Source: Pseudooceanicola nanhaiensis DSM 18065 (GTDB lineage: Bacteria; Pseudomonadota; Alphaproteobacteria; Rhodobacterales; Rhodobacteraceae). From it: a stretch of DNA of 64,000 nt. Location of the stretch: assembly GCF_000688295.1 (NCBI RefSeq), contig NZ_JHZF01000013.1, positions 124,001-188,000 on the forward strand, written 5' to 3'. Within the stretch, counting starts at the first letter, position 1. Each line of letters starts with the position of its first letter. The position numbers and the translations under genes were made by a program. The notes beneath the pieces were generated by a model. It made no database searches. It had not been told where the DNA came from and saw nothing but the letters and a program-made list of their open reading frames with translations. Shown here piece after piece: positions 1 through 64,000 of the stretch.

Positions 1-1
1 C

Positions 2-877
2 GCGGTCGAGGACCTCCTGCGCGGCATCATCGTGCTGTCGGGCAACGACGCCTGCGCCGTGATCGCCGAGGCGCTCTCGCCCGACGGGACCGAGGCGGGC
101 TTCGCGCGCTACATGACCCAGCGGGCGCAGAAGATGGGGCTCGACCATTCCACCTTCCAGAACTCCAATGGCTGGCCGGCCGAGGGTCACCGGATGTCGG
201 TCCATGACCTCGCCCTGCTGGCGACGCACATCATCCGCGACTTTCCCGAATACTACCCGCTCTTCGCCGAGACCGAGTTCGCCTTCGATGGCCGGGCGCC
301 GCAGAACGTGCACAACCGCAACCCGCTCCTGGGCATGGGCATCGGCGCCGACGGGCTGAAGACCGGCCATACGTCCGAGGCAGGCTACGGCCTCGTCGGC
401 TCGGCCAAGCAGGATGACCGGCGGATCGTCTTCGCCTTCACGGGGCTCGACAGCACCACCGCGAGGGCCGAGGAGAGCCGTGCCATCGTCAACTGGGCCT
501 TTCGCCAGTTCGCCGAGAAACAGATCGCGACATCCGGACAGGTGATCACCAGCGCCGAGGTCTTCATGGGCGCCTCGCCCGCCGTCGGCCTCACCCCGCG
601 CGAGGATCTCGTGACCCTGCTGCCGGTGCTGGTCGGCGACACCCTCGATGCGGAGGTCGTCTACAACGGCCCGATCGTCGCGCCGGTCAAGGCGGGCGAC
701 GAGCTGGCCGAGCTGATTCTGAAGCCCGAGGGCCTGCCCGAGACCCGCGTGCCGCTGGTCGCCGCCGCGGATGTCGCGAAGGGCGGCTTCCTCGTGAAGC
801 TGCGCACCGCGTCGCAGCACCTGATGGAACGTTTCGGCGGAGCGGCCGAGCCTGTCCCGGCGGCGGACGCCTCTTGA
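2..877 (+). CDS. D-alanyl-D-alanine carboxypeptidase (PBP5 family), 5' end outside window
   Basis: This is the C-terminal 291 residues of a class C low-molecular-weight penicillin-binding protein, which trims the terminal D-Ala from periplasmic peptidoglycan pentapeptides. The frame is open from base 2. The second active-site motif SGN lies at visible residues 13-15 and the third motif KTG follows in the context GLKTGHTSEAGYG. The SxxK nucleophile motif and signal peptide must lie upstream of the window. A PBP5-type C-terminal domain of about 90 residues follows. Its TGA overlaps the TTG start of tmk, so the two genes are translationally coupled. Whether it is DacA, DacC or DacF cannot be decided from this fragment. 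Confidence 0.92.
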   Translation, partial: AVEDLLRGIIVLSGNDACAVIAEALSPDGTEAGFARYMTQRAQKMGLDHSTFQNSNGWPAEGHRMSVHDLALLATHIIRDFPEYYPLFAETEFAFDGRAPQNVHNRNPLLGMGIGADGLKTGHTSEAGYGLVGSAKQDDRRIVFAFTGLDSTTARAEESRAIVNWAFRQFAEKQIATSGQVITSAEVFMGASPAVGLTPREDLVTLLPVLVGDTLDAEVVYNGPIVAPVKAGDELAELILKPEGLPETRVPLVAAADVAKGGFLVKLRTASQHLMERFGGAAEPVPAADAS

Positions 878-1506
878 GCCCTGCCGGATCCGGGCTCTTC
901 ATCTCCTTCGAGGGGATCGACGGGTCCGGCAAGTCCACCCAGGCCCGGCTGCTGGCCGAGGCGCTGGAACGCTCCGGCCGCGAGGTCGTCCTGACGCGCG
1001 AGCCCGGCGGCTCTCCGGGCGCCGAGGACATCCGCAAGCTGGTGCTCGAGGGCGACCCCGACCGCTGGTCGGCCGAGACCGAGATCCTGCTCTTCACCGC
1101 CGCGCGCCGCGATCACCTCGAACGGACGATCGAACCGGCGCTCGCCGCCGGCAAGGTGGTGATCTGCGACCGCTTCGCCGATTCCACCCGGGTCTACCAG
1201 GGCGTCTCCCGGGGGGATCTGCGCGGCCTGGTCGACCGGCTGCACGCGCTGATGATCGGCCGCGAACCCGACCTGACCGTGCTGATCGACATGGACCCGG
1301 CGCAGGGCCTCTCCCGCGCGCTCGGGCGGCAGGGCACCGAGGAGCGGTTCGAAAGCTTCGGCGAGGGACTCCAGCAGAAGATGCGCGCCGCCTTCCTCGC
1401 GCTGGCCGAGGAATTTCCCGCGCGCTTCCGCAGGATCGACGGCAACCGCGGGATCGAGGCGGTGGCCAGGGATGTCCTCGCCCTCGCCGCGACGGAGCTG
1501 GCCTGA
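874..1506 (+). CDS. tmk: thymidylate kinase
   Basis: dTMP kinase phosphorylates dTMP to dTDP with ATP in dTTP synthesis. The 210-residue product has normal family length. The P-loop EGIDGSGKST lies at residues 13-22, the DR(F/Y) motif is seen as CDRFADSTRVYQG, and the lid region follows (RALGRQGTEERFE). The only start that keeps the N-terminal strand (FISFEG) intact with little extra is TTG at 874, which shares bases with the TGA of the carboxypeptidase gene. That overlap supports the unusual start. It is followed after about 250 non-coding bases by holB; tmk-holB pairing is standard in alphaproteobacteria. Confidence 0.96.
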   Translation: MSPAGSGLFISFEGIDGSGKSTQARLLAEALERSGREVVLTREPGGSPGAEDIRKLVLEGDPDRWSAETEILLFTAARRDHLERTIEPALAAGKVVICDRFADSTRVYQGVSRGDLRGLVDRLHALMIGREPDLTVLIDMDPAQGLSRALGRQGTEERFESFGEGLQQKMRAAFLALAEEFPARFRRIDGNRGIEAVARDVLALAATELA

Positions 1507-1757
1507 CGGCCGGCCCCCCCGCCCGCCACCGTCCTCGCAGGGCCCGAGGGGCAGCTGCGACCACCAATACCCTGCACCTTCCTCTGGTCCATGTATCCCC
1601 GCCGGAGGCACACCGCGATTTGCCCCGCAAATCGCAAGGCATCGCGTGCGCGCCAAGGGCGCGCGCCTTTCGACACCGCCCCCTCGCGCCGTCCGACGAG
1701 GTCTTCACCTCCCGCCCCATCCCCCCTATCCTCCGCCCGACCAAGCCGGACCGATCC
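1507..1757. other. intergenic spacer between tmk and holB with two hairpins
   Basis: No gene is visible in these 251 bases. A perfect 9-bp stem with a 3-base loop lies at 1615-1635 (GCGATTTGC / GCAAATCGC), and a second GC-rich stem lies at 1648-1664 followed by CCTTTC. Neither has a convincing U-tract, so they are at best weak terminators or mRNA stabilising structures inside a tmk-holB transcript. An in-frame ATG at 1620 would add 46 residues to holB, but these residues are Arg/Pro-rich and unlike the family, so I treat them as non-coding. Confidence 0.5.
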
Positions 1758-2879
1758 ATGACCGACGACACGATCCCCCAGCCCGACCGCATCGACGGCG
1801 CGCCCCATCCGCGCGACACGCCCCGGATCTTCGGGCAGGACGCCGCGCAGCAGGCGTTTCTCGAGGCGTTCAACACCGGCCACCTGCATCACGCCTGGCT
1901 GATCACCGGCCCCAGGGGCACCGGCAAGGCGACGCTCGCCTGGGCCATCGCCCGGTTCCTGCTCGCCACGCCGCCCGACGCGGGCGACGCCCTGTTCGGA
2001 GCGCCGCCCCCCGTCACCTCGCTCGACATCGACCCCGGGCATCCGACCGCCCGCCGCCTCCGCGCGGGGTCGGAGCCGGGGCTCTTCGTGCTGAAACGCC
2101 CCTGGGACGAGAAGGCCAAGCGCCTGCGCCAGGAGATCACCGTCGAGGAGGCGCGCAGGATGAAGGGCTTCTTCGCCCTCTCCGCCGCCGATGGCGGCCG
2201 CCGGGTGGTGATCGTGGACGCCGCGGACGAGCTGAACACCTCCGCCGCCAACGCGATCCTGAAGATCCTCGAGGAGCCGCCGAAGGACACCACGATCCTG
2301 ATGATCGCGCACCAGCCCTCGGCGCTCCTGCCCACGATCCGCTCCCGCTGCCGCGAATTGCGGCTCGCGCCGCTCTCGCCGGAGGACATCGCGCAGGCCC
2401 TGACCCAGGCCGGCATCGCCCCCGAGGGCCAGACCGACGCGCTCGCCGCGCTCGCGGCGGGCTCGGCGGGCGAGGCGGTGCGCCTCTCGCTCCTCGACGG
2501 GCCCAAGCTCTATGCCGATCTGGTGCAGCTCTTCGACACCCTGCCCCGGCTCGACCGCGCCCGGGGCCTCGCCCTGGCCGAGGCGGCCGCCGTCCGCGGC
2601 GCCGAGGACCGCCGGGATCTCATCAATTCCCTGACCGATCTCTTCCTCGCCCGCCTCGCCCGCACCGGCGCCACGGGCGCTCCGCCCCGGCCCGAGGCCG
2701 CCCCCGGCGAGGCGCAGCTCCTCGCCCGTCTCGCCCCCGATGCCCGCTCCGCGCGCAGATGGGCCGAGGCCGCGCAGGAGATCGGCGCCCGTTCGCGGCA
2801 CGGCAAGGCGGTCAACCTTGACCCTGCCGCGCTCATCCTTGATACCCTCTTCAGGATTCAGAAGACCGCCGCGGCCTGA
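1758..2879 (+). CDS. holB: DNA polymerase III subunit delta'
   Basis: The delta' subunit is the stator of the clamp loader that opens the beta clamp. The 373-residue product carries a Walker A motif GPRGTGKAT at residues 51-59, a helix NAILKILEEPP typical of the clamp-loader AAA+ family and the SRC sensor motif (RSRCREL). The four zinc-ligand cysteines found in E. coli delta' between Walker A and B are not visible. ATG at 1758 (MTDDTIPQPD) is chosen because the homology begins just after it; the frame stays open upstream but is not protein-like. It lies in the tmk-holB-tatD run. No metG gene sits between holB and tatD, unlike in some relatives. Confidence 0.93.
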   Translation: MTDDTIPQPDRIDGAPHPRDTPRIFGQDAAQQAFLEAFNTGHLHHAWLITGPRGTGKATLAWAIARFLLATPPDAGDALFGAPPPVTSLDIDPGHPTARRLRAGSEPGLFVLKRPWDEKAKRLRQEITVEEARRMKGFFALSAADGGRRVVIVDAADELNTSAANAILKILEEPPKDTTILMIAHQPSALLPTIRSRCRELRLAPLSPEDIAQALTQAGIAPEGQTDALAALAAGSAGEAVRLSLLDGPKLYADLVQLFDTLPRLDRARGLALAEAAAVRGAEDRRDLINSLTDLFLARLARTGATGAPPRPEAAPGEAQLLARLAPDARSARRWAEAAQEIGARSRHGKAVNLDPAALILDTLFRIQKTAAA

Positions 2880-2903
2880 CGCCTGCGGCATACCGGACCC
2901 GGA

Positions 2904-3707
2904 ATGACAGAACCCCAGATCACCGACAGCCACTGCCACCTCGACTTTCCCGATTTCGACGGAGAGCGCGACGCGGTCATCGAACGCGCCCTCACGGCCG
3001 GCGTCACCCGCATGGTGTCGATCTGCACGAAGATGAAGAACGTCCCCCAGGTCCGGCAGATCGCCGAGGACCACGCCCAGGTCTTCTGGGCCGGCGGGCT
3101 TCATCCGATGAGCGTGGCCGAGCACCCGCCGGTCTCGGCCGAGGAGCTGATCGCGCTTGCGCAGCATCCGAAATTCGTCGGCATCGGCGAGACCGGGCTC
3201 GACTACCACTACACCGCCGAGAGCGCCGAGGCGCAGCAGGCCTCGCTCCGGACCCACATCGCCGCCGCGCGCGAGACCGGGCTGCCGCTCATCATCCACG
3301 CCCGTGCGGCGGACGAGGACATGGCCCGGATCCTGACCGAGGAGCACCGCAACGGCGCCTATTCCTGCGTCATGCATTGCTTCTCCTCGAGCGCGGAGCT
3401 CGCGAAGGCCGCGCTCGATCTCGACTTCTACCTGTCGATGTCCGGCATCGCGGCCTTCCCGAAATCCGCCGAGCTGCGCGGGATCTTCGCCGCCGCGCCG
3501 CTCGAGCGGATCCTCGTGGAGACCGACAGCCCCTACCTCGCCCCGCCCCCGCACCGCGGCAAGCGGAACGAGCCCGCCTTCACCGCCCACACCGCGCGCA
3601 AGGGGGCCGAGACGATGGGCGTGGATTACGAGACCTTCGCCCGCGCCACGCAGGAGAATTTCGACCGGCTGTTCTGGAAGGCCGCCGAATGGAGGGCGGC
3701 CGCCTGA
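2904..3707 (+). CDS. TatD-family metal-dependent hydrolase/DNase
   Basis: This 267-residue protein belongs to the TatD family of TIM-barrel metal-dependent nucleases implicated in DNA repair and turnover. Metal ligands are visible: DSHCHLD near the N-terminus (H10, H12), the glutamate in GIGETGLDYHY, HARAADEDM in mid-barrel, and ETDSPYLAPPPHRGKRNEP near the C-terminus. Length and motif order match YcfH/TatD proteins. It follows holB by 24 bases and its TGA overlaps the ATG of the next gene by one base, so it is co-transcribed with the replication genes, the usual arrangement for ycfH-like genes. The in vivo substrate is not settled for this family. Confidence 0.92.
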   Translation: MTEPQITDSHCHLDFPDFDGERDAVIERALTAGVTRMVSICTKMKNVPQVRQIAEDHAQVFWAGGLHPMSVAEHPPVSAEELIALAQHPKFVGIGETGLDYHYTAESAEAQQASLRTHIAAARETGLPLIIHARAADEDMARILTEEHRNGAYSCVMHCFSSSAELAKAALDLDFYLSMSGIAAFPKSAELRGIFAAAPLERILVETDSPYLAPPPHRGKRNEPAFTAHTARKGAETMGVDYETFARATQENFDRLFWKAAEWRAAA

Positions 3708-4504
3708 TGGGAGAACTGCGCTTCACGATCCTGGGCTGCGGCTCTTCCGGCGGCGTGCCCCGCCTCGGCGGCAAGTGGGGCGATTGCGACCCGGCAGAGC
3801 CGAAGAACATCCGCAAGCGCTGCTCCATGCTGGTCGAGCGCGAGGGGCCCGAGGGCACCACGACGGTCCTCATCGACACCACGCCCGACATGCGCCAGCA
3901 GCTGCTCGACGCGGGCGTCGGCAAGCTGGACGCGGTGATCTGGACGCATTCCCACGCCGATCACGTCCACGGGCTCGACGATCTCAGGATGATCGTCTTC
4001 AACACCCGCAAGCGGCTGCAGGTCTGGGCCGACGGCGACACGCAGAACGACCTGTTCTCCCGTTTCGGCTACGCCTTCGTGCAGCCCGAGGGTTCGCCCT
4101 ATCCGCCGATCCTGAACATGCACACGATCGACGGCCCGATCACCGTGGAGGGCGCGGGCGGCGAGATCACCTTCACGCCGTTCTGGGTCAACCACGGCTC
4201 GATCGAAGCGCTCGGCTTCCGGATCGGCGACCTCGCCTACCTGCCCGACGTCGCCAAGATGAACGACGAGGCCTGGGCCGCGGTCGAGGGGCTCGACTGC
4301 TGGATCCTCGACGCGCTGCGCCGGGATCCGCATCCGACCCATTCCCATTTCGCGCAATCGCTCGAATGGATCGAACGGGCGGCGCCGCGCCGCGCCGTGC
4401 TCACCAACATGCATATCGACATGGACTACGCGACGGTGGAGGGCGAGACGCCCGATCACATCACGCCCGCCTATGACGGCATGACGATCACCTACCCGGC
4501 CTGA
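3707..4504 (+). CDS. MBL-fold metallohydrolase (PhnP-like)
   Basis: The 265-residue protein has a complete metallo-beta-lactamase signature, H81-x-H83-x-D85-H86, within THSHADHVHGLDD, and further ligands in WVNHGS and the C-terminal NMHIDMDY. The N-terminal GCGSSGGVPR is typical of the PhnP/RNase Z-like subgroup that hydrolyses phosphodiesters or cyclic phosphates. The ATG overlaps the tatD stop (TGATG), so the two are translated together, a pairing conserved in alphaproteobacteria. No phosphonate (phn) genes are nearby, so a role in C-P lyase chemistry is not supported here; the substrate is unknown. Confidence 0.88.
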   Translation: MGELRFTILGCGSSGGVPRLGGKWGDCDPAEPKNIRKRCSMLVEREGPEGTTTVLIDTTPDMRQQLLDAGVGKLDAVIWTHSHADHVHGLDDLRMIVFNTRKRLQVWADGDTQNDLFSRFGYAFVQPEGSPYPPILNMHTIDGPITVEGAGGEITFTPFWVNHGSIEALGFRIGDLAYLPDVAKMNDEAWAAVEGLDCWILDALRRDPHPTHSHFAQSLEWIERAAPRRAVLTNMHIDMDYATVEGETPDHITPAYDGMTITYPA

Positions 4505-4508
4505 GCCG

Positions 4509-5444
4509 ATGCAGTCCCTGATCACCGTCATCCTGCCGGTCTTCCTGCTGATCGGCGCGGGATGGACGGCGACCCGCTACGGCCTGACCTCGGCCGCCGC
4601 GGCCGAGGCGCTGACCAAGTTCGCGCAATCGGTGGCCTTTCCCTGCCTTCTGTTCCGCGCCGTCGTGCAGCTCGACATCGGGCAGGAATTCAGCGCGCCG
4701 CTCCTGCTGAGCTACTACGCCGCCGCCACCGCCTGCTTCTTCGTCGGCCTGATCGCCGCGCGGGTGGTGTTCCGCCGGGACTGGGAGGATTGCGTCGTCG
4801 TCGGCTTCTGCTGCCTGTTCTCGAACACGCTGATGCTGGCGATCCCGATCACCGAGCGCGCCTACGGACACGAGGCGCTGGCCTCGAACTTCGCCATCGT
4901 CGCGATCCACGCGCCCTTCTGCTACACGCTGGGCATCGTCGCGATGGAGATCGTCCGGGCCGGTCCCGGCCGCCTGAACCCGTTGCGCCTCGGTGCGCAG
5001 ATCTCGCGGCAGGTGGCGACGAACCCGCTGGTGATCGCGCTGATGCTGGGGTTCATCGTCAACCTCTCGGGGCTGGTCACGCCCGCGCCGCTCTATGCCG
5101 CGGTGAACATGCTTGCGAACGCGGCGGTGCCCGTGGGTCTCTTCGCCGTCGGGGGCGTGCTCACCCAGTACAGGCTGGAGGGCGACGGCCGCCTGATCGC
5201 GATGATCTGCGGCGTGACGCTTCTGCTGCACCCGTCCCTGATGTGGCTCTTCGGCCGGGCGGTGGACCTGCCGACCTCGGCCTTCCGCTCGGCCGTCATC
5301 ACCGCCGCGGTGGCGCCCGGGGTGAACACCTATGTCTTCGCCAACATCTACGGCCGGGCCAAGCGGGTCGCGGCCTCCTCGGTGCTGATCACCACCGTGG
5401 GCTGCATCCTGTCGGTGTGGTTCTGGCTCTCCGTCCTGCCCTGA
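4509..5444 (+). CDS. AEC-family transporter (auxin efflux carrier-like permease)
   Basis: This 311-residue inner-membrane protein consists almost entirely of hydrophobic helices, about ten in all, with the N-terminal segment TVILPVFLLIGAGWTATRYG and the C-terminal block with PGVNTYVFANIY typical of AEC permeases. Members move small organic anions such as malonate or malate; the substrate here cannot be read from sequence. The gene begins four bases after the MBL hydrolase stop and ends the forward operon. It converges with the glutathione transferase gene, leaving three bases between stops. Confidence 0.85.
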   Translation: MQSLITVILPVFLLIGAGWTATRYGLTSAAAAEALTKFAQSVAFPCLLFRAVVQLDIGQEFSAPLLLSYYAAATACFFVGLIAARVVFRRDWEDCVVVGFCCLFSNTLMLAIPITERAYGHEALASNFAIVAIHAPFCYTLGIVAMEIVRAGPGRLNPLRLGAQISRQVATNPLVIALMLGFIVNLSGLVTPAPLYAAVNMLANAAVPVGLFAVGGVLTQYRLEGDGRLIAMICGVTLLLHPSLMWLFGRAVDLPTSAFRSAVITAAVAPGVNTYVFANIYGRAKRVAASSVLITTVGCILSVWFWLSVLP

Positions 5445-5447
5445 CGC

Positions 5448-6104
5448 TCAGCCCCGCCCGGCATCCGACGCCTCGAAATGCGCCATCTGGTCCGCGACGG
5501 CCTTGCCGAAGGCGGGCCGGGCGCAGGCCCGTTCGACATAGTCCCGCAGCGCCGGGTGATGGCCGAGGCGGCCCAGCTCGTCGGGCAGGCGCAGCACGTC
5601 CGCCATCAAGATGTCCGCCGCGGTGAAGCGCCCCGCGGCCAGCCAGTCCCGCGACGACAGCACCGCGTCGAGCCGTTCGAACCGCTGCTCCATCCAGCCC
5701 GACAGCGGGTTCTGCTCCGCGCCCGACATCTTCACGAACCACCATGGCACGGTGACCATCTCGATCGAGTTCAGCGCCGCGATGACCCATTCCAGCACCT
5801 CGGCCCGCCCCACCGGGTCGCCGGGCATCAGCGCCTCGCTCTTCCCGGCGATGTGCAGGAGGCAGGCGCCGCTCTCGAAAAGGCGCACCTCGCCGTCCTG
5901 CAGGAAGGGCACCTGCGCGAAGGGCTGGCGGGCGAGATGCTCGGGGCTGCGATCCTCGAAAGGCACGGTGGCGACGCGGTAGGGCAGCCCCGCCTCCTCC
6001 AGCGCCCAGCGAAGCCGGACGTCGCGCACCTTGCCCCGCGGCATCTGCGGCACCCAGTCGTAGGTCCAGATGGTGAGAAGGGGGTCCGTGGCGTCCTGCG
6101 GCAT
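5448..6104 (-). CDS. glutathione S-transferase family protein
   Basis: The 218-residue protein has a thioredoxin-fold N-terminal GST domain (about residues 10-90, with the cis-Pro region FAQVPFLQDGEVRLFESGACLLHIA) and an all-helical C-terminal domain (about 100-210, with the N-capping-box-like FTAADILMADVL). Such proteins conjugate or use glutathione in detoxification. The first strand is unusual (WTYDWVPQMPRGKVRD), so the identity of the catalytic Ser/Cys/Tyr is not clear. The gene stands alone on the minus strand; the neighbouring hydrolase and dioxygenase genes are also detoxification-like. Confidence 0.85.
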   Translation of the reverse strand: MPQDATDPLLTIWTYDWVPQMPRGKVRDVRLRWALEEAGLPYRVATVPFEDRSPEHLARQPFAQVPFLQDGEVRLFESGACLLHIAGKSEALMPGDPVGRAEVLEWVIAALNSIEMVTVPWWFVKMSGAEQNPLSGWMEQRFERLDAVLSSRDWLAAGRFTAADILMADVLRLPDELGRLGHHPALRDYVERACARPAFGKAVADQMAHFEASDAGRG

Positions 6105-6210
6105 GTCGCGCTCCTCCCGGTGAGACGCCCCATGGAAGCACGGTGCGCGGACAGGTCAAGCGCGGCCGCGCGCCATGGGCGGGAAGCCACCCATGGCGCG
6201 GGGCGACCGG

Positions 6211-6840
6211 TCAGGCCCCGTTCAGCCGGGCGCGGAGCGCGGCCATGTCGGCCTGCATGACGGCGTGGCCCGCCCCCGGATGGACGTGGAACGACACGTC
6301 CGCCCCCATGCCGCGCAGCGTCTCGGCGCTGTCGCGGGCACGCTTCAGCGGGATGTGCGGATCGCGCTCGTGGACCGAGATCCAGACCTGTGCGCCCTCG
6401 CGCCGCCCGTCATAGGCCAGCCGCTTGTCGGCGGCGCCGTAGAGCGCCTCGACCTGGGCGGAGCCTGCGTCCGCCGTGCCGACCAGCCCGCCGGAAAAGG
6501 CCAGCACCCCCGCCAGCCCGGCCCCGTCGCGGGCGAAGCTCTCGAGCGCGAGGCAGGCCCCCTGCGAGAAGCCGCCCAGCCAGATGCGCCCGCGCGGGAT
6601 GCCCTCGGCCTCGGCCGCCGCCACGCCGTCGCGCATCGCCGCCAGTCCGCGCCCGAGCGGTCCGGCCATCTGCGCCATCGGCGCAAGGTACGAGGTCGGC
6701 CACCACGACGCCCCCGGCGCCTCGGGCGCGAAGCCCGCCACGTCGGGCAGCGCGGCCTGGTCGAGCAGGCCGAGGATGTCGGCCGCGGACCCGCCCCGGC
6801 CGTGGGCAAGGACGACGGCCGCCCGCGCCTCCCCGGCCAT
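6211..6840 (-). CDS. alpha/beta hydrolase, phospholipase/carboxylesterase family (MhqD-like)
   Basis: The 209-residue protein has a full catalytic triad: the nucleophile elbow GGFSQGA with S92, D160 in HERDPHIP and H192 in PGAGHAV. The oxyanion segment LAHGRGG is near the N-terminus. This is the small carboxylesterase family that includes Bacillus MhqD. I chose the ATG at 6840, which has a GAGG sequence about ten bases upstream; an alternative GTG at 6858 overlaps the TGA of the upstream dioxygenase gene. It lies directly behind that gene, an arrangement like the mhq genes for hydroquinone resistance. The substrate is inferred from that neighbour only. Confidence 0.85.
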   Translation of the reverse strand: MAGEARAAVVLAHGRGGSAADILGLLDQAALPDVAGFAPEAPGASWWPTSYLAPMAQMAGPLGRGLAAMRDGVAAAEAEGIPRGRIWLGGFSQGACLALESFARDGAGLAGVLAFSGGLVGTADAGSAQVEALYGAADKRLAYDGRREGAQVWISVHERDPHIPLKRARDSAETLRGMGADVSFHVHPGAGHAVMQADMAALRARLNGA

Positions 6841-6854
6841 CGCGCCGCTGCGCC

Positions 6855-7778
6855 TCACGTCGTCACCCTCAGCTCGGGCAGGATGCGTTCGATCTGGCCG
6901 CGCAGCCGCTCGTGCTGTTCGGGCAGCTTCAGCGCCTGGCCGAGCGTCTCCAGCGGCTCGTCCGCGGTGAAGCCCGGCGGGTCGGTGGCGATCTCGAACA
7001 GCACGCCGCCCGGTTCGCGGAAGTAGATCGCGTTGAAATACTGCCGGTCGATCACGGGTGTCGTGGGCAGGCCGACCGCGGCAAGGCGTTTCTGCCATTC
7101 GGCCTGCTCGGCATCCGAACGGGCGCGGAAGGCCACGTGATGGATCGTCCCCGCCCCGGGCCGCCCGATCGCGGGCTTCTCCGACAGGTAGATGTCCACG
7201 ACGTTGCCGCGCGCATTGCCCGGTGCCACATAGCGCAGGCGGCGGCTGCCGTCGGCGCCCGCCTCCTCGCCCGCAGCTTCGTAGCCGAAGACCTCGGTCA
7301 GCACGCGGGCCGTGGCCTCGGGCGCCCGTTCCCAGAGCGTGACGGAGTGGAAGCCGTCCAGCACGGTGTCGGCCGCGCGGTCGGTCTCGACCAGCTCGAC
7401 CGGGGCGCCGTCCGGATCGGAGAGCGTGATGACCCGCTGGCCGAACCGCTCCACGGGTCCGGCGAAGTCGATGGCGCGCGCGGCCAGATCCGCCATGAGC
7501 GCATCGAAGCGGCCCTTCGAGACCGAATAGGCATAGGCCGAGGCCATGCCCGCGCCGGCCCGGCCGGGGCCCGCGTCGACGAAGGGGAAGAAGGTCAGGA
7601 TCGTGCCGGGGCTGCCGGCATGATCGCCGTAATAGAGGTGATAGGTGTCGGGCGCGTCGAAGTTGACGGTCTTCTTCACCAGCCGCTGGCCCAGCGTGCC
7701 GGTGTAGAAATCGACATTCTCCTGCGGCGGGCCCGAGATCGCGGTGACGTGGTGGAGGCCGGGAATCGTGGTGGCCAT
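6855..7778 (-). CDS. VOC-family ring-cleaving dioxygenase (MhqO/MhqA-like)
   Basis: This 307-residue protein contains two vicinal-oxygen-chelate modules. The first starts GLHHVTAISGPPQENVDFY, with the LVKKTVN and YHLYYGD segments characteristic of MhqO/MhqA-type proteins. The second starts near DGFHSVTLWERAP and contains TIHHVAFRA and the metal-ligand glutamate in FEIATDPPGF. Family members open hydroquinone or catechol rings and protect against quinones. ATG at 7778 is preceded by the ribosome-binding site AGGAAGGG; frame upstream of it is not family-like. It is first of a two-gene unit with the MhqD-like hydrolase. Confidence 0.87.
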   Translation of the reverse strand: MATTIPGLHHVTAISGPPQENVDFYTGTLGQRLVKKTVNFDAPDTYHLYYGDHAGSPGTILTFFPFVDAGPGRAGAGMASAYAYSVSKGRFDALMADLAARAIDFAGPVERFGQRVITLSDPDGAPVELVETDRAADTVLDGFHSVTLWERAPEATARVLTEVFGYEAAGEEAGADGSRRLRYVAPGNARGNVVDIYLSEKPAIGRPGAGTIHHVAFRARSDAEQAEWQKRLAAVGLPTTPVIDRQYFNAIYFREPGGVLFEIATDPPGFTADEPLETLGQALKLPEQHERLRGQIERILPELRVTT

Positions 7779-7925
7779 GATGTTTCCCTTCCTGTGGCGG
7801 CCCGAGAGCCGGGCCGCTTCAGCCTCCAATATCGGTGTGCATCCGCGCCGATCAACGGGCGGCCGGCCTGCGCCATTGCACAGGGTCTGTGTCGTATCGG
7901 TCGCGGACGGCCCGCGCCGGCCCGT

Positions 7926-8672
7926 TCAGCCGCCGAGCCGGGTGCGCAGGCGGGACACCGTCTCGTCGGGCAGGCCGATCGTGCGCATGTAGGCCGTGGC
8001 CCCGCCATGTGCCTGCTCCAGCCAATCCAGCGTCGCGCGCATCGTCTCGGGCCGGGAGCCGAGAACCCGTTCGGCATGCGCGGGATCGCTGCCGCGGGCG
8101 CGGGCCTTCTCGCGCAGGGTGTCGATCAGGCCGGCGCCATGGGTCGCGGTGGCGGCGTAATCCGCGACCACGTCCTCGCGCTCCACCCCGGCGTTCAGGA
8201 GCAGGAGCGCGGCGACCAGCCCGGTCCGGTCCTTGCCCGCCGTGCAATGGAAGAGCGTCGCGCCCTCCTCCGCCTCGGCGAGATGGCTCAGCGCCGCCGC
8301 GAAGGCCTCGCGGCAATCGCCGAGCGCGGCGCGATAGCGCAGCCCCATGTCGAAGCCGTCCGGGTGGGTCTTCGTCATCGCGTCGATCGTCGCCAGCCCG
8401 TTGTAGATCGGCAGGTGGCGATAGCCGATGACCTCGTGACCGGCGAGCGGGTTGGGGCCCTCGGCCACCTCCATGTCCGAACGCAGATCGAGGATGCGCA
8501 CCAGCCCGCCGTCGAGCAGCGCGCGCAGCCCCGCGGTATCGAGCCCGCGCAGCGCGTCCCCGCGCAGGAACACGCCGGACCGCGTCACCCCGCCGCCCGG
8601 CAGGGGATGACCCCCGAGGTCGCGGATGTTGTGAATGCCGCTCAGGGCGGCGGCGGTCGTGGTCGCGTGCAT
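7926..8672 (-). CDS. tyrosine-protein phosphatase
   Basis: The 248-residue protein matches the bacterial Y_phosphatase3 group (IphP/MptpB-like). It carries the N-terminal GIHNIRDLGG motif and the CX5R active-site loop HCTAGKDRTG with nucleophile C143 and R149. There is no signal peptide, so it is probably cytoplasmic. ATG at 8672 follows a GACAGGAGAG ribosome-binding site; the open frame further upstream is Arg/Pro-rich and not family-like. It is followed by an untranslated gap before the VOC gene and is preceded by modC 71 bases away on the same strand. The physiological substrate is unknown; some relatives act on phosphoinositides. Confidence 0.88.
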   Translation of the reverse strand: MHATTTAAALSGIHNIRDLGGHPLPGGGVTRSGVFLRGDALRGLDTAGLRALLDGGLVRILDLRSDMEVAEGPNPLAGHEVIGYRHLPIYNGLATIDAMTKTHPDGFDMGLRYRAALGDCREAFAAALSHLAEAEEGATLFHCTAGKDRTGLVAALLLLNAGVEREDVVADYAATATHGAGLIDTLREKARARGSDPAHAERVLGSRPETMRATLDWLEQAHGGATAYMRTIGLPDETVSRLRTRLGG

Positions 8673-8743
8673 CTGGCTCTCCTGTCTCGCCGCGGACCTT
8701 GGCGGCAAACGCCGCGCCGCGCAACCGGACGGGCCGGGCTTCC

Positions 8744-9832
8744 TCATACCCGTCCGATGTCGCCGCGGGCCACCGCCACCGACTTGACGATGGCATGGCA
8801 GGAGCGGCCCGGCGCAAGGTCCAGCGCCTCGGCGGACCGGCGGGTCAGACGGGCGAGGATCACGTCCTCTCCGGCGCGGAGCTGCGCGATCACGCCCGGC
8901 CCCTCGCCCTGTTTCAGCGCGACGACCACGGCGGGCAGGATGTTCAGCGCCGAGAGCCCCTCGGGCCGGTGGCGCGACAGGATGACGTCCTGCGCCTCGA
9001 TCCGGACGCGCAGGCGCTGGCCCTCGGCCGCCTGCACCCGCGGCAGCAGCAGCGTGCCGCCGGACACCCGCAGCTCGCTCAGCCCGTCGGGGTGATGCGC
9101 CACGACCTCGCCGGTCAAGAGCGCGCCCGCCTCGCGCAGGCCGAAGCGCGGCGCGAGGTCCGGGTCGGCGAAGAGCGCCTCTGCCGGGCCGGCGCGGACC
9201 ACGCGGCCCTCGGCCAGCAGCACGACGGTCGTGGCCAGCCGCGCGACCTCGTCCAGCGCATGGCTGACGTAGAGGATCGGCAGGCGCATCTCGTCCCGCA
9301 GCCGTTCGAGATAGGGCAGGATCTCGGCCTTGCGTTCGGCATCGAGCGCGGCGAGCGGTTCGTCCATCAGCAGCATCCGGGGCGCGGAGAGCAGCGCGCG
9401 CCCGACGGCGACCCGCTGCTTCTCGCCGCCCGAGAGCGCGCCGGGCCGGCGCTCGAGCAGCGCGCCGATCCCCAGCATCTCGACCACGCGCGCGGTCTCG
9501 GCGGCATCGGCCTTCCGCCCCGTGACCCGCGCCGGATAGGCGAGGTTCCCGGCCACCGTCAGATGCGGGAAAAGCCGCCCCTCCTGGAAGACGTAGCCGA
9601 TCCGCCGCCGGTGCGGTTTCAGGCAGACCCCGGCGGCGCTGTCGAAGAGCACCTCGCCGTCCAGGTCGATCCGTCCGCGTTCGGGCCGCAGAAGCCCGGC
9701 GACCGCGTTCACCAGCGTCGTCTTGCCCGCGCCGGAGCGGCCGAAGAGCGCGGTCACACCCTCGGGCGCCTCGAAGGCGGCCTCCAGCGTGAAGCCACCG
9801 AAGCCGTGGCCGATATCGACGAGAAGGCTCAT
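8744..9832 (-). CDS. modC: molybdate ABC transporter ATP-binding protein
   Basis: ModC powers molybdate import through ModB. The 362-residue protein has Walker A GRSGAGKTT at residues 31-39, the ABC signature LSGGEKQRVAVGRALL, Walker B LLMDEPLAALD and the switch histidine in LYVSHALDEV. A C-terminal region of about 130 residues (from around LTGEVVAHHPDG) fits the molybdate-binding TOBE/MOP domain, which separates ModC from other ATPases. ATG at 9832 shares bases with the modB stop (ATGA). modA, normally first in this operon, is not present in this window. Confidence 0.92.
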   Translation of the reverse strand: MSLLVDIGHGFGGFTLEAAFEAPEGVTALFGRSGAGKTTLVNAVAGLLRPERGRIDLDGEVLFDSAAGVCLKPHRRRIGYVFQEGRLFPHLTVAGNLAYPARVTGRKADAAETARVVEMLGIGALLERRPGALSGGEKQRVAVGRALLSAPRMLLMDEPLAALDAERKAEILPYLERLRDEMRLPILYVSHALDEVARLATTVVLLAEGRVVRAGPAEALFADPDLAPRFGLREAGALLTGEVVAHHPDGLSELRVSGGTLLLPRVQAAEGQRLRVRIEAQDVILSRHRPEGLSALNILPAVVVALKQGEGPGVIAQLRAGEDVILARLTRRSAEALDLAPGRSCHAIVKSVAVARGDIGRV

Positions 9833-10530
9833 TCCGCCGTCCCGATCCGGCGCGCCAGCGCGCGCGACAGCGCCTCGGCCCCGATCAGCGCGATCATCGA
9901 CACGGCGATCGAGACGCCGACAAGCACGCCGACCGCCCCCTCTCCGCCGGGGACCTGCAGGAAGGTGTAGATCGCCGAGGCGAGCGTCCGGGTCTCTCCG
10001 GGGATGTTGGAGACGAAGGTGATCGTGGCGCCGAATTCCCCCATGGCCTTGGCGAAGGCCAGCATCGCGCCCGCCAGCACGCCGGGCAGGGTCAGCGGCA
10101 GGGTCACGGTCAGGAACACCCGCCACGGCGGCGCCCCGAGCGTGCCCGACGCCTCCTCAAGCCGCCGGTCCACCGCGTCGAGCGACAGCCAGATCGCGCG
10201 CACCATCAGCGGAAAGCCCATGACGGCGGCGGCCAGCGCGGCACCCGTCCAGCGGAAGGCGAGAACGAGGCCGAAGGTCTCGTCGAGCCAGCCGCCGACC
10301 ATGCCGTTGCGCCCGAACCCCAGCAGGAGGAGATAGCCCGTCACCACCGGCGGCAGCACCAGCGGCAGATGCACCGCGACGTTCAGCAGCCCGCGCCCCG
10401 GAAAGCGCCAGCGCGACAGGGCATAGGCCGCCAGAACGGCGAACGGCAGGGAACAGAGCGTCGCCCAGAACGCGACCCTGAGCGAGAGGCCGAGCGCCTG
10501 CCATTCCTCCGGCCCGATCAGGTCCATCAT
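9829..10530 (-). CDS. modB: molybdate ABC transporter permease
   Basis: This 233-residue permease has about five membrane helices and the EAA loop region (EEASGTLGAPPWRVFLTVTLP) that docks onto ModC. The segment PLVLPPVVTGYLLLLGFG is characteristic of ModB. Two adjacent ATG codons at 10530 and 10527 follow a GGAAGGGG ribosome-binding site; I take the first, though the second is equally spaced. The gene overlaps modC by the ATGA junction. Upstream lies an unrelated membrane protein gene rather than modA. Confidence 0.9.
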   Translation of the reverse strand: MMDLIGPEEWQALGLSLRVAFWATLCSLPFAVLAAYALSRWRFPGRGLLNVAVHLPLVLPPVVTGYLLLLGFGRNGMVGGWLDETFGLVLAFRWTGAALAAAVMGFPLMVRAIWLSLDAVDRRLEEASGTLGAPPWRVFLTVTLPLTLPGVLAGAMLAFAKAMGEFGATITFVSNIPGETRTLASAIYTFLQVPGGEGAVGVLVGVSIAVSMIALIGAEALSRALARRIGTAE

Positions 10531-10611
10531 CGCCCCTTCCGCTGCGTGCCGGGGGATCTGGCAAGCAAACCAGCCCCTTGGCAAGCCCCCGCGCGGCAAT
10601 TCGCGGCCGGG

Positions 10612-11253
10612 TCACTCGTCGAAGGCGATCTCTCCGGTCCGGGCGGGCGGGAAGGCGAGCACGGCGATGTTGAAGCAGCAGAAGGCGACGGCGGTCAGCG
10701 CCGACATGCCGTGGAAAATGCCGAGGTCATAGACCGTGGTGGCATCGAAGGCATAGCCCGCGATGACGCAGATGCTGGTGGAAAGCCCGGCGACCGCGAA
10801 ATAGACCGGCCCGTCGGGGTCCGGGTTTTCGGGCGCCATCAGCGCGAGGACGCAGTAGCTGCCGATCAGCATCCCGATCGCCGTCGGGACCGACATGTGA
10901 TCCGCCCCGATCCTGTCGCCCAGCAGGACGCCGTCGATGCCGGGGCTCGAGAGGAGGAGGAAGCTGGCCAGGTTCACCAGCGCGACCACCACGACCGCGA
11001 AGGACATCGCCCAGGCGACCCGCGCCCGCCACGACCGGTCGCAGAACCATCCGAGGATCAAGGCCGTGCTCAGAAGCACGAGGCAGAGCGCCGTGCTGGG
11101 CACCATGTCGACATAATCGCCGGGCGCACGATCAACCGCCGCACGGGCCGAGGACCACCCGTCGTAAAGGCCGTAGAGCCCGATCACACCTGTGAGCGTT
11201 GCAAAAGGCAGTGGAACGACGTCCAGAACCCTTGCAGCAAGGCTGTGTTCCAT
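10612..11253 (-). CDS. six-helix integral membrane protein of unknown function
   Basis: I do not recognise this 213-residue protein. It has about six membrane helices (roughly residues 9-31, 50-70, 78-100, 119-138, 148-170, 178-200) with short loops and no enzymatic motif. The layout resembles membrane sensor modules found in front of kinase or GGDEF domains, but there is no output domain, so it could be a free-standing sensor or a truncated one; this is a guess from topology. The start is ATG 11253 (MEHSLAARVL). It is divergent from map, and a TTAA-N7-TTAA site lies about 85 bases upstream. Confidence 0.7.
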   Translation of the reverse strand: MEHSLAARVLDVVPLPFATLTGVIGLYGLYDGWSSARAAVDRAPGDYVDMVPSTALCLVLLSTALILGWFCDRSWRARVAWAMSFAVVVVALVNLASFLLLSSPGIDGVLLGDRIGADHMSVPTAIGMLIGSYCVLALMAPENPDPDGPVYFAVAGLSTSICVIAGYAFDATTVYDLGIFHGMSALTAVAFCCFNIAVLAFPPARTGEIAFDE

Positions 11254-11337
11254 ACATCCCCAATTCCGTGACGCTGCATGGGGGCAGATCACGTCAGCAA
11301 CGATACGGAAGGGGCTGCGCCCTGTCTCGGCAAAGCG

Positions 11338-11352
11338 TTAATTCTTCCTTAA
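11338..11352. promoter_or_regulatory. candidate CtrA-type binding site TTAA-N7-TTAA
   Basis: Two TTAA half-sites at 11338-11341 and 11349-11352 are separated by exactly seven bases (TTCTTCC) and form a longer inverted repeat CGTTAA / TTAACG. This matches the CtrA box of alphaproteobacteria. TTAA is rare in DNA this GC-rich. It lies in the divergent spacer between the six-helix membrane protein (start 11253) and map (start 11472). Confidence 0.55.
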
Positions 11353-11471
11353 CGATTGCGAAATGTTACGCGGCGCCGGGTCTCCCCTCGCATGGCGGGC
11401 AATCGGCGCGGGGGCGGGACTTCCGCGCGCAACTGTGCGAGGGTCGCCGCAGACGCAGGAGAGACCCGACC

Positions 11472-12221
11472 ATGACGATCACGCGCGACGACGAACTCGA
11501 GGGGCTGAAGGACATCGGCCGCATCGTGGCCAACACCCTCCGGGCCATGGCCAGGGCGATGGAGCCGGGCATGACGACGGCCGAGCTCGACGCGATCGGG
11601 GCGGCGCTTCTGGAGCGCGATGGCGCCGTTTCCGCCCCCCGGTCGACCTATGACTTCCCGGGCGCCACCTGCATCAGCGTGAACGAAGAGATCGCGCACG
11701 GCATCCCGGGCCCCCGCGTGATCCGGGCCGGCGACATGGTGAACATCGACGTCTCGGCCTCGAAGGCGGGCTATTTCGCGGACACCGGCGCCACCTACCG
11801 CGTGCCGCCGACGCGGCCCTCGCAGGACACGCTCTGCCGCGACGGGCGCAAGGCGATGCAGATCGGCATCGCGCAGGTCGGCGCCGGCCGGCCTCTGGCG
11901 GGGATCGGCAATGCCATCGGACGCTTTGCCTCGGCCAGGGGCTACACGCTGATCCGCAACCTGGCGAGCCACGGTGTCGGACGCGCGCTGCACGAATACC
12001 CCGAGGAGATCGCCACCTGGCCCACGCGGTCCGACCGGCGGCGCATCACCCGCGGGCTGGTGATGACGGTGGAACCCTTCCTGTCGCGCGGTGGTCTCTG
12101 GGCCGAGCAGGGCGATGACGGCTGGACGCTCTACAGCGAACCCGCGGCCGAGGTGGTCCAGTACGAACACACCGTCGTGGCGACCGACCGCGGCGCGATG
12201 GTGGTCACGCTGCCGGGCTGA
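11472..12221 (+). CDS. map: methionine aminopeptidase, type I (first of two)
   Basis: This enzyme removes the N-terminal methionine of new proteins. The 249-residue product has the five metal ligands of type I enzymes: the two aspartates in NIDVSASKAGYFADTG, the histidine in SHGVGRALHEYPEE, and the glutamates in MTVEPFLSRGG and QYEHTVV. ATG at 11472 follows a GGAGAGACCC ribosome-binding site; the open frame upstream is not protein-like. A second type I enzyme is encoded at 26596-27390. This copy lacks the N-terminal lead seen there and is the more divergent (for example TYDFPGATCISVNEEIAHGIP), so it is probably the accessory paralogue. Confidence 0.9.
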   Translation: MTITRDDELEGLKDIGRIVANTLRAMARAMEPGMTTAELDAIGAALLERDGAVSAPRSTYDFPGATCISVNEEIAHGIPGPRVIRAGDMVNIDVSASKAGYFADTGATYRVPPTRPSQDTLCRDGRKAMQIGIAQVGAGRPLAGIGNAIGRFASARGYTLIRNLASHGVGRALHEYPEEIATWPTRSDRRRITRGLVMTVEPFLSRGGLWAEQGDDGWTLYSEPAAEVVQYEHTVVATDRGAMVVTLPG

Positions 12222-12314
12222 CGCGACGGCGCGATCAACTCTCGTCCCGCGGAAGGAACATCCGCCCGCGCGCCATGGTTGCCCGGATACACCGGTTCCA
12301 TGGAGACGCCAGCT

Positions 12315-13844
12315 ATGACCAGCGGTAAGACCGTTCCCCCCACCACCACCGACGCAGGCATCCGCGTCCAGAGCGACGAGCACTCCCTGACCGTCGGGCC
12401 CGACGGCCCGATCGTGCTGAACGACCATTACCTTCTCGAGCAGATGGCGAACTTCAACCGGGAGCGCATCCCGGAACGCCAGCCCCACGCCAAGGGCGCG
12501 GGCGCCTTCGGGCATTTCGAGACCACCGCGGACGTGACGAAATACACCAAGGCCGCGATCTTCCAGCCGGGTGCCCGGTGCGAATCCGTGGTCCGTTTCT
12601 CGACCGTCGCGGGCGAACGCGGCAGCCCCGACACCTGGCGCGACCCGCGCGGCTTCTCGGTCAAGCTCTACACCGAGGACGGCAATTTCGACATGGTCGG
12701 GAACAACACCCCGATCTTCTTCATCCGCGACCCGATGAAGTTCCAGCACTTCATCCGCAGCCAGAAGCGCCGCGCCGACAACGACATGCGCGACCATGAC
12801 ATGCAGTGGGACTTCTGGACCCTCTCGCCCGAGAGCGCGCACCAGGTGACCTACCTGATGGGCGACCGCGGCATCCCGAAAAACTGGCGCGAGATGAACG
12901 GCTATTCGAGCCACACCTATTCGCTGGTCAATGCCGAGGGCGAGAAGTTCTGGGTGAAGTTCCACTGGCACACCGACCAGGGCGACGGCAACGCCTACCT
13001 CAGCCAGGACGAGGCCGACAGGCTCGCGGGGTCGGACGGCGATTACCACCGCCGCGACCTGTTCCAGGCGATCGCGGACGGCAATTTCCCGAGCTGGACG
13101 CTGAAGTGGCAGGTCATGCCCTACGAGGACGCCAGGACCTACCACCTGAACCCGTTCGACCTGACCAAGGTCTGGCCGCACGGGGATTATCCGCTGATCG
13201 AGGTCGGCAAGCTGACGCTCGACCGCAACCCGACCGACTTCCACACCCAGATCGAACAGGCCGCGTTCGAGCCGAACAACATGGTCCCGGGCATCGGGCT
13301 GTCCCCCGACAAGATGCTGCTGGCGCGCGGATTCTCCTACGCCGATGCGCACCGCGCGCGGCTTGGCGTGAACTACAAGCAGATCCCGGTGAACGCCGCG
13401 AAGTCGCCGGTCCATTCCTATTCCAAGGACGGCGCCGGGCGGACCGAGACCGTATCGGACCCGGTCTATGCGCCGAACTCCTACGGCGGCCCGGCGGCCC
13501 AGCCGGACCTCGGCGGCGAGGCGGGCCTGTGGTATTCGGACGGCGACATGGTCCGGCAGGCCTACACCCTGCGCGAGGATGACGACGACTGGAGCCAGGC
13601 CGGCAAGCTGGTCCGCGAGGTCATGGACGACGGCATGCGCGAACGGCTGGTGATGAACGTCGTGGGCCACCTCTGCGACGGGGTCAGCGAGAAGGTGCTG
13701 CTCAGGGCCTTCGACTACTGGAAGAGCATCGACAGGGACACCGGCGAGAAGATCGAGGCCGGGGTCCGCGAGAAGCTCGGCGGCACGTCCGAGGCGCCGG
13801 GCCTCGCCTCGGCCGAGAGCATCTCGAAACAGGCGGCCGAGTGA
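12315..13844 (+). CDS. katA: catalase (monofunctional haem catalase)
   Basis: The 509-residue protein is a clade 3 small-subunit haem catalase, converting hydrogen peroxide to water and oxygen. Visible are the distal histidine in [13 protein letters not shown], the distal asparagine in [13 protein letters not shown] and the proximal haem tyrosine in [18 protein letters not shown] take ATG 12315 because GGAGA sits nine bases upstream; an in-frame ATG at 12300 would add five residues. No oxyR or other peroxide regulator is adjacent. A strong hairpin separates it from the convergent aldehyde dehydrogenase gene. Confidence 0.95.
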
Positions 13845-13856
13845 CGCCGCACGCGA

Positions 13857-13886
13857 AAGGGGCCGCGGTTTCCCGCGGCCCCCTCT
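13857..13886. terminator. bidirectional terminator between catalase and aldehyde dehydrogenase
   Basis: A perfect 9-bp stem, GGGGCCGCG at 13859-13867 and CGCGGCCCC at 13874-13882, with a six-base loop, lies between convergent stops. It is followed by CTCTCT on the plus strand and CCTTTCGCG on the minus strand, so it can serve both genes. Confidence 0.7.
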
Positions 13887-13910
13887 CTGCCCCTCGCGGG
13901 GAGGTCCGGT

Positions 13911-15347
13911 TCAGAGCGTCCAGCCGGAGACGGCCTTCACTTCCATGAAGTCCTCGAGGCCCCAGACGCCGCCCTCGCGGCCGTTCCCGGACATCTTCAT
14001 CCCGCCGAAGGGCGCACCCGCGCCGCGCGGCTTGCCGTTCATCTCGACCATGCCCGAGCGCAGTTTCAGCGACATCCGGTTGGCCTTCTCGCCGTCCTGG
14101 GTCTGGACGTAGTTGGTCAGGCCGTAGGGCGTGTCGTTGGCGATCTCGACCGCTTCCTCTTCGGTCTCGAAGGGGATGATGGTCAGGACGGGGCCGAAGA
14201 TCTCTTCCCGCGCGATGGTCATCTGGTTGTTCACGTCGGCGAAGACCGTGGGTTTCACGAAGTAGCCGCGGTTCATCCCCTCGGGCTTTCCGGTGCCGCC
14301 GGCGACCAGCCGCGCGCCCTCGTCGATGCCCTTCTGGATCAGGTCCTGGATCTTCTCGAACTGGCTCGCATTGACCACCGGACCGATGTGCTTGCCGTCC
14401 TCATGGGCGGACCCCACGGTGACCTTGCCGGCGATCTCGGCGGCCGCCTCGACGGTCTTGTCGTAGATCCCCTTCTGCACCAGCATCCGGGACGGCGCGT
14501 TGCAGGACTGGCCCGAGTTGTTCATCATGTGCAGCACGCCACGCTTCACCGCCGCGTCGTCCGCGTCGTCGAAGATCACGTTGGCGCCCTTGCCGCCCAG
14601 CTCCAGATGCACCCGCTTCAGCGTCTCGGCCGCCGCGATGGAGATCTGGCGCCCCGCGCGGGTCGAGCCGGTGAAGCTGACCATGTCCACGTCCTCGTGG
14701 GTGGTCAGCGCGTTGCCGGTGTCCACGCCGTTGCCGTTCACCAGGTTGAAGACGCCCTTCGGGAAGCCCGCCGCGTCGATCATCTCGGCGAAGAGCATCG
14801 CGTTCAGCGGCGATTCCTCGGAGGGTTTCAGCACCATGGTGCAGCCCGCGATCAGCGCCGCGATCACCTTCAGCGTGATCTGGTTCATCGGCCAGTTCCA
14901 CGGCGTGATCAGCGCGCAGACGCCGACGGGCTCATAGACGATGCGGGTGTTCGGGTCATGGTCGCCCAGCGGACGGTTGAACTCGAACGCCTTGGCGGCG
15001 CGGATGAAATTCTTGGTGTGGCCGAGCCCGGCGCCCACCTGGGCGGAGCGGGCCAGCGCGATCGGCGCGCCCATCTCGGTCGAGATCGCCTTGGCCATCT
15101 CCTCGGCGCGCTCCTGGTAGATCTCGAGGAATTTCTCGACCTTCGCGATGCGCTCTTCCGGCGGCGTGGCCATCCAGCCCGGGAAGGCGGCCTTGGCGGC
15201 GGCGACGGCGGCGTCCACGTCGGCCTTGCCGGCGATGGAGATCACCGCGCAGGGCTCCTCGGTGGAGGGGTCGATCACCTCCAGGTCCTTGCCCTCTTTC
15301 GGGTCCACCCACTCACCGTTGATGTAGAACTGACGTTTCTCGAGCAT
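13911..15347 (-). CDS. aldehyde dehydrogenase family protein
   Basis: This 478-residue NAD(P)-dependent aldehyde dehydrogenase has the general-base glutamate in HLELGGKGAN, the catalytic cysteine in NNSGQSCNAPSR, the cofactor loop SFTGSTRAGRQI and ITPWNWPMNQI. Length is standard for a single-domain ALDH. The substrate cannot be assigned; such genes oxidise a wide range of aliphatic aldehydes. ATG 15347 follows a GGGAGAGACA ribosome-binding site. It is divergent from the 1-Cys peroxiredoxin gene, with a 163-base shared promoter region, and convergent with the catalase gene. Confidence 0.9.
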   Translation of the reverse strand: MLEKRQFYINGEWVDPKEGKDLEVIDPSTEEPCAVISIAGKADVDAAVAAAKAAFPGWMATPPEERIAKVEKFLEIYQERAEEMAKAISTEMGAPIALARSAQVGAGLGHTKNFIRAAKAFEFNRPLGDHDPNTRIVYEPVGVCALITPWNWPMNQITLKVIAALIAGCTMVLKPSEESPLNAMLFAEMIDAAGFPKGVFNLVNGNGVDTGNALTTHEDVDMVSFTGSTRAGRQISIAAAETLKRVHLELGGKGANVIFDDADDAAVKRGVLHMMNNSGQSCNAPSRMLVQKGIYDKTVEAAAEIAGKVTVGSAHEDGKHIGPVVNASQFEKIQDLIQKGIDEGARLVAGGTGKPEGMNRGYFVKPTVFADVNNQMTIAREEIFGPVLTIIPFETEEEAVEIANDTPYGLTNYVQTQDGEKANRMSLKLRSGMVEMNGKPRGAGAPFGGMKMSGNGREGGVWGLEDFMEVKAVSGWTL

Positions 15348-15510
15348 GTTTGTCTCTCCCTTGTCCCGCGGATTCCGCCTCGCGGGCGGCGCTTCCGCAT
15401 TTCGGCGGCACTGTTGCACCGGGCGCATGGCGCTGCAAGCGCAGACGGGGGTGCAAAGGCGCACGATGCTGTCTATCTATTGCGCAACGACATCCAGACA
15501 GGAGGACCTC

Positions 15511-16164
15511 ATGGGTTTGCGCATCAACGACACCGTCCCCAATTTCACCGCCGAGACCGACCAGGGCGAGATCAAGTTCCACGACTTCATCGGCGACAGC
15601 TGGGCGATCCTGTTCTCGCACCCCAAGGACTTCACCCCGGTCTGCACGACCGAGTTCGGCGCCGTCGCCCAGCTGGCCGACGAATGGGAGAAGCGCAACA
15701 CCAAGGTGATCGGCATTTCCGTCGACAGCGCCGAGGATCACCGCAAGTGGAAGGGTGACATCGAGAGCTTCGCGGGCGCCAAGGCCGGCTTCCCGATCAT
15801 CGCCGACCAGGGGCTCGAAGTGGCCAAGATGTTCGACATGCTGCCCGCCGAGGCGCATCTGCCGGACCAGCCGACCCCCGCCGACAGCGCGACCGTGCGC
15901 TCGGTCTTCATCGTCGGGCCGGACAAGAAGCTGAAGCTGTCGATGACCTACCCGATGACCATCGGCCGGAACTTCGCCGAAGTGCTCCGCGCGCTCGACG
16001 CGCTGCAGGCGACCTACGAGAAGCCGATCGCCGCGCCCGCCAACTGGGTGCCGGGGCAGGACGTGATCGTCGCGCTGTCGCTGGACGACGCGGCGGCCGA
16101 GGAGAAATACGGCAAGCTCGACAAGAAGCTGCCCTACCTGCGGTTCGCCAAGGATCCGAGCTGA
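15511..16164 (+). CDS. 1-Cys peroxiredoxin (Prx6 type)
   Basis: This 217-residue thiol peroxidase reduces hydrogen peroxide and organic hydroperoxides. The peroxidatic cysteine is C45 in HPKDFTPVCTTEFG, and there is no second cysteine in the protein, so it works as a 1-Cys enzyme and needs an external reductant. The long C-terminal domain with AANWVPGQDVIV-type sequence (here APANWVPGQDVIV) is typical of Prx6. ATG 15511 follows a GGAGGA ribosome-binding site seven bases away. The neighbouring catalase gene adds to a local oxidative-stress theme. Confidence 0.94.
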   Translation: MGLRINDTVPNFTAETDQGEIKFHDFIGDSWAILFSHPKDFTPVCTTEFGAVAQLADEWEKRNTKVIGISVDSAEDHRKWKGDIESFAGAKAGFPIIADQGLEVAKMFDMLPAEAHLPDQPTPADSATVRSVFIVGPDKKLKLSMTYPMTIGRNFAEVLRALDALQATYEKPIAAPANWVPGQDVIVALSLDDAAAEEKYGKLDKKLPYLRFAKDPS

Positions 16165-16187
16165 GAGCGTCCGTCGGGCACCCTGCC

Positions 16188-16207
16188 GGCCGGGGTTCGC
16201 CCCGGCC
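16188..16207 (+). terminator. TTCG-tetraloop hairpin after the peroxiredoxin gene
   Basis: An 8-bp perfect GC stem with a TTCG loop starts 23 bases after the stop codon. There is no clear U-tract, so it may act as an mRNA 3'-end stabiliser as much as a Rho-independent terminator. Confidence 0.5.
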
Positions 16208-16236
16208 CGAGGCTCTGAAAACACGTAGATGACATC

Positions 16237-16262
16237 GCAGGGCGGGATCGATCCCGCCCTGC
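16237..16262. repeat. 26-base perfect palindrome
   Basis: The left arm GCAGGGCGGGATC is followed without a gap by its exact reverse complement GATCCCGCCCTGC. As a hairpin it would form an 11-bp stem with a four-base loop. It could be a protein-binding site or a transcription end signal; no U-tract follows. Confidence 0.6.
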
Positions 16263-16489
16263 CTATGCCGGCCGACCCGCACCTGCCGGAGCGCCAACCG
16301 ATCCCCGAGGGCGGATTCACCCCGCCGGTCCCCCCGGGTCCGGGGCCAGACTCCTCCCACCCCGCCCCATACCGGTTCGCGCCCGAGGCCGAGGGCGGAG
16401 AGCGCGCGCCATGATGGACCCCGCGGATTGCAACCGCTCCCCCCTCAACCCGTCTTGCCCCCGCCCCGCGCTCCCCCGATGATGCGCGC

Positions 16490-17236
16490 ATGGATTGGCG
16501 GGATCAGGGGATCGTTCTGGCGGTGCGGCGGCACGGCGAAAACGCGGCCATCGTCGAGGTGTTCACCCCCTCGCGCGGCCGCCATGCCGGCGTCGTGCGC
16601 GGCGGCACCTCGCGCAAGATGACGCCCGTCCTGCAACCCGGCGCGCAGGTCGACCTCGCCTGGCGCGCACGGCTCGAGGATCACCTCGGCCATTTCACGG
16701 TCGAGCCGGTCCGCTCCCGCGCCACCGCCCTGTCGGACCGGATGTCGCTGGCCGGGCTCAACGCGGTCTGCGCCCTGCTCAGCTTCTGCCTGCCCGAGCG
16801 CGAGGCGCACCAGCCGCTCTATCGGCGGACCGAGACGCTGCTCGACCTGCTGGGCGACGACGATCTCTGGCCGCTGGCCTATCTTCGCTGGGAACTCGCC
16901 CTGCTGGAGGAGGTGGGCTACGGGCTCGATCTCTCGGCCTGCGCGGTGACCGGCGCGCGGGAGGGGCTGGCCTTCGTGTCACCCCGCACCGGCCGGGCGG
17001 TGACGCGGGCCGGTGCGGGGGAGTATGTCGACCGCCTCCTGCCCCTGCCGCCCGTGCTGCTCGGCGCCGGCGAGGCGCCGGACAGCGAGATCGCCGAGGC
17101 ATTCCGGGTCACGGGCCATTTCCTGTCGGAACGGCTGGCGCCCGAGCTGGGCTCCAGGCCCCTCCCGGATGCGCGCCAGCGCTACGTGGACCTCTTCGCG
17201 CGGCGCCTGCGGCAGGGCGGCGGCGTGCCGGGCTGA
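16490..17236 (+). CDS. recO: DNA repair protein RecO
   Basis: RecO works with RecF and RecR to load RecA on gapped DNA. The 248-residue protein starts with an OB-fold ([24 protein letters not shown] and HAGVVRGG), followed by the helical core with [22 protein letters not shown]. The zinc-finger cysteines of some RecO proteins are reduced to one (C in LSACAVTG). Length and start fit the family. It precedes gpmI by 132 bases on the same strand; in many alphaproteobacteria recO sits next to era, which is not seen here. Confidence 0.93.
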
Positions 17237-17368
17237 AACCCGGCCCGGCCCCCCTCCCCTGCCCGCGGGATGGGCGGAGCCGCGGCGTCCCGGCCCCAGG
17301 GGCCCCCGGGGCGGTAGACATCCCGCCCCCGCCCGGCCTATCAGGGGCCGGACAAGCAAGAGGCCGAC

Positions 17369-18886
17369 ATGGACATTCCGAAACCGGTGGTTCTGTGCAT
17401 TCTCGACGGATGGGGGATCGGCGAGACCGAGACCGCCAACGCGCCTGCCCTGGCGAAAACCCCCACGTTCGACCGGATCATGGCGACCTGCCCGCATGCG
17501 ACGCTGATCACCCACGGGCCCGACGTGGGCCTGCCCTCGGGGCAGATGGGCAATTCCGAGGTCGGCCATACGAACATCGGCGCCGGACGCGTCGTGGCGA
17601 TGGATCTCGGCCAGATCGACCTCGCCATCGAGGACGGGTCCTTCTTCCGCAACGCGGCGCTGCAGGACTTCATCGCCCGGCTGAAGGAGACCGGCGGCAC
17701 CGCGCATCTGATGGGCCTCGCCTCGGACGGCGGCGTGCACGGGCACACAAACCACATCCTTGCCGCGGTGAAGGCGGTGACCGACGCGGGCGTGCCGGTG
17801 GTGCTCCACGCAATCACCGACGGGCGCGACGTGGCGCCCAAGTCGGCCTATGGCTACATCGGCGAGATCGAGGACGCGCTGCCGGAAGGCGCCCGGATCG
17901 GCACGCTTTCGGGGCGGTACTACGCGCTCGACCGGGACAATCGCTGGGAGCGGGTGGCCGAAGCCTACCGCGCGATGATCGGCGGCGAAGGGCAGGTCTC
18001 GGCCACCGCCCATGCGGCGGTGACGCGGGGCTACGAGAACGGCGAGACCGACGAGTTCATCACCCCCACCGTCATCGCGGGCTTCCGGGGCGTGCAGGAC
18101 GGAGACGGCGTCTTCTGCCTCAACTTCCGCGCCGACCGGGCGCGCGAGATCGTCGCGGCGATCGGGCAGCCGGATTTCGACGGGTTCGACACCGGCCCGC
18201 GCCCGAAACTGGCGGCGCTTCTGGGGATGGTGGAATATTCGCAGGCCCACAACGACTACATGACCACCTGTTTCCCGAAGCAGGAGATCGTGAACACGCT
18301 CGGCGAATGGGTGGCGAAGAAGGGCCTGCGCCAGTTCCGGCTGGCCGAGACCGAGAAATACCCGCATGTCACCTTCTTCCTGAACGGCGGCAAGGAGCCC
18401 CCCGAGGAGGGCGAGTCGCGCTTCATGCCGAAATCGCCGAAGGTCGCGACCTACGACCTGCAGCCCGAAATGTCGGCAGCGGAGGTCACCGACCGCTTCG
18501 TCGCCGCCATCGAGGCCGGCTATGACCTGATCGTGACGAACTATGCCAACCCGGACATGGTAGGCCACACCGGCGACCTCTCTGCCGCGATCGCCGCCTG
18601 CGAGGCGGTGGATGCGGGGCTCGGCCGGGTCGTCGAGGCTCTGGAAACGGCGGGTGGCGCGATGATCCTGACCGCGGATCACGGCAATTGCGAGATGATG
18701 GTGGACCCGGTCACGGGCGGGCCGCACACGGCGCATACGACGAACCTCGTCCCGGTGGCGCTGTTCGGCGGGCCGAAGGGGGCGACGCTGAGGGACGGAC
18801 GGCTGGCGGACATCGCGCCGACGCTGCTCGCGCTCATGGGGCTGGAGCCGCCGGCCGAGATGACGGGGAAGAGCCTGATCGCATGA
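17369..18886 (+). CDS. gpmI: 2,3-bisphosphoglycerate-independent phosphoglycerate mutase
   Basis: GpmI interconverts 3- and 2-phosphoglycerate in glycolysis using two Mn2+ ions. The 505-residue protein shows the N-terminal metal ligand LDGWGIG, the phosphoserine motif MGNSEVGHTNIGAGR, and the C-terminal ligands in PDMVGHTGDL, LTADHGNCEMM and TAHTTNLVP. Length matches the family. ATG 17369 follows an AAGAGG ribosome-binding site. Its TGA overlaps the ATG of the EnvC-like gene, and ctpA follows, a gpmI-envC-ctpA order known from many proteobacteria. Confidence 0.97.
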   Translation: MDIPKPVVLCILDGWGIGETETANAPALAKTPTFDRIMATCPHATLITHGPDVGLPSGQMGNSEVGHTNIGAGRVVAMDLGQIDLAIEDGSFFRNAALQDFIARLKETGGTAHLMGLASDGGVHGHTNHILAAVKAVTDAGVPVVLHAITDGRDVAPKSAYGYIGEIEDALPEGARIGTLSGRYYALDRDNRWERVAEAYRAMIGGEGQVSATAHAAVTRGYENGETDEFITPTVIAGFRGVQDGDGVFCLNFRADRAREIVAAIGQPDFDGFDTGPRPKLAALLGMVEYSQAHNDYMTTCFPKQEIVNTLGEWVAKKGLRQFRLAETEKYPHVTFFLNGGKEPPEEGESRFMPKSPKVATYDLQPEMSAAEVTDRFVAAIEAGYDLIVTNYANPDMVGHTGDLSAAIAACEAVDAGLGRVVEALETAGGAMILTADHGNCEMMVDPVTGGPHTAHTTNLVPVALFGGPKGATLRDGRLADIAPTLLALMGLEPPAEMTGKSLIA

Positions 18887-20103
18887 GGCGCGGGGGCTTC
18901 CGATATCCGGCGCGATCCGGCCTGCCAGGCGCAGATCGGGGCTCTGTCGCCCAGGCGGTCACGCGGGGACCGAAAGCCGTCTTGGCCGCCGCCCTCCTCG
19001 CCCTTCCCCTTCCCGCCCTCGCCACCCCCGCCGACCCCGGCGCGGCGGCAAGGAGTGCCGCGCAGATGCTGGGCGCGGCTGCGGAAGAGCTCGACCAGGC
19101 CGACACCGCGCGGAACCGCGTCAAGGCGCTGACCGCCACGGTCCGCGCCTACGAGGCCGGGCTCGCCGCGATGCGCGAGGGGCTGCGCCATGTCTCGATC
19201 CGGGAAGCCGCGCTCGCCGCCGAGCTGTCCTCGCGCGAGGCCGAGATCGCGCAGCTCCTGGGCGTGCTCCAGACCCTCTCGCGCAACACCTCGCCGGTGC
19301 TGCTGCTGCACCCGGCCGGGCCCGTGGGCACCGCACGGTCGGGCATGATCCTCGCGGACGTCGCTCCGGCGCTCGAGACGAAGGCCGCGGAGCTGCGCGC
19401 CAAGCTCGAGGAGGCCCGGACGCTCCGGACCCTCCAGCAGGCGGCGCTGAACCAGCTGCAGGACGGGCTCGACGGCGTGCAGAAGGCCCGTGCCGCGCTC
19501 TCCGAGGCGGTGGCCGACCGCAAGGACCTGCCGAAACGCTTCACCGAGGATGCGGTGAAGACGGGGATCCTGATCGCCTCGACCGAGACACTCGAGGGCT
19601 TCGCCTCGGGCCTCAGCGATATCGCGACCGACGAGGCGCCGGGCTCCCTGCCCGACATCACCGCCCGCAAGGGCAGCCTTCCGCTGCCCGCCGAGGGCCG
19701 CGTCCTGCGCCGCGCGGGCGAGGCGGACGCGGCGGGCGTGACCCGTCCTGGCATCGTTCTGGCGACTCGTCCGCGGGCGCTCGTGACCACGCCCACGGCC
19801 GCCACGATCCGTTATCGCGGGCCGCTTCTGGACTACGGAAACGTGATGATCCTTGAGCCGCAGGCCGGGGTTTTGTTCGTGCTGGCCGGTCTGGAGGTGG
19901 TCTATGGTGCCGCCGGACAGGTCTTGCCCGCAGGCTCTCCGATCGGCCTTATGGGCGGCGACCAGCCCTCCGCCGAATCCATCGTCCGGCAAGCGTCCGA
20001 CGGCGGGGGCAGCGAGCGCAGCCAGACGCTCTACATCGAAGTGAGACAGGGGAATGACCCCCAGGACCCGGAAACGTGGTTCCAAACGGCGAAGGAAGGT
20101 TAA
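18883..20103 (+). CDS. EnvC-like murein hydrolase activator
   Basis: The 406-residue product has a signal-like hydrophobic segment at about residues 30-48 (AVLAAALLALPLPALA), a long alpha-helical coiled-coil region (about 55-250) and a C-terminal M23/LytM-like domain. In that domain the zinc ligands HxxxD and HxH are not visible, as in EnvC, which activates amidases rather than cutting peptidoglycan itself. The ATG overlaps the gpmI stop (ATGA). The first 25 residues before the hydrophobic segment are long for a signal peptide, so an internal start (for example the in-frame GTG or TTG codons near 18970) is possible. It is followed by ctpA. Confidence 0.87.
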   Translation: MRRGGFRYPARSGLPGADRGSVAQAVTRGPKAVLAAALLALPLPALATPADPGAAARSAAQMLGAAAEELDQADTARNRVKALTATVRAYEAGLAAMREGLRHVSIREAALAAELSSREAEIAQLLGVLQTLSRNTSPVLLLHPAGPVGTARSGMILADVAPALETKAAELRAKLEEARTLRTLQQAALNQLQDGLDGVQKARAALSEAVADRKDLPKRFTEDAVKTGILIASTETLEGFASGLSDIATDEAPGSLPDITARKGSLPLPAEGRVLRRAGEADAAGVTRPGIVLATRPRALVTTPTAATIRYRGPLLDYGNVMILEPQAGVLFVLAGLEVVYGAAGQVLPAGSPIGLMGGDQPSAESIVRQASDGGGSERSQTLYIEVRQGNDPQDPETWFQTAKEG

Positions 20104-20106
20104 GGC

Positions 20107-21441
20107 ATGAAACGGTTCTTCATTGCGGCAGCGGGCGGGATCGCCACCGGGGTGCTGATCAGCACCCAGGTCGCCGCCCCGCTCCTGGCGCAGGAAACCT
20201 CGCGACCGGCGAGCGTCTACGAGCAGCTCGACCTCTTCGGCGACATATTCGAGCGCATCCGCGCGCAATACGTGGAGGAAGTCGACGAGGGCAAGCTGGT
20301 CGAGGCGGCCATCGACGGCATGCTGACCTCGCTCGATCCGCATTCCAGCTATCTCTCGCCCGACGACGCCGCGAACATGCGCGTCCAGACCCGGGGCGAG
20401 TTCGGCGGTCTCGGGATCGAGGTCACCCAGGAAGACGGCTTCGTGAAGGTCGTCTCGCCGATGGACGGCACCCCCGCCGCCGAGGCGGGCGTCGAGGCGG
20501 GCGATTTCATCACCCACGTGGACGGCGAGAGCCTTCTGGGCCTGACGCTGGACGACGCGGTCGAGATGATGCGCGGCCCGGTCGGCTCGGAGATCGTCAT
20601 CACCGTGGTGCGCGAAGGCCAGGCCGATCCGTTCGACATCTCGATCATCCGCGACACGATCAAGCTGACGGCCGCCCGCGCCCGGACCGAAGGCAAGACC
20701 GTCGTGCTGCGGGTGACCACCTTCAACGACCAGACCTATCCGAACCTCGAGGAAGGGCTGAAGAAGGAGATCGAGGCCGCCGGCGGCATCGACAACGTCA
20801 ACGGCGTCGTGCTCGACCTCCGGAACAACCCGGGCGGGCTGCTGACGCAGGCGATCAAGGTCTCCGACGCCTTCCTCGACAAGGGCGAGATCGTCTCGAC
20901 CCGGGGCCGCAATCCCGAGGACGGCGAGCGCTACAACGCGACCGAAGGCGACCTGATCGACGGCAAGCCGATGGTCGTGCTGATCAACGGCGGCTCGGCC
21001 TCGGCCTCCGAAATCGTGTCGGGCGCGCTGCAGGATCACCGCCGCGCGGTCGTCGTGGGCACCAAGAGCTTCGGCAAGGGGTCGGTCCAGACGGTCATGC
21101 CGCTGCGGGGCGACGGCGCGATGCGCCTGACCACGGCGCGGTACTACACGCCGTCGGGCCGCTCGATCCAGTCGCTGGGCATCTCGCCCGACATCGTCGT
21201 GGCCCAGCCTACGGCCAAGCCCGAGGAAGAGGAAGAGGACGAAGGCAGCATCGCCCGCCGGAACCGGTCCGAAGCGGACCTGCGCGGCGCGCTGTCGAAC
21301 GACTCGCTCTCCGAAGACGAGATCCGGCAGATCGAGGACGAGCAGGAGCAGGCCGAACAGGCCGCCAAGCTGCGCGACGAGGATTACCAGCTCGCCTATG
21401 CGATCGACATCCTGAAGGGCTACACGGCGCTGAAGCCGTAA
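20107..21441 (+). CDS. ctpA: C-terminal processing peptidase, S41 family
   Basis: This periplasmic serine protease cleaves near protein C-termini. The 444-residue protein has a signal peptide (residues 1-29, ending LLAQ), a PDZ domain (about 90-175, with GEFGGLGIEV) and the S41 catalytic core with a Ser-Lys dyad: S299 in GGSASASEIV and K324 in TKSFGKGSV, 25 residues apart as in E. coli Tsp. The C-terminal tail is highly charged. It is separated from the EnvC-like gene by three bases; Ctp proteases control murein hydrolases and division, consistent with this operon. A strong terminator follows. Confidence 0.95.
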   Translation: MKRFFIAAAGGIATGVLISTQVAAPLLAQETSRPASVYEQLDLFGDIFERIRAQYVEEVDEGKLVEAAIDGMLTSLDPHSSYLSPDDAANMRVQTRGEFGGLGIEVTQEDGFVKVVSPMDGTPAAEAGVEAGDFITHVDGESLLGLTLDDAVEMMRGPVGSEIVITVVREGQADPFDISIIRDTIKLTAARARTEGKTVVLRVTTFNDQTYPNLEEGLKKEIEAAGGIDNVNGVVLDLRNNPGGLLTQAIKVSDAFLDKGEIVSTRGRNPEDGERYNATEGDLIDGKPMVVLINGGSASASEIVSGALQDHRRAVVVGTKSFGKGSVQTVMPLRGDGAMRLTTARYYTPSGRSIQSLGISPDIVVAQPTAKPEEEEEDEGSIARRNRSEADLRGALSNDSLSEDEIRQIEDEQEQAEQAAKLRDEDYQLAYAIDILKGYTALKP

Positions 21442-21461
21442 GCCCCTGACAAAGCTATGCG

Positions 21462-21492
21462 AAGGGCCGGTGCGGATGCGCCGGCCCTTTTG
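21462..21492 (+). terminator. Rho-independent terminator after ctpA
   Basis: The stem AAGGGCCGG ... CCGGCCCTT with the loop TGCGGATGCG (itself able to pair TGCG/GCG partly) is followed by TTTTGCTTT. It sits 20 bases beyond the ctpA stop and ends the gpmI-envC-ctpA operon. Confidence 0.85.
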
Positions 21493-21516
21493 CTTTGCGC
21501 CATCGGAGCCGCGCGC

Positions 21517-22356
21517 TCAGACGATCCCGTGAAACCGCTCGGGAATGCGCACGACACGCGGCGCGCCGGGCATCAGCGGCTTGTTCCAGGCATAGGGCGG
21601 CCGCAGCAGCGTCTGGACCCGGCGCGCGGTGCGGGTCGTCTCGTCGAAATCGCCGGGCGGGGTGCCCGCCACGATGTCGAAGGCCTTCTGCCGGCGCCTG
21701 AGGTGGTTCGTCCAGCCGCCGGCGATCCGGTCGCTGTCGCCGCTGCGCGCGGTGGCCGTGGCGTGGTCCATCATCCCGAGGTGGAAGAGGTAGAGATGCG
21801 GCTGGATGTGGAAATTCCGCCGCTTCACCCGGTGGAACCCGCTCCCCCACGTCACCGGCGCGAAGGAGATCGCGGGCTTGGTGTAGCGGGTCGAGACATG
21901 GGCAAAACGCCGCTGCCCGAGGATCGGCCGGTCGAGCGCGATCGGCCCCTCCTCTCCGGTGTGCTGGGCGACGTCGAGCCCGAGCCCCGAGAGGGAGCTG
22001 ACGTTGCGCTCCGCGAGCGTCCTGGCCAGCAGCGCGGAGAGGTCGGTGTAGTGGTCGGGATCGGGCACGAGGAATTCGTCCACGTCCAGCGCGATCACCA
22101 CGTCGTAGAGACGGTGCAGCCCCCGCGCGATGTCCGAGATCAGCCGCGCCCGGCGCCGGTCCGCGACCGAGCGTTCGGCCGGCACGAAGGGCACCCGGAG
22201 GAGGTTCGGCGCCGGCACGGCGTCGGGCAGCGGCTGGTCGAAGCCGTCGAGCACCACGTAGAGGCATTCGGGACCGAACAGGCGGCCGTAATAGCGCAGC
22301 CACAGGTCCAGGAAGACGCTGTCGTTGCGCACGGAAGTGAGGACGGCGACTTTCAT
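21517..22356 (-). CDS. glycosyltransferase family 2-like protein
   Basis: The 279-residue protein begins with a GT-A type strand (KVAVLTSVRNDSVFLDLWLRYYG) and has the metal/sugar-nucleotide motif DVDEF in VIALDVDEFLVPD, as in the Glyco_tranf_2_4 group. There is no membrane helix. Acceptor and donor are unknown; relatives in Rhodobacterales usually act in surface polysaccharide or glycan decoration. It is on the opposite strand to the ctpA operon and transcribed towards it, with only the ctpA terminator between them. Confidence 0.82.
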   Translation of the reverse strand: MKVAVLTSVRNDSVFLDLWLRYYGRLFGPECLYVVLDGFDQPLPDAVPAPNLLRVPFVPAERSVADRRRARLISDIARGLHRLYDVVIALDVDEFLVPDPDHYTDLSALLARTLAERNVSSLSGLGLDVAQHTGEEGPIALDRPILGQRRFAHVSTRYTKPAISFAPVTWGSGFHRVKRRNFHIQPHLYLFHLGMMDHATATARSGDSDRIAGGWTNHLRRRQKAFDIVAGTPPGDFDETTRTARRVQTLLRPPYAWNKPLMPGAPRVVRIPERFHGIV

Positions 22357-22414
22357 CCGGGCTCGCGTGCTTTGGTCTCGGGTGGCGCGAGTCTTACGCG
22401 AAACGGCGGCAGAG

Positions 22415-22440
22415 GAAAGCGCCCGGCCGGGGCCGGGCGC
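22415..22440 (-). terminator. Rho-independent terminator of the SIMPL gene
   Basis: A very GC-rich inverted repeat, GCGCCCGGC at 22419-22427 and GCCGGGCGC at 22432-22440, lies 58 bases beyond the SIMPL stop. On the minus strand it is followed by CTTTCC. Confidence 0.6.
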
Positions 22441-22497
22441 GACAGTGTCACGGGGAACGGGCCGCCCGCCTGGCGGGGCAGCCCGCGCCCCGGCGCA

Positions 22498-23238
22498 TCA
22501 TTTCCGCAGGCGGCGGCCCGAGGACAGTTCGTCGTCGATCTCGAAGGAGCCCGAGATCGTGACCTCGACCTCCACGTCGCCGGCCGAGACCGGAACCGCC
22601 ATGTCCGCGGCCATCTCCATCCGCTGTGTCTTCATCGGCATCGGGCGGCCGACCATCTGCTCGTCGATGCTGATCACGCCGACGACCCGGGTGCCGATCG
22701 CCTCGGCATATTGCTCGGCCTTCTCGCGCAGTTCGGCGGCGGCCTTCGCGCGGGCCTCGGCCTCGAGCTCGCTGGTGTCCTCGATCGAGAACTCGATGGA
22801 GTTGATCGTGTTCACCCCGGCCTCGACCACGGCATCCAGCGCCGAGCCGAGCCCGTCGATCTCGTCCACCCGGATCCGCACGATGTTCGTCGCCTGATAG
22901 CCCGCGATGCGCGGCACCTCGCCGCTTTCGGGCCGCTCGTTGGCATAGCGCGGATCGAGCGAGATGCTGAGCGTCGCGATGTCCTCGGACGGGATGCCGG
23001 CGGCCTGCAGACCGGTCATGACCTGCTGCATCTTCTCGGTATTGGCGCGCATCGCCTCCTGCGCGGTGAGACCCTCGCTCACCACGCCGATGGTCACGCT
23101 GGCCTCGTCCGGCGGCGCGGTCACGGTGGCGGTGGAGGTCACGCGGATCTGCGGGATCTGCTCCTGCGCGGCGACGGGGGCGGCCAGCGCGAGCGTGGCA
23201 GCCAGCGCGAGGGGCGTGCTCATAGTCCTGAGTTTCAA
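22498..23238 (-). CDS. SIMPL (DUF541) domain periplasmic protein, probable TTG start
   Basis: The 246-residue product is an exported SIMPL/DUF541 protein, a family without an agreed function that includes oxidative-stress linked periplasmic proteins such as E. coli YggE. The mature part starts around QEQIPQIRVTSTATV and the domain covers the rest. I choose TTG at 23238-23236: it has AGGAAAGGA seven bases upstream and gives the signal peptide MKLRTMSTPLALAATL, with the positive charges an export signal needs. The ATG at 23223 would leave a signal peptide with no basic residue. It is divergent from the lytic transglycosylase gene. Confidence 0.83.
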   Translation of the reverse strand: MKLRTMSTPLALAATLALAAPVAAQEQIPQIRVTSTATVTAPPDEASVTIGVVSEGLTAQEAMRANTEKMQQVMTGLQAAGIPSEDIATLSISLDPRYANERPESGEVPRIAGYQATNIVRIRVDEIDGLGSALDAVVEAGVNTINSIEFSIEDTSELEAEARAKAAAELREKAEQYAEAIGTRVVGVISIDEQMVGRPMPMKTQRMEMAADMAVPVSAGDVEVEVTISGSFEIDDELSSGRRLRK

Positions 23239-23406
23239 GGCGAAATCCTTTCCTGATCGATTCCCGCCCAACGTTGTGTGGCGGGGCCCGGTTGCATCCT
23301 AGCGAGCCTTGCGCGCCGCGTCCCATCACGGCTGCTTGTGCACGGGGAGAGGGGCGTTGAAGGCGGCGGGCGGATACCGCAGGATCGCCGGAACCGGAGG
23401 AGCCCC

Positions 23407-24648
23407 ATGACCCTGAAAGCCGCCTGCCTCGCCCTGATCCTCGCCCTCGCCGCGGCCGCCGCTCCCGCGCAGGACCGCGCCGCCGTCGAACGCCAGTTCC
23501 GCGGCTGGCTCGAACAGGTCGTCTGGCCGCGGGCCGCGGAGCAGGGCGTCACCCGCGCGACCTTCGAGCGGGCGTTCGACGGGGTCCGGCTGAACTGGGA
23601 GCTGCCCGACCTCGTGCCGCCGGGGACCACGCCGCAGACGCCGAAACGCCAGCGGCAGGCCGAATTCGGCGCGCCGGGGAAGTATTTCAACCGCGGCTCC
23701 GTCGACGGCGCCACCGCCACGGGCCGCGAGATGGCGCGCCGCCATGCCGGCACGCTTGCGGCCGTCGAGAGGACGACCGGCGTGCCCGGCCGCATCATCC
23801 TCGCCATCTGGGGCCGGGAAAGCGGCTATGGCCGCGTCGCGATCCCCCACGACGTCTTCGAGGTGCTGGGCACCAAGGGCTTCATGTCCACCCGCGCCGG
23901 GTATTTCACCGACGAGCTGGTCGCCGCCCTGCAGATCGCCGAGGCCGGCCATGCGCCGGAACGCGCCATGAAAAGCTCCTGGGCGGGCGCGCTCGGGCAG
24001 CCGCAGTTCATGCCGTCGAACTTCCTCGCCTACGCCGCGGACGGCGATGGCGACGGGCGTGCCGACATCTGGCGGTCCGAGGCGGACACCATCGCCTCGA
24101 TCGGCCATTACCTCGCGCGGCACGGCTGGGTGCCCGGACGGGACTGGGGCTTCGAGGTGACCGTCCCCGGCACCGTGTCCTGCGCGCTGGAAGGGCCGGA
24201 TCAGGGCAGGCCGATCCGGGCGTGGGAAGCGCTCGGCATCGCCCGCGTCGGCGGCAAGGCCTTCCCGGAGCACGAGCGCGACGGCGAGGGGTTCCTGCTG
24301 ATGCCTGCCGGCCGGAACGGGCCCGCCTTCATCGTGACGCCGAATTTCTACGTGTTGAAGGACTACAACATGAGCGACCTCTACGCGCTGTTCGTGGGCC
24401 ACGTGGGGGACCGGATCCAGTACGGGATGGGCGATTTCTCGGCCGGCTGGGGCGCGGTCGGCGGGCTCTACCGCTCGGACGTGGCGGCGATGCAGCGCGC
24501 GCTCGAGGCGCAGGGCCATGATGTCGGTGGCGCCGACGGGCTGGCGGGCTTCAAGACCCGCCGCTCGATCGGACGCTGGCAGCAGGCGCAGGGCATGCCC
24601 GCGACCTGTTTTCCCGAGGCGGCGATGAAATCCGCGCTTTCGCGCTAG
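23407..24648 (+). CDS. lytic murein transglycosylase, MltB type
   Basis: The 413-residue exported enzyme cleaves peptidoglycan glycan strands to anhydromuramyl products. It has a signal peptide (residues 1-21, ending AAPAQ), an SLT_2 catalytic domain with E138 in IWGRESGYGR and the downstream SSWAGALGQPQFMPSNF motif, and a C-terminal peptidoglycan-binding module (about residues 345-413, with LYRSDVAAMQRALEAQGHD). ATG 23407 has GGAGGAG immediately upstream. There is no lipobox, so it is a soluble periplasmic member. It precedes the DUF1217 gene on the same strand. Confidence 0.92.
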   Translation: MTLKAACLALILALAAAAAPAQDRAAVERQFRGWLEQVVWPRAAEQGVTRATFERAFDGVRLNWELPDLVPPGTTPQTPKRQRQAEFGAPGKYFNRGSVDGATATGREMARRHAGTLAAVERTTGVPGRIILAIWGRESGYGRVAIPHDVFEVLGTKGFMSTRAGYFTDELVAALQIAEAGHAPERAMKSSWAGALGQPQFMPSNFLAYAADGDGDGRADIWRSEADTIASIGHYLARHGWVPGRDWGFEVTVPGTVSCALEGPDQGRPIRAWEALGIARVGGKAFPEHERDGEGFLLMPAGRNGPAFIVTPNFYVLKDYNMSDLYALFVGHVGDRIQYGMGDFSAGWGAVGGLYRSDVAAMQRALEAQGHDVGGADGLAGFKTRRSIGRWQQAQGMPATCFPEAAMKSALSR

Positions 24649-24653
24649 GCCGT

Positions 24654-24672
24654 AAACCTTCGGGCAAGGTTT
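24654..24672. repeat. inverted repeat upstream of the DUF1217 gene
   Basis: AAACCTT at 24654-24660 and AAGGTTT at 24666-24672 are perfect reverse complements around CGGGC, in the 64-base gap between the transglycosylase stop and the DUF1217 start. It may be a weak terminator or an operator; no U-tract follows. Confidence 0.5.
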
Positions 24673-24712
24673 CGCGGGTAGTCCGGAGCGGCACAGCTCC
24701 GGGAGGGCGCAG

Positions 24713-26335
24713 ATGTTCACCCCGTCGATCATGGGCAGCGGCCTAGTCGGCTATACCTTCCTCGCCCGCACCCGGGCCGACCAGCAGGCCGCGATGGCCC
24801 GCACCCCCGTGATCGCGCGCGAAGCCTCGGCCTTCGTCGCCGGGCTGAAGGACGTCCAGACCGTCGATCAGCTGATGGAGAACCGGACATTGCTGAAGGT
24901 CGCGCTCGGCGCCTTCGGGCTGGGAGAGGACATCGACAACCGCGCCTTCATCCGCAAGGTGCTCAGCTCCGATCTCGCCGACGAACGGTCGCTGGCCAAC
25001 CGGCTGGCGGACAAGCGCTATCTCGCCTTCGCGCGGGCCTTCGCCTTCGGTGGCAGCGGCACGCCCGCGCTGGCCGGGCTCACGCCGGCCGACAGCGTGG
25101 CCGACGATCTGGCCGCCGTCCGCACGGTCGACGACCTGATGGCGGATCCGGCCCTCCTGCGCGCGACGCTCCAGAGCTTCGGGCTCGAAAAGGACATCGG
25201 CAACACCTATTTCCTGCGCCAGGTGCTGGGCTCCGACCCGGCCGATCCCGCCTCCTTCGCCGCCCGGCTGTCCGATCCCCGCTACGCGGAGCTGGCCGCG
25301 GCCTTCGGCCTCGCCGACAAGCAGCGGGAGGCGGCGGGCATCCGGGGCTTCGCCGACGCCTTCGCCGACGCGGCGGAGGGGCTGAAGACCGCCGACGACC
25401 TCTTCGCCGCCCCCGATCTTCTGCAGCGGGCGCTGCGCATCTTCGGCCTGCCCGACGCCCCGGAAGACACGGACTTCCTGCGCGGGGTGCTCGAATCGGA
25501 CCTCGACGACCCGGCCTCGCCCGCCAATGCGCAGGAAGATCCGCGCTACGCCGCGCTCGCCCGCGTCTTCGGCTTTGCGGAACGGGCGGCGGCGGAAGCG
25601 GCCGGAGAGGTCTTCACCAGCCGGCTGGAGAGCTTCGTCGCGAAGATGTCCGAGCGCGACACGGGGTTCACCCGCCCCAAGGACCTGCTGGACGACATCG
25701 GGCTCAGCCTCGCGGTCTTCGATTTCTTCGACCTTCCCGTCGGATCCGAGAGCTTCGCCTTCGCGCACCGCGTGCTCGCCTCGGACCGCGACAGCCCGAC
25801 CTCGCTGGCCAATGTGCACCCCGACCCCCGGGTGAAGGCCTTCGCGGATGCCTTCGTCTTCCCCCCGACGGAGACGCGGCGCGTCTATCCGCCGGGCTTC
25901 GCGGAGAAGGTCGTGCAATCCTACCTCGACCGGGAATTCGAAGCCCGCGTGGGCGAAACCGATCCGGCCCTGCGCATCGCGCTGTCGCTGCCACGCGATC
26001 TGGCGCAGGTGATCGACTCGGGCGGGGGCGCCAATTCCCGCTGGTTCGGGGTGATGGCCTCGCGCCCGCTGCGCGCGGTGTTCGAGGCCGTCTTCAACCT
26101 GCCGGAAAGCTTCGGAACGCTGGAAATCGACCGCCAGCTCGGCGTGTTCCGCGCACGGGCCGAGGCGATGTTCGGCACGTCCGACCTCGCCGAACTGGCC
26201 GGGCCCGACCATATCGAGGACATCCGCCGCCGCTACCTGGTGCAGAGCAGCCTCGCCCAGAGCAAGGCCGCGCTGGTCGGCTCCGGCACGGGCGGCAGCG
26301 TCGTCTCGGCACTGCTCGCCGGGGCGATCCGGTAG
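24713..26335 (+). CDS. DUF1217 protein with four tandem copies of the domain repeat (flagellum-associated family)
   Basis: This 540-residue protein is built from repeats of about 64-95 residues at roughly 50-113, 138-201, 226-289 and 323-384. Each shows the pattern DDL-x-LL-x-FGL, then FLR-x-VL-x-SD-x-DP, then a DPRY-x-x-(A/F)AFGF-like end. A fifth, degenerate unit (FNLPESFGTLEIDRQL) closes the protein. This is the DUF1217 signature, a family usually found in flagellar loci of Rhodobacterales, where its exact role is not known. No signal peptide or membrane helix is seen. No flagellar genes are near, so this copy is isolated. ATG 24713 follows GGGAGG. Confidence 0.8.
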   Translation: MFTPSIMGSGLVGYTFLARTRADQQAAMARTPVIAREASAFVAGLKDVQTVDQLMENRTLLKVALGAFGLGEDIDNRAFIRKVLSSDLADERSLANRLADKRYLAFARAFAFGGSGTPALAGLTPADSVADDLAAVRTVDDLMADPALLRATLQSFGLEKDIGNTYFLRQVLGSDPADPASFAARLSDPRYAELAAAFGLADKQREAAGIRGFADAFADAAEGLKTADDLFAAPDLLQRALRIFGLPDAPEDTDFLRGVLESDLDDPASPANAQEDPRYAALARVFGFAERAAAEAAGEVFTSRLESFVAKMSERDTGFTRPKDLLDDIGLSLAVFDFFDLPVGSESFAFAHRVLASDRDSPTSLANVHPDPRVKAFADAFVFPPTETRRVYPPGFAEKVVQSYLDREFEARVGETDPALRIALSLPRDLAQVIDSGGGANSRWFGVMASRPLRAVFEAVFNLPESFGTLEIDRQLGVFRARAEAMFGTSDLAELAGPDHIEDIRRRYLVQSSLAQSKAALVGSGTGGSVVSALLAGAIR

Positions 26336-26595
26336 GCGGGACGGTCGGACGGGCCGCCATCGATGCGGCGCGGTTCGTCACACAGGCCGATGCCGGATCA
26401 TTCTGGCGCGGCTCCCCGGTTCGACCCCTCGGGCGGGATCAGCGAACCATGCGGGTCTGGTGAAGGCGGCCGCCCGGCGCATGCGGCCGAAAGCTCGTGC
26501 AGCGCGGCCTCGCGGACTTAAGCGCGGCAATGGCCAGCACACCGGCCGCAACATCGTCCCGGCGCTGCACGCCAGGGCGATCGGGCGGGAAAGGA
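26336..26595. other. intergenic region between convergent genes
   Basis: The 260 bases between the DUF1217 stop and the map stop contain no plausible gene. Short open frames exist on both strands but are Arg/Pro-rich and lack ribosome-binding sites. I see no strong hairpin with a U-tract. Confidence 0.5.
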
Positions 26596-27390
26596 TCAGC
26601 TGGCCGGGTAGGTCGGGTGGAACAACCCGCCGGGCGACAGGGTGAAGATCTCGCAGCCATCGGCCGTGACGCCCACGGAATGCTCGAACTGGGCTGAGAG
26701 CGACTTGTCCCGCGTCACGGCGGTCCAGTCGTCGGCCAGCACCTTCGTTTCGGGCCGCCCGAGGTTCACCATCGGCTCGATGGTGAAGAACATGCCCTCT
26801 TCGAGCACAGGGCCCGTGCCGGGGCGGCCGTAATGCAGCACGTTCGGCGGCGCGTGGAAGACGCGGCCCAGGCCGTGGCCGCAGAAGTCGCGGACGACCG
26901 ACATGCGATGCGCCTCGACGAAGCTCTGGATGGCGTGGCCGATGTCACCGAAGGTATTGCCGGGCTTAACCGCCTCGATCCCCTTCATCAGGGCGTCGTG
27001 GGTGATCTCGATCAGCCGCTCGGGCTTGCGGGCCAGCTTGCCCGCCACGTACATCCGCGAGGTGTCACCGTACCAGCCGTCCACGATCACGGTGACGTCG
27101 ATGTTGAGGATGTCGCCGTCCTTCAGCTTCTTGTCGCCCGGGATCCCGTGGCAGACCACGTGGTTCACCGAGATGCAGGAGGCGTGCTTGTAGCCCTTGT
27201 AACCGATGGTCGCGGATTTCGCGCCCGCCTCGTCCACCCAGGTTTCGATCAGACGGTCGATCTCTCCGGTCGTCTGGCCGGGAAAGACATGCGGCGCGAT
27301 GCGGTCGAGGATCTCGGCCGCCAGCCGGCCTGCCCTGCGCATGCCGGCGTAATCCGCCTCCTGGTAGATGCGGATGCCATCCTTCGTCAT
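26596..27390 (-). CDS. map: methionine aminopeptidase, type I (second of two, probable housekeeping copy)
   Basis: The 264-residue enzyme has all five metal ligands: D in NIDVTVIVDGWYGDTSRMY (two aspartates), H in FCGHGLGRVFH, E in FTIEPMV and E in SAQFEHSVGV. The sequence is closer to the E. coli and typical alphaproteobacterial enzyme (SCISVNHVVCHGIPGDKKL) than the copy at 11472, so I regard it as the essential one. I take ATG 27390 (MTKDGIRIYQ); an upstream in-frame ATG at 27447 would add 19 residues without homology. It is followed at its 5' side by sfsA on the same strand, an arrangement common in Rhodobacteraceae. Confidence 0.94.
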   Translation of the reverse strand: MTKDGIRIYQEADYAGMRRAGRLAAEILDRIAPHVFPGQTTGEIDRLIETWVDEAGAKSATIGYKGYKHASCISVNHVVCHGIPGDKKLKDGDILNIDVTVIVDGWYGDTSRMYVAGKLARKPERLIEITHDALMKGIEAVKPGNTFGDIGHAIQSFVEAHRMSVVRDFCGHGLGRVFHAPPNVLHYGRPGTGPVLEEGMFFTIEPMVNLGRPETKVLADDWTAVTRDKSLSAQFEHSVGVTADGCEIFTLSPGGLFHPTYPAS

Positions 27391-27533
27391 GCGTCCCCGG
27401 TGTTCCTGGTCCAAGGAGGTCGGTCCCTTCGAGATAATTACGTGCACTTGCAGCGAAAATAGCCCTTTGCGCGACGGATTGCCAGTGACATGCCGAAAAT
27501 TGCCTGCATCGTGAGGCGGGTTTTACCCGTTCG

Positions 27534-28268
27534 TTACCGGGTCGGCGCCACCGCGGCCCCCGTGATCGCCCCGACATCCGCCGCATCGCCGACCGTTATC
27601 CCCTCGGGCGAGATGCGACAGCCGAGCGCCATCACCTCCACCCCCGCCGCAAGCGCCGTCTCCATCCCGGCCGCATAGGCGGGGTCCATGTCGGCGGCGA
27701 GGCGCACCTGTGCGCAATCTGTCCGCTGCACGACGAAGAGCAGCACCGCCCGGTGCCCGGCCCGCGCCATCGCCGCCAGCTCGTGCAGGTGCCTGAGCCC
27801 GCGGGCCGTCACGCTGTCCGGAAACTCGGCGAGGCCCGCGCGGCGCGACAGGGTGACCGCCTTCACCTCGACATAGGCATCGGGCAGGCCCGCGCCCTGA
27901 AGCAGGAAGTCCACGCGGCTGCCGGTGCCGTATTTCACCTCCGGCCGGACCACGTCGTAGGCCGCCAGCGCCGGCACCGCGCGGGCGACAAGCGCCTCGC
28001 GCAGCACCCGGTTCGGGACCGAGGTGTCCACACCCGTGAAATGTCCGTTCTCGTGATCGACCAGCCGCCAGCCGTATTTCAGCTTCTTCCGGGGGTCGTC
28101 GTTGGGCTCCACCCAGACCAGCATCCCCGGCTCGGCCAGCCCCATCATCGAGCCGGGATTGGCGCAATGCACCGTCACCTCTGTCCCGTCCTCGAGCCGG
28201 ACATCGGCGAGGAAGCGCTTGTAACGGCGGATCAGGCGCGCGGGGACGAGGGGGGTTTGAAAGCGCAT
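27534..28268 (-). CDS. sfsA: sugar fermentation stimulation protein homologue
   Basis: The 244-residue protein shows the SfsA pattern: an N-terminal OB-like region (LIRRYKRFLADV, HCANPGSMMGL), the nuclease-like core RVDFLLQG...AYVEVKAVTLSR with D and ExK, and FPDSVTARGLRHLHEL. SfsA proteins bind DNA and have a PD-(D/E)xK-like fold; the biochemical role is not settled. Length fits. It is divergent from the CinA-like gene with only 45 bases between starts, and lies 5' of map on the same strand. Confidence 0.92.
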   Translation of the reverse strand: MRFQTPLVPARLIRRYKRFLADVRLEDGTEVTVHCANPGSMMGLAEPGMLVWVEPNDDPRKKLKYGWRLVDHENGHFTGVDTSVPNRVLREALVARAVPALAAYDVVRPEVKYGTGSRVDFLLQGAGLPDAYVEVKAVTLSRRAGLAEFPDSVTARGLRHLHELAAMARAGHRAVLLFVVQRTDCAQVRLAADMDPAYAAGMETALAAGVEVMALGCRISPEGITVGDAADVGAITGAAVAPTR

Positions 28269-28313
28269 GTGCCGCGCCTATACCGTTGCGAAGGCGCACT
28301 CAAGGAGACCAAG

Positions 28314-29036
28314 ATGCCCAATCCCTCCGCCGCGATGCTGGTGATCGGAGACGAGATCCTCTCGGGCCGCACCCGCGATTCCAACATGTATCACCTCGCC
28401 AACGAGCTGAACCGGCATGGGGTGGACCTGAAGGAGGTCCGTGTCGTGTCCGACGACAAGGACGCCATCGTGGCCGCGGTGAAGCACCTCTCGGCCAGCT
28501 TTGACGTGGTCTTCACCTCGGGCGGGATCGGGCCCACGCATGACGACATCACCGCCGACAGCGTGGCCGAGGCCTTCGAGCTGCCTATCGACGTGCGCGA
28601 CGATGCCCGCGCCCTGCTGGTGAAACACTGGGAGAGCCGCGGCGTGGAACTGACCGAGGCGCGGATGCGGATGGCCCGGATCCCCGACGGCGCGACGCTG
28701 ATCGAGAACCCGGTCTCGATCGCGCCCGGTTTCAAGGTGGCGAACGTGCATGTCATGGCCGGGGTGCCGGCCGTCTTCGAGGCGATGGTGGCGAGCGTCC
28801 TGCCCACGATCACCGGCGGCCAGCCGCTGATGAGCCAGACGCTCAGGATCGAGCGCGGCGAGGGCGAGATCGCGGGCCCGCTCGGGGCGCTGGCGAAGGA
28901 ATATCCGGATCTCTCGATCGGCTCCTACCCCTACCAGCAGAACGGCGTCTTCGGCGCCAATATCGTGATCCGCGGCACCGACGGTGCGCAGATCGACGCC
29001 GCCATGACCAAGCTTTCGGACCTCTTCCCCGCATGA
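28314..29036 (+). CDS. CinA-type molybdopterin-binding domain protein
   Basis: The 240-residue protein is the N-terminal COG1058 domain alone (AAMLVIGDEILSGRTRDSN, then TSGGIGPTHDDITADSVAEAF and GVPAVFEAMV). It lacks the C-terminal nicotinamide-nucleotide amidohydrolase half of full CinA. COG1058 domains have been linked to ADP-ribose pyrophosphatase activity. A CAAGGAGACC ribosome-binding site precedes the ATG. It starts a run of small genes (CinA-like, GNAT, AhpD-like, OmpA-like); the stop overlaps the GNAT start (ATGA). Confidence 0.88.
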   Translation: MPNPSAAMLVIGDEILSGRTRDSNMYHLANELNRHGVDLKEVRVVSDDKDAIVAAVKHLSASFDVVFTSGGIGPTHDDITADSVAEAFELPIDVRDDARALLVKHWESRGVELTEARMRMARIPDGATLIENPVSIAPGFKVANVHVMAGVPAVFEAMVASVLPTITGGQPLMSQTLRIERGEGEIAGPLGALAKEYPDLSIGSYPYQQNGVFGANIVIRGTDGAQIDAAMTKLSDLFPA

Positions 29037-29755
29037 CCGACCTGACACGACTTTTCGCCGCGCTGGAGGCCACCTGGCCGCCCGCCGCCACCTCCGCCTG
29101 CGGGCCCTTCACGATCCGCGACGGCCAGGGCGGCGGCAAGCGCGTTTCGGCCGCGACCGCCGCGGGCCCCGCCACGGAGGCCGAGATCGACGCCGCCGAG
29201 GCCGCCATGGAGGCGCTCGGCCAGCGCCCGCTGTTCCAGATCCGGCCCGGCGACGCGGCGCTCGACGCGCAGCTGGCCGCCCGCGGCTACGAGGTGGTCG
29301 ATCCCACGCGGCTCTACGCGGCGCCGATCGACGCCATTGCCGGGGCCGACAAGGGCGTGAAGGACGTCAAGACGATCCACGGCTGGGGCCCGCTGGCCTT
29401 CATGCTCGAGATGTGGGCCGAGGGCGGCATCGGCCCGGAGCGCGTCGCGGTGATGGAGCGGGCAGCCTCTCCCAAGACGGGTTTCCTCGGGCGGATGACG
29501 AACACCCCCGGCGGGACCGCCTTCGTGTCGGTCGACGGGGACGTCGCGATGATCCACGCGCTCGAGGTCCGCAAGACCTCGCGTCGCGGCGGCATGGGCC
29601 GGGTCGCCACCATCGACGCCGCGATCTGGGCGCGGGAGCAGGGGGCGCGCACCTTCGCGCTGGCCTGCACCGAGGCGAACGAGGCCGCGAACGCGCTGTA
29701 TTCGAGGCTGGGGATGACGGACGAAGGCGGCTACCATTACCGCCAGAAGCCGTAA
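29033..29755 (+). CDS. GNAT-family N-acetyltransferase
   Basis: The 240-residue protein has a C-terminal GNAT fold with the acetyl-CoA binding loop in RRGGMGRVATIDAAIWA and the terminal EANEAANALYSRLGMTDEGGYHY strand-helix. The N-terminal 100 residues are less conserved. The target is unknown. The start ATG overlaps the stop of the CinA-like gene, and the AhpD-like gene follows after ten bases, so all are one transcript. Confidence 0.85.
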   Translation: MTDLTRLFAALEATWPPAATSACGPFTIRDGQGGGKRVSAATAAGPATEAEIDAAEAAMEALGQRPLFQIRPGDAALDAQLAARGYEVVDPTRLYAAPIDAIAGADKGVKDVKTIHGWGPLAFMLEMWAEGGIGPERVAVMERAASPKTGFLGRMTNTPGGTAFVSVDGDVAMIHALEVRKTSRRGGMGRVATIDAAIWAREQGARTFALACTEANEAANALYSRLGMTDEGGYHYRQKP

Positions 29756-29765
29756 GGAGTACCGC

Positions 29766-30335
29766 ATGAGCCCCGACCGCATCATGGCCCTCGACCTGCC
29801 GATGGTCGATCCGCTGCCGCCGCAGACGCAGAAGTACTTCGACATCTGCCAGGAAAAACTGGGGATGGTGCCCAACGTGCTGAAGGCGCATGCCTTCGAC
29901 ATCGACAAGCTCAACGCCTTCACGGCGCTCTACAACGACCTGATGCTGGCCGACAGCGGGCTGACGAAGCTCGAGCGCGAGATGATCGCGGTCGTCGTCT
30001 CCTCGATCAACCGCTGCTTCTACTGCCTGACGGCGCATGGCGCCGCGGTACGGGAGCTGTCGGGCGATCCGAAGCTGGGCGAGCACCTGGTGATGAACTG
30101 GCGCTCCGCGCCGGTGACGCCCGCACAGCGCGCGATGCTCGACTTCGCCGCCAAGGTCACGACCGAGAGCCACGCCGTCGACGAGGCCGACCGCCAGGCG
30201 CTGCGCGACGCGGGCTTCTCGGACCGGGACATCTGGGACATCGCCAATGTCACGGGCTTCTTCAACATGAGCAACCGGGTGGCCTCGGCCATCGACATGC
30301 AGCCGAACGACGAATACCACGCGGCGGCGCGCTGA
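29766..30335 (+). CDS. AhpD-like peroxidase-related protein (carboxymuconolactone decarboxylase family)
   Basis: The 189-residue protein has the AhpD-type redox centre C84-x-x-C87 with H91 (NRCFYCLTAHG) in an all-helical CMD fold; a conserved glutamate precedes it in LEREMIAVVVSS. These proteins act as peroxidases or redox partners of peroxiredoxins; the reductant here is unknown. It is co-transcribed with the GNAT and OmpA-like genes (gap of one base to the latter). Confidence 0.9.
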   Translation: MSPDRIMALDLPMVDPLPPQTQKYFDICQEKLGMVPNVLKAHAFDIDKLNAFTALYNDLMLADSGLTKLEREMIAVVVSSINRCFYCLTAHGAAVRELSGDPKLGEHLVMNWRSAPVTPAQRAMLDFAAKVTTESHAVDEADRQALRDAGFSDRDIWDIANVTGFFNMSNRVASAIDMQPNDEYHAAAR

Positions 30336-30336
30336 C

Positions 30337-31284
30337 ATGGCGCGCGCCCTGCCCCTGCTGACCGCCCTCGCGCTCGCCGCGGGCTGGAGCGGGACGGCCC
30401 GGGGGCTCGAGCTGTCGCTCCCCGCCGCGGCGCGGTCCACCGCGCAGACCGAGGCCGCGCCCGACAGCTACGCGATCCCGACAGGACCCTATGCCGATGG
30501 CGCCCTGCCGGTGATCCGGGCGGAGGGCCGGGTCAGCCGCCGCGCCTGGCAGATCCCCGCGCAGGGGCTGACGACGCTCCAGATCATCGCCCCGCTCAGG
30601 CAGCAGGTGCGCGACGCCGGGTTCGAGCCGCTGCTCGAATGCGCCGACAGCGAATGCGGCGGCTTCGATTTCCGCTATGCCGCCGACGTCTTCGACGCAC
30701 CCGCCATGCATGTCGACCTGTTCGATTACCGGGTGCTGACCGCGCGACGGGGCGAGGGCGAGACCGCCTCCTACCTCATGCTGCTGGCCAGCAAGACCTC
30801 GAGCGCGGGCTACCTGCAGATGGTCCTCGTCACCCCGCAGTCGGGCGATGGCCTGACCGCCGGTCCCCCCGGCGCGGCGCCGGTCACGGTCGACGCGGGC
30901 GCGGGCCTGCCCCTGGCCGAACGGCTCGAAGCGCAGGGCCATGCCGCGCTGTCCGACCTCGATTTCGCCACCGGATCCGCCAAGCTGACCGAGGGCAGCT
31001 ATGCCTCCCTCGCCGCGCTCGCCGCCTACCTCGCCGGCCACCCGGACCGGCGGGTCGCGCTGGTCGGGCACACCGATACCGAGGGCTCGCTCGACGGCAA
31101 TATCGCGCTGTCGCGGCTCAGGGCGCAGTCGGTGGCAGAGCGGCTGGTCGAGAAATACGGCACCGCGCAGGGGCAGCTCGATGCCGAGGGGATGGGCTAT
31201 CTCTCCCCCGTGGCCAGCAACCTCACGCCCGAAGGGCGCGAGGCGAACCGGCGGGTCGAGGCGGTCCTGCTGAACACGCAGTAG
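30337..31284 (+). CDS. OmpA-family outer-membrane/periplasmic protein
   Basis: This 315-residue protein has a signal peptide (residues 1-23), an N-terminal domain of about 150 residues that resembles DUF4892-type domains (FRYAADVFDAPAMHVDLFDY) and a C-terminal OmpA domain (about 205-315) with the peptidoglycan-binding signature VALVGHTDTEGSLDGNIALS, the aspartate, and RREANRRVE-like end (GREANRRVEAVLL). It probably anchors to peptidoglycan from the periplasmic side of the envelope. The start is one base after the AhpD-like stop. Confidence 0.86.
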   Translation: MARALPLLTALALAAGWSGTARGLELSLPAAARSTAQTEAAPDSYAIPTGPYADGALPVIRAEGRVSRRAWQIPAQGLTTLQIIAPLRQQVRDAGFEPLLECADSECGGFDFRYAADVFDAPAMHVDLFDYRVLTARRGEGETASYLMLLASKTSSAGYLQMVLVTPQSGDGLTAGPPGAAPVTVDAGAGLPLAERLEAQGHAALSDLDFATGSAKLTEGSYASLAALAAYLAGHPDRRVALVGHTDTEGSLDGNIALSRLRAQSVAERLVEKYGTAQGQLDAEGMGYLSPVASNLTPEGREANRRVEAVLLNTQ

Positions 31285-31299
31285 ACCGCCCCTCCTGCG

Positions 31300-32775
31300 T
31301 CAGACGGACATGCAGACGTATTTCATCTCGAGGTAATCCTCGATCCCGTGGTGCGAGCCCTCGCGCCCCAACCCGGATTGCTTCACGCCCCCGAAGGGCG
31401 CGACCTCGGTCGAGATGATGCCGGTGTTCACGCCGACGATGCCGTATTCCAGCGCCTCGGCCACCTTCCAGACGCGGGAGAGGTCCTTGGCATAGAAATA
31501 CGAGGCCAGCCCGAAGATCGTGTCATTGGCCATCGCGATCACGTCGTCCTCGTCGTCGAACTTGAACAGCGGCGCGAGCGGGCCGAAGGTCTCGTCCTTC
31601 GACACCAGCATGTCCTGGGTCACGTTGGTCACGATGGTCGGCGGGCAGAAGGTGGAGCTCTCGTCCCCGATATCGCCGCCGTAGAACACCAGCGCGCCCT
31701 TCGAGGTCGCATCCTCGATATGCTCCTTCACCTTGGTCTTGGCGTCGAGGTTGATCAGCGGCCCCAGGTCGGTGCCGTCTTCCAGCCCGTCGCCGACCTT
31801 CATCTCGCTGACCCGCTTCTTCAGCTTCTCGGCAAAGGCTTCGTAGACGCCGGACTGCACGTAGATCCGGTTGGCGCAGACGCAGGTCTGCCCGTTGTTG
31901 CGGAACTTGCACATGATCGCCCCCTCGACGGCGGCGTCGAGGTCGGCGTCGTCGAAGACGATGAAGGGCGCGTTGCCGCCCAGCTCCATCGAACATTTCA
32001 TCACGCTGTCGGCGGCCTGCTTCAGCAGGATGCGACCCACTTCGGTGGAGCCCGTGAAGGTCAGCTTGCGGACCTTGGCGTTCTCGCAGAACTCCTTGCC
32101 CGCCTCCGAGCTCCTCGACGAGGTCACCACCGACAGCACCCCCTTCGGGATCCCCGCCCGCTCGGCCAGCACGCCCAGCACCAGCGCCGAGAGCGGCGTC
32201 TCCTTCGCGGGCCGCGCCACGAAGGCGCAGCCGGCGGCGAGCGCCGGCCCGGCCTTGCGGGTGATCATCGCGTTCGGGAAGTTCCACGGCGTGATCGAGG
32301 CCGCGACCCCGATGGGCTGCTTCAGCACCATGATGCGCTTGTCGCGCTGGTGGCCGGGGATGGTCTCGCCATAGACCCGCTTGGCCTCTTCCGCGAAGAA
32401 CTCGATGAACGAGGCGCCATAGGCGATCTCGCCCCGGGCCTCGGCCAGCGGCTTGCCCTGTTCGGCGGTCAGGATGGTGCCCAGGTCGTCCTGGTTCTCC
32501 ATCATCAGGTCGAACCATTTCCGCAGCACCGCGGCGCGCTCCTTCCCGGTCCAGGCGGCCCATTCCTTCTGCGCGTCATAGGCCGCGTCGATCGCCTTGG
32601 CGATCTGGCCGCGCGACAGGTCCGCGACCTTCGCGATCACGTCCCCCCGCGCCGGGTTCACGACGTCGAATGTGCCCTCGTCGCCCTGCACCCACTCACC
32701 CGCGAGATAGGCCGCCTCGACCAGAAGCGAGGGGTCCTTCAACAGCGATTTCAGATCGGTCGTGCTGTCCAGCAT
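31300..32775 (-). CDS. gabD: NAD(P)-dependent succinate-semialdehyde dehydrogenase
   Basis: The 491-residue ALDH has E in MELGGNAPFIVF and the catalytic cysteine in NNGQTCVCANR, the two-cysteine context typical of GabD enzymes. The cofactor loop is TFTGSTEVGRIL and the C-terminus has PFGGVKQSGLGREGS and LEMKYVCM, again GabD-like. It oxidises succinate semialdehyde to succinate in 4-aminobutyrate breakdown; glutarate semialdehyde is an alternative. ATG 32775 follows CAGGAGGAAC. No gabT is adjacent, but class III aminotransferases lie at 44.6 and 50.7 kb. Confidence 0.9.
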   Translation of the reverse strand: MLDSTTDLKSLLKDPSLLVEAAYLAGEWVQGDEGTFDVVNPARGDVIAKVADLSRGQIAKAIDAAYDAQKEWAAWTGKERAAVLRKWFDLMMENQDDLGTILTAEQGKPLAEARGEIAYGASFIEFFAEEAKRVYGETIPGHQRDKRIMVLKQPIGVAASITPWNFPNAMITRKAGPALAAGCAFVARPAKETPLSALVLGVLAERAGIPKGVLSVVTSSRSSEAGKEFCENAKVRKLTFTGSTEVGRILLKQAADSVMKCSMELGGNAPFIVFDDADLDAAVEGAIMCKFRNNGQTCVCANRIYVQSGVYEAFAEKLKKRVSEMKVGDGLEDGTDLGPLINLDAKTKVKEHIEDATSKGALVFYGGDIGDESSTFCPPTIVTNVTQDMLVSKDETFGPLAPLFKFDDEDDVIAMANDTIFGLASYFYAKDLSRVWKVAEALEYGIVGVNTGIISTEVAPFGGVKQSGLGREGSHHGIEDYLEMKYVCMSV

Positions 32776-32873
32776 GGCAGTTCCTCCTGGAATGTAAGTC
32801 GCGCTCAGGCTGACCCCTGGCGCCGGGAAAGTCCAGCGCCACGGCCCCCCCACACTCCGGCGGCCGGGGTCCG

Positions 32874-32932
32874 CCTGCTTCCTCTTGCCGGAAATATCCT
32901 GGGGGGAGCTCGAGGGGGGCAAGGCCCCCCTC
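32874..32932 (-). repeat. dispersed intergenic element (copy 2) with adjoining hairpin
   Basis: Read on the minus strand, the part at 32874-32899 (GGATATTTCCGG then CAAGAGGAAGCAGG) is similar to the element at 38422-38460. It is preceded on that strand by a perfect 9-bp stem with a 3-base loop (32912-32932, GAGGGGGGC / GCCCCCCTC), which may end the P1 peptidase transcript. I recall such TATTT...GAAG sequences as common in Rhodobacteraceae intergenic DNA; that is memory, not a search. Confidence 0.5.
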
Positions 32933-32980
32933 GTCAGCAGGAATGGACAACCCGCGCGGGCTTGCCCGCGCTCCGCTGGA

Positions 32981-33988
32981 TCAGGCCCCGCCGTGAAGCG
33001 CCGCGTAGGCCGGAAACACGTCTCCGGGCTCCGACCGCGCCGCGAAGACCCCGCGCGCCACCGCCCGCGCCATGCAGACCGCCGCCGCATGGCCCAGGAT
33101 CAGCGTGTCCGCCGCGGGCGTCTCCATCGGACGCGCCCCCGTGGCGGCCGCGAAGATCAGGTCCCCGTCATGCGGCGTGTGCGAGGGCACCAGCGCCCGG
33201 GCGAAGCCGTCGTGCGCCGCCGTCGCGAGCCGCGTGCATTGCGCCTGCGTCAGCGCCGCGTCGGTGGCGACGATGCCGATGGTGGTGTTGCGCCGGGCAT
33301 TGGCCTTGGTCACCGCGAGATGCGGGTCCGGCCAGTCCGTCGCCACGCCGCGCCCGCCGAATTCGGTCCCCAGCTCGAAGGGCGCCGCCCAGAAATGCGG
33401 CCCGCCGTCCACCGTCGCGGCGCCGAGCGCGTTCACGGCCACCAGCGCCCCCACCGTGTGGCCCGAGGGCAGCACGACCGAGGCCGAGCCCAGCCCGCCC
33501 TTCAGCCCCGCGGTCATGGCCCCGGTCCCGGCGCCTTCGGTGCCGAGCGCGAACTCTTCCCCCAGCGCGTCGAAGGCTGCCCGGCCGAGCGCCGCATAGG
33601 GGTTCCCGGTCCACCCCTTGTCGCCGCCGTTCACCAGATCGAACAGGATCGCCGCCGGCACGATCGGCACCCGGACGGGCCCCGCGGCATAGCCGCGTCC
33701 CGCCGCCCTCAGCCGGTCCACCACGCCCGAGGCCGCGTCGAGCCCGAAGGCCGAGCCGCCCGAGAGGACCAGCGCGTCGACCTCCTCGACCGTCTTGTCC
33801 GGCGCCAGCAGGTCCGTCTCGCGCGTGCCGGGCGCGCCGCCCATGACATGCACCCCCGCGGTGAAGGGCCGGTCCGCCGAGAGCACCGTCACCCCGGTCC
33901 GGATATCCGCGTCCGAGGCGTTGCCGACCCGCAATCCGGGCACGTCGGTGATCAGGTTGCGCGCCCCGGTGGGCATCCTCTCGGCCAT
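32981..33988 (-). CDS. P1-family peptidase (DmpA/aminopeptidase-like, Ntn-type)
   Basis: The 335-residue protein is a P1/S58 peptidase, a family that self-cleaves in front of a nucleophilic Ser/Thr. The region GAMTAGLKGGLGSASVVL contains the expected Gly-Ser cleavage site. The N-terminal ITDVPGLRVGNASD and the conserved VLSGGSAFGLDAASGV are characteristic. Members cut D- or beta-amino-acid amides and peptides. ATG 33988 (MAERMPTGAR) follows GAGGATCCGAGC. It diverges from the creatinase gene with 227 bases between starts. Confidence 0.88.
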   Translation of the reverse strand: MAERMPTGARNLITDVPGLRVGNASDADIRTGVTVLSADRPFTAGVHVMGGAPGTRETDLLAPDKTVEEVDALVLSGGSAFGLDAASGVVDRLRAAGRGYAAGPVRVPIVPAAILFDLVNGGDKGWTGNPYAALGRAAFDALGEEFALGTEGAGTGAMTAGLKGGLGSASVVLPSGHTVGALVAVNALGAATVDGGPHFWAAPFELGTEFGGRGVATDWPDPHLAVTKANARRNTTIGIVATDAALTQAQCTRLATAAHDGFARALVPSHTPHDGDLIFAAATGARPMETPAADTLILGHAAAVCMARAVARGVFAARSEPGDVFPAYAALHGGA

Positions 33989-34215
33989 GCTCGGATCCTC
34001 GTCTTCTCGGCCGCGGCGGTCTGCCCGCCCGTGCCGGTTTCGGCGGCACGCTAGCCCCGGCCCCCGGCATTGAAAACCCCGGCCCGCGCGAAAAGCCGGC
34101 TGGACAGGTGGGGCGCCCGTGGTATGGATCCGGCGGGCCAAGCGCGATGGCGTCGCGCATCCCCGGCCCCGCGCAACCGTCCTGTACGCCGGGACCTCTT
34201 CACACGGAGGTCGCG

Positions 34216-35424
34216 ATGAGCGAACGCACCCCCTTCTACCGCATGCACAACGGCGCGAAGGCCACCCTGCCCTTCCCCGAGCTCGAATACGAAACCCGCC
34301 TGCGCGGATTGCGCCGGAGCATGGACGAAAAGGGCCTCGGCGCGGCCGTCCTGACCTCGATGCACAATATCGCGTATTATTCGGGCTTCCTCTACTGCGC
34401 CTTCGGCAGGCCCTATGCGCTGGTGGTGACGCCCGACAGCTCGGTCACCATCTCGGCGGGCATCGACGCGGGCCAGCCGTGGCGCCGCAGCCACGGCGAC
34501 AGCCTGACCTATTCCGACTGGGCGCGGGACAATTTCGAACGCGCCGTGGCGCATGTCGCGGGCGAAGGGCAGGTGGTGGGCTACGAGGCCGATCACCTGA
34601 CGCTCGCCACGCGCGACCGGCTCGAGGACGCGCTCCGCCCCCTGGTGATGGTCGACATCGCGCCCGACACGATGCGCCAGCGGATGCGCAAGAGCCCGGC
34701 CGAACTGGCGCTGATCCGCGAGGGCGCGCGCATCGCCGACATCGGCGGCGCGGCGATCCGGGAGGCGATCCGCGAGGGCGTGCGCGAGATCGACATCGCC
34801 ATGGCCGGACGCGACGCGATGGAACTCGCCATCGCCGAGGCCTTCCCCGAGGCCGAGTACCGCGACACCTGGGTCTGGTTCCAGTCCGGGCCGAACACCG
34901 ACGGGGCGCACAACCCGGTGACCTCGCGACGGCTCGCGCACGGGGACATCCTGTCGCTCAACACCTTCCCGATGATCTCGGGCTATTACACCGCGCTCGA
35001 GCGGACGCTCTTCCTCGGCGAGGTGGACGCCGCCTCGCTGGAGATCTGGGAGGCCAATGTCGCCGCCCACGAGCTTGGCATCTCGTTGCTGCAGCCGGGG
35101 ACGAGCTGTGCGCAGGTGACGGCCGGGATCAACGACTTCCTCGCCGACCGCGACCTGCTGCAGTACCGCAGCTTCGGCTACGGCCATTCCTTCGGCGTGC
35201 TCTCGCATTACTACGGCCGCGAGGCCGGGCTCGAGCTGCGCGAGGACATCGACACGGTGCTCGAACCCGGCATGGTGATCTCGATGGAGCCGATGCTGAC
35301 GATCCCGGAAGGCACGCCGGGGGCGGGCGGCTACCGCGAGCACGACATCCTCATCATCGGCGAGGACGGGCCGGAGAACATCACCGGTTTCCCCTATGGT
35401 CCGGCGCATAACGTGGTGGCCTGA
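34216..35424 (+). CDS. creatinase (creatine amidinohydrolase)
   Basis: Creatinase hydrolyses creatine to sarcosine and urea. The 402-residue protein aligns without gaps around the active site to what I recall of the Pseudomonas enzyme: H232 (GAHNPVT), E262 (TALERTLFL), H324 (GYGHSFG) and E358 (ISMEPM) all fall at the same residue numbers. Long shared stretches such as FLYCAFGRPYALVV, HYYGREAGLELREDIDTVLE and PGAGGYREHDIL separate it from metal-dependent prolidases, which keep five metal ligands. ATG 34216 follows GGAGG. No sarcosine oxidase or creatininase gene is next to it; the neighbours are a P1 peptidase (divergent) and a small cupin (convergent). Confidence 0.92.
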   Translation: MSERTPFYRMHNGAKATLPFPELEYETRLRGLRRSMDEKGLGAAVLTSMHNIAYYSGFLYCAFGRPYALVVTPDSSVTISAGIDAGQPWRRSHGDSLTYSDWARDNFERAVAHVAGEGQVVGYEADHLTLATRDRLEDALRPLVMVDIAPDTMRQRMRKSPAELALIREGARIADIGGAAIREAIREGVREIDIAMAGRDAMELAIAEAFPEAEYRDTWVWFQSGPNTDGAHNPVTSRRLAHGDILSLNTFPMISGYYTALERTLFLGEVDAASLEIWEANVAAHELGISLLQPGTSCAQVTAGINDFLADRDLLQYRSFGYGHSFGVLSHYYGREAGLELREDIDTVLEPGMVISMEPMLTIPEGTPGAGGYREHDILIIGEDGPENITGFPYGPAHNVVA

Positions 35425-35493
35425 ACGCGCCTGGGGCGCGCGGCGCCCCGCGCTCCGGGCCGATGCGGCTGTGTCGGCGGCCCGCGCCGCCGG

Positions 35494-35829
35494 TCACAGC
35501 CGGATCACGTAGTCCTTGCGGGTGGTCTCCACGACCTCCCAGGTGCCGCGGAACCCGGGCGGGATGACGAAGCTGTCGCCGGGCCCGACCGGGACCGCTT
35601 CGCCGCCCTCCTCGGTGATGACCGACCGGCCCTCGAGGATGCGGCAGTATTCCCATTCGTCATAGGCGATCCGCCAGGCGCCGGGGGTGGATTGCCAGAT
35701 GCCGCAATAGAGCCCGTCACGCTCTTCCAGGTTCCAGGTGGTGAAGACCGGATCGCCCGATACCACCTTGGCGGGATCCGGGCGTTCGGTCTCGGGCTCG
35801 ACGGCGGGGGTGACGGGGATCAGCGGCAT
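35494..35829 (-). CDS. small cupin-domain protein (DUF861/EutQ-like)
   Basis: This 111-residue protein is a single cupin barrel. It has the pattern of the DUF861 group: IWQSTPGAWRIAYDEWEYCRILEGRSVITEEGG followed by VGPGDSFVIPPGFRGTWEVVE (split here into two segments). The usual metal histidines of cupins are mostly replaced (Y, E and C remain), as is common in this subgroup. Function is unknown; proteins of this kind occur beside amino-acid and amine catabolic genes. It is convergent with the creatinase gene, 69 bases away. Confidence 0.85.
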   Translation of the reverse strand: MPLIPVTPAVEPETERPDPAKVVSGDPVFTTWNLEERDGLYCGIWQSTPGAWRIAYDEWEYCRILEGRSVITEEGGEAVPVGPGDSFVIPPGFRGTWEVVETTRKDYVIRL

Positions 35830-36067
35830 CGGCGCTCTCCCCGCGGCGAGGTGAGGAGCCCGGTCCGCCGGGTCCTGCCGGTGCCGTTCGAAGAAATCTG
35901 CATCTGGGCCTCCTGTGCCTGGCGCATGGCGGATCGATCCAGAATGGTCGCAGCGCCGGCCTTCGGCAAGCCCATGCTGCCCTCCCGTTTTCCGATGGCG
36001 CCGCGGTGAAATTCGCGTCTATTGTCCCCATATCAAAGCCAAGCCTTTTTGTTGACGGGAGAGTGAG
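35830..36067. promoter_or_regulatory. upstream region of the seven-gene AAA-ATPase block
   Basis: These 238 bases between divergent starts hold no gene. The last 60 bases before the coiled-coil gene are AT-richer (around 36016-36060, with TCTATTGTCC and CATATCAAAG) and probably hold its promoter; the ribosome-binding site is GGGAGAG just before ATG 36068. I cannot fix exact -35/-10 elements. Confidence 0.4.
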
Positions 36068-37144
36068 ATGGCCGATTTCGACGCCCAGGTGCGCGAGAGC
36101 CAGGAGCAGGTGGCCGCGGCGCAGGCCAAGATCAGCGAGCTCACCAGCCGGATCGAGACCGCCCGTCAGAAGATGAAGAGCGGCGACGACGCGATGGTCG
36201 ATATCGAGAACGCCACGCTCGAGGACGTGCATGCCCATGCCGAGGTGATGAACGCCAACATCGCGGAACTCATCATGGGGCTCGACGACGTGACCGCCGG
36301 ATTCTCGCGCGATTTCGAGGAGATGCGCTCGAAGACCGGGTGGGAAAGCTTCGTCGGGATCTTCTCGCCCGGGAAGTCGGAATCGCTCCGCCAGGAGCGG
36401 ATGCGGACGGCCTCGATCGACGACAAGCTGCAGGACCTGATCGCGAAATCGGACACGATCACCCGTCTTCTGCAAAGCCAGCTCGACGTGCTGACCACGC
36501 AGCGCGCGCAGGTCGAGACGAACCTGACCGAGACGCTGGACGAACGCGAGCGGACGGTGGGCGAGCTCGAGGCGCTGCGGGCCGAGATCCGGGCGCTGGA
36601 TCCGAAGATCATCGACCTGGAGAACAGGATCTCGGTCGAGCAGGACGCCGCGGCACGCACCAGGCTCGAAACCGAGCTGTCCGAGATGAACCGTGGCTAC
36701 AACGCGATGGTGCAGGACGAACAGGTCAAGCTGGCCCGGAGCCAGACGCTGGAGCGCTACATCGAGAAGGGCAAGACCTGGGTCGACAGCCTGCAGAACC
36801 AGGCCGCGACGCAGATGGTGCTGATCAACAAGCTCCAGACCGACACCAGGCAGCGGGTTGTGCTCTATGACGCGCTGTCGAAATCGCTGAAGACCGCGCA
36901 GCAGCAGGACGTGGCGCACCGGATCAACGAGATCGGGACCGAGACCGACAAGCAGGCGCAGCAGGCGATGGCGCAGATCGGCGCGGCGACCAACGCGAAG
37001 ATGGCGGACATGCTCGAGGCGCACGAGGGCCACATGGTCTTTGCCCGCGAGGTGCTGGAGGCCAAGGCCAAGGCCGACGAACGCTTTGCCCGGCGCTTCC
37101 AGAAGATCGTCGAGAAGCACGACAAGAACCTCTATGGCGCGTGA
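36068..37144 (+). CDS. coiled-coil protein of unknown function, first gene of AAA-ATPase block
   Basis: I do not recognise the family with confidence. The 358-residue protein has no signal peptide, membrane helix or cysteine-rich site. Heptad-rich stretches at about 1-40 and 120-250 predict coiled coils, and the C-terminal third (about 260-350) is helical and charged. It is rich in Glu, Gln, Ala and Thr. The general appearance, helical with many QxxL and TxxA repeats, recalls TelA/KlaA-type toxic-anion resistance proteins, but I see no diagnostic motif and give this little weight. It starts the co-directional block ending at 43052; the next gene follows after 96 bases. Confidence 0.75.
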   Translation: MADFDAQVRESQEQVAAAQAKISELTSRIETARQKMKSGDDAMVDIENATLEDVHAHAEVMNANIAELIMGLDDVTAGFSRDFEEMRSKTGWESFVGIFSPGKSESLRQERMRTASIDDKLQDLIAKSDTITRLLQSQLDVLTTQRAQVETNLTETLDERERTVGELEALRAEIRALDPKIIDLENRISVEQDAAARTRLETELSEMNRGYNAMVQDEQVKLARSQTLERYIEKGKTWVDSLQNQAATQMVLINKLQTDTRQRVVLYDALSKSLKTAQQQDVAHRINEIGTETDKQAQQAMAQIGAATNAKMADMLEAHEGHMVFAREVLEAKAKADERFARRFQKIVEKHDKNLYGA

Positions 37145-37240
37145 GACGGACGGGACGGCGGGCGGGGCGTCGCTCCGCAGGCGCGCAGCCGAAGGATGTG
37201 CGCCTCGGGAGCGCGCGCCGCGCGTCCGGCCCGCTGCGTG

Positions 37241-38359
37241 ATGGCTGACCTCGAGACCCCCGTCGGGCTGACCGACACCCACGCCTCGCGCCGCTACTTC
37301 CGCAAGTTCGAGGCGATCACCGGGCACCTCGCGCCGGTCGCCGCCGTGATGGAGGTGGAGGGCCGGTTCACCGCGACCGAGGTGAGCCTGCTGGCCCGCC
37401 ACCTGCAGGCGCTGACCTACACCTTCCGCGCGCTGTCGATGAAGTACCTGATGGCGGGCCGCGAGACCGGGCGCTTCTTCGGCTCGCTCTCGATCGACGA
37501 CCACGAGAGCGGCTTCCCCGCGACGCAGGAGCTGCTGGTCATGATGAACGACGCGCAGCAGGCCGAGCGCCACCTGCGCGACATGCCGTCCGTGGCCGAG
37601 CTGAAGAAGCAGATGGTCGCCCAGATCATCGGCGGGCAGGAGATCCCGACACGGCTGCAATTCGCCCTGTCGCAGCGGCTCTATTACCAGGAGCTCGCCC
37701 GGGGCACGCTCTTCTGTCCGCGCAACGACCCCGAGGCGCACTGGCTGGAGACCCTCGGCCCCCGCCGGCGCTACCTGCTGCACTGGTCGGTCTACGACAG
37801 CCAGGTCAACCTGCCGGTCATCTACCTGATGGAGGTCGAGGATTCCGGCCGCACCGCCCTGCCCAAGGACGAGAACCGCTGGCCCGAGGCGCAGGCCCAC
37901 CTGATGGCGCAGTCGCTGGGCGGGCTGAAGCTGCTGACCATCGCCAAGGGCTTCGACGAGGATTTCCCGGACCTGCACCCGAAACGGCTGCGGCGGCTGC
38001 ACATCGGGCCGATGTATTCGCACGCCTACACCCGCCAGTCCGGGCCGATCGCCGAGGTGCTGGCCGAGGCGGCCTCGCAGGAAGGCGACGACTGGGCGCT
38101 GGTCTGGACGATGGAGGACCTGCTCTCGGAACGGGTCCGGACCGAACGCGCGGGCTGGTTCGGCACCGTCGAGCGCGAGGTCTTCGCGCTCGACCCGTTC
38201 TCGGGGCGGGGCGCGGAGACCGGGGCCTCGGCCACCGAGCGGGCCATCGTCCTGCCCGCCCGCCCCTACCAGGTGCTGGCCGAGAAGCGGCCCCCGGGGT
38301 TCGAGACGGTGCGCAAGTTCGTCGTCGGGCGCGACGGGCGCGTGATGAGCGTGCGATGA
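37241..38359 (+). CDS. soluble protein of unknown function, second gene of AAA-ATPase block
   Basis: The 372-residue protein shows no membrane segment and no catalytic motif I can name. It has a helical N-terminal half (MADLETPVGLTD to about 170, including MPSVAELKKQMVAQIIGGQE) and a more beta-rich second half with RRRYLLHWSVYDSQVNLPVIYLMEVEDSG. There is one C in LFCPRNDPEAHW. I chose ATG 37241, where the Arg/Ala-rich open frame upstream stops looking like protein. There is no von Willebrand MIDAS motif, so it is not the usual partner of MoxR-type ATPases. Its position immediately before the ATPase suggests a partner or substrate adaptor. Confidence 0.72.
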   Translation: MADLETPVGLTDTHASRRYFRKFEAITGHLAPVAAVMEVEGRFTATEVSLLARHLQALTYTFRALSMKYLMAGRETGRFFGSLSIDDHESGFPATQELLVMMNDAQQAERHLRDMPSVAELKKQMVAQIIGGQEIPTRLQFALSQRLYYQELARGTLFCPRNDPEAHWLETLGPRRRYLLHWSVYDSQVNLPVIYLMEVEDSGRTALPKDENRWPEAQAHLMAQSLGGLKLLTIAKGFDEDFPDLHPKRLRRLHIGPMYSHAYTRQSGPIAEVLAEAASQEGDDWALVWTMEDLLSERVRTERAGWFGTVEREVFALDPFSGRGAETGASATERAIVLPARPYQVLAEKRPPGFETVRKFVVGRDGRVMSVR

Positions 38360-38421
38360 CCGGGGCCGGGGACATTGGCCGGACAGCGCGGCGCTCCGAA
38401 TTCGCCGCCCCTGGCGGCGAA

Positions 38422-38460
38422 GCCTCCGGCGGGAGTATTTTCGGAAAGATGAAGCAGGGG
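38422..38460 (+). repeat. dispersed intergenic element (copy 1)
   Basis: The sequence GCCTCCGGCGGGAGTATTTT followed by CGGAAAGATGAAGCAGGGG ends at the ribosome-binding region of the ATPase gene (ATG 38469). A related copy lies on the minus strand at 32874-32899. Shared core: GAGTATTT/GGATATTT, CGG, AAGA, GAAGCAGG. Confidence 0.5.
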
Positions 38461-38468
38461 GGCCTGCC

Positions 38469-40403
38469 ATGAGCCTGATGTCGGACCAGATGGAGCTGCG
38501 CGAGGAGGACATCCGCAGGCATTATGCCGCGGCCTTCGGGCTGCTGGAGGGGTTCGATCATGCGCCGCGGATCGCGACACCCTCCGGGGTCGCGGCGCCG
38601 GAACGCTCGCCGGGGATCGGGTCGCGGCCGCGGTTCCGCTCCACCACGCCGGGGCTTGCCACGCGGCGGATGGAGCGGCCCGAGGGCGTGCGGCTGATCG
38701 AACGGATCGAGGGCTCGGACGGTGACGACCCGCTGATCTCGCCCCGGCAGGCGGCCGTCGCGGGGGCGCTGCGGCGGGCCGTGGCCATCGCGCTCGCCCT
38801 GGCCGAGGCCTATGGCGCGCGCACCGGGTTGGCCGAGCTGAAGCGGGCGAACCTCGAAAGCGCGCTGCCGGCGGACCGGCGGGCCGAGTTCTCGGAGCTG
38901 CTCGCCGCCGAGGCGCTGATCACGCTGCATGTCCTTGCCAACGCGACCGCCTTCCTGCTGGCCCCGCAGGCAAGCGAGGTCACGGTCGAGACGGGCGATG
39001 TCGAGGAGGTGCTGACCGACAACGGCCAGCTCGCGCTGCACGGCGCGCTCTGGGAGCTCGACCAGGCCATCGCGCGGCACGGCAGCGACGAGGCGCGGAT
39101 GGTCGCGACCGTGCTGGGCTTTGCCGAGGCGCTGATGGACAAGGTCGCGACCCGGGCCGCCAACGCCCCGCGGCTTGCGCCCTTCACCGCCGCCGCATGG
39201 CGGGTCGAGGCGGACGATTTCGCGATCCGCGGCTTCGAGCCCGCCCGCAGGGGCAAGGGCGCCACCCTCGCCATGACGTTCAAGGAGCCGCATGAGGTCG
39301 TCGGCAACCACATCGCCAAGTACCAGGCGATGAAACTGGCCAAGATGCTCATGGCCTATGATTTCGACCGCCGGCTGAATCCTTTCGCCGAGCTGGGCGG
39401 CTTCATCTTCACCTTCATGGGTGACGGCAAGCCCGGCACCGGCAAGACCACGCTGATCCAGATGATGGCCGGGCTGATCTCGGGCTATTGCGAGACGGCG
39501 GGCTATGCCTTCCGCTACCAGAACCTGTCGACCGACAACATCGACAGCTACCAGGGCAAGTCGGGCCAGAACGCCAAGGCCTTCATCGACGCGATCCTCG
39601 ACCCCGGCGCCATCGGCTTCGGCACGATCGACGACATCGACCAGCTCGCCGGCAAGCGCGGCGACCGGCAGAGCTCGGCCGGGCAGCTCGAGATCACCGC
39701 CGTGCTGATGGAGAGCTTCGCGGGCGCCAACACCGTGGTCCGGGGCAATTGCACCTTCGGCATGTTCTCGAACTACCCCGAGAACGTCGACGACGCGCTG
39801 CGCCAGCGGGCGGGGGCGCGGTTCCTGGTCGACGGGCCGCAGACGCGCGAGGATTACATCGACATCCTGCACCTGCTCATGGGGAAGAACCACGCGATCC
39901 CGCTGGGCGCGCACGACCTCTACGGCGCGCAGGAGATCAAGCGCGCGGTGGCGCGGTCCTTCGAGAGCCATGCGAAGCCGCACGAGGCGGGGCTGCTGAA
40001 CGTCTTCGACCGGGTGCACGAGACGGAGGGAGAGCTGGACACGATCGCCAAGCTCGGCACCTACCTGAAGGCGATCCAGGAGGCCGACGCGCGCTTCACG
40101 GGCCGGGCGATCAAGAACATCACCGACGCGGTGAAGGTGCGGGCGATGGATTTCGAACTGCCCGACGCCTGGATGGAAGAGCCGGAGCTCTTCCTGCGCA
40201 AGGGCTATGACGAGAAGAAGGCGATGATCGAGGCGCTGCGCGTGCCGATCACCACCGAGATGGTGGTCCAGGAGATCAACCGCTACGCGGATTCGGAATT
40301 CCGCTATGCCGACAAGTCCGACGAGGCGGCGGTCGAGGCCATGGTCCGCGACCTCGCCCGGCAGGAGGAGGCGCGGCGGCGCTACCTGGAGGGCAAGGGA
40401 TGA
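38469..40403 (+). CDS. AAA-family ATPase with Walker B Glu-to-Asp change
   Basis: The 644-residue protein has one AAA+ module in its C-terminal half: Walker A GKPGTGKTT at 320-328 (K326), Walker B FGTIDDIDQLAGKRGDR with D388-D389, sensor asparagine N435 in MFSNYPENVDD, and Arg-finger region RQRAGARF (R445/R447/R451). The order and spacing, especially IDxIDxLAGKRG and the ALRQRAGARF segment, resemble classical AAA proteins (FtsH/Cdc48 type) more than MoxR. The catalytic glutamate of Walker B is aspartate, which usually slows hydrolysis. The N-terminal 300 residues are of unknown fold, and the C-terminal 140 are helical. It is central to the seven-gene block and its stop overlaps the next start (ATGA). 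Confidence 0.85.
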   Translation: MSLMSDQMELREEDIRRHYAAAFGLLEGFDHAPRIATPSGVAAPERSPGIGSRPRFRSTTPGLATRRMERPEGVRLIERIEGSDGDDPLISPRQAAVAGALRRAVAIALALAEAYGARTGLAELKRANLESALPADRRAEFSELLAAEALITLHVLANATAFLLAPQASEVTVETGDVEEVLTDNGQLALHGALWELDQAIARHGSDEARMVATVLGFAEALMDKVATRAANAPRLAPFTAAAWRVEADDFAIRGFEPARRGKGATLAMTFKEPHEVVGNHIAKYQAMKLAKMLMAYDFDRRLNPFAELGGFIFTFMGDGKPGTGKTTLIQMMAGLISGYCETAGYAFRYQNLSTDNIDSYQGKSGQNAKAFIDAILDPGAIGFGTIDDIDQLAGKRGDRQSSAGQLEITAVLMESFAGANTVVRGNCTFGMFSNYPENVDDALRQRAGARFLVDGPQTREDYIDILHLLMGKNHAIPLGAHDLYGAQEIKRAVARSFESHAKPHEAGLLNVFDRVHETEGELDTIAKLGTYLKAIQEADARFTGRAIKNITDAVKVRAMDFELPDAWMEEPELFLRKGYDEKKAMIEALRVPITTEMVVQEINRYADSEFRYADKSDEAAVEAMVRDLARQEEARRRYLEGKG

Positions 40404-40720
40404 TCGAACTGCTCCTCCTTGCCCTGCCCGCGGCGATCGGGCTGACCGTGCCGCGGCTGCTGCTGCGCCGGCGTCCCGATGCGCCGCGCTGGCAGGTGCT
40501 GCTCGGCGCGCCGGTGCTGGCGCTTCTGGTGTCCTACGGGCTTCTGGTGCTGGTCTGGCTGGCGCTGCAGCTCTTCGCCGGGACGCTCGGCCGCGCGGGC
40601 GTGGACGTCATGGCGCTGGCCGATCTGGTCGGGGTCACCGCAACGGGCATGATCCTCGCACCGCTCTGCGCCTTCGGCGCGGCGCTGTGGCGGACGCGTG
40701 GCGCGGGGCGAGGATCATGA
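40400..40720 (+). CDS. small three-helix membrane protein of AAA-ATPase block
   Basis: The 106-residue product has hydrophobic segments at about 2-20, 34-62 and 72-96 separated by basic loops (LLLRRRPDAPRW, ALWRTRGAGRGS), so it is an inner-membrane protein. I see no family motif. The ATG overlaps the ATPase stop, which ties its expression to the ATPase; it may anchor the complex to the membrane (inference). Confidence 0.72.
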   Translation: MIELLLLALPAAIGLTVPRLLLRRRPDAPRWQVLLGAPVLALLVSYGLLVLVWLALQLFAGTLGRAGVDVMALADLVGVTATGMILAPLCAFGAALWRTRGAGRGS

Positions 40721-40748
40721 GCGGGGCGCAGATGCGGAGGATAGAGGG

Positions 40749-42122
40749 ATGAAACGCCTCATCGAAAGGGGCCTGATGTTCGGGAACCTGATCCCGGTCA
40801 CCGCCCCCGCCCTGGTGGAGCGCTACAACCGCGCGCTCCATCACCTGACCGGCCGGCGCACGGGGCTGAGCGATTTCCACATCGACATCTCGGGCTTCTC
40901 GCCCGAGATCGGAGAGGAGCTGGACGATCCGCTCTACCTCAACCGGAACGGGGTGAACCGGCAGTTCATCCTGCTGAGCACCGACCAGAAATCCGCCCCG
41001 CTGCTGAACGCGAGCTTCTCGACCTCGCGCGGGATCCTGCGACAGTTCATCGAGGAGAACGAGACCCAGCTCTTCGCGCTGACCGCGCGGGACGCGGTGG
41101 CCGGAGAGCTGGTGAATTCGGTCTTCTCGGTCGCCGATCCCGAGCGGCTGATGGAGATCCGCCGGATCCGGGTCGAGGCCGACACGACCTCGGGCACCGT
41201 CAGGGACGCGGAGGAGCTGGGTCGGCTGACCGACCGTTTCCTCGGCGAGGAGGACGCCTGGTTCGATGACGTGCTGATCGCCGAGATGATCACCATTGCG
41301 AAGCGGACCGGCGACGTGACGCGCAACCCGGTGCGGCTGAAGCAGATGGAGTTCCGGCAGGAGAACTTCTGGACCGCGCATTTCGGCGGCACCTACCTGT
41401 TCCGCGGCGTCGCACACCCCGCCATCCTGACGGCCGGGGATCCCGCGCCGCTGGCGCCGCTGATGGACCATGTCTACGGGCTGGAGGCCCGGAACCACGT
41501 CGCGAAATTTCTCGACCTGAACGGGCTGGTGGAGCCGGTGGTGCGCGCCCCCGGCATCGACGGGGCGGCGATCCTGCGGCAGAAGATGGACTTCATCGTC
41601 GTGGACGCGGCGCAGGAGGCGGGGCTGGACCTGACCGGCGCCACCCGCCGCGACATCCGCAACCTTGCCCGCGACCACGCCGACCGCCTGCCGTCCGAGT
41701 ACCACGCGCTCCGCCGTCTCGTCGCGTGGGCCGAGGAGGGCGGGCCCTGGCCGCGCGTGTCGTCCGAGGATCCGGCCTATTTCTACACGCTCCGGGCCTC
41801 GGACGTGGCGGATGCGGACCTGGTCAACATGCTGCTGGCCGAGCTTTGCCCGAAGGACGTCCGGCAGCTCTTCATCTGCCACAAGGAGCTTTTCTACCGG
41901 CTCTACGCCGGCTGGTCCGAGACCAAGAAGAGCTATGTCGCCGATTTCCTCGCGCGGGAATACGCGGTCGACAAGGCGGGCGCGCGCCGGGCGCTCTTCG
42001 GGTTCGAGGCGCCGATGGAAGAGGTGCCGCCGCCGCCGCCCGTGACGGCGGAGCGCAGGCCGCCGCGCGAGGAGATCATCGCACGGGTCGGTCCATGGGG
42101 CGCGATCCCCCGGGGAAGGTAG
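40749..42122 (+). CDS. conserved protein of unknown function (resembles DUF6638), fifth gene of AAA-ATPase block
   Basis: The 457-residue protein is soluble and has no catalytic motif I can identify. Its N-terminus MKRLIERGLMFGNLIPV and the segment LSDFHIDISGFSPEIGEEL match, from memory, the family called DUF6638. The C-terminal part carries a Pro-rich linker (EEVPPPPPVTAERRPP). It contains CPKDVRQLFICHKELFYRLY with two cysteines, a possible redox or metal pair, but nothing else supports that. ATG 40749 follows GGAGGATAGAGGG. It lies 28 bases after the small membrane protein and three bases before the next gene. Confidence 0.75.
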   Translation: MKRLIERGLMFGNLIPVTAPALVERYNRALHHLTGRRTGLSDFHIDISGFSPEIGEELDDPLYLNRNGVNRQFILLSTDQKSAPLLNASFSTSRGILRQFIEENETQLFALTARDAVAGELVNSVFSVADPERLMEIRRIRVEADTTSGTVRDAEELGRLTDRFLGEEDAWFDDVLIAEMITIAKRTGDVTRNPVRLKQMEFRQENFWTAHFGGTYLFRGVAHPAILTAGDPAPLAPLMDHVYGLEARNHVAKFLDLNGLVEPVVRAPGIDGAAILRQKMDFIVVDAAQEAGLDLTGATRRDIRNLARDHADRLPSEYHALRRLVAWAEEGGPWPRVSSEDPAYFYTLRASDVADADLVNMLLAELCPKDVRQLFICHKELFYRLYAGWSETKKSYVADFLAREYAVDKAGARRALFGFEAPMEEVPPPPPVTAERRPPREEIIARVGPWGAIPRGR

Positions 42123-42125
42123 GTC

Positions 42126-42392
42126 ATGTTCGGCTTCGTTCCGGTCTTCGTGGTGGGCTTCGCCGTGCTGTCGGTGGTCTATGTCGCCGTCTCCTTCTGG
42201 TCGCGGCAGGTCCGCCGCCGCAAGCTGCGCAAGAGATGGGAGGAAGAGGGGCGACCCGGCGATCGCGAGTCCTACGTGGAGGCGGGACTCGACGAATACG
42301 ACGACAGTTTCCGCCGCAAGCTGATCCTGCTGGTCTACCTCGTGCCGCTGGCCGTGATCGTCGCGATCATCTATGCCGTGAACTACATGTAA
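42126..42392 (+). CDS. small two-helix membrane protein of AAA-ATPase block
   Basis: This 88-residue protein has an N-terminal helix (about 3-24, VFVVGFAVLSVVYVAVSF), a basic-then-acidic cytoplasmic-type stretch (RRRKLRKRWEEEGRPGDRE) and a C-terminal helix (about 66-86, LILLVYLVPLAVIVAIIYAV). It is too short for a database-free assignment. It starts three bases after the previous stop and ends 15 bases before the DUF1523 gene. Confidence 0.72.
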   Translation: MFGFVPVFVVGFAVLSVVYVAVSFWSRQVRRRKLRKRWEEEGRPGDRESYVEAGLDEYDDSFRRKLILLVYLVPLAVIVAIIYAVNYM

Positions 42393-42407
42393 GGGAATAT
42401 CGACCAC

Positions 42408-43052
42408 ATGCGTTACGTGAAATGGGCCTTCTGGATCACCTTCTGGCTGCTGGTGGCCGCCTTCTTCCACTACACCCTGCCGCAGCACGACATCGCCCGG
42501 ATCACCGACACCTACGAGCGGCGGATCGATTTCGGCGAGAACTCGATCTTCTGGGCCTCGCCCGACGTGGGCAGCGACGGCACGCTCAACAACCGGGACG
42601 TCTTCTTCATCCAGACGGTGCAGCCCGACGGCGACGTGATGGTCTACCGCAACGAGGACACCGGCTGGGGCTGGCCGCCGTATTTCAAGTTCGACACCTC
42701 GAACCTGCAGGCCGAGGCCGCGGACCTGCGGTCGACCTCGGCCAATCCGACCTGGGTGGCGATCACCCATTACGGCTGGCGCAACGAGTTCATGTCGATC
42801 TTCCCGAACGCGGTCTCCGTGAAGCGGGTCGAGGGGCCGGATGCCACGATCATCCCCTGGGTGAGCATCATCGTCCTTCTGTTCTTCGCCGCGCTGGCCT
42901 GGGGCCTCTGGGTGCGCTGGAAACGATTCCGCGCCGCCCGGATCGATCCGCTGGTCTCGGACATGGGCGACAGCTGGGACGCGGCCGGGCACAACCTGAA
43001 CGAACGGCGCGGCCGGTTCTCGCGCTGGCTGGACAGCTGGAAGCAGAAGTGA
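42408..43052 (+). CDS. DUF1523-family membrane protein, last gene of AAA-ATPase block
   Basis: The 214-residue protein has a membrane helix at about 5-22 and another at about 149-169, with an extracytoplasmic domain between them. The segment FHYTLPQHDIARITDTYERR and FGENSIFW are diagnostic for DUF1523, a family of unknown function common in Rhodobacterales. The C-terminal 40 residues are basic and probably cytoplasmic. A GGGAATA ribosome-binding site precedes ATG 42408. It closes the block; a strong terminator follows 19 bases after the stop. Confidence 0.82.
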   Translation: MRYVKWAFWITFWLLVAAFFHYTLPQHDIARITDTYERRIDFGENSIFWASPDVGSDGTLNNRDVFFIQTVQPDGDVMVYRNEDTGWGWPPYFKFDTSNLQAEAADLRSTSANPTWVAITHYGWRNEFMSIFPNAVSVKRVEGPDATIIPWVSIIVLLFFAALAWGLWVRWKRFRAARIDPLVSDMGDSWDAAGHNLNERRGRFSRWLDSWKQK

Positions 43053-43070
43053 CGGTCTGAGGGCCGCAGG

Positions 43071-43107
43071 AAAGGCGCCGGGCCCGGCCCCGGCGCCTTT
43101 CGTTTCT
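43071..43107 (+). terminator. Rho-independent terminator of the AAA-ATPase block
   Basis: AAAGGCGCCGGG and its partner CCCGGCGCCTTT flank a short loop; the run TTTCGTTTCTG follows on the plus strand. It marks the end of the seven-gene transcript and separates it from the convergent CoA-transferase gene. Confidence 0.85.
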
Positions 43108-43212
43108 GTGCCCGGCCCGCGCGGTGGAAAGCGCGGGAACCGGGCTCCGCGATCCGGCCCCCGCCCGGTGGCTCGCCCTCTTCCCCGGATGCTCGTCGGG
43201 TGAGGTGACGGT

Positions 43213-44556
43213 CTACCAGGCCGGGTCCGACGATCCGAGCCGCTGCGCCGGCCGGTCCCAGGCCATCGGCGCGCCAGCGACCGTGATCGCCGGTTTCAGC
43301 CGCCGGGCCGGGCCCCACGGCGTCGCCTCCTCGGCCGCCTGCCGGTCCTCGGCCGCGTGCGACAGGGAGAGCCGTCCCGGCACCTCCTGCCGGTGCGCGC
43401 AGAGCAGCTCCGCGGTCCGCGCGAGCGACAGGCGGGCGCGGCCCGCCCCCTCTCCGGCGGCGGCGCGATGAAGCAGGCGCAGCGCCGCGGCGGCCATCAG
43501 GTAGCCCGTCGCATGGTCGAGCGCCTGCACCGGCAGGGGCGTCGGTTTCTCGGCCCCGGCCCAGCCCATGCCCGCATCGGCGATGCCGCAGGACATCTGC
43601 ACCAGGCTGTCGAACCCGCGCCGCCCGGCCCAGGGCCCGGTCCAGCCATAGGCGTCCAGGGTGATTTCCACGAGGCCGGGTTTCAGCGCCTGACGGGCCT
43701 GCGTGTCATAGCCGAGGTTTGCCAGCGCGTCGGGACGGTAGCCGTGCACGAGAAGGTCCGCCTCTGCCAGCAGCCGCTCGAAGGTCTCCCGGTCGGTCGC
43801 GTCGGTCAGGTCCAGCATCGCGCAGCGCTTGCCGAGCGTGATCTCGGGCACCACGTTCGCCTCGTCCCAGCCGGGCGGGTCGATCCTGAGCACATCGGCC
43901 CCGAACCCCGCGAGCGTCCGGGTCGCGACCGGCCCCGCCAGCACCCGCGTCAGGTCCAGCACCTTGAGGCCGGCGAGCGGGCGGTCGGGGCGGCCCTGCC
44001 AGGTCAGCGCGGGCGCGGGCACGGGATCGTCCCGGTGGATCAGCGGCTCCGCCGCCACCGCGGCGCCGTTCGGATGGGCACGCCACTCGGCCCGGCTGCG
44101 CATCGCGGCGGCGACACCGCCGGCGGCGACCACCTTGGCCTCGACCTCGTCCTTGTCGCGTTCCATCAGCGCCCGCGCGACCGCCGCCCGGTCCACCCCC
44201 ACGCCCAGGACCGAGAGCGCCGCATCGCGGTGGTGCGGCAGGTTCGTGTGAAGCCGGATCCAGCCGTCCCGCGTCGGGTAATCGCCCGCCACGGCATCCC
44301 AGACCGGCGGCATCTCCCAGCCCAGGGGCTCCAGCGAATGCCCCGCCCAGAGCGAGGCGAGGCGCCGGTCCACCGTCACGGCGGGCGCGACGGAGGCGAG
44401 CCCGGTGCCCGCCATCACCCCGGCAAGCGCCTCCCCGACCGCCGCCATGGAAGCGGTCAGCAGCTCCGTCACGGCATAGCGGGAGGGCAGGTTCCCCTGC
44501 CCGCTCACCTGCGCTTCCGGACCGATCAGCCCGAGCGCCGCGCGGATCTCCTGCAT
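43213..44556 (-). CDS. CaiB/BaiF-type CoA-transferase with N-terminal extension
   Basis: The 447-residue protein contains the class III CoA-transferase core, but the canonical start (PLAGLKVLDLTRVLAGPVAT) is only reached at residue 193. The preceding 190 residues (NLPSRYAVTELLTASMAAVGEALA, DGWIRLHTNLPHHRDAAL) look like the later half of a CaiB domain, so the protein reads as a truncated C-terminal half followed by an N-terminal half. The candidate catalytic aspartate is D347 in PVQALDHATGYLMAA. The ATG overlaps the TGA of the aminotransferase gene (TGATG), so they are coupled. The CoA donor and acceptor are unknown. Confidence 0.85.
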   Translation of the reverse strand: MQEIRAALGLIGPEAQVSGQGNLPSRYAVTELLTASMAAVGEALAGVMAGTGLASVAPAVTVDRRLASLWAGHSLEPLGWEMPPVWDAVAGDYPTRDGWIRLHTNLPHHRDAALSVLGVGVDRAAVARALMERDKDEVEAKVVAAGGVAAAMRSRAEWRAHPNGAAVAAEPLIHRDDPVPAPALTWQGRPDRPLAGLKVLDLTRVLAGPVATRTLAGFGADVLRIDPPGWDEANVVPEITLGKRCAMLDLTDATDRETFERLLAEADLLVHGYRPDALANLGYDTQARQALKPGLVEITLDAYGWTGPWAGRRGFDSLVQMSCGIADAGMGWAGAEKPTPLPVQALDHATGYLMAAAALRLLHRAAAGEGAGRARLSLARTAELLCAHRQEVPGRLSLSHAAEDRQAAEEATPWGPARRLKPAITVAGAPMAWDRPAQRLGSSDPAW

Positions 44557-45935
44557 CAGCCGAAGACGCGGGTCAGGGCCACGTCGACGGCTTCGGTGAT
44601 CCGGTCGATGTCCGCCTCGGTCGCGATCAGCGCGGGCGAGAAGGTCAGCGTGTTGTTGAAGCCGGGGATCGAGCGGTTGGTCACGCCGATGATGACCCGC
44701 TCGGCCGCGCATTCCGCGACGACCCTGGCGCAGAGCTTCTCGTCCGCCGGTTCCTTCGTCTCGCGGTCCGCGACCAGCTCGGCCCCGCAGAAGAGCCCCT
44801 TGCCGCGCACGTCGCCGATGACCGCGTGCTTCTCCTGCAGCGCGCGGAGGTTCGCCATCAGCCGCGCGCCCATCTTCTCGCAATTCTCCAGAAGCCCCTC
44901 GTCCTCGATGATCCGCATGTTCTCGAGCGCCGCGGCGGGCCCCGCGGTGCAGCCGCCGAAGGTGGAGATGTCGCGGAAGTAGTTCATCGGATCGCTGCTG
45001 TCGTCCTTGAACAGGTCGAACACCTTCTCGGTCGTCACGCAGCAGGCGATGGCGGCATAGCCCGAGGCGACGCCCTTCGCCATGGTCACGAAGTCCGGCT
45101 CGATCCCGTAATGCTGATAGCCGAACCAGGTGCCGGTCCGGCCGATGCCGCAGACGACCTCGTCGATGTGCAGCAGGATGTCGTATTTGCGGCAGATCTC
45201 CTGCACCCGCTCCCAGTAGCCCTCCGGCGGGACGATGACGCCGCCGCCCGCGGTGATGGGTTCGAGGCAGAGCCCGCCCACCGTCTCGGGCCCTTCACGG
45301 AGGATGACCTCCTCGATCGCATCCGCGGCGCGGCGGCCGTAATCCTCCACATCCCACTGCTTGCGGTATTCGAGGCAATGCGGCACCTCGACGAAGCCCG
45401 GGGCGAAGGGGCCGTACTGGGCGTTCCGCTCCTCCTGACCGCCGGCCGAAAGCGCGGCGATGGTGGTGCCGTGGTAATCCCGCTCGCGGTAGAGGATCTT
45501 GTGCTTCTGCCCGCCGTAACGCTTGTGCGCGATCTGGCGGATCATCTTCCACGCCTTCTCGTTCGCCTCGGAGCCGGAGTTCGTGTAATAGACCCGGGTC
45601 ATTCCCGGCATCTTCTCGATCAGCTTCTCGGCAAAGAGCGCGCCCGGGATCGAGCCCGCGGCACCGGCGAAATAGTTCAGCTTCACCAGCTGCTCGCGCA
45701 CCGCGTCGGCGATCGACTCGCGCCCGTAGCCCACGTTCACCGTCCAGACACCGCCCGACACGGCGTCGAGGTGTTCGACCCCCTTCTGGTCCCAGACCTT
45801 CATCCCCTTGCCCTCGGTGATGATCCGGGGCTCGCCGGTCTCGAAGGGTTTGTGCTGGGTCAGGTGATGCCAGACATGGGCGCGGTCGGCCTCCACGATC
45901 CTGGTGATGTCGTTGTCCTGAAACTTGCCGTCCAT
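44556..45935 (-). CDS. class III aminotransferase, probably taurine-pyruvate aminotransferase
   Basis: The 459-residue PLP enzyme has the cofactor aspartate D258 (LLHIDEVVCGIGRTG) and the Schiff-base lysine K287 (VTMAKGVASGY). From memory, the N-terminus (MDGKFQDNDITRIVEADRAH), HHLTQHKPFET and DAVSGGVWTVNVGYGRESI are near-identical to taurine-pyruvate aminotransferase (Tpa), which makes sulfoacetaldehyde and alanine from taurine. The usual partners xsc, ald and tau transport genes are not in this window, so the call rests on sequence alone; a related omega-aminotransferase role is the main alternative. ATG 45935 follows GGAGGCCT. Confidence 0.8.
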   Translation of the reverse strand: MDGKFQDNDITRIVEADRAHVWHHLTQHKPFETGEPRIITEGKGMKVWDQKGVEHLDAVSGGVWTVNVGYGRESIADAVREQLVKLNYFAGAAGSIPGALFAEKLIEKMPGMTRVYYTNSGSEANEKAWKMIRQIAHKRYGGQKHKILYRERDYHGTTIAALSAGGQEERNAQYGPFAPGFVEVPHCLEYRKQWDVEDYGRRAADAIEEVILREGPETVGGLCLEPITAGGGVIVPPEGYWERVQEICRKYDILLHIDEVVCGIGRTGTWFGYQHYGIEPDFVTMAKGVASGYAAIACCVTTEKVFDLFKDDSSDPMNYFRDISTFGGCTAGPAAALENMRIIEDEGLLENCEKMGARLMANLRALQEKHAVIGDVRGKGLFCGAELVADRETKEPADEKLCARVVAECAAERVIIGVTNRSIPGFNNTLTFSPALIATEADIDRITEAVDVALTRVFG

Positions 45936-46040
45936 GAGAGGCCTCCAATCCTGCCGGAAGAATTGGCGAGAGCCTAGGCGCGCCACGGGACTTTGGCAAT
46001 CTCGCTGGCGAGGCGCGGTGCAAGGCCCTAGGGTCGGGGC

Positions 46041-47312
46041 ATGAGCATGACCGACGACACCCGCGCCTTCCTTGTCAGCCTCTTCGACGCCGCCGTGGCC
46101 GCGGCCGACCCCGGTGAGGCGCTGAAGGCGCATCTGCCTGAAAAACCTGTAGGAAAGACCGTGGTGATCGGTGCCGGGAAGGGCGCCGCACAGCTTGCCG
46201 CGGCCTTCGAGGACGCATGGGGCGCGCCGGTCGAGGGCGTCGTCGTCACCCGCTACGGCTATGCCGCCCCCTGCCGCCGGCTGAAGGTGATCGAGGCCGC
46301 GCACCCGGTGCCGGACGCCGCCGGAGAGGCCGCGACTCGGGAGGTCCTGGCGGCGCTCGACGGGCTGACGGAGGACGACCTCGTCGTGGCGCTGATCACC
46401 GGCGGCGGCTCCGCGCTGCTGGCCGCGCCGCCGGACGGGCTGACGCTGGCGGACGAGGCGGCGCTGAACGAGGCGCTCCTGTCCTCGGGCGCGCCGATCT
46501 CGGCCATGAACGCGATCCGCAAGCAGGTCAGCCGGGTCAAGGGCGGCCGCCTTGCCGCCGCCGCGGCGCCTGCGCGCGTGGTGACGCTGGTGGTGTCGGA
46601 CGTGCCGGGCGACGACCCGGCCGAGGTCGCCTCGGGCCCCACGGTCCCGAGCCGCACGGGACGGGCCGAGGCGCTGGCGGCGATCCGGACCTACGGGATC
46701 GCCCTGCCGGACCGGATCATCCGCCACCTGGACGCGGCCCCCGAGGACGCCCCCGCCCCCGACGACACGGCCTTTGCCCGGAACGAGGTGCAGGTCATCG
46801 CCTCCGCCGCCCGCTCGCTCGAGGCGGCGGCCGCGCGTGCCGCGGCGCAGGGGGTGCCGGCCGTGATCCTGTCCGACGCGGTCGAGGGCGAGGCGCGCGA
46901 GGTCGCCAAGGTCCATGCCGCCATCGCGCGTGAGGTCGCCCGACGCGACCGCCCCTTCGCGAAGCCGGTGGTGATCCTGTCGGGCGGAGAGACGACCGTC
47001 ACGCTCAGGGGCAAGGGCGGACGCGGCGGCCGCAACAGTGAATTCCTGCTGTCGCTCGCCATCGCGCTGGAGGGTGTGCCCGGCGTGGCGGCGCTGGCCG
47101 CGGACACCGACGGGATCGACGGGTCCGAGGACAACGCCGGGGCCTTCGCGGATGGCGAGACCACGGCCGAGATGCGTGCGGCGGGCATCGACCCCGCCGA
47201 GGCGCTCGGCGCCAACGACGCCTGGGGTGCCTTCGACGCGGCGGGGCTGCTGTTCGTGCCGGGACCGACCGGCACGAACGTCAACGACTTCCGCGCGATC
47301 CTGGTGCGCTGA
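46041..47312 (+). CDS. glycerate 2-kinase / MOFRL-family protein
   Basis: This 423-residue protein is a type II glycerate kinase: N-terminal DUF4147 domain (IGAGKGAAQLAAAFEDAW, the HPVPDAAG motif and LITGGGSALLAAPPDG) and C-terminal MOFRL domain (SGGETTVTLRGKGRGGRN-like, here GGETTVTLRGKGGRGGRNSE; LAADTDGIDGSEDNAGA). It phosphorylates D-glycerate, in serine-cycle or glyoxylate routes; some homologues have been annotated as hydroxypyruvate reductases (TtuD), so the exact reaction needs care. It is divergent from the aminotransferase gene (105 bases) and convergent with znuA, three bases between stops. Confidence 0.9.
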   Translation: MSMTDDTRAFLVSLFDAAVAAADPGEALKAHLPEKPVGKTVVIGAGKGAAQLAAAFEDAWGAPVEGVVVTRYGYAAPCRRLKVIEAAHPVPDAAGEAATREVLAALDGLTEDDLVVALITGGGSALLAAPPDGLTLADEAALNEALLSSGAPISAMNAIRKQVSRVKGGRLAAAAAPARVVTLVVSDVPGDDPAEVASGPTVPSRTGRAEALAAIRTYGIALPDRIIRHLDAAPEDAPAPDDTAFARNEVQVIASAARSLEAAAARAAAQGVPAVILSDAVEGEAREVAKVHAAIAREVARRDRPFAKPVVILSGGETTVTLRGKGGRGGRNSEFLLSLAIALEGVPGVAALAADTDGIDGSEDNAGAFADGETTAEMRAAGIDPAEALGANDAWGAFDAAGLLFVPGPTGTNVNDFRAILVR

Positions 47313-47315
47313 GGC

Positions 47316-48356
47316 TCACTCGCCGTTCAGGCAGACCATCAGCGCATCGGCGATGCCCGTCACCAGCCGCCCGTAGAGCGCCGGGCCGGGTTCGAGCTGC
47401 GCGCCGATCGGGTCGAGCGTGCCGGTCCGCAGGTTCAGGTCCTCGGCCAGCGTCGCCACCTGCCGGGGATTGAACTGCGGCTCCGCGAACAGGCACGAGA
47501 CCCCTTCGCGCTGCACCATCTCGCGCAGGGCCGCGACGCGGGCGGGTCCGGGCTCCACCGCGTCCGAGGCCGACAGCGCGCCCCGGGCACGAATGTCGAA
47601 CCGGTTCTCGAAATACTGGTAGGCGTCGTGGAAGGTGATGAAGCCGCGGGGCGTGTCCTTCAGCCGGACCGCGATGGTCACGTCGAGCGTCCCGAGCTCC
47701 TCGGCCGTCCTTTCGGCATTGGCGCGGTAGGCGACGGCATTCTCGGGATCGGCCTCCGCAAGGATCTCGGCAATGGCGCGCAGCCACGTCTGGGCGTTGC
47801 GCGGGTCGAGCCAGGCATGCGGATCGGTGCCGTGAGCCGCGTGGTCATGATCGTCATGCCCGGCCGCTTTCGCGTGATCGTCGTGCCCGTCTGCGTGGTC
47901 GTGATCGTCGTGCCCGTCTGCGTGGTCGTGATCGTCGTGCCCGGCCGCGTGCTCGTCATGCCCGTCCGCATGCTCGTGCCCCTCGCCACCATGGTCGTGC
48001 GGCGCGAAATTGCCGCCTTCCCGGACCGGCAGCAGGATCGAGCCCTCGAGGTCCAGCATCTCGACCGACGTCGCGTCCGGCGCGAGGGTTTCGACCGTCT
48101 CGCCCAGCCACGGCGTGTCCTCCTCCCCGATCCAGAACACCACGTCCGCATTGGAGATCTTCCTCGCTTCCGAGGGTTTGAGCGCGTAATGGTGCGGCGA
48201 AACGCCCGGCTCGATGAGCAGGTACGGCTCTCCCACACCCTCCATGACCGAGGCCACGAGGGAATGGACCGGCGCGATGTCCGTCACGACATTCGGAACA
48301 TCGGCAGCGGCAGGCGCGGCAAAGGCGATCAGGCTGGCGGTCAAAACGGTGCGCAT
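47316..48356 (-). CDS. znuA: zinc ABC transporter substrate-binding protein
   Basis: ZnuA binds periplasmic zinc for the ZnuBC transporter. The 346-residue protein has a signal peptide (residues 1-18) and the cluster A-I metal histidines (VHSLV, SPHHYALKPSEARK, DPHAWLDPRN and the late FHDAYQYF). A long His/Asp-rich loop at residues 120-180 contains 19 histidines and holds a 9-residue repeat HDDHDHADG. Such loops chelate or channel zinc. It is divergent from zur-znuCB, and a Zur-type palindrome lies in the 62-base spacer. ATG 48356. Confidence 0.95.
   Translation of the reverse strand: MRTVLTASLIAFAAPAAADVPNVVTDIAPVHSLVASVMEGVGEPYLLIEPGVSPHHYALKPSEARKISNADVVFWIGEEDTPWLGETVETLAPDATSVEMLDLEGSILLPVREGGNFAPHDHGGEGHEHADGHDEHAAGHDDHDHADGHDDHDHADGHDDHAKAAGHDDHDHAAHGTDPHAWLDPRNAQTWLRAIAEILAEADPENAVAYRANAERTAEELGTLDVTIAVRLKDTPRGFITFHDAYQYFENRFDIRARGALSASDAVEPGPARVAALREMVQREGVSCLFAEPQFNPRQVATLAEDLNLRTGTLDPIGAQLEPGPALYGRLVTGIADALMVCLNGE
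47874..47954 (-). repeat. 27-base tandem repeat within znuA (His-rich loop)
   Basis: Two identical 27-base units, 47874-47900 and 47901-47927, are followed by a third with a few changes (47928-47954). Each encodes nine residues of the His/Asp loop. Being in frame and a multiple of three, copy-number change would alter loop length without breaking ZnuA. Confidence 0.85.
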
Positions 48357-48395
48357 CGGCAGGTCTCCGGGAATTTATGTCTGGTCACGGGCTAT

Positions 48396-48417
48396 TTGAT
48401 ACATTATAACAATTCAA
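48396..48417. promoter_or_regulatory. candidate Zur operator between znuA and zur
   Basis: The 22-base imperfect palindrome TTGA-N4-TTATAA-N4-TCAA lies between divergent znuA and zur-znuCB, close to the zur start (ATG 48419). It resembles the alphaproteobacterial Zur box (TGATA...TTATAA...TATCA). Zur with zinc would repress both directions; this is inferred from position and pattern. Confidence 0.6.
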
Positions 48418-48418
48418 G

Positions 48419-48892
48419 ATGAAAAACGACAGGACACCCATCGGCTTCCAAAGCCACGATCACGCGAGCTGCATCGCCTCGGCGCTGGACGTCGCGCAGG
48501 CGGAATGTGCGGCGCGGCGCCTCCAGTTCACGCCGGTGCGCCGGCGGGTGCTCGAGATCCTGCTGGAAAGCCACGTTGCGCTCGGCGCCTACGACGTGCT
48601 GGACCGGCTGGCGGCCGAGGGGCTGGGCTCCAAGCCGCCGGTGGCCTACCGCGCGCTGAACTTCCTCGTCGAGAACGGATTCGCGCACCGGATCGAACGG
48701 CTGAACGCCTTCATCGCCTGCGGCCATCCCGGCGAGGCCCATGCGCCCGCCTTCCTGATCTGCCGCGCCTGCGGGCAGGTGGCCGAGGCCGAGGCGCCCT
48801 CGCCCATCGAAGGCGCGGCCGGATTCGCGGTCGAGACCACGGTCGTGGAGGCCGAGGGTCTCTGCCCCGCCTGCCAGGTGGCCGCAGCGTGA
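48419..48892 (+). CDS. zur: Fur-family zinc uptake regulator
   Basis: The 157-residue repressor has a winged-helix N-terminal domain (RRLQFTPVRRRVLEILLE to VAYRALNFLVENGFAHRI) and a C-terminal dimer domain. Structural zinc cysteines are in CRACG and CPAC, with extra histidines in the FIACGHPGEAH stretch. The neighbouring znu genes make zinc, not iron, its likely co-repressor. Its ATG lies at the edge of the candidate operator, so it may repress itself. The stop overlaps the GTG start of znuC, so zur, znuC and znuB form one transcript. Confidence 0.92.
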   Translation: MKNDRTPIGFQSHDHASCIASALDVAQAECAARRLQFTPVRRRVLEILLESHVALGAYDVLDRLAAEGLGSKPPVAYRALNFLVENGFAHRIERLNAFIACGHPGEAHAPAFLICRACGQVAEAEAPSPIEGAAGFAVETTVVEAEGLCPACQVAAA

Positions 48893-49656
48893 GCGACCTG
48901 ATCACCGCGCGCGGGCTGGCGAAACGCTACGGCGGGCGGCGGGTGCTGGACCATGTGGATTTCCGCCTCGCCCCCGGCGAGATCGTGACCATCGTCGGTC
49001 CGAACGGATCGGGCAAATCGACCCTGCTGCGGCTGCTTGCGGGGGCCGAGACGGCGAGCGCGGGCAGCATCTCCCGCATGCCGGGCCTGCGCCTCGGCTA
49101 CGTGCCGCAGAAGCTGCACGTGGACCCGACCCTGCCGCTCACCGCCCGCCGGTTCCTCGATCTGCCGCACCGCGCCGACCCGGCCGCGGCGCGCGCCGCC
49201 CTGCTGCGCGTGGGGCTCGAGGACGGCGTGGAGAAAACCCAGATGTCGGACCTCTCGGGCGGGCAGTTCCAGCGGGTCCTGCTGGCCCGGGCGCTGCTGC
49301 AGGACCCCCATGTGCTGATGCTGGACGAGGCGACGCAGGGGCTGGACCAGCCCGGTTCCGCCGCCTTCTACCGGCTGATCGAGGACCTGCGCCGCGACCT
49401 CGGCTGCGCGGTGCTCATGGTCAGCCACGAACTCCACGTGGTGATGAGCGCGAGCGACCGGGTGATCTGCCTGAACGGCCACGTCTGCTGCGAGGGCGCG
49501 CCCGAGCATGTCTCCTCCGCGCCCGAGTACCGGGCATTGTTCGGCAGCGGGACGCAGGGTGCGCTGGCGCTCTACCGGCACGATCACGACCATCACCACG
49601 ATCATGCGCATGACCATGACCATGCGCATGACCACGGGCACCACGGAGCGCATTGA
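48889..49656 (+). CDS. znuC: zinc ABC transporter ATP-binding protein with His-rich tail
   Basis: The 255-residue ATPase has Walker A GPNGSGKST, the signature LSGGQFQRVLLARALL, Walker B VLMLDEATQGLD and the switch H in MVSHELHVV. The start is GTG 48889, overlapping the zur stop. The last 27 residues carry 14 histidines (HDHDHHHDHAHDHDHAHDHG, then HHGAH), an unusual extra metal-binding tail for an ATPase. It matches the His-rich loop of ZnuA and suggests cytoplasmic zinc sensing or buffering at the transporter (inference). Confidence 0.93.
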   Translation: MSDLITARGLAKRYGGRRVLDHVDFRLAPGEIVTIVGPNGSGKSTLLRLLAGAETASAGSISRMPGLRLGYVPQKLHVDPTLPLTARRFLDLPHRADPAAARAALLRVGLEDGVEKTQMSDLSGGQFQRVLLARALLQDPHVLMLDEATQGLDQPGSAAFYRLIEDLRRDLGCAVLMVSHELHVVMSASDRVICLNGHVCCEGAPEHVSSAPEYRALFGSGTQGALALYRHDHDHHHDHAHDHDHAHDHGHHGAH

Positions 49657-50444
49657 TGCTCGACGATTTCCTGATCCGTGCGGCGCTGGCGGCGCTCGGC
49701 GTGGGGCTGGTGGCCTCGACCCTGGGCTGTTTCGTGGTCTGGCGCCGGATGGCCTATTTCGGCGACGCCACGGCCCATGCGGCGATCCTGGGCGTCGCGC
49801 TGTCGCTGGGCCTCGCGCTGCCGGTGACATGGGGCGTGCTCGCGGTGGCGCTGGCGATGGCGCTGATCATCGCGGCGCTGTCGGACCGGCGGCAGGGCAT
49901 GGACACGGTGCTGGGGGTGCTCGCGCATTCCGCCCTGGCCATCGGCCTGATCGCGGTGACCTTCGTGCCGGGGGCGCGGCTCGACCTCGAATCCTACCTC
50001 TTCGGCGACATCCTGTCGGTGTCGCGCGGCGATCTGGCGGTGATCTGGGGCGGTGGCGCGCTGGTGGCCGCCGTGCTGGCCTGGCGTTGGCAGGCGCTGC
50101 TGACGGCGACGGTGAACCCCGATCTCGCGGCGGCCTCGGGCATCGATCCGGGGCGGGAGAAACGGGTGCTGACGATCGCGCTGGCGGTGGTTGTCGCGGT
50201 CTCGATCAAGGTGGTGGGTGCGCTGCTGATCACGGCGCTGGTCATCATCCCGGCCGCCGCGGCCCGGCCCCTGTCCCGCACGCCCGAACAGATGGTGGCG
50301 GCGGCGGCAGGCATCGCCGCGGTGGCGGCGCTCGGCGGGCTCTGGCTGGCGTTCCGGCTGGACGCGCCCGCAGGGCCGAGCATCGTGGCGACGGCAGCGA
50401 TGGTCTTCGCGGTGACGAATGTGCTGGGGCGACTGCGGGGGTAG
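49656..50444 (+). CDS. znuB: zinc ABC transporter permease
   Basis: This 262-residue ABC-3 family permease has about eight membrane helices. Typical signatures include MAYFGDATAHAAILGVALS and LTIALAVVVAVSIKVVGALLITAL. The ATG at 49656 overlaps the znuC stop (TGATG); a TTG one codon upstream is the only alternative. It ends the zur-znuC-znuB transcript. Confidence 0.94.
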   Translation: MLDDFLIRAALAALGVGLVASTLGCFVVWRRMAYFGDATAHAAILGVALSLGLALPVTWGVLAVALAMALIIAALSDRRQGMDTVLGVLAHSALAIGLIAVTFVPGARLDLESYLFGDILSVSRGDLAVIWGGGALVAAVLAWRWQALLTATVNPDLAAASGIDPGREKRVLTIALAVVVAVSIKVVGALLITALVIIPAAAARPLSRTPEQMVAAAAGIAAVAALGGLWLAFRLDAPAGPSIVATAAMVFAVTNVLGRLRG

Positions 50445-50688
50445 GTCAGGTTTTCGACCTGTCCCGCGCGTGCCATCGGCTCCGGACACCTGCCCGGCTC
50501 CGGGATGCGTGGTCGCAGGCTCCATCCGCCCTGTCCACGCGTGCAGGCCGGACATCGGGACAAGCTCGCCCCCGTGCGCCGACCCGAAGGCGGAGATGCG
50601 GGCCGGGCTTCCGACCGGACCCCCCTGCCCGAAACGAAAACGCCCCCGCCTGAGGCGAGGGCGTCTCTCCATTACGAGACCAAAGCCC
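50445..50688. other. spacer between convergent znuB and an aminotransferase gene
   Basis: No gene is supported in these 244 bases. The distal part holds the minus-strand terminator at 50632-50664. The remainder is unremarkable GC-rich DNA. Confidence 0.5.
50632..50664 (-). terminator. Rho-independent terminator of the class III aminotransferase gene
   Basis: CGCCCCCGCC at 50641-50650 and GGCGAGGGCG at 50654-50663 form a stem with a TGA loop (one G-U pair on the minus strand). The minus strand continues TTTTCGTTTC. Confidence 0.8.
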
Positions 50689-52068
50689 TCAGAGCCCGAG
50701 CTCTCCGGCCACCTGGTCGAGCGCGCCCTCGACCTTGCCGACCAGCTCGTCGATCTGCGGCTTGGTGATGATCATCGGCGGGCAGAAGGCCAGCGCGTCG
50801 CCCATGTTGCGGCAGATCAGGCCGGCCTCGAAGACCGCGGCGCCGACCCTGGCGCCAAGCGCGCCGGGCTTCTCGAGCGCGGTCTTCGCCTGCTTGTCGG
50901 TCACCAGCTCCAGCGCCGCGATCAGCCCGATGCCGCGCTTCTCGCCGACCAGCGGATGCGCGGTCAGCGCGCCCAGCTTCTCCTGCATGTAGGGGCCGAC
51001 CTCGCGGACGTTGCCCAGGAGGTCGCGCTCCTCGATGATCTTCAGGTTCTCCAGCGCCACCGCCGCGGCGACCGGGTGGCCGCCGCCGGTGAAACCGTGC
51101 CCGAAGGTGCCGATGCGGTTCGATTCATCGGCGATCGGCTCGAAGACCTTGTCGTTCAGCATGATGGCCGAGATCGGCAGGTAGGACGACGACAGCTGCT
51201 TCGAGCTCACCATGATGTCGGGCTGCATCTCGCAGGTCTCCGAGCCCCACATGTTGCCGGTCCGGCCGAGCCCGTTGATCACCTCGTCGGCGATCAGCAG
51301 GATGTCGTATTTCTTCAGCACCTTCTGGATCTCGGCCCAGTAGCCCTTCGGCGGGACGATCACGCCGCCCGCGCCCATCACCGGCTCGCCGATGAAGGCG
51401 GCGATCGTGTCGGGGCCTTCGGCCAGGATCATCTCCTCGAGCTCCTGCGCGCGGCGCTTCGAGAAGTCCTCCTCGCTCTCGCCGTCCGCCGCCTCGCGCC
51501 AGTGGTGGGGCGAGCCGGTGTGCAGGAAGCCCGGCAGCGGCAGGTCGAAGGAGCCGTGGTTCGCCGGCAGCCCGGTCATCGAGCCCGAGGCGATGGTGAT
51601 CCCGTGATAGCCCTTGATCCGGCTGATGATCTTCTTCCGCTGCGGCTGGCCCATGGCGTTGGCGCGGTACCAGATCATCTTGACGACGGTGTCGTTGGCC
51701 TCGGAGCCCGAGTTGGTGAAGAAGACCTTCGACATCGGGTTCTCGAGCTTCGGCGCCATCCCGATCAGCTTCTCGGCCAGCTCGATCGCCGGGGTGTGCG
51801 AGCGCATCGCGAAGGTGTGGTAATAGGGCAGCTCGGCCATCTGCTTCGCGGCCGCCTCGACGAGGCGCGGCTCGGAGAAGCCGATGCCCACGGACCAGAG
51901 CCCGGCCATAGCCTCGATGTACTGCTTGCCGTTGGTGTCCCAGACATGGACCCCCTCGCCCTTCGCCATGACCGTCGGACCGTTCTGCTGGAGCGCGCGG
52001 GCGTCGGTGTAGGGATGCATGTGGACGGCGGCGTCACGCGCCTCGATCGAATTCGGCAGGTGGTTCAT
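50689..52068 (-). CDS. class III omega-amino acid/diamine-pyruvate aminotransferase
   Basis: The 459-residue PLP enzyme has the cofactor aspartate in LLIADEVINGLGRTG and the lysine in VSSKQLSSSYLPISA, plus EAMAGLWSVGIGF near the N-terminus and TFGHGFTGGGHPVAAAVALE. The SSKQLSS context is typical of putrescine/beta-alanine-pyruvate aminotransferases (SpuC-like) of Rhodobacterales. Likely donors are beta-alanine, putrescine or similar amines; this is family inference. A 110-base gap precedes the phosphatase gene. It has its own terminator. Confidence 0.88.
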   Translation of the reverse strand: MNHLPNSIEARDAAVHMHPYTDARALQQNGPTVMAKGEGVHVWDTNGKQYIEAMAGLWSVGIGFSEPRLVEAAAKQMAELPYYHTFAMRSHTPAIELAEKLIGMAPKLENPMSKVFFTNSGSEANDTVVKMIWYRANAMGQPQRKKIISRIKGYHGITIASGSMTGLPANHGSFDLPLPGFLHTGSPHHWREAADGESEEDFSKRRAQELEEMILAEGPDTIAAFIGEPVMGAGGVIVPPKGYWAEIQKVLKKYDILLIADEVINGLGRTGNMWGSETCEMQPDIMVSSKQLSSSYLPISAIMLNDKVFEPIADESNRIGTFGHGFTGGGHPVAAAVALENLKIIEERDLLGNVREVGPYMQEKLGALTAHPLVGEKRGIGLIAALELVTDKQAKTALEKPGALGARVGAAVFEAGLICRNMGDALAFCPPMIITKPQIDELVGKVEGALDQVAGELGL

Positions 52069-52178
52069 GGCGGACCCTTTCGGCTATGCGCAGTTCTGCG
52101 ACGAGTTGCGCCCCACCGGAGGAAAGAGTCAACCGCAGCCGGCGCACAGCCGCCTTACGCAGGTCTGTCGCGGCCCCC

Positions 52179-52742
52179 TCAGCTGCCTTCGTAGCCGAGC
52201 GCGGGCTCGAGCGCCTCCCAGGTCCGGTCCATGGGCCAGGCCTTCGCCGTCGGCATGGAGACATGGCCGTAGAAGAACGACAATTGCCATTCCGCCTGGA
52301 ACTCCGTCGCCTGCGCGGCTCGGGCGAGGAACAGCGCCGAGGCGAGACCCGAGCGGTCAGCGCCGCTCTGGCAGTGGATCAGCAGCGGGCGCGGCAGCGT
52401 GTCGATCAGCTCCATCAGCCGGGCGAGCCGCTCGGGATCGGGCTCGGACCATGCGTCCAGCGCGAGATCCGCATGGGTCACGCCGCGCCTTTCGGTGACG
52501 GCGACCTCGCCGCGCCACCACCCGGCCGCCGGATCGGCGCCGCGCAGGTTCAGCACCGAGCGGATGCCATGGGCGGTGATCTCCCGGTCCAGCCGTTCCG
52601 GAGACAGCTGGGCCGAGCGATAGAGCAGCCCCGCCCGCACCTCGTGGAAGTTCCCCGTGACCTCGAGCCAGCCGCGCCAGAGCGCGGCCACCAGCAGAAG
52701 CAGTCCCGCCGCCTGCGCGGCGCGCATCACCCAGCGTCGCAT
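52179..52742 (-). CDS. dual-specificity/tyrosine phosphatase with N-terminal membrane anchor
   Basis: The 187-residue protein has a single membrane segment (about 6-24, AAQAAGLLLLVAALWRGW) followed by a dual-specificity phosphatase fold with the CX5R loop HCQSGADRSG. The preceding aspartate loop is DAWSEPDPERL. ATG 52742 is chosen because the stretch upstream is not family-like. The catalytic domain is probably periplasmic by the positive-inside rule (N-terminal RRWVMR). It is downstream of nothing on its strand; the SDR gene is divergent from it. Confidence 0.85.
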   Translation of the reverse strand: MRRWVMRAAQAAGLLLLVAALWRGWLEVTGNFHEVRAGLLYRSAQLSPERLDREITAHGIRSVLNLRGADPAAGWWRGEVAVTERRGVTHADLALDAWSEPDPERLARLMELIDTLPRPLLIHCQSGADRSGLASALFLARAAQATEFQAEWQLSFFYGHVSMPTAKAWPMDRTWEALEPALGYEGS

Positions 52743-52954
52743 TATCCGCCCCTCACATAGAGAAATCCGATTGTGACCGTCATGCACCCCGCCCGCACCC
52801 TCAGGCAAGCGACTCCGGCTGCGGCATCCTGCCCTTGCCCCGCCTCCGGGTAATTTTCTGTCGCCTTCTTCCACATCCCGGCGCGGCCTCTATAGTCGCC
52901 TGCGATGTCCGGCAGCCGACATGGCCTGAGCCGGACGAGCTACAGGGAGGCAAC

Positions 52955-53743
52955 ATGGACATCTCGAAACTCTTCTCGCTCGAAGGCCGGGTGGCGCTCA
53001 TCACCGGCGGGTCCCGCGGCCTGGGCAAGCATTTCGCCGAGGCCTTCATCGCCGCGGGTGCGAAGGTCTACATCTCGTCGCGCAAGGCCGACGTCTGCTT
53101 CGAGACCGCCGAAGAGCTCGGCCCGAACTGCATCGCCCTGCCCGCCGACGTCTCGACCATGGAGGGGATCGAGAGCCTCGTCGCCCAGCTGAAGGAGCAC
53201 GAGGACGGGCTCGACATCCTGGTCAACAACGCGGGTATCGCCTGGGGCGCCAGCTTCGACGAGTTCCCGGAAAAGGGCTGGGACCGCTCGATGGACCTCA
53301 ACCTCAAGGCGCCGTTCTTCCTGACCCAGAAGCTGCGCGGGATGCTGAAGGCCCGCGCCTCGGCCGAGCGGCCCGCGAAGGTGATCAACATCGCCTCGAT
53401 CGACGGGCAGCGGCTGAACCCCTGGGACACCTATGCCTACCACGCGTCTAAGGCCGGGCTGATCTACCTCACCCGGCGCGTCGCCGCCGAGTTGATCCAG
53501 GACCAGATCAACGTCACCGCCATCGCGCCCGGCGCCTTCGCCTCGGACATGAACACCGCCGCGCGGGATCACGGCGACGACGTCGGCAAGCGGATCCCGA
53601 ACGGCCGGATCGGCAAGCCCGAGGACATCGCCGCCGCGGCGCTCTACCTTGCGGCGCCGTCCGGGGATTACGTCGTGGGCAACACGCTGACCGTCGACGG
53701 CGGTATCGTGAACGCCCATCTGGGCGGCTCGATCGACAAGTGA
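52955..53743 (+). CDS. short-chain dehydrogenase/reductase
   Basis: The 262-residue SDR has the cofactor loop TGGSRGLG (residues 17-24), NNAG in DILVNNAGIAW, the catalytic S in NIASIDGQ and Y-x-x-x-K in YAYHASKAG. The protein is a classical SDR of the NAD(P)-type. The substrate is unknown; a signature near the C-terminus (VGNTLTVDGG) is general. ATG 52955 follows AGGGAGG. Confidence 0.92.
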   Translation: MDISKLFSLEGRVALITGGSRGLGKHFAEAFIAAGAKVYISSRKADVCFETAEELGPNCIALPADVSTMEGIESLVAQLKEHEDGLDILVNNAGIAWGASFDEFPEKGWDRSMDLNLKAPFFLTQKLRGMLKARASAERPAKVINIASIDGQRLNPWDTYAYHASKAGLIYLTRRVAAELIQDQINVTAIAPGAFASDMNTAARDHGDDVGKRIPNGRIGKPEDIAAAALYLAAPSGDYVVGNTLTVDGGIVNAHLGGSIDK

Positions 53744-53851
53744 GCGCCGTGTGGCCGGGGTGCATGCCACCGGCCACACGCGAACGCGGGAGCTCCTGGA
53801 AGACCGTTCCGTCGACCTGGCGCAGACATACCGTCAGCACGCCTGTGTCCA

Positions 53852-54466
53852 TCAGCGCAATCGTTGCAGGAAGAGAACGTTGTCAGTCACGGTTGCGCTT
53901 TGTCCGTCCGGCCCTGTGGCGGTTCGGGCAACGGGACAGAGGCATCGGTGCGTCCACGCCTCAGGCGAGAGCTGCATCGACGCGAGCGTATCCTCGGCTG
54001 TCGGGAAGCGGGTATCTTCGGGCGACCAGGACCAGGGCGCGCGCGAGGCGTGCTCCACGATCAGAATGTGACCGCCCGGCGTCACTCCCTCGGCGGCCCG
54101 TGCCAGCACTTCGCCACGGGGCCAGTCCCCGGGCGAATGCAGGAAGCTGGCGGTGACGAGGTCGAAGCGGCCCTCGGGACAGGAGAGGGCAAGATCGCGG
54201 GCCTCGAACCGGATGCGATCCGAAACCCCCGCGGCCTCGGCGTTGCGCGCGGCGATCCCGAGCGCAACGGACGAGACGTCGACCGCTGTCACCCGCCAGC
54301 CCTGCCGGGCCAGCCAGACGGCGTCGTCACCCCGGGCACAGCCGAGCTCGAGTGCCGAGCCGGGGCGCAAGGGCCCCGCAAACTGCGAAAGCGCCAGCCC
54401 CGGCTTGCCCGACGAGGTCTGCGGGCCCGTGGCGTAGATGTCGTTCCAGATGGTTTCGGTCTGCAT
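53852..54466 (-). CDS. class I SAM-dependent methyltransferase
   Basis: This 204-residue enzyme has the SAM-binding motif I LELGCARGDDAVWLA, the acidic end of strand beta-2 (VTAVDVSSVAL) and motif DLVTASFLH. It is followed by PGGHILIVEHAS. There is no clear substrate domain, as in thiol or small-molecule methyltransferases. It is followed 12 bases downstream of the flavoprotein stop on the same strand, so the two are co-transcribed. Confidence 0.86.
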   Translation of the reverse strand: MQTETIWNDIYATGPQTSSGKPGLALSQFAGPLRPGSALELGCARGDDAVWLARQGWRVTAVDVSSVALGIAARNAEAAGVSDRIRFEARDLALSCPEGRFDLVTASFLHSPGDWPRGEVLARAAEGVTPGGHILIVEHASRAPWSWSPEDTRFPTAEDTLASMQLSPEAWTHRCLCPVARTATGPDGQSATVTDNVLFLQRLR

Positions 54467-54478
54467 CGGTTTTCTCCT

Positions 54479-55396
54479 TCAGGCGGCATCGGTGAGATCG
54501 GGATCGAAGATCAGCGACCGGTGCGCGGCGACCCCGGCCATCACGCCCGCCGCCGCTGCCAGCGTCGCATTGGCCATCGGGTTGGCGATATCCCCCGCCG
54601 CGAAGACGCCGGGAACGCTCGTGGCCTGCAGCGCGTCGACGGCGAGGTAGGGTCCGGTCGGGCCGTCTTTCGCGATGCAGCCGAGCGAGGCGCCCAGCTC
54701 GCTCGACGGTGCTGTCTGCGGCGCGACGAAAAGGCCCGCCGCGGCGATCTCGCGCCCGTCGGCCAGCCGCACCGCCTCGAGCGCCGGGGCCGGTCCGAGC
54801 AGCGCCGTGATCGGCGTGTCTTCGAGAGCGACGCCTCGGGCGGCCAGCATCCGGCGCGCCTCCGGGGCCGGCGCGAAGCTGCCTTGCGTGAAGAGCGTGG
54901 TCGGCCCCCAGTCGGGCAGCAGCATCGCCTGGTGCATCGCAGCCTCGCCGCTCGCCAGAACGCCCAACGGTCGCCGGTTCAACTCGTAGCCATGGCAGTA
55001 CGGGCAATGCAGCACGCTCGCGCCCCAGCGCCGGGACAGGCCCGGCACGTCGGGCAGGGTGTCGCGCACACCGTAGGCGAGGATGAGCCGCCTGGCCGTG
55101 AGCGCCTCTCCGGCCGAGAGCGAAAGGCGGAAGCCGGCTCCCTGACGGGACGCATGCATCGCCTCGGCGTCCCGGAACGTCACGGTGGGATAGGCGCCAA
55201 GCTCGGCGCGCAGCGCATTCCTGATGTCCTCGGGGCGCCTGCCGTCCTGGCCGGGAAAGCCATGGGATGCGGCCGCGTATCGATTGCGTGGCGCTCCGGT
55301 GTCGAGCACGAGCACATTTCGCCGGGCCCGGGCCAGCTGCATGGCGGCCGAGAGCCCGGCGAAGCTGCCGCCGATGATGGCGACGTCGTGGTCCAT
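54479..55396 (-). CDS. FAD/NAD(P)-dependent thioredoxin reductase-like dithiol oxidoreductase
   Basis: The 305-residue flavoprotein has the N-terminal FAD fingerprint DVAIIGGSFAGLSAAM, a redox pair C131-x-x-C134 in HCPYCHGYE, and the C-terminal FAD motif GVFAAGDIAN. The CPYCHGYE context is that of the GliT/HlmI-like thioredoxin-reductase-like oxidases and related bacterial proteins, distinct from the CATC of true thioredoxin reductases. An NADPH-binding GxGxxA is not obvious (GVLASGEAAMHQAM), as in the dithiol oxidases. ATG 55396. It diverges from the Rrf2 gene with 132 bases between them and is co-transcribed with the methyltransferase. Confidence 0.85.
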   Translation of the reverse strand: MDHDVAIIGGSFAGLSAAMQLARARRNVLVLDTGAPRNRYAAASHGFPGQDGRRPEDIRNALRAELGAYPTVTFRDAEAMHASRQGAGFRLSLSAGEALTARRLILAYGVRDTLPDVPGLSRRWGASVLHCPYCHGYELNRRPLGVLASGEAAMHQAMLLPDWGPTTLFTQGSFAPAPEARRMLAARGVALEDTPITALLGPAPALEAVRLADGREIAAAGLFVAPQTAPSSELGASLGCIAKDGPTGPYLAVDALQATSVPGVFAAGDIANPMANATLAAAAGVMAGVAAHRSLIFDPDLTDAA

Positions 55397-55528
55397 GAAA
55401 GCGCCCCTCTGATCCGGTTTGATGCAACACGGAGAGTTACGTGATTCGGCAGAGGCCGGCAAGACACGAAACTTGAAATGTTGCGTGACGGGTGCTAGAC
55501 ATCGGGGACCGATAGAGGATCACGCCAG

Positions 55529-56014
55529 ATGCCCCGCGACCTGCGCCTTTCCCGTATGCTGCATGTGCTCATCCACATGGACCGCCATGTGGCGCTCGCG
55601 ACGTCAGAGCAGATATCGAAGATGATCTCGACCAATCCGGTGGTGGTGCGCCGGATGATGGGAGGCCTGCGCGACAGGGGCATCGTCACGTCGGAAAAAG
55701 GCCATGGCGGGGGCTGGAAACTTGCCCGGTCCCTGACCGACGTGACGCTGCGCGATGTCTACGAGGCCGTTGGTGCGCCGCCCCTGTTCAACATCGGTCC
55801 CAACGCGGACCCCTCCGGTTGCCTGGTCGAGAAGGCGGTGGATACCAGGCTCGACGCATCGCTGCGCGAGGTCGAGGCGCAGCTGCTTGCGCGGTTCGCC
55901 GAGATCCGGGTCGAGGACGTGGCAAAGGACTTTGAAGACCAGGTCGCCGATCAGGCGTCTGGCGGCCCCTCCTTCAGCGCCGGCCTGGAGCCGCAGTCCG
56001 AACCTGGCGCATGA
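55529..56014 (+). CDS. Rrf2-family transcriptional regulator
   Basis: The 161-residue protein has the Rrf2 winged-helix N-terminus (SRMLHVLIHMDRHVALATSE, ISKMISTNPVVVRRMMGGL) and the wing KGHGGGWKLAR. It keeps a single cysteine, C98, so it lacks the three-cysteine site of IscR/NsrR and is closer to the CymR/YwnA-like thiol-responsive group. It is divergent from the flavoprotein-methyltransferase unit and most likely controls it. Confidence 0.9.
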   Translation: MPRDLRLSRMLHVLIHMDRHVALATSEQISKMISTNPVVVRRMMGGLRDRGIVTSEKGHGGGWKLARSLTDVTLRDVYEAVGAPPLFNIGPNADPSGCLVEKAVDTRLDASLREVEAQLLARFAEIRVEDVAKDFEDQVADQASGGPSFSAGLEPQSEPGA

Positions 56015-56284
56015 CTTGCGGCTCCGAAAGGCAATCGGCATCCGCGGGACGTCAGTCGACGATGCAAATCTGAGCCTCGTGACCGGTGCCGCATTGATCG
56101 ACTGCTTCCGTGATCCGCGTTGTGGCGCAGAGCCGCGCGTGCTGCAGCTGCGCAGCAACTCCGTCGTCATGCCGCAATCGCACCGGGCAATCGCCGAATG
56201 ACCGGAAAGTCCGCACATGAGACGCTCTGGCGAGCTGCAGCGAAGGTCGGCTTCGAGCCCAGAGTGACAGATGCTGCAAAGCAG
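56015..56284. other. non-coding, degenerate-looking spacer
   Basis: These 270 bases between the Rrf2 and DUF2267 genes have no supported gene. The sequence looks like scrambled remnants (GGAAAGTCCGCACATGAGAC, GCTGCAGCGAAGGTCGGCTT, CAGATGCTGCAAAGCAGC). From memory, sequences of this flavour occur repeatedly in Rhodobacterales intergenic DNA. Composition is lower in GC than the surroundings. Confidence 0.4.
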
Positions 56285-56743
56285 CTAGATGATCCTTTGC
56301 TCCAGCTCGGCAGGATCTGCGACATCTACGTGCCAAAAGTCGCGCGCTTCGCCCGGTAGCTTCGCCAACACTCGCTCGAAGTCTCTCCGGTTGGTGGTTC
56401 GCCGAACCGCCCATGCCGTCGCCTCAATGGCATTGTCCGGCGTCAGGTTGTGGTTCACCCTCACCGCTTTGACCTCGGAAACGAGCTTTTCGCGGTCATA
56501 AAATTCAGCGCGGGGTTCCGTAACATCCCAGTTGTGCACGAAAATCGCACGAAGAACGGTCGGCAGGACACTTGCGAATTCCAAACCCTCTTGAGCGTTC
56601 AAACGACGCCGAAACACCTGCAGGACCGCATCGACCGCCGTGTACGCCATGTTGTCGGACTCAAGGGACATGCGCTCTTTCACATCATCGAGGAAAGCGC
56701 GCCATTCCTTGGAAGCGTGTCGATATGTCCATGGCATCGGCAT
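56285..56743 (-). CDS. DUF2267-domain protein
   Basis: The 152-residue protein begins MPMPWTYRHASKEWRAFLDD and contains the DUF2267 pattern AVLQVFRRRLNAQEGLEFAS, LPTVLRAIFVHNWDV and the later FERVLAKLPGEARDFW. The function of the family is unknown. I start at ATG 56743; further frame upstream to 56836 adds residues of different character. Codons are more AT-rich than in neighbouring genes, so it may have been acquired. It is transcribed towards the Rrf2 gene. Confidence 0.83.
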   Translation of the reverse strand: MPMPWTYRHASKEWRAFLDDVKERMSLESDNMAYTAVDAVLQVFRRRLNAQEGLEFASVLPTVLRAIFVHNWDVTEPRAEFYDREKLVSEVKAVRVNHNLTPDNAIEATAWAVRRTTNRRDFERVLAKLPGEARDFWHVDVADPAELEQRII

Positions 56744-56947
56744 GGGTAGCTGATCCCCTTCAACGGCATCGTTTCCCACACCGATATCGAAATTCACGAG
56801 ATTTGTCGAATAGACGAATGACCGTTTCGTCCGCACCGCCGACGCTCGCGCCAGCCGCAGGGAATGGCCGCTTCGGCGCAGGTCGCCCGGTCAGAGGCAA
56901 CGCTTCCGACGGAAAGGGCAGAGCTATGTGATACCGTCCGGGGGGAT

Positions 56948-57023
<76 letters not shown>

Positions 57024-57191
57024 CGTTACGGGCCGACCCTGCGGCCCGTTGCGGCTATCTAGTGTGGCGCGCGGAGAGGTTCAAGCAAAAAAACGGCGCC
57101 TGACGCCGCGGCCCGGACGGTCCCCGCGAACGACGAACGCCGCACCCGGGGGGCGCGGCGCTGCAAGGTCGGGAACCGGCGCAAAGGGCGC

Positions 57192-57524
57192 TCAGTCCTC
57201 GCTTTCATCGCTCGAGACATCAGCGATCTCGTCGAGCGAAACGTTGTCGTCGTCGTCATCGTCTTCCAGCAGATCGTCGTCCAGATCCACATCGACGTCG
57301 TCGTCGTCCTCGATCACGTCGTCGCTGTCGTCGTCCTTGGACCGGGTGCGGAGCTTCTTGGTCTCTGCGTCTTCGGCATCGGCGACGATCGTGCGCCCGC
57401 GGGCGGTGTCAATCTCGACCACCTCGCCCGTGTAGGGGCTGATGATCGGATTGGCGTTCAGGTCGTAAAACCGTTTGCCGGTGGTCGGGCAAACGCGCTT
57501 CGTGCCCCATTCTTCCTTGGGCAT
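57192..57524 (-). CDS. FYDLN acid domain protein (TIGR02300)
   Basis: This 110-residue protein is typical of alphaproteobacteria. The N-terminal half has the conserved block MPKEEWGTKRVCPTTGKRFY and DLNANPIISPYTGEVVEID; the C-terminal half is a long run of Asp and Glu with few other residues. The function is unknown. It lies next to tRNA-Ala, as in many relatives; the usual aroA-cmk-rpsA neighbours are not seen in this window. ATG 57524 follows GGGATCACCC. Confidence 0.92.
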   Translation of the reverse strand: MPKEEWGTKRVCPTTGKRFYDLNANPIISPYTGEVVEIDTARGRTIVADAEDAETKKLRTRSKDDDSDDVIEDDDDVDVDLDDDLLEDDDDDDNVSLDEIADVSSDESED

Positions 57525-57639
57525 GGGTGATCCCCTTTTGGTGACATCTCTTGTCGGCGGTCCGCGCCACCTGCCATAACGGGATGGGGCTGTCAAAGCC
57601 TTTCCAGTAAAGCAGTCAGGGGCGGGGAACTACAGGCAT

Positions 57640-58329
57640 ATGGGGCAGCACATCCTCCCGGGCAACCCCCCGGTCGAGGTCAACCTGAAACGATCCGCCC
57701 GGGCGCGGAGAATCAGCCTTCGCGTGTCCGGCATCGACGGGCGGGTAACCCTGACGCTGCCCCGCGGCGTCAGCGAGCGCGAGGCGATGGCCTTCGCCAG
57801 CGAAAAGGCCGCATGGCTGCGCGGCCACCTCGACCGCCGCGCGCCGGTGGTGGAGGTCGGGATCGGCGCGCGCCTGCCCGTGGAGGGGATCGAACGCGAC
57901 CTCCGCCCGGGCGCGGGCCGCGGCCTGAGGCTGACCGACGAGGCGCTGCTGGTCTCGGGCGATCCGGCGACGGCCGGGCGTCGGGCCGGGGCGTGGCTGA
58001 AGGCGCTGGCGCGGGACCGGCTGGCGGCGGCCTCGGACCTCTATGCGCAGAGGCTGGGGCGGAGCTATGCCCGGCTGACGCTCCGCGACACGCGGTCGAG
58101 ATGGGGGTCCTGCACCGCGGACGGCGGGCTGATGTATTCGTGGCGGCTGGTGCTGGCGCCGCCCGAGGTGCTCTCCTACGTCGCCGCGCACGAGGTCGCG
58201 CACCTGGCCGAGATGAATCATTCCCCCGCCTTCTGGCAGGCGGTCGAGCGGATCCACGGCCCCTACAAGGCGCAGCGCGCGTGGCTGCGGCAGAACGGGG
58301 CCGCGCTGCACGCCTATCGGTTCGACTGA
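57640..58329 (+). CDS. YgjP-like zinc metallopeptidase (DUF45/M48 type)
   Basis: The 229-residue protein has the WGSC signature (RSRWGSCTADGG) and the zinc motif HEVAHLAEMNHS with HExxH and a downstream histidine, as in YgjP/SprT-like peptidases. The N-terminal region (LKRSARARRISLRVS) is also family-like. It is cytoplasmic by appearance. It is divergent from the FYDLN gene; the GntR gene follows 47 bases later on the same strand. Confidence 0.9.
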   Translation: MGQHILPGNPPVEVNLKRSARARRISLRVSGIDGRVTLTLPRGVSEREAMAFASEKAAWLRGHLDRRAPVVEVGIGARLPVEGIERDLRPGAGRGLRLTDEALLVSGDPATAGRRAGAWLKALARDRLAAASDLYAQRLGRSYARLTLRDTRSRWGSCTADGGLMYSWRLVLAPPEVLSYVAAHEVAHLAEMNHSPAFWQAVERIHGPYKAQRAWLRQNGAALHAYRFD

Positions 58330-58376
58330 CGGAGCGGCGGATTGACCGGCGCGCGGTTTGTGATCACACTCCCGCC

Positions 58377-59024
58377 ATGCTGATCAACCCGCGCCCCGAT
58401 CCCTCGCCCTCGGCCCATGACCGCACCTATCGCGGGCTGCGGACGCGCATCATGCATGGCGAGATCCCGCCCGGCGCGGCGCTGACCCTGCGCGGGATCG
58501 GCAAGGAATACGGCGTGTCGATGACCCCCGCGCGCGAGGCGGTGCGCCGGCTGGTGGCCGAGGGCGCGCTGACCCTCTCGGCCTCGGGACGGGTCGCGAC
58601 GCCGGACCTGTCGAACGAACGCATCGAGGAGCTCGCCGCCCTGCGCGCGCTGATCGAGGTCGAGCTTGCCTCGCGCGCCCTGCCGCGGGCGCATCTGGCG
58701 CTGATCGACCGGCTGCAGACCATCAACGCCGCGATCGGCGACCGCGTCGACCAGCAGGACGCGGTCGGCTACATCCGCACCAACCTGGAATTCCACCGCA
58801 CCCTCTACCTGCGCGCGCAGGCCCCGGCGATGCTGGCCATGGCCGAGACCGTCTGGCTCCAGCTCGGGCCCACGATGGCCAAGCTCTACGGCAGGATGCG
58901 GCGGCGGGAGGCGCCGCAATACCACCGGCACATCATCGCCGCACTGCGGGCGGGGGACGAGCCGGGCCTGCGCCTTGCCGTGCGCACCGACGTGACGCAG
59001 GGCCTGCGGATGCTGGTCTCGTGA
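58377..59024 (+). CDS. GntR-family (FadR/FCD) transcriptional regulator
   Basis: The 215-residue protein has an N-terminal winged helix (YRGLRTRIMHGEIPPGAALT and GKEYGVSMTPAREAVRRL) and a C-terminal all-helical FCD effector domain with metal-ligand type histidines (LEFHRTLY and YHRHIIAAL). The effector is unknown. Its TGA overlaps the GTG start of the GST gene, so both are one transcript; the regulator may control its neighbour. Confidence 0.91.
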   Translation: MLINPRPDPSPSAHDRTYRGLRTRIMHGEIPPGAALTLRGIGKEYGVSMTPAREAVRRLVAEGALTLSASGRVATPDLSNERIEELAALRALIEVELASRALPRAHLALIDRLQTINAAIGDRVDQQDAVGYIRTNLEFHRTLYLRAQAPAMLAMAETVWLQLGPTMAKLYGRMRRREAPQYHRHIIAALRAGDEPGLRLAVRTDVTQGLRMLVS

Positions 59025-59653
59025 GCGGGCTGACGCTGCACGGGTTCCGCTACTCGGTCTATGTCCGGGCCGTCCGGCTGGCGCTCGAGGAGCGCGGGCT
59101 CGCCTACGAGATGAACGAGGTGAACCCCTTCGCCGACGCGCCGGAGCTGAACCCGCATCCGATGAACCGGGTGCCGGTGCTCGACCACGGCACCTTCCGG
59201 CTGCACGAGACCGCGGCGATCCTGACCTATGTCGCCCGCGCCTTCCCCGGCCCGCCGCTGATCCCGGAGGAGGCCGCGGCGCAGGCCCGGATGGTGCAGG
59301 TGCAGGGGATCACGGATGCCTACGCCTATTGGCCGATGGTGCGGCTGGTCTATTCGGCCGGGGTATTCGCGCCCGCCCTGGGCCAGGAGCGCGACGGCGA
59401 GGCAGTGGCGCGGGGGCTCGCCATGGCGCAGCCGGTCCTGGCGATGCTCGAGACGATCGCCGCCGAAGGCCGGGTGCTCGACGGCGCCGGCCTGACCCTT
59501 GCCGACCTGCACCTCGCCCCGATGATCGCGGCCTTCACAGCCGCGCCCGAGGGCTACCGCGCGCTGGCCGCCCATCCGGCGCTGCATGGGTGGTGGCAGG
59601 CCATGGTCGGGCGGAGGAGCCTCGCCCGGACGGACCCGGGGCTGCCCGGCTGA
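59021..59653 (+). CDS. glutathione S-transferase family protein
   Basis: The 210-residue protein has the thioredoxin-like N-terminal domain (FRYSVYVRAVRLALEERGLA, NRVPVLDHGTFRLHETAAIL) with a serine/tyrosine near the first helix (RYSVY), and the helical C-terminal domain. The GTG start at 59021 overlaps the GntR stop (GTGA). It is convergent with accA, 16 bases apart. Confidence 0.87.
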   Translation: MSGLTLHGFRYSVYVRAVRLALEERGLAYEMNEVNPFADAPELNPHPMNRVPVLDHGTFRLHETAAILTYVARAFPGPPLIPEEAAAQARMVQVQGITDAYAYWPMVRLVYSAGVFAPALGQERDGEAVARGLAMAQPVLAMLETIAAEGRVLDGAGLTLADLHLAPMIAAFTAAPEGYRALAAHPALHGWWQAMVGRRSLARTDPGLPG

Positions 59654-59669
59654 CGGGCACCCGCGCCGG

Positions 59670-60632
59670 TCAGGCGGCGAGGCCCTTGGACCCGATGTCG
59701 AGGAACTTCCTGCGCCGGTCCTCGATCAGCTTCTTGGCCGACAGACCGTCGAGCTGCGAGAGCATCTCGGTGATCGCCTTGCCGACCTCGACGATGGCCT
59801 TCGCGGAATCGCGATGCGCGCCGCCGAGGGGTTCGGGGATCACGCGGTCGATCACGGCAAGCTGCTTGAGGTCCTGCGCGGTCAGCCGCATCTGCTCGGC
59901 GGCCTCTCGCATCTTCTCGGAATCCTTCCACAGGATCGAGGCGCAGCCCTCGGGCGTGATGACCGAATAGACGGAATGTTCGAGCATCGCGACCCGGTTC
60001 GCCGTGGCGAAGGCCACCGCGCCGCCCGAGCCGCCCTCTCCGATCACGACCGAGATCACGGGCACGCCGATCTGCAGGCACTTCTCGGTCGAGCGGGCGA
60101 TCGCCTCGGACTGGCCGCGCTCTTCCGCGCCCTTGCCGGGATAGGCGCCGGGGGTGTCGACCAGCGTGACGACGGGCAGGCCGAACTTGTTCGCCAGCTC
60201 CATCAGCCGGATCGCCTTGCGATAGCCCTCGGGCCGGGCCATGCCGAAGTTGCGTTCGATCCGCGACTTGGTGTCGTTGCCCTTCTCCTGCCCGATCACC
60301 ACGACGGGGCGGTCGTTGAACCGTGCCAGCCCGCCCATCACGGCGAGGTCGTCGGCAAAGTTGCGGTCGCCCGCGAGCGGGGTGAAATCGGTGAACAGCG
60401 CGTCGATGTAATCGCGGCAATGCGGCCGGTCGGGATGGCGGGCCACCTGGCATTTCCGCCACGGCGTCAGCTCCTTGTAGAGCTTCACCAGCATGTCCGC
60501 CGCCTTCTTGTCGAGCTGCGCGGCCTCCTGTTCGACATCCGCCTCGGGGTTCTGCCGCGCCATGGCGCGCAGTTCCTCGGCCTTGCCTTCGATCTCGGCG
60601 AGGGGGCGTTCGAAGTCGAGGTAATTGGTCAT
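59670..60632 (-). CDS. accA: acetyl-CoA carboxylase carboxyltransferase subunit alpha
   Basis: AccA with AccD transfers carboxyl from biotin to acetyl-CoA to make malonyl-CoA for fatty acids. The 320-residue protein has normal family length and the crotonase-like core: [38 protein letters not shown] and [20 protein letters not shown]. The N-terminus starts [17 protein letters not shown] 60632 follows GGAGGTCCC. It stands alone, as is common. Confidence 0.97.
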
Positions 60633-60742
60633 CCGGGACCTCCATTGGCTTGGCTGCTATATGAAGCGCGGCGGGGCGCGATGCAACTCCGTCGCCGCTC
60701 ACGCCGTTGTGCAGGAGTCGGAGACGCCGAGGAGGACACCCC

Positions 60743-61210
60743 ATGACCGACCGTATCGAGATCCGCGACATCCCGGAGCGCCGCCTGATCGGCGTGCCGC
60801 ACAAGGGGCCCTACGACCAGATCAGCGCCGCCTTTGCCCGGCTGGACGAGATCCTGGACCGCGACACGTTGCGGGCGCGGGCCGGTGCGATGGTGGCGCT
60901 GTTCCACGATTCCCCGGACGAGGTGCCGCCGGCCGAGTTGCGCAGCTTCGCCGCCGTCGAGATGGACCGCGGCACCGCCACGCCCGAGGGCGCGGAGGAG
61001 GTCATCCTGCCGGCCGGTCCCGCCGCGGTGCTGGCGCACCACGGGTCCTACACGGAGCTGCCCGCCGCCTACGACCGGCTGTTCGGGGAATGGCTGCCCG
61101 GGTCGGGGCGCAGGCCCGCGGGCCAGCCCTATGAGCTCTATCACAACACGCCCGACGAGGTCGCGGCGGACCGGCTCGTCACCGACATCCACCTGCCGCT
61201 GGAACCCTGA
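60743..61210 (+). CDS. GyrI-like effector-binding domain protein
   Basis: The 155-residue product is a single GyrI-like/AraC-type effector-binding domain: IEIRDIPERRLIGVPHKGPY at the start, and HHGSYTELPAAYDRLFGEWL followed by YELYHNTPDEV near the end. Such domains bind small drugs or, in SbmC/GyrI, protect DNA gyrase. No DNA-binding domain is attached. ATG 60743 follows GGAGGACACC. Confidence 0.88.
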   Translation: MTDRIEIRDIPERRLIGVPHKGPYDQISAAFARLDEILDRDTLRARAGAMVALFHDSPDEVPPAELRSFAAVEMDRGTATPEGAEEVILPAGPAAVLAHHGSYTELPAAYDRLFGEWLPGSGRRPAGQPYELYHNTPDEVAADRLVTDIHLPLEP

Positions 61211-61213
61211 CCC

Positions 61214-61831
61214 TCAGGCCGCGAGCAGGTCGAGCAGCGACACCTCCTGCGGGACGGCGCCACGCAGCAGCGCCGTCTCGGGTGCCGAGAGACAGCGCCG
61301 CGGCGCCCGGGCGGCCGGATCGAAGAGCTCGGTCGCGCGCTGGACGGCCGGGGGCAGTTCCGTCTGCCGGGCCTTTTCCGCATCCATGCTTTCGATCCAG
61401 AGCGAGCCTGCATTGATGATCTCGTGCCGGCGCATCACCACGATATGGTAACTGAGCCCGCCCATCGAGGGATCGGCGCGCGGCTCCCCGCGGCGGCTGA
61501 GGTCCGAGAACCGGGCCAGCACCTCGTCCGTGCCGAAGAAGGCTTCGCATTCCGGCCGCTTCACCAGCGCGCGCGTGCCGGGCGCGACGCGCAGCTTTTC
61601 GGTCAGCTTGCCGCCCGGGCCGTATTCCCCCGGCAGGAAGACGATCGGCGGCGGCGGCGGCGCGCCCGAGGGCAGGACCTTCATCCGCACGATGTGCAAC
61701 ACCTCCTGCGCGCCGTGGTCGCGGGTGATCAGCTTGTCGCCGGGGGCCAGCCATTCCACCGGGATCTCGCCGGTCGTGGCCAGCAGCATGGTGCCCGGCC
61801 CGATGCCGGAGAGGGTGTGTTCGTTCAGCAT
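61214..61831 (-). CDS. Hint-domain protein
   Basis: The 205-residue protein resembles the Hint_2 domains of Rhodobacterales (SGIGPGTMLLATTGEIPVEW, LAPGDKLITRDHGAQEVLHI, then a histidine-less region GALVKRPE-like). Unlike an intein it has no Cys at the start of the domain and no exteins, so splicing is not expected. Functions of stand-alone Hint_2 proteins are unknown; some precede secreted or calcium-binding proteins. ATG 61831 has AAAAAGG eight bases upstream; a TTG two codons earlier is possible. It is convergent with the GyrI-like gene. Confidence 0.82.
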   Translation of the reverse strand: MLNEHTLSGIGPGTMLLATTGEIPVEWLAPGDKLITRDHGAQEVLHIVRMKVLPSGAPPPPPIVFLPGEYGPGGKLTEKLRVAPGTRALVKRPECEAFFGTDEVLARFSDLSRRGEPRADPSMGGLSYHIVVMRRHEIINAGSLWIESMDAEKARQTELPPAVQRATELFDPAARAPRRCLSAPETALLRGAVPQEVSLLDLLAA

Positions 61832-61928
61832 GCGCAACGCCTTTTTGCGCGACTATCACCGAACTGCCTTGCCATGGGGTTAAGCGCCGCGCTTGCCCGC
61901 ACCGGCGCGCTCGTGCATCAAGGCGCGG

Positions 61929-62573
61929 ATGGCGAAGCAACTGCCCTATAACACCATGCGCGAGATCTTTGCGCGCTTCCACGAGGCCGAGCCCGAGCCG
62001 AAGGGCGAGCTGGAGCACGTGAACGCCTACACGCTCGTCGTGGCGGTGGCGCTGTCGGCGCAGGCGACCGACGCGGGGGTGAACAAGGCGACCCGAAGGC
62101 TCTTCCAGGTGGCGGACACGCCCGAGAAGATGCTGGCGCTCGGCGAAGAGGGCCTGACCGAGCACATCAAGACGATCGGGCTGTTCCGCCAGAAGGCGAA
62201 GAACGTCATCAAGCTCTCCCGGATCATCGTCGAGGAATACGGCGGCGAGGTCCCCAATTCCCGCGCCGCGCTGCAATCCCTGCCCGGCGTGGGGCGCAAG
62301 ACCGCGAACGTCGTGCTCAACATGTGGTGGCACTATCCGGCGCAGGCGGTCGACACCCATATCTTCCGGGTCGGCAACCGCACCGGAATCGCCCCCGGCA
62401 AGGACGTGGTCGCGGTGGAACACGCGATCGAGGACAACGTCCCGGCCGATTACCAGCTTCACGCGCATCACTGGCTGATCCTGCACGGGCGCTACATCTG
62501 CGTCGCGCGGAAACCCAAGTGCAATGCCTGCCTGATACGCGATCTCTGCCCATACGAGGACAAGACTCCATGA
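61929..62573 (+). CDS. nth: endonuclease III
   Basis: Nth is a bifunctional DNA glycosylase/AP lyase for oxidised pyrimidines. The 214-residue protein has the helix-hairpin-helix LPGVGRKTANVVL with K124, the catalytic D142 in AVDTHIFRVGN, and the 4Fe-4S cluster cysteines C191, C198, C201, C207 (spacing 6-2-5). Length matches E. coli Nth with an offset of four residues. ATG 61929 (MAKQLPYNTM). The TGA overlaps the ATG of the kinase gene. Confidence 0.96.
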   Translation: MAKQLPYNTMREIFARFHEAEPEPKGELEHVNAYTLVVAVALSAQATDAGVNKATRRLFQVADTPEKMLALGEEGLTEHIKTIGLFRQKAKNVIKLSRIIVEEYGGEVPNSRAALQSLPGVGRKTANVVLNMWWHYPAQAVDTHIFRVGNRTGIAPGKDVVAVEHAIEDNVPADYQLHAHHWLILHGRYICVARKPKCNACLIRDLCPYEDKTP

Positions 62574-63556
62574 AAAAATACGACGTCGTCGGCATCGGCA
62601 ACGCGATCGTCGACGTGATCACACGCTCGGACGATTCCTTTCTCGATCTCATGGGGATCCAGAAGGGCATCATGCAGCTGGTGGAGCGGGAACGGGGAGA
62701 GCTGCTCTACGGCTCGATGAAGGAGCGGGTCCAGACCCCCGGCGGATCGCTCGCCAACACCATCGCGGGGATCGGCAGCCTCGGGCTGGCCACCGGCTTC
62801 ATCGGCCGGGTGCGCGACGATGCGCTCGGCAAGTTCTACGCCGAGGAGATGGAGCGCGGCGGCACCGATTTCGTCAACGCGCCCGTCGCGGGCGGAGAGC
62901 TTCCGACCTCGCGCTCGATGATCTTCGTCAGCCCCGACGGCGAACGCTCGATGAACACCTATCTCGGCATCTCCGCCGAGCTCGGGCCCGAGGACGTGTC
63001 GGAAGATGTCGCCTCCAACGCCCGGATCCTGTTCCTCGAAGGCTATCTCTACGACAAGCCCAAGGGCATGCAGGCCTTCGAGGCCGCCTCGCGCGCCACC
63101 CGCGCCGCCGGGGGGATGGCGGGGATCTCGCTGTCGGACCCGTTCTGCGTGGACCGGCACCGGCCAGAGTTCCGGCGGCTGGTGAAGGAGCTCGACTACG
63201 TCATCGGCAACGAACAGGAATGGCTGTCGCTCTACCAGACCGACGACCTTGGCTTCGCGCTCGAGACCGCGGCCTCGGAATCCGGTCTGATCGCCTGCAC
63301 GCGCTCGGGCCATGACGTCGTGATCGTGCGCGGCGAGGAAGAGGCCGTGATCCCCGTCCGCCCCGTGACCCCCGTGGATGCGACGGGCGCGGGCGACCAG
63401 TTCGCCGCCGGGTTCCTCTACGGCCTCGCCACGGGGGCGGATCTGGCCGTCGCGGGCCGGATGGGCTGCGTTGCCGCCGCCGAGGTCATCGGCCATGTCG
63501 GCCCCCGGCCCCAGGCCGACCTGTCCGAACTGTTCCGCGCCGAAGGACTCCTCTAG
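62570..63556 (+). CDS. PfkB-family adenosine kinase
   Basis: The 328-residue kinase has the two PfkB signatures: GGSLANTIAGIGSLGLATGF near the N-terminus and the anion-hole/catalytic-base motif DATGAGDQFAAGF near the C-terminus. The N-terminus YDVVGIGNAIVDVITRSDDS is typical of the bacterial adenosine kinases of this type. It phosphorylates adenosine to AMP. The ATG overlaps the nth stop (ATGA), an nth-adenosine kinase arrangement common in Rhodobacterales. Confidence 0.92.
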   Translation: MKKYDVVGIGNAIVDVITRSDDSFLDLMGIQKGIMQLVERERGELLYGSMKERVQTPGGSLANTIAGIGSLGLATGFIGRVRDDALGKFYAEEMERGGTDFVNAPVAGGELPTSRSMIFVSPDGERSMNTYLGISAELGPEDVSEDVASNARILFLEGYLYDKPKGMQAFEAASRATRAAGGMAGISLSDPFCVDRHRPEFRRLVKELDYVIGNEQEWLSLYQTDDLGFALETAASESGLIACTRSGHDVVIVRGEEEAVIPVRPVTPVDATGAGDQFAAGFLYGLATGADLAVAGRMGCVAAAEVIGHVGPRPQADLSELFRAEGLL

Positions 63557-63791
63557 CGCCGCACCGGGCCGCGGGCCCGGGCGCCTGCCGCGACCGCGCC
63601 GCCGACCCGGCACCCGTCCGGGGGCCCCGGGCCCGCGGCGCCTTTGCCCGCGAAAATGCCTCGTCGGGCGACATCCGGCATGGTTCAATGCCTCTCGCGC
63701 CACCGCGACCGAGGATTTTCAGCCCCCCTTGCATATCACATTCAAATAAACATATATGAATTCCACCCCGGCGACCGAAGCGAGACCAGAA
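63557..63791. promoter_or_regulatory. upstream region of the SulP gene with an AT-rich promoter-like segment
   Basis: The first part is GC-rich with no gene. At 63729-63760 the DNA turns AT-rich; TTGCAT (63729-63734) and TATATG (63753-63758) are 18 bases apart and could be a sigma-70 promoter. This composition is rare in the window. The start codon of the sulP gene follows 33 bases after the -10-like element. Confidence 0.4.
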
Positions 63792-64000
63792 TGCCGCACG
63801 CCTCTTCCGCGATGAAAACCGTCCGCCGATACCTGCCCATACTCGAATGGGGCCGCAGCTACGACGGACAGACCTTCTCCAGCGACCTGATGGCCGCGAT
63901 GATCGTCACGATCATGCTGATCCCGCAATCCCTGGCCTACGCGCTGCTGGCCGGGCTGCCCGCCGAGATGGGGCTCTACGCCTCGATCCTGCCGCTTGTC
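63792..64000 (+). CDS. SulP-family anion transporter, 3' end outside window
   Basis: Only the first 69 residues are present. After about 15 polar residues (MPHASSAMKTVRRYLPILEW) the sequence enters the SulP N-terminal signature with DLMAAMIVTIMLIPQSLAYA and LLAGLPAEMGLYASILP. The family moves sulfate, bicarbonate or other anions. ATG 63792 is used; an internal ATG at 63813 (MKTVRRYLPI) is also possible. The C-terminal STAS domain cannot be judged. Confidence 0.88.

Follow-up and report, generated by a model that had tools for sequence, protein, structure and literature searches.

Do the seven co-directional genes around an AAA ATPase in Pseudooceanicola nanhaiensis DSM 18065 make up a single machine, as the first-pass annotation had proposed, or is part of this block exchangeable? 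We analysed the 64-kb stretch of DNA that carries them (the window). All seven ORFs were confirmed at the places and on the strand originally claimed for them. In the following list, a slot is a junction whose content varies between genomes and a cassette is its occupant.

36068..37144, + strand: P1, coiled-coil protein of 358 aa, conserved core
37145..37240, + strand: P1–P2 junction, a second exchange slot in relatives; here 96 nt with no cassette
37241..38359, + strand: P2, soluble protein of 372 aa, conserved core
38469..40403, + strand: P3, classic-type AAA ATPase of 644 aa, conserved core
39420..39449, + strand: presumed Walker A of P3, GDGKPGTGKT, residues 318–327
39612..39641, + strand: presumed Walker B region of P3, IGFGTIDDID, residues 382–391
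40400..40748, + strand: P3–P5 exchange slot, from the start codon overlapping the ATPase stop to the last base before the DUF6638 start
40400..40720, + strand: P4, three-helix membrane protein of 106 aa, this genome's cassette; ATGA overlap with P3
40749..42122, + strand: P5, DUF6638 protein of 457 aa, conserved core
42126..42392, + strand: P6, two-helix membrane protein of 88 aa, membrane tail
42408..43052, + strand: P7, DUF1523 protein of 214 aa, membrane tail
43070..43101, + strand: terminator-like hairpin of 13 pairs, operon end

The intergenic gaps from P1 to P7 are 96, 109, −4, 28, 3 and 15 nt, and the junctions are tight from the ATPase onward, as had been described. The open frame of P2 extends upstream to 37196 (the ORF was taken from 37241). 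The terminator placed after the block was also recovered: the hairpin (−38.5 kcal/mol, z −2.5) is the longest of seven such sites in 35700–43250, where shuffles give 3.2 sites.

P3 belongs to the classic AAA family (Pfam PF00004; E 7e-11, 43.1 bits, cut-off 21.2). Among 13 sequences ranging from Vibrio to Rhodobacteraceae, every residue of the segment 318–327 except 321 is invariant, and so are D388, D389 and D391 in the segment 382–391; we take these segments to be Walker A and Walker B, respectively. Among solved structures P3 comes nearest to the fidgetin-like, katanin, Vps4 and PEX6 ATPases, at E values of only 0.1–1.4, and a weak TRIP13-like match (1.7e-5) was observed. The earlier family assignments of P5 and P7 held: P5 is a full member of DUF6638 (PF20343; 4e-228, 757.9 bits, model 1–439 of 439, cut-off 27), and P7 is a member of DUF1523 (PF07509; 2e-72, 242.8 bits, cut-off 23). 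Pfam describes both families as being of unknown function. In the literature searched no paper names DUF6638 and four name DUF1523, which a passage of PMC10783040 gives only as a list entry. No Pfam family scored above its cut-off for P1, P2, P4 or P6. Foldseek found no match at E < 0.001 for the predicted models of P2 and P5; as a weak lead, P2 may contain a T-fold-like part. P1 gave no Pfam match to TelA (PF05816) at E up to 1 (0.2% in a comparison of shallow profiles), and its assignment to that family was rejected; the TelA gene of this genome sits at another locus. P1 also had no sequence match to PspA/IM30 (PF04012), with 0.6% against one PspA sequence in a sequence-only comparison.

Presence of the genes was counted in 80 named Rhodobacteraceae loci by tblastn (E 1e-3), with P3 as the query and hence at 80/80 by construction. 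The operon annotated here, in which membrane proteins accompany an AAA ATPase, is conserved for P1, P2, P3, P5, P6 and P7, each of which was found in 76–80 of the 80 loci (P1 in 77, P5 in 78, P6 and P7 in 76 each). P4 was found in none of the 80. The set as annotated therefore stays together in Rhodobacteraceae for six genes and not for P4. The proposal that all seven form one machine is not supported, P4 being what fills an exchange slot. The other six genes are found together beyond chance, in most of the 80 loci. P1-P2-P3-P5 also occur together in Sinorhizobium and Vibrio megaplasmids; P1 is 77–86% identical in 22 chosen relatives and 35% identical in Vibrio. A DNA fragment that lies within SMc02733 is listed in PMC3687685; membership of SMc02733 in the Sinorhizobium copy is a guess, to which we gave no weight. 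In all 76 loci the P5–P6 gap is at most 15 nt and the P6–P7 gap at most 31 nt. P1, P2, P3 and P5 are without clear membrane segments, and the membrane proteins P6 and P7 are less conserved than the core.

The pairwise identities of P1, P2, P3 and P5 intercorrelate (r 0.82–0.86), and they also correlate with those of a neighbouring aldehyde dehydrogenase (r 0.73–0.83; present in 39 loci). Mostly vertical inheritance of the operon is the best reading of these data. Some transfer of the core is suggested by G476, a genome of another class, because its P2 is closer to the family than the P2 of other alphaproteobacteria. No relatives of P3 were found in phages.

We then compared the content of the P3–P5 slot in three samples: 76 named loci, 56 loci taken one per genus (the window among them) and 15 congeners. 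The ATPase is present in 63 one-per-genus genomes, of which 56 were used; in G310, G316, G351, G356, G405 and G420 the DUF6638 gene lies on another contig, and in G411 the two genes are fragmented. Slot content varied in all three samples between constant flanks, the pattern expected of a defence hotspot. Even where the two P3 proteins were at least 95% identical (107 pairs), only 18 pairs shared a slot homologue (blastp E 1e-5), showing that slot content turns over far faster than the core. The slots of 16 congeneric loci (window included) measure 22–1155 nt with mostly different content, and the largest slot overall is 2382 nt. A resident gene diverging too fast for blastp to follow may account for part of this variability, because the commonest cassettes are orphan membrane proteins and one 3-TM family occupies 19 of the 56 one-per-genus loci (35 of 148 locus entries; the sets overlap). 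P4 itself has a homologue (37%) at the same place in one of the 15 congeners. Its match to the 3-TM cassette profile (E 0.004; 263 slot ORFs) lies above the 0.001 inclusion limit, and P4 is perhaps a divergent member of this commonest family.

Assembly errors, spurious ORFs called in GC-rich DNA or ordinary intergenic drift could in principle have created the appearance of a variable slot, and some slot ORFs do look of low complexity (e.g. L206, L219, L244 and L247). We consider this highly improbable. Among the 49 slots that reach 200 nt or more, the mean share occupied by the longest ORF is 0.82 on the + strand, as against 0.36 on the − strand and 0.40 in shuffles (p 3e-12); the slots are coding. 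One ORF spans the slot from edge to edge in 25 of the 56 one-per-genus loci, an ORF of at least 60 aa is present in 50 of them (some of doubtful quality), and in 52 of 92 loci an ORF of at least 45 aa begins on the ATPase stop. Many cassettes overlap the core reading frames at one or both sides. In one well-sampled group of 17 loci the slot edges are often base-precise: the ATPase stop is the exact end point of 36 of the 135 left alignments, with most others at most 7 bases from it, and 106 of 135 right alignments begin at −2 to 0 of the DUF6638 start. Strong domain matches among the slot ORFs, as well as the uninterrupted P5–P6 and P6–P7 junctions of the same operon in 76 loci, also argue against an artefact.

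Two further features were given little or no weight. An NTGA overlap marks the ATPase stop in 76 of 92 loci but carries no weight alone because any TGA stop after A, G or T yields it. In 62 of 73 loci the slot has a lower GC content than the core (mean difference −0.079), although the window's own slot (GC 0.73) is not below P3 (0.69). This is at best a weak sign of foreign origin, and we set it aside as an argument because other spacers of the operon are also lower in GC than the core (P5–P7 stretch −0.055, P1–P2 −0.032, P2–P3 −0.071). Choosing slot ORFs by GC3 was likewise discarded as biased against AT-rich genes.

The P1–P2 junction is a second exchange slot. Its gap ranges from −4 to 780 nt in 77 relatives, many of which have small ORFs there, mostly with 1–3 helices. 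The first-pass annotation had overlooked both the hypervariable slots and their defence-like cassettes, as well as the divergence gradients described below.

How the content might be exchanged is suggested by divergence at fourfold sites. In the 17-locus group, P5 is less diverged at its 5′ end (0.13) than at its 3′ end (0.39; 5′ lower in 135 of 136 pairs), and P3 shows the reverse (5′ 0.42, 3′ 0.19; 5′ lower in only 5 of 136). Around the other slot, P2 has 0.22 at the 5′ and 0.45 at the 3′ end (5′ lower in 135 of 136) and P1 has 0.41 and 0.25 (5′ lower in 11 of 136); these pairs are non-independent. Divergence thus drops toward the slot, which matches the expectation if the flanking genes are homology arms. 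Constraint near gene ends could alternatively produce such gradients, but the 5′ end of P3 itself shows the opposite. Outside the main group, where groups were hand-chosen, the gradients of P1, P2 and P5 are often weak or absent.

Most cassettes in either slot are small membrane proteins and orphans; among the classes are membrane proteins with two or three TM segments as well as nuclease or Abi-type proteins. One set took in every non-overlapping ORF of 60 aa or more at 55 one-per-genus loci (61 ORFs). In it, Mrr_cat (3e-33), DUF559 (3e-29) and putAbiC (3e-16) matched one ORF each, and AbiJ_NTD4 matched two (best 4e-10). A hand-picked set of 62 slot ORFs, P4 included, gave Mrr_cat, PIN_10 and AbiJ_NTD4 once each, DUF2971 twice, and the PADLOC candidate families PDC-S31 (two ORFs) and PDC-S02 (one). 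Pfam matches are confined to a minority of cassettes, and the commonest are without a defence link. PADLOC enrichment was absent: the 61 slot ORFs matched 14 families and 61 conserved flanking ORFs (of 74 chosen) matched 36 at E 0.001. We read these control matches as widespread folds (ATPases, regulators, MotB), and PADLOC counts were dropped as proof of defence since the control matched more families. With regard to enrichment of the slot in defence genes, restriction and Abi domains were seen in a minority, and PADLOC family counts were not above control. A free-standing relative of a 340-aa cassette adjoins a CBASS-like set (SAVED, Mov34, ThiF, nucleotidyltransferase), with a SIR2 gene nearby. 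For a slot protein of the GDTLAG type, phage matches were limited to a partial one in a single phage (two records) and plasmid matches to a single weak one; the L230 slot protein had no match in plasmids.

On balance we favour, with some reserve, a fixed, mostly vertically inherited, membrane-linked AAA chassis (P1, P2, P3 and P5 with the membrane tail P6 and P7) hosting swappable cassettes that are probably phage-defence genes. The cassette would be the occupant between the ATPase stop and the DUF6638 start (here P4), mostly a single gene, with a second site between P1 and P2. Judging from synonymous divergence, cassettes may be swapped by homologous recombination with the adjacent core genes as arms. 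From the recognisable minority we infer that many could be stand-alone phage-defence genes (nucleases, abortive-infection proteins and small membrane proteins as possible effectors), that phage selection may keep them diverse, and that the operon may give coupled expression. For the core, the envelope, secretion or stress complex suggested by the annotation may apply; our guess is a membrane-associated AAA remodelling complex. The chassis could either control the cassette protein or merely host its gene.

A plausible though less probable reading is that the operon is a housekeeping envelope or membrane-protein machine; the slot genes would then encode rapidly evolving membrane proteins acting as clients or adaptors, and nuclease and Abi genes would be occasional intruders. 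The preponderance of small membrane proteins in both slots, the recurrent 3-TM family and the less conserved P6 and P7 are consistent with it, as is PspA having no match in the genome of the window and 14 congeners. However, unrelated families substitute for each other at the same bases, and kinship of P1 to PspA or TelA was not detected. This reading is compatible with the hosting part of the explanation that we prefer. Rather unlikely, in our estimate, is a modular immune system, in which the core would detect infection or membrane damage and drive an interchangeable membrane effector or nuclease; effectors also vary in CBASS, Thoeris and Lamassu. If true, populations would exchange effectors via homology arms without rebuilding the machine. 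The cassette classes, the frequency of slot ORFs and of those starting on the ATPase stop, and the TRIP13-like match of P3 point in this direction. However, loci without a cassette exist in which the core is intact (L114, L181, L220, L235 and Vibrio), so the core needs no cassette. The core also keeps its synteny for the most part and is well conserved, one cassette has relatives away from it, and the second slot fits less easily.

If the chassis reading is right, single-gene defence candidates could be read in Rhodobacteraceae genomes at a defined address, from the ATPase stop to the DUF6638 start. The core operon would be a recombination dock whose homology arms keep gene content diverse, and DUF6638 and DUF1523 would gain a testable context.

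We found no description of this operon or slot in the literature searched. AAA ATPases with coiled-coil partners act near membranes in the MoxR-VWA, PspA/ESCRT-III-Vps4 and TelA systems. The annotation had excluded a standard MoxR-VWA pair, rightly, as none of the seven proteins matches VWA (Pfam, E up to 1); no sequence kinship of P1 to the PspA/ESCRT-III-Vps4 or TelA systems was detected. A TRIP13-HORMA module of CBASS was rejected, the TRIP13 match being weak and no HORMA or CD-NTase partner being found among the seven. Capsule and O-antigen type loci have conserved flanks and exchangeable centres. The present locus likewise has a variable centre exchanged through conserved flanks, but this is mostly one gene in a tightly packed operon and not a multi-gene polysaccharide locus. 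Payne et al. are said to have described, in 2024, defence hotspots with genes embedded in immune operons. As in those hotspots, unrelated and partly defence-like genes lie here at one junction inside a conserved multi-gene locus. The present locus differs from them in that its host operon is no known immune system, that the cassette often consists of one small gene fitted to the stop and start codons of the core, and that the core genes seem to serve as homology arms in the exchange.

All seven open reading frames of the first-pass annotation have the coordinates and junctions that it assigned to them, and the operon does end in the window at a strong hairpin. P1, P2, P3 and P5 are referred to as the core.

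36068-37144, + strand, coiled-coil protein (P1)
37241-38359, + strand, soluble protein (P2)
38469-40403, + strand, AAA ATPase (P3)
40400-40720, + strand, 106-aa three-helix protein (P4)
40749-42122, + strand, DUF6638 protein (P5)
42126-42392, + strand, two-helix protein (P6)
42408-43052, + strand, DUF1523 protein (P7)
43070-43101, + strand, hairpin

Pfam assigns P3 to the classic-type AAA ATPases, P5 to DUF6638 (full member) and P7 to DUF1523; none of P1, P2, P4 and P6 was over the cut-off of any Pfam family. The Walker residues of the ATPase were intact in all 13 sequences compared, at identities down to 38%. No kinship of P1 to TelA or PspA was detected, and a search for PspA in 14 congeners and the window's genome gave no match. 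P2 may have a T-fold-like part, which is a weak lead. An element 5' of the ATPase start (38422-38454; single copy in the window, searched with up to three mismatches) resembles a dispersed Rhodobacterales repeat.

Conservation was assessed in 80 named relatives, the best-scoring of at least 582 ATPase matches and so biased to close relatives. P1 was present in 77, P2 in 79, P5 in 78, and P6 and P7 in 76, always in the same order and strand where present, and some of the absences are contig ends; P4 was in none of the 80. In a MAG contig (L057) the ATPase stands without any partner, and in a Roseovarius locus (L105; 12139-21932) P5-P7 are missing after it. In the family sample (149 genomes, one per genus), the ATPase was found at E 1e-60 in 63 and DUF6638 in 69. 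DUF6638 was present in 6/289 genomes of the class sample (five over the cut-off), and P2 in 26/398 of the phylum sample. The core without P6 and P7 occurs in another family of the same class (six loci), in Sinorhizobium, where a DUF2333 gene follows (this gene is also in L148), and, with nothing more of the operon, on two Vibrio megaplasmids. On the latter, the DUF6638 gene is directly followed by a co-oriented mfd (L251:16460-19921; L253:13461-16922). In one genome of another alphaproteobacterial family (L151:2599-3615), the operon is followed on its own strand by PspA and YiaAB genes, beyond a divergent TetR-type gene.

In pairwise identity, the four core proteins correlate with each other (0.82-0.86) and with the neighbouring aldehyde dehydrogenase (0.73-0.83; 39 loci), and less with P6 and P7 (0.55-0.66). 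Judged from the correlations within the core and with the aldehyde dehydrogenase, core inheritance is mostly vertical. Some transfer is suggested by G476, a genome of another class that has a close copy.

The place of P4, from the ATPase stop to the DUF6638 start, is a slot whose existence is near certain. Its length ranges from 34 to 2382 nt across 76 named loci and from -4 to 1734 nt across 56 one-per-genus loci (at least 150 nt in 51), the two sets partly overlapping in genomes; in contrast, the P5-P6 and P6-P7 gaps never exceed 15 and 31 nt throughout 76 loci. An ORF of at least 60 aa, several of which appear low-complexity, was present in 50 of the 56 loci, window included, and none in six. 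The longest + strand ORF covers a mean of 0.82 of the slot, compared to 0.36 on the opposite strand and 0.40 after shuffling (49 slots of at least 200 nt). Slot ORFs start at -4 to +8 of the ATPase stop in 37/56 loci and end at -30 to +15 of the DUF6638 start in 41/56, a single ORF meeting both edges in 25/56. The base 5' of the ATPase TGA stop forms an NTGA start in 76/92 loci, which is common by chance; in 52/92 this start opens an ORF of at least 45 aa.

A slot homologue (blastp E 1e-5 over half of the shorter ORF) was common to 18 of the 107 locus pairs whose ATPases are at least 95% identical, and to 122/1572 pairs at 75-80%. Among 16 congeneric loci the content was mostly different, but by eye L185/L186, L188/L189, L179/L184 and window/L180 were similar, and several slots were too short to hold a gene.

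The edges of the slot were followed in a main group of 17 loci, mostly Ruegeria, joined by ATPases at least 95% identical. Left alignments stop exactly at the ATPase stop in 36/135 cases and most others within 24 bases, and 106/135 right alignments start at -2 to 0 of the DUF6638 start. Fourfold-site divergence drops towards the slots: in P5 from 0.46 mid-gene to 0.115 in the first 60 codons, and in P3 from 0.42-0.47 in the 5' part to ∼0.2 at the 3' end. At the P1-P2 junction, a second slot, it drops in P1 towards the slot and climbs in P2 away from it. The P3 3' end was less divergent on average in 10/10 groups tested. The P5 5' end was lower in 9/10 pairs (Marivita), 8/10 (Tateyamaria) and 8/10 (a Sulfitobacter-type group), and in only 4/6, 2/3 and 5/10 pairs of three other groups; several groups showed weak P1 and P2 gradients or none. 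As a rival explanation of the gradients, constraint on synonymous sites leaves the high divergence at the P3 5' end unaccounted for. The pattern is best accounted for by homologous recombination through the flanking genes, by which cassettes (the slot genes) could be exchanged.

The P1-P2 gap is -4 to 780 nt (77 loci), and where it is at least 200 nt, a + strand ORF covers at least 80% of it in 18/51 loci versus 1/51 on the other strand. These ORFs mostly encode 70-130 aa and one to three helices. Lipoprotein-like ORFs (by eye) lie between P2 and P3 in about five loci. Both gaps are short in the window.

The commonest P3-P5 cassettes are proteins of ∼100-125 aa with three helices, one such family being at 35/148 locus entries, of which 19 belong to the set of 56 one-per-genus loci. 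P4 matched the profile of this family at E 0.004 in a search of 263 ORFs, short of the inclusion limit, and so may belong to it as a distant member. Cassettes of a second type combine two helices with a coiled coil and show a GDTLAG motif (by eye); 10/62 slot ORFs, at least one of this type, matched phrog_9267. A 412-aa slot ORF on the opposite strand (L048:12830-14068) is Hint-domain-like by eye, and small slot ORFs of three rhizobial-type loci (L146:11693-12094, L148:5913-6353, L149:5741-6223) are alike and DUF559-type-like by eye.

Counts of PADLOC matches prove nothing about defence, because 61 conserved flanking control ORFs matched 36 families versus 14 for 61 slot ORFs. The case for it is built on the domain types of the cassettes and on the evolutionary pattern; for the core itself, an ordinary membrane or envelope function and a role in immunity are comparably likely. 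Cassettes matched Mrr, DUF559, putAbiC, AbiJ_NTD4, PIN_10 and DUF2971, HNH below its cut-off, HEPN and CARF-HEPN weakly (E 1e-4 to 4e-3), and the PADLOC candidate families PDC-S02 and PDC-S31, PDC standing for phage defence candidate. In Sinorhizobium meliloti (L252:11069-12814) the slot is occupied by an IS element (ISRm16 transposase) together with a gene for an endonuclease-domain protein. Relatives of the 340-aa cassette of L087, taken to be of the AbiJ_NTD4 type, are on seven plasmid records; one is near HipA and SbcCD genes, and another adjoins a set of CBASS-like genes and has a SIR2 gene close by.
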